Below, one piece after another: positions 1 through 15,848 of a stretch of DNA of 15,848 nucleotides. The notes under the pieces were generated by a model, which searched no databases, was not told the origin of the DNA, and was given only the letters and a program-made list of their open reading frames with translations. Position numbers and translations under genes: made by a program. Positions within the stretch are counted from its first letter, which is position 1, and each line of letters opens with the position of its first letter. The stretch comes from an uncultured Cellvibrio sp. (GTDB lineage: Bacteria; Pseudomonadota; Gammaproteobacteria; Pseudomonadales; Cellvibrionaceae), in NCBI GenBank assembly GCA_946886255.1, contig CAMPIG010000060.1, positions 1 to 15,848 on the forward strand, given 5' to 3'.

Positions 1-1799
1 TCAGCGCGCTGACTGAACTGATGGTGGCGGACAGCCGCGACGGTATTCAGGGTCACGCCGACAATCCAGAGTTGATGGCGGCGGGGATCAGTTTGGCGTT
101 TGGCATGGAACACCATGCTGAACGGCTGTTTCAGGATCTGTTGCAAGGCGAAAAGCGGCCGCAGAGGGTGCGTGATGCGGCGTGGTTTTATCTGGGCAAG
201 CTGCATTACATTCGCGGCAACTGGAACGAGGCCGAGCGGAGTTTTGCCCGCGTCAGTACCGATTTTAACCCGGTTCTCACCGGCGAAATGCGCGCCCTGC
301 AAATCAACCTGCAAATCCGCCGCGACCAACTCTCCCCTATCCCTCTCAAGCGTCTGAACCAGGAGCAACTGGGTAACTGGAGTCCCTACGCCCTCTACAA
401 CATGGGTTCCGCCTACGCCCGCAGCGGCGATTTCATGCAGGCCAGCAACTATTATCGTGAGCTGGTCAAGCTGGATGTTCCGGAAAATTCGCGCCTGCGC
501 GCCGAATACTGGACCTTGCAAGACAAAGCCCACACGGCGATGGGTTACGCCTTCCTGTTGCGGAGCAATTACACCTCCGCCATCGAGCAATTCAGCAAAG
601 TCATGCTCAGCGGGTCACAGTCGAATCAGGCGCTGTTGGGTTATGGCTGGGCGGCAGTGGAGCAGGAAGACTACGAGCTGGCGATTCGCCCCTGGCAGGT
701 CTTGCGCCAGCGCAGCCTGATCTACCCTCCGGTGCAGGAATCCCTGCTGGCCTTACCCTTCGCCTATGAAAAAATGGGCGCTGAGGGTGATGCGCTGTCG
801 GCTTACGAAATCGCCGAATCCCTGCTGACCGCCGAGATTGAATTGGTGCAGGATATGCGTGCTACGCTCACCAAAGGCGAGCTCCTGACGATAGTCGGCG
901 CCAAACCAGTCACTACGGAAGAGTTGGATGCAGCGGCCGCTGACCCGGTTACTGACCCCACTATCCTGACCGCTGTGGTCACCGATGATGGACAAAACTG
1001 GCTTAAGCTGGATCGTACCAGCGTGATCAAAACCCGGTCCGCCTACCTCACCGAACTCTTTGCTCAAAATGAATTCCAGACCGGCGTGCTGGATCTGCGC
1101 GATCTCCTGCGTCTGCGCAAGGTATTACAGGATTGGCAACCCAAGCTGGATATCTACGCCGACTTGCTGGAAGAAAAACAGCGGTTGCGCCAACAACAGG
1201 AGCAGCGCCTCGCGCAGCAGGCACTCGATCAGCAACGCATGGTTTTGCAGCAGGAACGCGACCAGTTAGCCGCACGTTTGCAGCGGATCGTTGATGATAA
1301 CGATGCTATGGCCCTGGCCGACGACAACAGTCGTGAACTCTATGAGATGGTGCAGCGCTCTGAGAATACCCTGCAACGCCTGGCGCAATCGGGTGAAGAT
1401 ACCAGCGATTATGCTGAAAGCCTGCGCATGTATCGCGGGATCTTATTGTGGCAGGCGGCGCAGCAATTCCCCGAGCGCTTGTGGCAGAACGAGAACAATC
1501 GCCAACAGATCGATGAGGCTCTGGCGCAATTGGATGAAACCTCGCGACGCATCGACGCCATTACCTCGACCAACCTGGATATTCGCCCCATGATGGCGCG
1601 GATTCGCCAGTTACAGAAAGAAACCCAGGATCAGCTCGTTGAAGCCGAGCGGGTCATCGACATCCGCGCCGAAGCGCTGCGCGAACAGGTGGATCGGCAG
1701 TTGGCTGGCCACCAGAAACGGCTTACGGCCTATCTGGCCCAATCTCACCTCGCCGTGGCGCGTCTGTATGACAAGGCGTTGAGGAAGCAAGCCCCATGA
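1..1799 (+). CDS. TPR and coiled-coil protein of the ExbB/ExbD cluster (5' partial)
   Basis: The reading frame is open to the left edge of the window (codons from position 3 onward), so the start codon and any signal peptide lie outside; the ATG at 21 is internal to a conserved-looking region and is unlikely to be the start. About 598 residues are visible. The first half has TPR-like helical pairs (roughly residues 35-80, 125-155 and 175-245 counted from the ATG at 21), including the pattern WFYLGKLHYIRGNWNEAERSF. Residues about 385-430 are a Gln/Arg/Leu-rich coiled coil, followed by more helical sequence to the end. Such proteins scaffold protein complexes; here the likely site is the periplasm, but that is inferred from the neighbouring lipoproteins. 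Its TGA stop overlaps the ATG of the next gene by 4 bp, so the two are translationally coupled. I do not recognise a named orthologue. Loosely comparable TPR proteins sit beside ExbB/ExbD genes in other gammaproteobacteria. Confidence 0.85.
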   Translation, partial: SALTELMVADSRDGIQGHADNPELMAAGISLAFGMEHHAERLFQDLLQGEKRPQRVRDAAWFYLGKLHYIRGNWNEAERSFARVSTDFNPVLTGEMRALQINLQIRRDQLSPIPLKRLNQEQLGNWSPYALYNMGSAYARSGDFMQASNYYRELVKLDVPENSRLRAEYWTLQDKAHTAMGYAFLLRSNYTSAIEQFSKVMLSGSQSNQALLGYGWAAVEQEDYELAIRPWQVLRQRSLIYPPVQESLLALPFAYEKMGAEGDALSAYEIAESLLTAEIELVQDMRATLTKGELLTIVGAKPVTTEELDAAAADPVTDPTILTAVVTDDGQNWLKLDRTSVIKTRSAYLTELFAQNEFQTGVLDLRDLLRLRKVLQDWQPKLDIYADLLEEKQRLRQQQEQRLAQQALDQQRMVLQQERDQLAARLQRIVDDNDAMALADDNSRELYEMVQRSENTLQRLAQSGEDTSDYAESLRMYRGILLWQAAQQFPERLWQNENNRQQIDEALAQLDETSRRIDAITSTNLDIRPMMARIRQLQKETQDQLVEAERVIDIRAEALREQVDRQLAGHQKRLTAYLAQSHLAVARLYDKALRKQAP

Positions 1800-4696
1800 G
1801 TCGCTTCCGTCTTATCTACATTGCCTGCTTTGGTATGTCGCTCATGACCGGCTGCGGTTTGTTCGGCGGCAACGAAGAACGCGAAGGCACACTGGCAGAC
1901 TTACCTCCCGCGACCCTCCCCAATGCGGCCAAGACGGTCGAGGTGATCGAGATTGATCGCATCGAAGCCAGCTATCGCAAGGCATTGGCGGTGGCTGAAG
2001 AGCCGGCCATGCGCCAGCAAATCCTGTTGCGCCTGGCGGATCTGGAGATGGCGCGCAGCGAACGGGAGCAAGAGGAGGCGACCGATCTGCGTCGCTTGTA
2101 CGACCGCCCCATCGCCATGTACCGCGAATTGATTGACTATGAGGCCAGCAAGCCCCAGCCCACCCAAGGCGTGGACATTGATCAACTGCGCTACAAACTG
2201 GCTAAAGCCTACGCGCTGGATGGCCGCAATGTCGAAGCGGCGGCGGTGCTAGATGAACTGGCGCAGAACCATCCCGACTCTCCCTTTATGTCTGAAACCC
2301 AGTTCCGCCGCGCGGAAAAAGCCTTTTCCGATGGCGACTATGCGGCGGCGGAAAACCATTACCGCAGCGTGGTGACTGGCGACGACGACACCTTCAAACA
2401 AAATGCGCTCTATATGCAGGGCTGGTCGCAATTCAAACGCGGCGACTATGATCTGGCCTTGCACGCCTTTGCCCAGGTACTGGATCAACTCCTGGCTTCT
2501 GCCAAACAGCCGGATCAGGTGAGTCAGGCGATGGCGGATCTGGGACCAGCACGCAGCAATCTGGTGGGCGATACCTTGCGGGTGATGGGGTTATCCTTGT
2601 CCTACCTTGATGGCCCTGCGTCGATCACCGACCTGCAAACGGAAATCGGGCCCAAGGTGTATCAGCACCTGTTATATGAGCAACTGGGCCAGTTGTATCT
2701 GGAGCAGAAGCGCTTCAATGACAGCGCTGAAACCTATAACCACTTTGTGGAAAACAATCCCAATTCGGACTTCGCGCCGGACTTCAGCATCAAGACCATC
2801 CAGACCTACGAGCAAGGCAACTTCCCCAGCCTGATCCTGCCGGCCAAGCAGGATTTTGTGCGCCGTTACGGCATCACCAGCCGTTTCTGGACCGAGCGCA
2901 ACGGCGCACTCAGCAATACCGCCCGCGCTTATCTGCATGAATCCTTGCAGGAACTGGCCGCCTACGAACACGCCGAAGCGCAACAGCTCAAAGCTAACAG
3001 CCAGACACTCACTGACCCACGTGAACAACAGGCAGCCAGCAATCAGGCGGTAGCCGCCTACGCCAGTGCCGCGCTGTGGTATCGCGAATTTGTGCAGACC
3101 TTTCCCCAGGACCCCAAAGCGGCGGACATGACTTTCCTGCTGGCGGAGTCTCTCTATGAAGCCGGCGACCTGGCCCAGGCATTGATGTCCTACGAAAAAG
3201 TGGCCTATGAATACCGCAGCCCGATTCACGGTGCCGAATCGGCTTATTCAGCGGTGCTCTTGTCGCAGGAGCTGATCGATCAAACCCAGCCAAACCTGGG
3301 TGAGGTGCGCCAGCAGTGGCAACAACGCAAGATCGACAATTCACTGCGCTTTGCCGAGGTTTACCCGACTGACCCGCGCGCCGTCACGGTGTTGGCGCAG
3401 GCGGCACCGGAGCTGCTGAATCAGGGCGATCAGGTGTCAGCCATTGCTGTGGCGGAGCGGGTCATTGCCTGGCAACCGCAGCCTGACGGTCAATTGCTAT
3501 TCAGTTCCTGGCTGGTGCTGGGGCACGGCCAGTTCGATCTCCAGCAATATCCTGCCGCCGAACAGGCTTACTGGCAGGTACTGAAGTTATTACCCACTTA
3601 CGGCCAAACCCCCGGTGCGCCGAGTCAGCAGGATGTGCGTGAGCGAATTGCGGCAAGTATTTACCAGCAGGCGCAAGCCTCGTTAACGGCGGGTGCAAAA
3701 GACGACGCCATCACCCAATTGCTGCGCATTACCGAAGTCACACCGGATACTGACGTGGCCATCAAAGCCCGTTACGACGCGGGTACTTATTTGATTGAGC
3801 AAGAACGCTGGGTGGATGCCGAGCGCGTATTGTTGTCTTTCCGCCAGCAATATCCCAACCATGAATTGGCGGCGAGTTTGCCGGCCAAGCTGGTGGTGGT
3901 GTACCAGAATCAGAGCAAATGGCAGCAGGCGGCGGATGAACTACTGGTAATGGAGCGCACCAGTACCGATCCGGATGTGAAACGCCAGTCCCTGATCATG
4001 GGCGCCGAGCTGTACGACAAATCCGGCGATCGCAATCGTGCTATCGAACAGTACACCCGCTACGCCAATAACTACCCGCGCCCACTGGCAGAGAATCTGG
4101 AAGCACAACATCGCCTGACCGAGCTGTATGCCGATACCGGCGATGGCACGCGCCGCCAATTCTGGTTGCAGAAGATCATCGATACCAACGCCGCTGCCGG
4201 CGATGCCCGCACGGATCGTTCAATCTACCTGGCGGCGTCCGCCGAAACCGAACTGGCGCAACCCGCCTATGATGATTTTGTGCGCATCCCACTTAATTTG
4301 CCGCTCAAGGCCAGTCTGCAACGCAAGCGTGCGGCGCTGGATAAGGCGCTCAAAGGCCAGGAGCGGATACTGCAATACGGCGTAGCCGAATTTACCACTC
4401 AGGCCAGTTTCCGTATCGGTGAAATTTATGCCCAATTGAGCCGCGACCTGATGGACTCCCAGCGTCCCAATGGCCTGGATGAACTGGAACTGGAGCAATA
4501 CGAGATCCTGCTGGAAGAGCAGGCGTATCCCTTTGAGGAGAAATCCATCGATATCCACCAGGCCAATGCTCAACGCAGTTGGAAAGGGACGTATGACGCA
4601 TGGGTAAAGCGCAGCTTTGAGGCGCTCGCCAAATTATTGCCCGGGCGTTACAACAAGCAGGAAACCCGTCTGGAGGTCAGCCATGAGATCCACTAG
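1796..4696 (+). CDS. Large TPR-repeat lipoprotein (966 aa)
   Basis: The N-terminus is a lipoprotein signal: basic start, hydrophobic stretch, lipobox LMTGC with Cys at residue 20. Residue +2 is Gly, not Asp, so outer-membrane sorting is expected under the Lol rule of enterobacteria. The mature protein is almost wholly helical repeats of TPR type, for example near residues 135-195, 200-235, 440-475, 575-605 and 655-760, with typical signatures such as GDYDLALHAFAQVL and GDRNRAIEQYTRYANNYP. No catalytic domain is visible, so a scaffold or adaptor role at the outer membrane is the best reading. A Shine-Dalgarno AGGAAG at 1782-1787 lies 8 nt before the ATG, and the start overlaps the previous stop (ATGA). 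Its own TAG stop lies 14 bp inside the next gene. Very long TPR proteins next to TolQ/TolR-type genes recall the Agl/Glt clusters, but orthology to a particular Glt protein cannot be judged here. Confidence 0.9.
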   Translation: MSRFRLIYIACFGMSLMTGCGLFGGNEEREGTLADLPPATLPNAAKTVEVIEIDRIEASYRKALAVAEEPAMRQQILLRLADLEMARSEREQEEATDLRRLYDRPIAMYRELIDYEASKPQPTQGVDIDQLRYKLAKAYALDGRNVEAAAVLDELAQNHPDSPFMSETQFRRAEKAFSDGDYAAAENHYRSVVTGDDDTFKQNALYMQGWSQFKRGDYDLALHAFAQVLDQLLASAKQPDQVSQAMADLGPARSNLVGDTLRVMGLSLSYLDGPASITDLQTEIGPKVYQHLLYEQLGQLYLEQKRFNDSAETYNHFVENNPNSDFAPDFSIKTIQTYEQGNFPSLILPAKQDFVRRYGITSRFWTERNGALSNTARAYLHESLQELAAYEHAEAQQLKANSQTLTDPREQQAASNQAVAAYASAALWYREFVQTFPQDPKAADMTFLLAESLYEAGDLAQALMSYEKVAYEYRSPIHGAESAYSAVLLSQELIDQTQPNLGEVRQQWQQRKIDNSLRFAEVYPTDPRAVTVLAQAAPELLNQGDQVSAIAVAERVIAWQPQPDGQLLFSSWLVLGHGQFDLQQYPAAEQAYWQVLKLLPTYGQTPGAPSQQDVRERIAASIYQQAQASLTAGAKDDAITQLLRITEVTPDTDVAIKARYDAGTYLIEQERWVDAERVLLSFRQQYPNHELAASLPAKLVVVYQNQSKWQQAADELLVMERTSTDPDVKRQSLIMGAELYDKSGDRNRAIEQYTRYANNYPRPLAENLEAQHRLTELYADTGDGTRRQFWLQKIIDTNAAAGDARTDRSIYLAASAETELAQPAYDDFVRIPLNLPLKASLQRKRAALDKALKGQERILQYGVAEFTTQASFRIGEIYAQLSRDLMDSQRPNGLDELELEQYEILLEEQAYPFEEKSIDIHQANAQRSWKGTYDAWVKRSFEALAKLLPGRYNKQETRLEVSHEIH

Positions 4697-5354
4697 TGCA
4701 TGGTTGCTGGCGGTGCTGCTGGTACTGACAGCCTGTTCGTCCGGCCCGAAAAAAGCCGATGTACCCGATGCTGAACAGGTTGCGGCAGACACAACGGGTC
4801 AGCCACAATCGCCCCTCTTGCCGCCGGGGCCGCCCACGCCCAACCCGTATCTGGCGACCAAACCCTCGATCAATCGCCAGGCGCAACAGTTGTTCAGCGA
4901 CGCCACCGCCGCTATGGCAAAAAAGCAGTGGCCCCAGGCGGAAAATCTGCTGACCCGCATGACGACGCAATATCCCAACCTGTCCGGCGCCCATCTCAAT
5001 CTGGGTCTGGTATATCAGGCCAAAGGTGAACTGGACAAAGCCGAACAGGCATTCAATCAGGCTATCGCGACCAACGCCAACAACCTGGATGCCTACAACC
5101 AGCTCGCTATCCTCAAGCGCGAATCCGGCGACTTTTCGGCAGCCGAAGAACAGTACAAAAAAGCGCTGACTATTTGGCCGTTTCACCCGGCCAGCCATCG
5201 CAACCTGGGCATTCTCTACGACCTGTACATGGGTAAAAGCGAGCAGGCACTGCAACACTACCAGGCTTACCAGCAATTGCTGCCGGAGCCGGACAAGCTG
5301 GTTAATGGCTGGATTGTCGATCTGGAGCGCCGGTTAGGCGCAAGCGGAGACTAG
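4683..5354 (+). CDS. Small TPR lipoprotein (223 aa)
   Basis: The frame is open from 4617, but the ATG at 4683 is the better start: GGAGG at 4672-4676 is 6 nt upstream, and translation from there gives a clean lipoprotein signal (MRSTSAWLLAVLLVLTAC, Cys 18). Ser at +2 fits outer-membrane retention. A Pro-rich linker (about residues 43-60) leads to three TPR units at roughly 102-135, 136-169 and 170-203, with the canonical N-L-G-x-x-Y and A-x-x-x-Y/F-x-x-A-L patterns (AHLNLGLVYQAKGELDKAEQ). The architecture resembles PilF/PilW-type and NlpI-type TPR lipoproteins, which act as assembly factors for envelope machines; there is no type IV pilus gene here, so a role with the adjacent ExbB/ExbD proteins is more likely. 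It overlaps the preceding gene by 14 bp and is followed after 3 bp by the next. Confidence 0.9.
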   Translation: MRSTSAWLLAVLLVLTACSSGPKKADVPDAEQVAADTTGQPQSPLLPPGPPTPNPYLATKPSINRQAQQLFSDATAAMAKKQWPQAENLLTRMTTQYPNLSGAHLNLGLVYQAKGELDKAEQAFNQAIATNANNLDAYNQLAILKRESGDFSAAEEQYKKALTIWPFHPASHRNLGILYDLYMGKSEQALQHYQAYQQLLPEPDKLVNGWIVDLERRLGASGD

Positions 5355-5357
5355 GTC

Positions 5358-5711
5358 ATGAAACATTATTGGTTAAAGCAGGGGTTAACGATGGCGGTGT
5401 TGCTGGGAGTGAATCTTCCGGCCATGGCCCAGGAAGCAGACATCGCGCCCGCTGCTGCACCGGAGGCTTCATCCGAGCCCGCACGTCCGCGCCCGACCGG
5501 CGAAGCCACGATCAATCTGCAAACCACGGTCACCGGTAATCAGGAACAACCACGGGTGTTGTACATCCTGCCCTGGCAATCACCGGAGGCTACCGATATC
5601 GAATTTGAAACCCTGAGCAGTCAGTATGACGAGGTTTTTGGCCACCTGGAGCGCGAAGAGCTGCGCCGCAGTCTGGAGGCTGAAGCGGCACTCAACAAAG
5701 CAAAGCCGTGA
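5358..5711 (+). CDS. Small secreted protein of unknown function (117 aa)
   Basis: I do not recognise this family. Residues 1-24 form a Sec signal peptide with a probable cut after AMA (residue 24). The mature protein starts with an Ala/Pro/Glu-rich, probably disordered segment (25-48). This is followed by a compact part with beta-type sequence (GEATINLQTTVTGNQEQP, then RVLYILPWQ at about 66-74) and an acidic/basic helix at the C-terminus (about 92-115). No lipobox or transmembrane helix follows the signal, so it is expected to be a soluble periplasmic protein. A GGAG at 5346-5349 is 8 nt before the ATG, and the gene begins 3 bp after the preceding stop, so it belongs to the TPR operon. Its place between the TPR lipoproteins and the proton-channel genes suggests an accessory periplasmic subunit of the same machine; this is inference from position alone. 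Confidence 0.8.
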   Translation: MKHYWLKQGLTMAVLLGVNLPAMAQEADIAPAAAPEASSEPARPRPTGEATINLQTTVTGNQEQPRVLYILPWQSPEATDIEFETLSSQYDEVFGHLEREELRRSLEAEAALNKAKP

Positions 5712-5836
5712 TGCTCATGCGTTACATCAAATTTTGAAAAATACGCCGTGAAAACCGCTAGAGACTAGCTAAGCTAATAGAACGCTTTTTCATTACATCA
5801 CCTACATCCATAAGTCAGTTGAAGGACAGTGCTTTT
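5712..5836 (+). other. Intergenic gap before the proton-channel genes; possible promoter region
   Basis: This is the only gap over 100 bp inside the cluster, and it is more AT-rich than the flanking genes. It could hold a promoter for the exbB-like operon, but I find no convincing -35/-10 pair: TTGAAA at 5734-5739 has only weak -10 matches downstream. The octamer TTACATCA occurs twice (5722-5729 and 5793-5800), and TAGCTAAGCTA near 5767-5777 is a near-palindrome. No terminator hairpin with a T-run follows the upstream gene, so read-through from the TPR genes remains possible. Confidence 0.35.
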
Positions 5837-6511
5837 ATGAACACATTAATTCGTTTCTTCCAGGAAGGCGGTACTTTTATGTACCCCATCGCCGTCGTAC
5901 TGGTAGTTGGTCTGGCTATCGCCATCGAGCGCTGGTTGTTCCTGAGCGTGGCCAAGCGGTCCAATCGCCAGGCCTTTGACCGCATCCTGCCCTTGCTGCA
6001 AAAACGCGATTATCAAGGGGTCATGAATACCGGTAAATCCACCAATGCGCCCATAGCGCGCATTGTTTGTGCCGGTGTGGCGCGCATGGCGCAATCGCCT
6101 CGCCGTGACGACATTGAACTGGCCATGGAAGAGGGAGTGATGGAAGCCATGCCGCGTCTTGAACGTCGTACACCCTATCTGGCGACCCTCGCCAATATCG
6201 CCACGTTGCTGGGACTGTTGGGTACCATCATCGGCTTGATCGCCGCCTTCGGTGCGGTAGCCAATGCCGACCCGGCCGAGAAAGCTGCGCTGCTGTCTTC
6301 CAGTATTGCAGTGGCGATGAACACCACGGCCTTCGGTCTGATCGCTGCTATTCCGTTATTGCTGATCCACTCCATGTTGCAAACCAAAACCACCGAGATC
6401 ATCGACAGCCTGGAGATGGCCGGGGTCAAGTGCCTCAACATCATCTCCCACGTGCAGGAGATGCCCCAGAGAAACCGCGCGCAGGATTCAGCGGCGCCGA
6501 GCCGAGCCTAA
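5837..6511 (+). CDS. MotA/TolQ/ExbB-family proton channel subunit
   Basis: This inner-membrane protein forms, with ExbD/TolR partners, a channel that turns proton flow into mechanical work on envelope proteins. Three transmembrane helices are visible, at about residues 15-37, 117-141 and 155-181, with the long cytoplasmic stretch between the first and second that is typical of the family. The family hallmarks are LATLANIATLLGLLGTIIGLI (TM2, with GLLGT) and SIAVAMNTTAFGLIAAIP (TM3, with the paired Thr lining the channel). The frame is open from a TTG at 5819, but the ATG at 5837 is preferred: AAGGA at 5822-5826 is 10 nt upstream, and the protein then begins MNTLIRFFQEGG, like other family members. 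The 224-residue length is normal. It heads the ExbB-ExbD-ExbD-TonB-like set; with two different ExbD proteins downstream it is closer to AglR-type than to iron-uptake ExbB systems. Confidence 0.93.
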   Translation: MNTLIRFFQEGGTFMYPIAVVLVVGLAIAIERWLFLSVAKRSNRQAFDRILPLLQKRDYQGVMNTGKSTNAPIARIVCAGVARMAQSPRRDDIELAMEEGVMEAMPRLERRTPYLATLANIATLLGLLGTIIGLIAAFGAVANADPAEKAALLSSSIAVAMNTTAFGLIAAIPLLLIHSMLQTKTTEIIDSLEMAGVKCLNIISHVQEMPQRNRAQDSAAPSRA

Positions 6512-6519
6512 ACCCCGGC

Positions 6520-6552
6520 AAGGCCACAACCTTTTTCCGGAAGGGCGGCCTT
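6520..6552 (+). other. Inverted repeat between exbB-like and first exbD-like gene
   Basis: AAGGCC (6520-6525) pairs with GGCCTT (6547-6552), and the enclosed loop contains the palindrome TTCCGGAA (6535-6542). No T-run follows, so this is not a standard terminator. It could act as an RNA processing or stability element setting channel-to-ExbD stoichiometry. The structure is seen in the sequence; the role is a guess. Confidence 0.35.
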
Positions 6553-6585
6553 TCACTCATCTGATGGTTACAGGTAGCACTGGTT

Positions 6586-7125
6586 ATGCGCATTAAAAGG
6601 CGACACAAACACGGGGAAGCCGATCTCGACGTCACCTCCTTTATGAATCTGATGATCATATTGGTGCCGGTGTTGTTGATCAGCATGGTGCTCGCGCGGA
6701 CCACGGTACTGGATTTGAAACTGCCTGACATGGCGGATCCCAGTACCCCGCAAGAGGAAGAACCTCCGCAACAACTGGAACTGGTGATTCGCAAGGATTA
6801 CCTCGATGTGAATTACCCGGCCGGTATTCGTCTGAAGCGCGTCGAGAAGACACCCGAGGGCGAGTACGATTACAAGCTATTATCCACCATCCTCCAGGAA
6901 GTAAAGCGCAGCCTGGAAGAAAAAGGTATCGAGAAAAAAGACATCTTCATCCTCTCGGAAAAAGACACGTCCTACCAGACGGTAGTGACAACGATGGATA
7001 CTGTGCGCTCCTTCAAGGCGGTGGTCGCGGCCTCGGTGGTTAACGCGGAATTGTTTCCGGAAATTTCATTGGGTGATGCACCGGAAGGTGAGTCCACCAC
7101 CGCAGTACAGGGGGCACAGCCATGA
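6586..7125 (+). CDS. ExbD/TolR-family protein 1, with Asn at the usual membrane Asp
   Basis: This is a single-pass inner-membrane protein with a short cytoplasmic N-terminus (RRHKHGEAD), one transmembrane helix (about residues 19-37) and a periplasmic domain (about 60-165), the normal ExbD/TolR layout. The N-terminal motif DLDVTSFMNLMIILV aligns with the DINVTPFIDVMLVLL type motif of ExbD, where the Asp in the helix (D25 in E. coli ExbD, D23 in TolR) carries the protons. Here that position is Asn 21 (codon AAT at 6646-6648), so this subunit should not be able to bind the proton. At 179 residues it is somewhat longer than E. coli ExbD. The ribosome binding site is weak (AGGT about 11 nt upstream). 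The stop overlaps the next ATG (ATGA, 7122-7125). It probably pairs with the second ExbD in the same motor; that pairing is inferred. Confidence 0.92.
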   Translation: MRIKRRHKHGEADLDVTSFMNLMIILVPVLLISMVLARTTVLDLKLPDMADPSTPQEEEPPQQLELVIRKDYLDVNYPAGIRLKRVEKTPEGEYDYKLLSTILQEVKRSLEEKGIEKKDIFILSEKDTSYQTVVTTMDTVRSFKAVVAASVVNAELFPEISLGDAPEGESTTAVQGAQP

Positions 7126-7646
7126 AGCAATCGCTGCGCGCCAAACGTATGGCCAAACACCATCGCCGTATGAACCAGGCACCCAAGCTGAACCTGGTGT
7201 CGTTGATGGATATCTTCACCATCCTGGTGTTCTTCCTGTTGGTGAACTCTTCGGATGTAGAAGTCTTGCAGACCGACAAGAGCATCAAGCTGCCGGCGTC
7301 GGTCTCCGACATAGTCCCGGAAAATAATCTGGTGGTGATGGTCAGTGCAGAAGACATTGTCGTCGCTGGTCAGCGTATCGGCAGTGTGGCCTCGGTATTG
7401 GCCAGCACGGACGATAAATACGCACCGCTGGAGACAGAATTAAAGTATCAGGCATCCAAAGCCCGCCCATTGACGGAGGAAGAAAAACTTACCGGTCGGC
7501 CGGTCACGATCATGGGAGATCAGACCATTCCCTATGAATTGCTGAAAAAAATCATGACCACCTGCGCGGCGGCTGATTACCGGGATATTTCCCTCGCCGT
7601 GTCGCAGACGGTAGTTTCTGATGATGCGCAGGGGGCGGAGGGCTGA
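7122..7646 (+). CDS. ExbD/TolR-family protein 2, with the conserved membrane Asp
   Basis: This is the second ExbD/TolR-type protein of the cluster, 174 residues. A very basic N-terminus (KQSLRAKRMAKHHRRM) precedes the motif LNLVSLMDIFTILVFFLLV, whose Asp 30 corresponds to the proton-carrying Asp of ExbD and TolR. There is one transmembrane helix at about 27-43, then a periplasmic domain with two probable beta-alpha units (about 68-95 and 125-165). It differs clearly from the preceding ExbD in the helix and periplasmic part, so it is a distinct subunit and not a recent copy. AGGGGG at 7109-7114 is 7 nt before the ATG, which overlaps the upstream stop by 4 bp. Its TGA overlaps the next ATG by 1 bp (TGATG). 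Having two unlike ExbD genes behind one ExbB parallels AglR-AglQ-AglS of Myxococcus. Confidence 0.93.
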   Translation: MKQSLRAKRMAKHHRRMNQAPKLNLVSLMDIFTILVFFLLVNSSDVEVLQTDKSIKLPASVSDIVPENNLVVMVSAEDIVVAGQRIGSVASVLASTDDKYAPLETELKYQASKARPLTEEEKLTGRPVTIMGDQTIPYELLKKIMTTCAAADYRDISLAVSQTVVSDDAQGAEG

Positions 7647-8602
7647 TGACATTTTATCTTTCCCCCAATACCCTGCTGCCCTGGAGTTCGTCGGCTGAGG
7701 ACGACGAGCGCTTTAAGCGTATCCTCAAAATTGCATTGATTGCGTTGGTGGTGCTGAGTATTCCGATCACGCTTATTGATGTACCGGAACAAACTCGTGA
7801 AGAAAAGGCCAAGCTTCCGCCGCAACTGGCGCGGGTGATCCTGGAGAAACAGGAATTGCCACCGCCCAAACCGGTGGAGCCACCCAAGGTCGAAGAGAAA
7901 AAACCTGAAGAGCCCAAACCGGAAGAACCGAAACCTGAGCCGGAGAAAAAACCGGAACCGGTAAAAGAAAAGCCGCCGGAAAAACCCAACGTCGCCAAGG
8001 CGCGCGAAAAAGCGGCGGCCAGTGGTTTGTTGCAATTCAAGGACGACCTGATGGAGATGCGCGAGTCGCTCGATGTGTCTGCTATCGACAGCGCCAATGT
8101 TGCACGTGGTGAAGCAACCGCAGCCACTGTGGATCGTTCCATGGTGACCAGCGGCGTGACGACCGCCAGTGGCGGTATCAACACAGCCGCCCTGAGCCGC
8201 GATACCGGCGGTGTGGCGCTGTCCGGTCGTGAAACTACGAAAGTGGAAAGTGATCTGGCTAAATCCACCGGTACAACGGCAGCAGATAGCGGCGGTCAGG
8301 CGCAAGAAAGTGCGGCGCGCAGCGAAGAAGAAATCCGTAAGGTCATGGAGCAGCACAAGGGTGCGATCTTCTCGATCTACAACCGCGCGTTACGTCAGAA
8401 TCCGGCATTGCAGGGCAAGGTGGTGGTGAAGATTATCATCGAGTCATCGGGCAAGATTTCCGATGCGAGTATTGTGTCCAGCGAATTGCAAGATCCGGAA
8501 CTGGAGGCAAAGCTTTTACAGCGTATTCGCCTGATCAGTTTCCCGGCCTCCAATGTTGCGCGAACGACCTTGAACTATTCGTTTGATTTCTTACCGCAGT
8601 AA
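7646..8602 (+). CDS. TonB-like energy transducer with AgmX/PglI-type C-terminal domain
   Basis: This 318-residue protein has the TonB plan. There is a short cytoplasmic N-terminus and one transmembrane helix (about 26-44, RILKIALIALVVLSIPITLI). A rigid Pro/Lys/Glu-rich arm follows (about 73-115, with repeated KPEEP/KPEPE units), then a low-complexity Ser/Thr/Gly/Ala segment (about 145-225) and a folded C-terminal domain (about 227-318). That domain begins EEIRKVMEQHKGAIFSIYNRALRQ and continues GKVVVKIIIESSGKISDASI, which matches the AgmX/PglI C-terminal family (TonB-like fold) better than classical TonB; no YP motif of the TonB box-binding type is visible. It would connect the ExbB/ExbD motor to partners in the periplasm or outer membrane, plausibly the TPR lipoproteins. 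There are two G-rich ribosome-binding candidates (7631-7636, 7638-7642). It is the last gene before a strong terminator. Confidence 0.9.
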   Translation: MTFYLSPNTLLPWSSSAEDDERFKRILKIALIALVVLSIPITLIDVPEQTREEKAKLPPQLARVILEKQELPPPKPVEPPKVEEKKPEEPKPEEPKPEPEKKPEPVKEKPPEKPNVAKAREKAAASGLLQFKDDLMEMRESLDVSAIDSANVARGEATAATVDRSMVTSGVTTASGGINTAALSRDTGGVALSGRETTKVESDLAKSTGTTAADSGGQAQESAARSEEEIRKVMEQHKGAIFSIYNRALRQNPALQGKVVVKIIIESSGKISDASIVSSELQDPELEAKLLQRIRLISFPASNVARTTLNYSFDFLPQ

Positions 8603-8614
8603 ATTCTCTGTAAT

Positions 8615-8642
8615 AAAAAACCCGGCAATTGCCGGGTTTTTT
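8615..8642. terminator. Bidirectional rho-independent terminator
   Basis: The 16-nt palindrome CCCGGCAATTGCCGGG (8621-8636) is flanked by six A (8615-8620) and six T (8637-8642), so it makes a stem-loop with a T-run on either strand. It lies between convergent genes (TonB-like on +, OmpA-like on -), 12 bp past the first stop and 18 bp past the second, and should end both transcripts. Confidence 0.93.
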
Positions 8643-8660
8643 ATTTGCTTATCACTCACA

Positions 8661-9713
8661 TCAATCGCGGGTTTCGTTCACCGTTATACGGGTTGAAACT
8701 GCACCTACAACGCGACGGTTTTGCTCGCGACCTTCGACGGTGTTGTTGTCGGCAACCGGACGTTCTTCACCAAAACCCACGGCTGTTACACGATCCGCCT
8801 CAATGTTCATGCGTTGGATCAAGACATCGCGAACGGAGTTGGCGCGACGTTGTGACAGGGTTTTGTTGTAGGCATCAGAACCGCTGCTGTCGGTGTGACC
8901 TTCAACGGTGACTTCGGTATTTTCATACTGGTTCATGAAAGTAGCGAGGTCGCGGATATCAGACATGTACTCTTCTTTCACCACGGCGCTGTTGGTATCG
9001 AATTTCACCGCAAGGTTGATCGATACGGTTTCGGTCAACTTCAACACACAGCCTTCGCTGTCCACTTTGTATTGACGCGCCGTGCCGGGGCATTTGTCTT
9101 TGGAATCCAGTACGCCGTCGCCATCGCTGTCCGCTTCTTCGATCACTGTGGGTGCTGCAACAGGTTCCGGTGCCGGTGTTGCACGGCGGGGCTCGCCTGC
9201 ACCAAACAGGAAGCTGATACCGGTGCTGAATACGACATCGGTGTATTCCTCATCAAGGCTGTTAAACAAACGCACGTCGGTGCGCCATTCCCAGTTGCGC
9301 GCGAAACGATTCTTCAAACCGAGGCCGGCGTTGAGCAGGGTTTCATGGCTGGGGTCGCCGCCTTCCGGGCTCAGGCGTTGATCGCCTGCACCGAATGCCG
9401 CGTAGGGACGCCAGTTTTGATCGTCACCAAAGTGATAGAGTGCATCGAGGCGGTATTGGGTGCCGCGCACGTCAACGCCGGTCACTTGCGCATCTGCATC
9501 ATATTCATTGGCAACAACTTCCAATGTCCAGCGGTCACTAATGGGTAAACCCAGGCCGAGGTGGTAGTTGTTGGTATCATCAAGGTCGTTACCGAACAGG
9601 ATGCGGCCAATGCCGAGATTGATTTCCGCGCTGTGATCTTGTGCGCTGACACCAGTGCTGGCAGCGGCAATCAATGCAGATAACGTCAGGATTTTTGCCG
9701 ATGGATTTGCCAT
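8661..9713 (-). CDS. OmpA/OprF-family outer-membrane protein (copy 1)
   Basis: This 350-residue protein links the outer membrane to peptidoglycan. There is a Sec signal peptide (cut after VSA, residue 24) and an N-terminal beta-barrel of about eight strands (25-171, ending ISFLF). A Pro/Ala linker (174-190) leads to a thrombospondin type-3 calcium-binding-like segment (DSDGDGVLDSKDKCPGT, 195-211) with a Cys pair at 208 and 222. The OmpA-like peptidoglycan-binding domain follows (about 228-345), with EGHTDSSGSD and NKTLSQRRA containing the expected Asp 275 and Arg 290. The layout is that of Pseudomonas OprF and its relatives. AAGGAGT (9719-9725 on the opposite strand) sits 5 nt before the ATG; a possible -10 (TAAAAT, 9741-9746 on this strand) has no good -35. 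It is the downstream copy of a tandem pair, with 232 bp between the two, so it probably has its own promoter. Confidence 0.95.
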   Translation of the reverse strand: MANPSAKILTLSALIAAASTGVSAQDHSAEINLGIGRILFGNDLDDTNNYHLGLGLPISDRWTLEVVANEYDADAQVTGVDVRGTQYRLDALYHFGDDQNWRPYAAFGAGDQRLSPEGGDPSHETLLNAGLGLKNRFARNWEWRTDVRLFNSLDEEYTDVVFSTGISFLFGAGEPRRATPAPEPVAAPTVIEEADSDGDGVLDSKDKCPGTARQYKVDSEGCVLKLTETVSINLAVKFDTNSAVVKEEYMSDIRDLATFMNQYENTEVTVEGHTDSSGSDAYNKTLSQRRANSVRDVLIQRMNIEADRVTAVGFGEERPVADNNTVEGREQNRRVVGAVSTRITVNETRD

Positions 9714-9945
9714 TAGTAACTCCTTAGCAATAGCAGGTGAATTTTAACAATGAAATTTGGGGGTTAGTTCGATGCAGGTTAAGTGTGTAAATGTGCGGAC
9801 CATTAAGACATTTTGATAAAACAACGTCTGTTTGTGCTCACACATAAACCCACGCAACCAATGCAGCTGTTGAGAGATGTTTTTGGATCTTCGAACGACG
9901 ACGATGCGACGTCCTTGTCGCCTTCACTTAATCCTGTAATGGAAA

Positions 9946-10983
9946 TTAACGTGTTTCAGTGGTGGTAATTTTGGTTGCAACCGCGCCGACGACGCGACGA
10001 TTCTGTTCACGGCCCGCCACAGATTCATTGTCCGCAATCGGGCGCTCTTCACCATAACCAACCGCCGTTACGCGATCTGCTTCAATACCCGTGCGTTGCA
10101 CTAACACATCCCGCACGGCGTCAGCACGGCGTTGCGATAAGGTCTTGTTGTAAGCATCGGAGCCGCTACTGTCGGTATGACCTTCAACGGTGACGACGGT
10201 ATTGGCGTATTGGTTCATGAACGTGGCCAGGTTGTTGATATCGGCCATGTATTCTTCTTTGACGACTGCGCTGTTGGTATCAAATTTCACCGCCAGGTTG
10301 ACCGACACAGTTTCCGTTAGCTTCATCGGGCAACCATCGGCATCAACTTTATATTGCCGAGCGGTGCCGGGGCATTTGTCCTGTGAATCCAGTACGCCAT
10401 CCCCGTCGCTGTCAGCTTCTTGCGTGGTAGCGACCACGGGTGGAGGTGTTGGAGCTTTTTTAACGGGCTTGGCGCCAAACAGGTAACTGATGCCGAGATT
10501 CAATGCCACATCGGTATATTCTTCATCAAGGCTGTTAAAGGCACGCACGTCGGTACGGAATTCCCAGTTATTGCCCAGGCGACGTTTGGCGCCGGCACCC
10601 AGATTAAGCAGGGTATCCCGCACACCTTCGGCACCGTCTGCTTCGCGTTCCTGGTCACCCACACCGAAGGCCAGGTAAGGCCGCCATGCATTGACCGTGT
10701 CCAGGTGGTACAGCAGATCCAGACGATATTGGCGGCCATCAATTTCAATCGCACCGGTTTCAGTATCGGTGCTGTAGCCGCTGGCGATGGCATCAAGGGT
10801 CCAGCGCTCATCGAGCACGTAGCCCAGACCGAGGTTCACATGATTAGCATTTTCGAGCGGCTCTTCAAAGAAGGTGCGACCGGCGCCGAGATGCAGTTCG
10901 AGCTTGTGATCCTGGGCATGAGCGGTGAAGGGGAGGGCAGCAGCTGCAATAAGGGCAGACAGCAGAAGTTGTTTGTTCGCCAT
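9946..10983 (-). CDS. OmpA/OprF-family outer-membrane protein (copy 2)
   Basis: This paralogue of the adjacent OmpA-like gene has 345 residues. The frame is open further upstream, but the ATG at 10983 is chosen because AAGGAG lies 7 nt before it and the protein then starts with a normal signal peptide (MANKQLLLSALIAAAALPFTAHA, cut after residue 23). The beta-barrel spans about 24-169, with a short Pro/Lys linker (172-185). The TSP3-type segment DSDGDGVLDSQDKCPGT is at 191-207 with Cys 204 and 218, and the OmpA-like domain (about 224-340) has EGHTDSSGSD (Asp 271) and LSQRRA (Arg 286). The C-terminal half is nearly identical to copy 1, while the barrel and linker have diverged, as expected for surface-exposed loops after an old duplication. 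No T-run terminator is seen after the stop; only a short GCGAC/GTCGC hairpin (9906-9921). Confidence 0.95.
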   Translation of the reverse strand: MANKQLLLSALIAAAALPFTAHAQDHKLELHLGAGRTFFEEPLENANHVNLGLGYVLDERWTLDAIASGYSTDTETGAIEIDGRQYRLDLLYHLDTVNAWRPYLAFGVGDQEREADGAEGVRDTLLNLGAGAKRRLGNNWEFRTDVRAFNSLDEEYTDVALNLGISYLFGAKPVKKAPTPPPVVATTQEADSDGDGVLDSQDKCPGTARQYKVDADGCPMKLTETVSVNLAVKFDTNSAVVKEEYMADINNLATFMNQYANTVVTVEGHTDSSGSDAYNKTLSQRRADAVRDVLVQRTGIEADRVTAVGYGEERPIADNESVAGREQNRRVVGAVATKITTTETR

Positions 10984-11157
10984 TTCGTTCTCCTTTGAAA
11001 ATAGCTGGGTCATTAACGCGCGATTGACCGGAAAATTGTGCACCGGCTGTCTGCAAATATGTGCAAAAAGCGTTGAGCGTATAGGTCATCACGCACAACC
11101 AACGCATAAATTGATATCCCTGTCATTGTTGTATTGAATTGCGCGCACGATAACAAA

Positions 11158-11889
11158 TTAGTTCAGACGTTGGAATAACAAATCCCACACGCCGTGACCT
11201 AAACGTTCACCACGTTTTTCAAATTTTGTGATCGGACGATAAACCGGTCGTGGGGAGTAGTCACTGGCTTCAGACAGATTGCCGAATCCCTCCGCCTGGC
11301 TCATGACCTCTAACATATGTTCGGCATAATTCTGCCAATCCGTTGCGAGGTGAAATACACCCCCGAGTTTCAATTTTTGTCGGATTTTTTGCACAAAAGC
11401 CGGCTGCACAATGCGCCGCTTATGGTGCTTTTTTTTGTGCCAGGGATCGGGAAAGTAAAGCTGTAGACGGTCGAGGCTGGCATCGGGAATACAATCTTCG
11501 AGGACATCCATCGCATCTGCCATAAATACCCGCAAGTTGCGTAAGCCTTCCTTGCCGGCCTGATTAATCAATCGACCCACACCGGGAGGATGTACTTCGA
11601 TACCAATGAAATTTTTGTCCGGCTCGTTGCGCGCCATCTCCAGTAGAGAATCGCCCATGCCAAACCCGATCTCCAGAACAGTCGGCACTTCGCGTTGAAA
11701 AGTATCTGCAAGGTTTAGTGGGCCATCATGCAAACTCAAACCATAGTCGGGCCACCATTGATCAAAGGCAGCTTTCTGGCCGAGCGTAATGCGTCCGGCG
11801 CGAATAACAAAGCTGCGGATGGATTTGGGTTTGAATTCGGGTTTGATCTCGAAGGTAGGTTGATCGTCGAGCTTGGTATCGATAGGCAT
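11158..11889 (-). CDS. trmB: tRNA (guanine-N7-)-methyltransferase TrmB
   Basis: This enzyme uses S-adenosylmethionine to make m7G at position 46 in the variable loop of tRNAs, in the cytoplasm. The 243 residues match the family length. Visible motifs are the SAM-binding LEIGFGMGD (72-80), [11 protein letters not shown] (97-107) and the catalytic/tRNA-contacting [16 protein letters not shown] (144-159). The C-terminal signature [20 protein letters not shown] (218-237) is diagnostic of TrmB. The 40-residue N-terminal extension is of the usual bacterial kind. There is no recognisable Shine-Dalgarno before the ATG at 11889, and the gene starts 39 bp after the DUF423 stop, so it is probably cotranscribed with and perhaps translated after that gene. 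No clear terminator follows in the 174 bp before the OmpA-like gene. Confidence 0.96.
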
Positions 11890-11928
11890 GGGAACGTTTT
11901 TCAGGGAAAAGGAAAGAAAATCGGTTTA

Positions 11929-12306
11929 TCAGAATTTTAGCTTCATAGCGGCTATCAGTAATGACAGCCAGCCCAATAAAAAGCATACACCGCCCAAGGG
12001 AGTAATCGGGCCAAGTAGGCGTGGGCCACCAAGGGCCAGTCCATAGAGACTGCCGCTGAACAACAGGGTGCCGATGATAAACAGAATGCCGCCGGTTTGC
12101 AGCCAGATATTATGGCCGACGAATTTCAGAAGAGCTGCGATGCCCAGCAATGCCACTGCGTGATACATCTGGTATTGCACGCCGGTTTGAAAGACAGCGA
12201 GCATCTCCGGCGCTAACCGGGCTTTCAAGCCGTGGGCGGCAAAGGCGCCAAGGCCGACGGCGAGGAATCCGCTGAGCGCGGCGCAAAGTAATAGCCATTG
12301 TCCCAT
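11929..12306 (-). CDS. DUF423 family small membrane protein
   Basis: This is a 125-residue integral inner-membrane protein with four hydrophobic helices (about 3-24, 44-64, 69-92 and 97-121). The N-terminal LSGFLAVGLGAFAAHGLKARL and the central FQTGVQYQMYHAVALLGIA are the hallmarks of DUF423 (E. coli YgdD and relatives), and the length is typical. The biochemical function is unknown; no catalytic residues can be argued for. It begins about 100 bp after rpoH, beyond a terminator, and precedes trmB by 39 bp, so the two form a likely small operon. The ribosome-binding site is weak (GAGAAG just upstream of the ATG). Confidence 0.93.
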   Translation of the reverse strand: MGQWLLLCAALSGFLAVGLGAFAAHGLKARLAPEMLAVFQTGVQYQMYHAVALLGIAALLKFVGHNIWLQTGGILFIIGTLLFSGSLYGLALGGPRLLGPITPLGGVCFLLGWLSLLIAAMKLKF

Positions 12307-12354
12307 GGGCGCTTCTCGGTGTGCTTTTGGTTATTGACGGATTGGTGGCACAAT

Positions 12355-12382
12355 AAAAAAGCCGCGCACGGGCGCGGCTTTT
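12355..12382 (-). terminator. Rho-independent terminator of rpoH
   Basis: GCCGCGC (12361-12367) and GCGCGGC (12372-12378) pair around a 4-nt loop. On the - strand this is followed by six T (complement of A at 12355-12360), and on the other side A/T pairs extend the stem. It lies 24 bp past the rpoH stop and before DUF423, so it separates these two units. Confidence 0.92.
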
Positions 12383-12405
12383 GATCATTTATTACATGGG
12401 TTGGC

Positions 12406-13260
12406 TCAGGCTTCCAGCATCATATTCTTAACTTTGTTCATCGCATTTTTTTCCAGCTGACGGATGCGTTCGGCGGATACACCGTATTCAGCGGCCAGAT
12501 CATGCAAGGTTGCCTTGTCATCATTTAACCAGCGACGTTGCAAAATGGTACGGCTGCGGTCATCCAGTTTTTCCATCGCCAGCTCCAGGCTGTTCACACT
12601 GGTTTCTTCCCAGTCGGCTGCTTCCAGTTGCGTGGCCGGATTATAGCGATTGTCTTCCAGGTAATGGGCCGGTGCGACGTAGCTGTCGTCATCGTCGTCA
12701 TCGCTCGCATCGAAGGCAGCATCGTAAGATGCCAGGCGACCTTCCATCTCGCGCACGTGTTTGATGTCTACGCCCAGATCTTCTGCCACCGCAGCGGCTT
12801 CATCATTGCTCAGCCATGCCAGGCGCTTCTTGGCGCCGCGCAGGTTAAAGAACAGTTTACGCTGGGCCTTGGTGGTCGCAATCTTGACGATGCGCCAGTT
12901 GCGCAGGATAAATTCGTGGATTTCGGCCTTGATCCAATGCACGGCGAAAGACACCAGACGCACGCCTTTTTCCGGGTTGAAGCGTTTAACCGCTTTCATC
13001 AAACCGACGTTACCTTCCTGAACCAGGTCGCCCAAGGGCAAACCATAGCCATTGTAAGAACGGGCAATATGTACCACGAAACGCAAGTGCGCCATGACCA
13101 GCTTGCGCGCCGCGTCGAGATTACCGTTGTAATACAAATCTTCCGCCAGTTCCTGTTCCTGCTCCACCGTAAGGATTGGGAAGGCACTGACTCCTTGAAC
13201 ATAGGCATTGAGGTTTGCACCTGGGGCAAGCACGCCAATAGGTTGCAGACTTGTGCTCAT
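12406..13260 (-). CDS. rpoH: Heat-shock sigma factor RpoH (sigma-32)
   Basis: This is the RNA polymerase sigma factor for heat-shock genes. At 284 residues it is the same length as the E. coli protein. Region 2 is clear: [20 protein letters not shown] (region 2.1), [19 protein letters not shown] (core-binding, 77-94) and [19 protein letters not shown] (-10 recognition). The RpoH-specific box QRKLFFNLR is at 133-141, and region 4.2 carries the helix-turn-helix [18 protein letters not shown]. An acidic run of six Asp (187-192) lies in the linker between regions 3 and 4; E. coli has a similar Ser/Asp stretch. GGAGGT is 7 nt before the ATG. The gene lies 193 bp downstream of ftsX, the standard ftsYEX-rpoH order of gammaproteobacteria, with promoters in the gap and a terminator after the stop. 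Confidence 0.98.
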
Positions 13261-13308
13261 GTAAGTTACCTCCAGTAAAAATGTAGGCCGAGTGTAGCAC
13301 TAGTGAGA

Positions 13309-13335
13309 TTAGAGTGCTATGCGCTAACAAGTTCC
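13309..13335 (-). promoter_or_regulatory. Sigma-E-type promoter of rpoH
   Basis: On the - strand, GGAACTT (13329-13335) is an exact match to the sigma-E -35 consensus. A 15-nt spacer follows, then TCTAA (13309-13313), which fits the TCnnA type -10. The predicted start is near 13302, leaving a leader of about 42 nt. Sigma-E control of rpoH is known in E. coli (the P3 promoter); here it is inferred from the sequence. Confidence 0.65.
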
Positions 13336-13381
13336 ATAATGGTCGCGTAAAACCGTTTCAAATCAGTATGTTGGGTGCAGA

Positions 13382-13409
13382 ATTGTATAAATATTGATTC
13401 ATTTGGCAA
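13382..13409 (-). promoter_or_regulatory. Sigma-70-type promoter of rpoH
   Basis: On the - strand, TTGCCA (13404-13409, 5 of 6 matches) is followed by a 16-nt spacer and TACAAT (13382-13387, 5 of 6 matches). Transcription would start near 13375, about 115 nt before the rpoH ATG and upstream of the sigma-E-type site. Confidence 0.55.
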
Positions 13410-13453
13410 GCATTTGATCAATTGCAAATTTCTATGGCTATGGATGGGTCGGT

Positions 13454-14473
13454 TCAATGAGGCTCAATCTGCGACAGATGTCGCCCTACGGCAATCCAAG
13501 CTCCCAATAAGCCGGTAATTCCGGTCAATAGCACTAACTGCAAGCTATGGATAAAGCCTAAGCCTTGCAAGCGAAAGCTACTTTGATATAGATCAGCCAG
13601 CTGCGCGACAGGGCCACCCAGCCAACTTAAACCGATACCTAACAAGAGCAAGGCAAGCAACCCACCGCCCAACCCATACCAGAGGCCGGTATAGAGAAAC
13701 GGGCGGCGTACGTAAGCGTTGGTCCCACCCACCAGTTTAACCACTAGGATTTCGTCGCGGCGATTTTCAATGGCAAGGCGAATGGTATTGCCGATCACCA
13801 GGATCACGCCCAGCGCCAACAAACCTGCCAGGGCCATTACCACGTGTTGGGCGACCGCCATGAACTGATGCAGGCGTTTGACCCATTGCATATCAATACG
13901 CACGTCTTCTACCAGCGGATCTTTACGCAGTGATTGTTCCAGGGCTTCCAGTCCCGCCGGTGTGCTGCCGGCCAGCCCCGGTTGTACCAGCAGAACACCG
14001 GGTAGCGGGTTTTCTTCCAGGCTATCAACTACCTGGCCCAAGCCCGAGGCAACCTTGAATTCTTTCAGCGCTGCAGCGGGAGAAACATAAGTTATCTGGG
14101 CAATATCCGGACGATTCACCCAGCGGCGACGCAGGTCTTCAGCCTGATTGTCTGATACTTGTTTATTGAGAAAAACAGAGATTTGGCTGGAATCCTGCCA
14201 GCTGTAGCCAATGTTCTCGATGTTAGTCAGCGCAATATAGAGAATCGCCGGTAAGGCCACGGCGATGGCAACCACGAACCAGGTCATAAGGCTTTGCAAG
14301 GGCGTGCGCAGCAGGCGTAGCAAGCTGTCGATGGCGGTGGTGCTGTGATGGGCCATCCAGGCGTCAAAGCGATCGCCCACGCGGGATTTGCTTTGTACCG
14401 CACCTTGCGGGCGAGCCGGTTGGGGTGGTGTGCGTTCATTGCCAGCAGAGCGATTCGGACGTACAGGTTTCAC
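13454..14473 (-). CDS. ftsX: Cell division ABC-transporter-like permease FtsX
   Basis: This is the inner-membrane partner of FtsE. The complex activates peptidoglycan hydrolysis (through EnvC in E. coli) and helps divisome assembly. The 339-residue protein has a Pro/Arg-rich cytoplasmic N-terminus (1-62) and TM1 (about 64-84). A periplasmic domain follows (about 88-205, including SGLGQVVDSLEENPLPGVLLV), then three further helices (about 208-231, 262-285 and 311-332). The loop after TM2 has IENRRDEILVVKLVGGTNAYVRRPFL, the conserved FtsX coupling segment. Translation starts at a GTG: GGAG (14481-14484) is 7 nt upstream, and the GTG overlaps the ftsE TGA as GTGA. No terminator is seen after the stop, so read-through into rpoH is possible. 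Confidence 0.96.
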   Translation of the reverse strand: MKPVRPNRSAGNERTPPQPARPQGAVQSKSRVGDRFDAWMAHHSTTAIDSLLRLLRTPLQSLMTWFVVAIAVALPAILYIALTNIENIGYSWQDSSQISVFLNKQVSDNQAEDLRRRWVNRPDIAQITYVSPAAALKEFKVASGLGQVVDSLEENPLPGVLLVQPGLAGSTPAGLEALEQSLRKDPLVEDVRIDMQWVKRLHQFMAVAQHVVMALAGLLALGVILVIGNTIRLAIENRRDEILVVKLVGGTNAYVRRPFLYTGLWYGLGGGLLALLLLGIGLSWLGGPVAQLADLYQSSFRLQGLGFIHSLQLVLLTGITGLLGAWIAVGRHLSQIEPH

Positions 14474-15138
14474 CAGAGCACTCCATCGTGGGCGACCTGG
14501 CCATGGCTTAACCCCAGCACCCGTTTATTCATGCGTTTAAGCAGCTCCAGGTCATGGCTGGCGATCATAATAGTGACGCCAACTTCGTTAAATTGGCGAA
14601 ATAAATTCATAATCTCCGCCGAAAGTTCGGGGTCAAGATTCCCAGTAGGTTCGTCAGCTAATAGCACGGAGGGTTTGTTAACCACAGCGCGGGCAATACC
14701 CACGCGTTGCTGTTCGCCGCCGGATAACACGATGGGATTTTGTTGTTCTTTATCCAGCAAACCTACTTTGTCTAACGCGGCGCGCACCCGTCGGCCAGTC
14801 TCCGCAGGCGTATTGCCGGCGATTTGCAGCGGCAGCGCCACATTGTCAAAGACGCTGCGATCAAACAACAATTGGTGATTCTGGAAGACCACGCCGACAT
14901 TGCGGCGGTAGTAAGGGATTTGCCCGGATGACAAACGGTTGAGGTTGCGGCCGTCAACAAAGACCTGCCCCTGGGTGGGGCGCTCCATCAACATAATGAG
15001 CTTCATCAGCGTGCTTTTGCCGGCGCCGGAGTGGCCGGTAAGAAACACCATCTCACCACGCTCGACCTCGAAGTCAACGCGGGTAAGCGCCTCGTGGCCG
15101 GACGCATAACGTTTGCTCACCGTGTCAAAACGAATCAC
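14470..15138 (-). CDS. ftsE: Cell division ATP-binding protein FtsE
   Basis: This is the ABC-type ATPase that drives FtsX at the division site. The 222 residues match the family. Visible motifs are Walker A GHSGAGKST (35-43, Lys 41), the Q-loop VGVVFQNHQLL (Gln 86), the signature LSGGEQQR (138-145), Walker B VLLADEPTGNLD (158-169, catalytic Glu 163) and the H-loop SHD (His 195). The phrase MLMERPTQGQVFVDG after Walker A is characteristic of FtsE. The start is GTG at 15138, overlapping the ftsY TGA as GTGA, with AGGA about 8 nt upstream. The stop overlaps the ftsX GTG in the same way, so ftsY, ftsE and ftsX are translationally coupled. Confidence 0.97.
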   Translation of the reverse strand: MIRFDTVSKRYASGHEALTRVDFEVERGEMVFLTGHSGAGKSTLMKLIMLMERPTQGQVFVDGRNLNRLSSGQIPYYRRNVGVVFQNHQLLFDRSVFDNVALPLQIAGNTPAETGRRVRAALDKVGLLDKEQQNPIVLSGGEQQRVGIARAVVNKPSVLLADEPTGNLDPELSAEIMNLFRQFNEVGVTIMIASHDLELLKRMNKRVLGLSHGQVAHDGVLW

Positions 15139-15848
15139 AGGCTGTCCTGTTTAGTAAACAATGCCTGGATAAAAGGCTCTGCCGCAAAGGGTTGCAGGTC
15201 ATCGATACCCTCCCCCACACCGATAAAGCGCACCGGCAGACCGAATTTCTTGCTCAGCGCAAAAATTACCCCGCCCTTAGCGGTACCATCCAATTTGGTC
15301 AAGGCGATACCCGTCACGCCGGCAGCATCGATAAATTGTTGTGCCTGATTGACAGCGTTTTGACCGGTCCCGGCATCCAGTACCAGCAGGACTTCATGGG
15401 GTGCGCTGACATCCAGCTTGGCCATTACGCGTTTGACCTTGCTCAGCTCATCCATCAGATGATCCTTGTTGTGCAGGCGCCCGGCGGTATCGGCGATGAT
15501 CACATCTATCTTGCGCGATTGAGCAGCTTGCACGGCATCGAAGATGACCGACGCACTATCTGCACCGGTATGCTGGGCGATAACCGGCACATTGTTGCGC
15601 TGCCCCCAGACCTGTAGCTGTTCTACGGCGGCAGCACGGAAGGTATCGCCCGCCGCCAACATGACTTTCTTGCCGTCATTCTGTAGGCGTTTAGCCAGTT
15701 TGCCGATGGTGGTGGTCTTGCCCACGCCGTTTACCCCGACGACCAAAATGACGTAAGGCTGTCTGGTTTTATCAATGACCAGCGGCTGTTCCACCGGACG
15801 CAGCAATCCAGCGAGCAATTCACGTAACGCGCGAAACAGTGCATCGGC
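15135..15848 (-). CDS. ftsY: Signal recognition particle receptor FtsY (5' partial)
   Basis: FtsY is the SRP receptor GTPase that docks ribosome-SRP complexes at the inner membrane. The frame stays open to the right edge of the window, so the N-terminus (normally an acidic A region and part of the N domain) lies outside; 237 residues are visible. GTPase motifs counted from the window edge are G1 GVNGVGKTTT (38-47), DTFRAAA (68-74), G3 DTAGR (120-124) and G4 TKLDG (184-188). The closing FIGVGEGIDDLQPF is typical of the SRP GTPase family, and the C-terminus is the expected length. The TGA overlaps the ftsE GTG by 4 bp. The TTG at 15818 that could be read as a start is internal. Confidence 0.97.
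   Translation of the reverse strand, partial: ADALFRALRELLAGLLRPVEQPLVIDKTRQPYVILVVGVNGVGKTTTIGKLAKRLQNDGKKVMLAAGDTFRAAAVEQLQVWGQRNNVPVIAQHTGADSASVIFDAVQAAQSRKIDVIIADTAGRLHNKDHLMDELSKVKRVMAKLDVSAPHEVLLVLDAGTGQNAVNQAQQFIDAAGVTGIALTKLDGTAKGGVIFALSKKFGLPVRFIGVGEGIDDLQPFAAEPFIQALFTKQDSL

Follow-up and report, generated by a model that had tools for sequence, protein, structure and literature searches.

The first part of the window (the whole stretch of DNA analysed here, 15,848 nucleotides from an uncultured Cellvibrio sp.) carries a gene cluster that very probably encodes a machine of the Agl-Glt core kind, an envelope-spanning, proton-powered relative, itself non-gliding, of the motor that drives gliding in Myxococcus. 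The cluster fits this kind by composition, gene order and ancestry of the ring protein, the M. xanthus side of the comparison being taken from the literature rather than from sequences. The kind itself is already known, since the gammaproteobacterial core was described by Luciano et al. in 2011 (PMC3169522) and again in 2013 as a standalone core machinery (PMC3858216). The likeness to the Agl-Glt composition noticed in an earlier, sequence-only reading of the window is thus upheld by domains and gene order and by a core already published in non-gliding Gammaproteobacteria, and its novelty falls away, as that reading partly said itself. What is added here is an Asn/Asp split between the two axle proteins and a link of the motor to type VI secretion genes.

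Gene content of the cluster

Eight open ORFs, all in the same direction, occupy positions 3-8602 in the ORF list (Table 1). The ORFs and the Pfam and NCBIfam searches confirmed the content read from the letters, namely three TPR proteins, a small secreted protein, one ExbB/TolQ-type, two ExbD/TolR-type and one AgmX/PglI-tailed TonB-like protein, all encoded co-directionally. The genes had also been described as mostly overlapping, which is correct for four of the seven junctions (T1/T2, T2/T3, D6/D7 and D7/X8), the other three having gaps of 3, 125 and 74 bases. The description of the machine as complete did not hold: T1 is truncated by the window, its first residue aligning with residue 58 of the open frame in the related locus L001 (55% identity over 596 residues), and the window lacks U1, a further secreted gene of the relatives. 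Identities place the source near Cellvibrio, B5 being 83-84% identical to Cellvibrio records and T2 about 65% identical to Cellvibrio proteins (66% to a Cellvibrio japonicus protein).

Table 1. Genes of the cluster, with positions in the window and family assignments.
Gene	Position	Strand	Product and evidence
T1	3..1799	+	Periplasmic TPR protein with a helical stretch at the C-terminus, truncated at the N-terminus by the window; TPR_16 38.8 bits, TPR_1 35.9 bits
T2	1796..4696	+	966-aa TPR lipoprotein; TPR_6 71.4 bits; lipobox by eye
T3	4683..5354	+	223-aa TPR lipoprotein; TPR_12 71.8 bits; lipobox by eye
S4	5358..5711	+	Small secreted protein; conserved segment GNQEQPxVLYIxPWQ
B5	5837..6511	+	MotA/TolQ/ExbB-type ring protein, AglR-like; MotA_ExbB PF01618 104.9 bits (cut-off 22.9)
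D6 (ExbD1)	6586..7125	+	ExbD/TolR-type axle protein, Asn21 at the channel-Asp position; PF02472 51.4 bits (cut-off 25.4)
D7 (ExbD2)	7122..7646	+	ExbD/TolR-type axle protein, Asp30 at the channel position; PF02472 57.0 bits (cut-off 25.4)
X8	7646..8602	+	Inner-membrane-anchored, proline-rich TonB-like transducer, AgmX/PglI C-terminal domain; GltG-like

On the 3' side, convergent to the cluster, stand two OprF/OmpA-type genes (66% identical over 326 positions), and also downstream are ORFs read, by ORF reading alone, as putative trmB, DUF423, rpoH, ftsX, ftsE and ftsY. The OprF/OmpA-type pair was considered as a machine part and dropped; among the 80 seeded loci described below a match was found only in L033, about 8 kb off. 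Neither a TonB-dependent receptor nor an iron gene was recognised within the window, in agreement with the sequence-only reading, and the Group A parts (gltA, B, F, H, I, J and K) were not seen there.

Conservation and synteny in relatives

Two sets of related loci were compared. Set A (seeded) consists of the best 80 of 127 loci matched with B5 in genome contigs, and set B (class-drawn) of 60 loci. Of 274 genomes drawn from the class, 61 exceeded the AgmX/PglI cut-off, and 60 of these contributed one locus each; the remaining one, G001, is represented in set A by its core locus L001. A draw across the phylum gave 15 of 398 genomes over this cut-off. Because the profiles applied to both sets derive from set A rows, detection in set A is partly circular, which does not apply to set B.

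Loci with the full set of four motor genes (B5, D6, D7 and X8) number 76/80 in set A and 55/60 in set B. The 76 full motors comprise 65 with T2, six after type VI secretion system (T6SS) genes and five with neither, the contig starting less than 1.2 kb before B5 in all five. Those of set B comprise 50 with T2, two after T6SS genes and three with neither (L199, L201 and L204), and the remaining five loci are four short stretches at contig ends (L160, L178, L207 and L213) and one without a core gene (L212). The order U1-T1-T2-T3-S4-B5-D6-D7-X8 is kept, as far as the genes are present, in 62 of the 65 set A clusters with motor and T2 (exceptions L055, L066 and L072) and in 49 of the 50 of set B (exception L169), confirming that the TPR genes are conserved together with the ExbB/ExbD genes. 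Because this order recurs in other genomes, the cluster is not a chance arrangement. All nine genes were recognised in 57/80 and 33/60 loci, respectively.

U1, recognised in 60/80 and 44/60 loci, precedes the TPR genes except in L072, where it stands out of order. Its predicted model (mean pLDDT 88) consists of a helix plus a beta sandwich, for which no PDB match was found at E <= 0.001. The genes upstream of U1 differ by lineage: ApbE with the type II secretion genes gspL, gspM and gspN in Cellvibrionales, a DUF1501-like protein with a LamG protein mostly in Halieaceae and Spongiibacteraceae, and elsewhere thioredoxin-like, DUF3570, DUF4266, SH3 and barrel-like genes. ApbE adjoins in 28/80 seeded and 11/60 class-drawn loci, the gsp genes in 22-26 of the 80 seeded loci, and the DUF1501-like and LamG pair in 12-13/80 seeded and 5/60 class-drawn loci; the class-drawn set further has thioredoxin-like (15 of 60), SH3, barrel-like and DUF3570 (12 each) families. 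DUF3570 proteins are known to be substrates of ApbE, and in flavinylation clusters they are found with thioredoxin-like and DUF4266 genes (PMC8238504). Since they change with lineage, these neighbour families were not adopted as a pointer to the job of the machine and are kept as leads only.

Ancestry of the ring protein B5

B5 forms its own clade, separate from TolQ and ExbB. In a tree of 65 rows (41 core, eight T6SS-linked and 16 TolQ, ExbB or other, 14 of these 16 from the relatives' genomes), the 49 B5 rows including the window make up one side of a 100/100 branch, with E. coli TolQ and ExbB and 14 ExbB/TolQ-type rows opposite, so that the ExbB-type protein lies outside these ExbB and TolQ-type proteins, as the sequence-only reading had implied. 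This tree was built without 83 of the 124 core rows, four motor-only rows and ten individually named ones, among them L095, L112 and MotA; in a larger, quick tree of 161 rows two very long 'other' rows fell inside the core group, and these were excluded from the 65-row tree. A solved-structure search with B5 led to TolQ, ExbB and MotA, and its equivalog scores are below cut-off for both TolQ (71 of 221 bits) and ExbB (51.5 of 206.2 bits). The Glu of the E. coli ExbB/TolQ IAEAL motif is Val in B5 and in 78/80 rows.

The cluster shares with TolQR-TolA and ExbBD-TonB the protein families and a presumed five-to-two ring and axle, but differs from both in its two dissimilar ExbD/TolR proteins, the Val, the separate clade and the lack of TolB, Pal or a receptor, no TolB or Pal domain being present in the eight proteins. 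Ton and Tol as the main reading were set aside on profile scores, context and tree.

An Asn/Asp split between the axle proteins

Alignment with E. coli ExbD (FIDV) and TolR (LLDV) places the channel Asp at Asn21 in D6 and at Asp30 in D7. Across the window and 79 loci, D6 has Asn in 80/80 and D7 Asp in 80/80, and the set A profile rows gave 79/79 for each. Set B yielded 56 D6 rows, of which 54 have Asn, one has Asp (L200) and one is cut before the site (L207), that is, Asn in 54 of 55 readable rows, together with Asp in 56/56 D7 rows. The split is not universal, given L200 and its relatives: all 120 listed of the 3,888 relatives of the L200 D6 have Asp and represent a second lineage, and the L200 cluster holds U1, T1, T2 and S4 in addition to the motor genes.

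By position, D6 would be the counterpart of AglQ and D7 that of AglS, the D6-AglQ match coming from gene order only. In M. xanthus both AglQ and AglS are reported to carry the channel Asp, in contrast to the Asn of ExbD1 here, in a review that leaves homo- versus heterodimer unsettled (PMC9389320); a simple equivalence with AglRQS, as suggested by the sequence-only reading, does not hold at this position. The AglQ D28N substitution abolished proton conductance, paralysed the motility machinery and blocked sporulation in M. xanthus (PMC3858216), and since D6 naturally has Asn, the axle is predicted to be an asymmetric heterodimer. A D6:D7 heterodimer with a single proton site is thus the reading we favour, with somewhat better than even confidence. 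D6 has an acid six residues before the channel site in 68/80 rows (Asn in 12/80), which might substitute for the channel Asp. Among the matches listed in our literature search no description of Asn at the ExbD1 channel site was apparent, and the available text of Luciano et al. (PMC3169522) contains none of the strings 'aspart', 'asparag' and 'D28'.

The transducer X8 and the TPR partners

X8 (318 aa) passes the AgmX/PglI C-terminal model NF033768 (77 bits, cut-off 40) and the TonB-family C-terminus model (29 bits, cut-off 27.1), and Pfam gives only a sub-threshold TonB_C. Profile searches revealed no FHA domain in X8, in contrast to M. xanthus GltG, which has one and measures 640 aa (PMC3169522). 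The best match in a solved-structure search had an E of 0.025 and no clear meaning. The full-length GltG model reached 47 bits against a cut-off of 650, and T3 scored 48 bits with the GltE model (cut-off 225), no better than with an unrelated TPR model; the GltJ model likewise matches only far below its cut-off. These low scores count against the core-complex reading.

T1, T2 and T3 may correspond to GltC, GltD and GltE, whose positions they take. T2 also exceeds the cut-off of the YbgF-type repeat model (103.7 bits, cut-off 90.1). Lipobox-like ends are visible by eye in T2 (..MTGC-G) and T3 (..LTAC-S), the two TPR proteins credited with lipoboxes in the sequence-only reading, and in the relatives' frames a simple pattern detects a lipobox in 35/69 T2, 50/69 T3 and 2/63 T1; a signal peptide of T1 is visible by eye in relatives. 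Asp at position +2 never occurs among the relatives' T1, T2 and T3 frames that match the pattern. As a general rule, lipoproteins whose lipobox lacks Asp at +2 go to the outer membrane, and for this reason T2 and T3 would form an outer-membrane platform. S4, whose conserved residues come from 53 aligned rows, has no Pfam or NCBIfam match, and its predicted structure is largely disordered.

The motor behind type VI secretion genes

Outside the window, B5-D6-D7-X8 follow TssL-TssM-TagF-PppA-PpkA on the same strand in 8/140 loci, the secretion genes having been identified by Pfam on representatives from L034, L076 and L077 and in the others by profiles built here. A single clade of all eight T6SS-linked motors was rejected at a p-AU of 1.5e-7 for B5 and 1.9e-36 for D6, and weakly, at 0.018, for X8, suggesting that T6SS clusters acquired the motor at least twice. 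In Cellvibrio sp. 79, the T6SS-linked locus L034 and the core locus L043 are 86% identical in B5, 85% in D6 and 73% in D7, and 33% in X8; this high identity of the motor and low identity of X8 suggest that the motor was replaced while the transducer stayed. The T6SS-linked motor recalls AglRQS, which serves both the Glt and the Nfs machines (PMC3858216). No report of a link between T6SS and this motor was apparent from the matches listed in a literature search, and ExbD was absent from those on one query. A broader proposition is that most gammaproteobacterial AglRQS-type motors are asymmetric, having one proton site and an axle that must be ExbD1:ExbD2, and that they form a portable unit which came to lie behind PpkA of T6SS on at least two occasions; it is speculative, and we regard it as doubtful.

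Discussion

According to Luciano et al. (PMC3169522), the Group B genes gltC, gltD, gltE, gltG, aglR, aglQ and aglS lie in one region in Gammaproteobacteria, together with one additional gene missing from Myxococcales and Bdellovibrionales; the carriers do not glide, the function is unknown, and duplications occur in Saccharophagus, Teredinibacter and Marinobacter. The present cluster agrees in its single-region gene set, with one AglR-type gene beside two of the TolR type, a GltG-type transducer with an AgmX/PglI tail, three TPR proteins and an additional gene, and in carriers such as Saccharophagus and Teredinibacter. No tested feature differs from the core as published in the available text, and the 'additional' gene would be U1 or S4. 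Gene set and protein lengths also match the M. xanthus proteins (GltC 673, GltE 471, AglR 245, AglQ 162 and AglS 194 aa; PMC3169522) in this comparison with the literature, not with sequences. M. xanthus AglRQS with Glt and Nfs shares the motor composition, a TonB-like transducer, TPR partners and the use of one motor for two machines (PMC3858216, PMC9389320), AglR binding GltG in a two-hybrid assay (PMC3169522) and also NfsG (PMC3858216). Clusters of the PVC group likewise combine one TolQ-like ring protein, an unlike TolR-like pair and a TPR gene, but their transducer ends in a vWA domain instead of the AgmX/PglI domain of X8 (PMC12204202).

The roles of ring, axle and transducer would follow from the protein families. 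B5 is expected to form a five-fold ring that encloses one helix each of D6 and D7, and because D6 has Asn, protons would pass via Asp30 of D7 only, with the D6:D7 heterodimer as the working axle. The motor would drive X8, whose rod may span the peptidoglycan and whose C-terminal domain would pull the outer-membrane platform of T2 and T3, with T1, S4 and U1 as putative periplasmic partners. That force is exerted on an outer-membrane complex is probable. The likeliest job would be moving or re-setting an outer-membrane or surface complex, as in polymer or adhesin handling; we advance this handling role tentatively, because the Nfs version acts at the spore coat (PMC3858216) and a Fibrobacter run of OmpA-TPR-TPR-ExbB-ExbD-ExbD-TonB shows higher abundance on cellulose (PMC6851124), both taken from the literature. 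Siderophore uptake, or gliding by itself, should not be the job. Taken as a whole, a core complex driving an outer-membrane or surface complex through a heterodimeric axle is our best explanation, with about an even chance of being right.

Three other jobs were weighed. An envelope-integrity machine resembling Tol-Pal, in which the TPR lipoproteins replace TolB, Pal and CpoB and the motor couples outer membrane and cell wall, would accord with the YbgF-type match of T2 and with B5 scoring higher with TolQ than with ExbB, both below cut-off. We consider it unlikely, however, since TolB and Pal domains are absent from the eight proteins, relatives possess in addition a TolQ-type protein that clusters with TolQ of E. 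coli, so that the Tol job seems filled, and the 61/274 class-drawn genomes over the AgmX/PglI cut-off are few for a housekeeping system. More improbable still is a Ton-type energizer for uptake of polysaccharide breakdown products, with X8 opening TonB-dependent transporters: the Fibrobacter authors propose such a role for their own TonB/ExbB/ExbD run (PMC6851124) and the TonB-family score of X8 is just above cut-off, but the window offers conserved TPR partners instead of a recognised receptor, B5 stands apart from ExbB and the two ExbD proteins differ. Surface gliding or bead movement as by Agl-Glt in Myxococcus, to which composition and literature relate the cluster (PMC3169522), is very improbable, no adhesin having been recognised among the neighbour families present in at least three class-drawn loci, which were profile-searched in part.

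Returning to the Agl-Glt core reading, the machine was published in 2011 with no job assigned to it (PMC3169522). The conserved Asn/Asp split predicts a heterodimeric axle in a form testable by single residues. The T6SS link, if functional, would provide a second, assayable output of the same motor, and, if the portable-unit proposition is true, such secretion systems would have their own proton-driven trans-envelope motor.

Motor modules in other settings

At eight loci an ExbB-ExbD-ExbD-AgmX/PglI module lies downstream of the type VI secretion genes TssL-TssM-TagF-PppA-PpkA, and in all of these the module is devoid of TPR genes. The motor was acquired at least twice by such loci. At two further loci, L201 and L204, neither a TPR gene nor a type VI secretion gene was recognised beside the motor and transducer genes. 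One core cluster (L200) carries Asp in both ExbD1 and ExbD2, and the nearest relatives of its ExbD1 (best 120 of 3,888) also have Asp.

Proteins encoded next to the cluster

In relatives, an additional gene, U1, is located 5′ of the TPR gene T1. It encodes a secreted protein with a predicted fold of helix plus beta sandwich, for which a Pfam search returned no match, and it lies beyond the window but seems to be a member of the cluster. Genes for thioredoxin-like, DUF3570, SH3 and barrel-like proteins recur 5′ of U1, accompanied in some flanks by DUF4266 or ApbE, and a link of these flanks to redox chemistry or flavinylation is possible. At the loci tabulated below, 5′ of the cluster, a LamG-domain protein adjoins another protein, which we take to be DUF1501-like; Pfam gave no match for the L032 copy of the latter. 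In the window, two adjoining OprF/OmpA-type genes share 66% identity and apparently arose by tandem duplication.

Features and loci
Feature	Locus	Positions	Strand
U1	e.g. L001	3496-4020	
S4 conserved segment	window	5535-5579	
OprF/OmpA-type gene 1	window	8661-9713	-
OprF/OmpA-type gene 2	window	9946-10983	-
ExbD1 and ExbD2 with Asp	L200	7543-8606	-
Type VI-linked motor	L030, L034, L075, L076, L077, L079, L156, L159		
Upstream flanks with a possible redox or flavinylation link	L031, L033, L061, L161, L163, L174, L182, L183, L192, L197, L209 and others		
DUF1501-like and LamG	L014, L029, L032, L037, L042, L051, L054, L055, L057, L066, L074, L164, L166, L186		

A conserved segment in S4

The small secreted protein S4, modelled as mostly disordered, keeps the segment GNQEQPxVLYIxPWQ while the rest of its sequence varies, and this segment may serve in docking.
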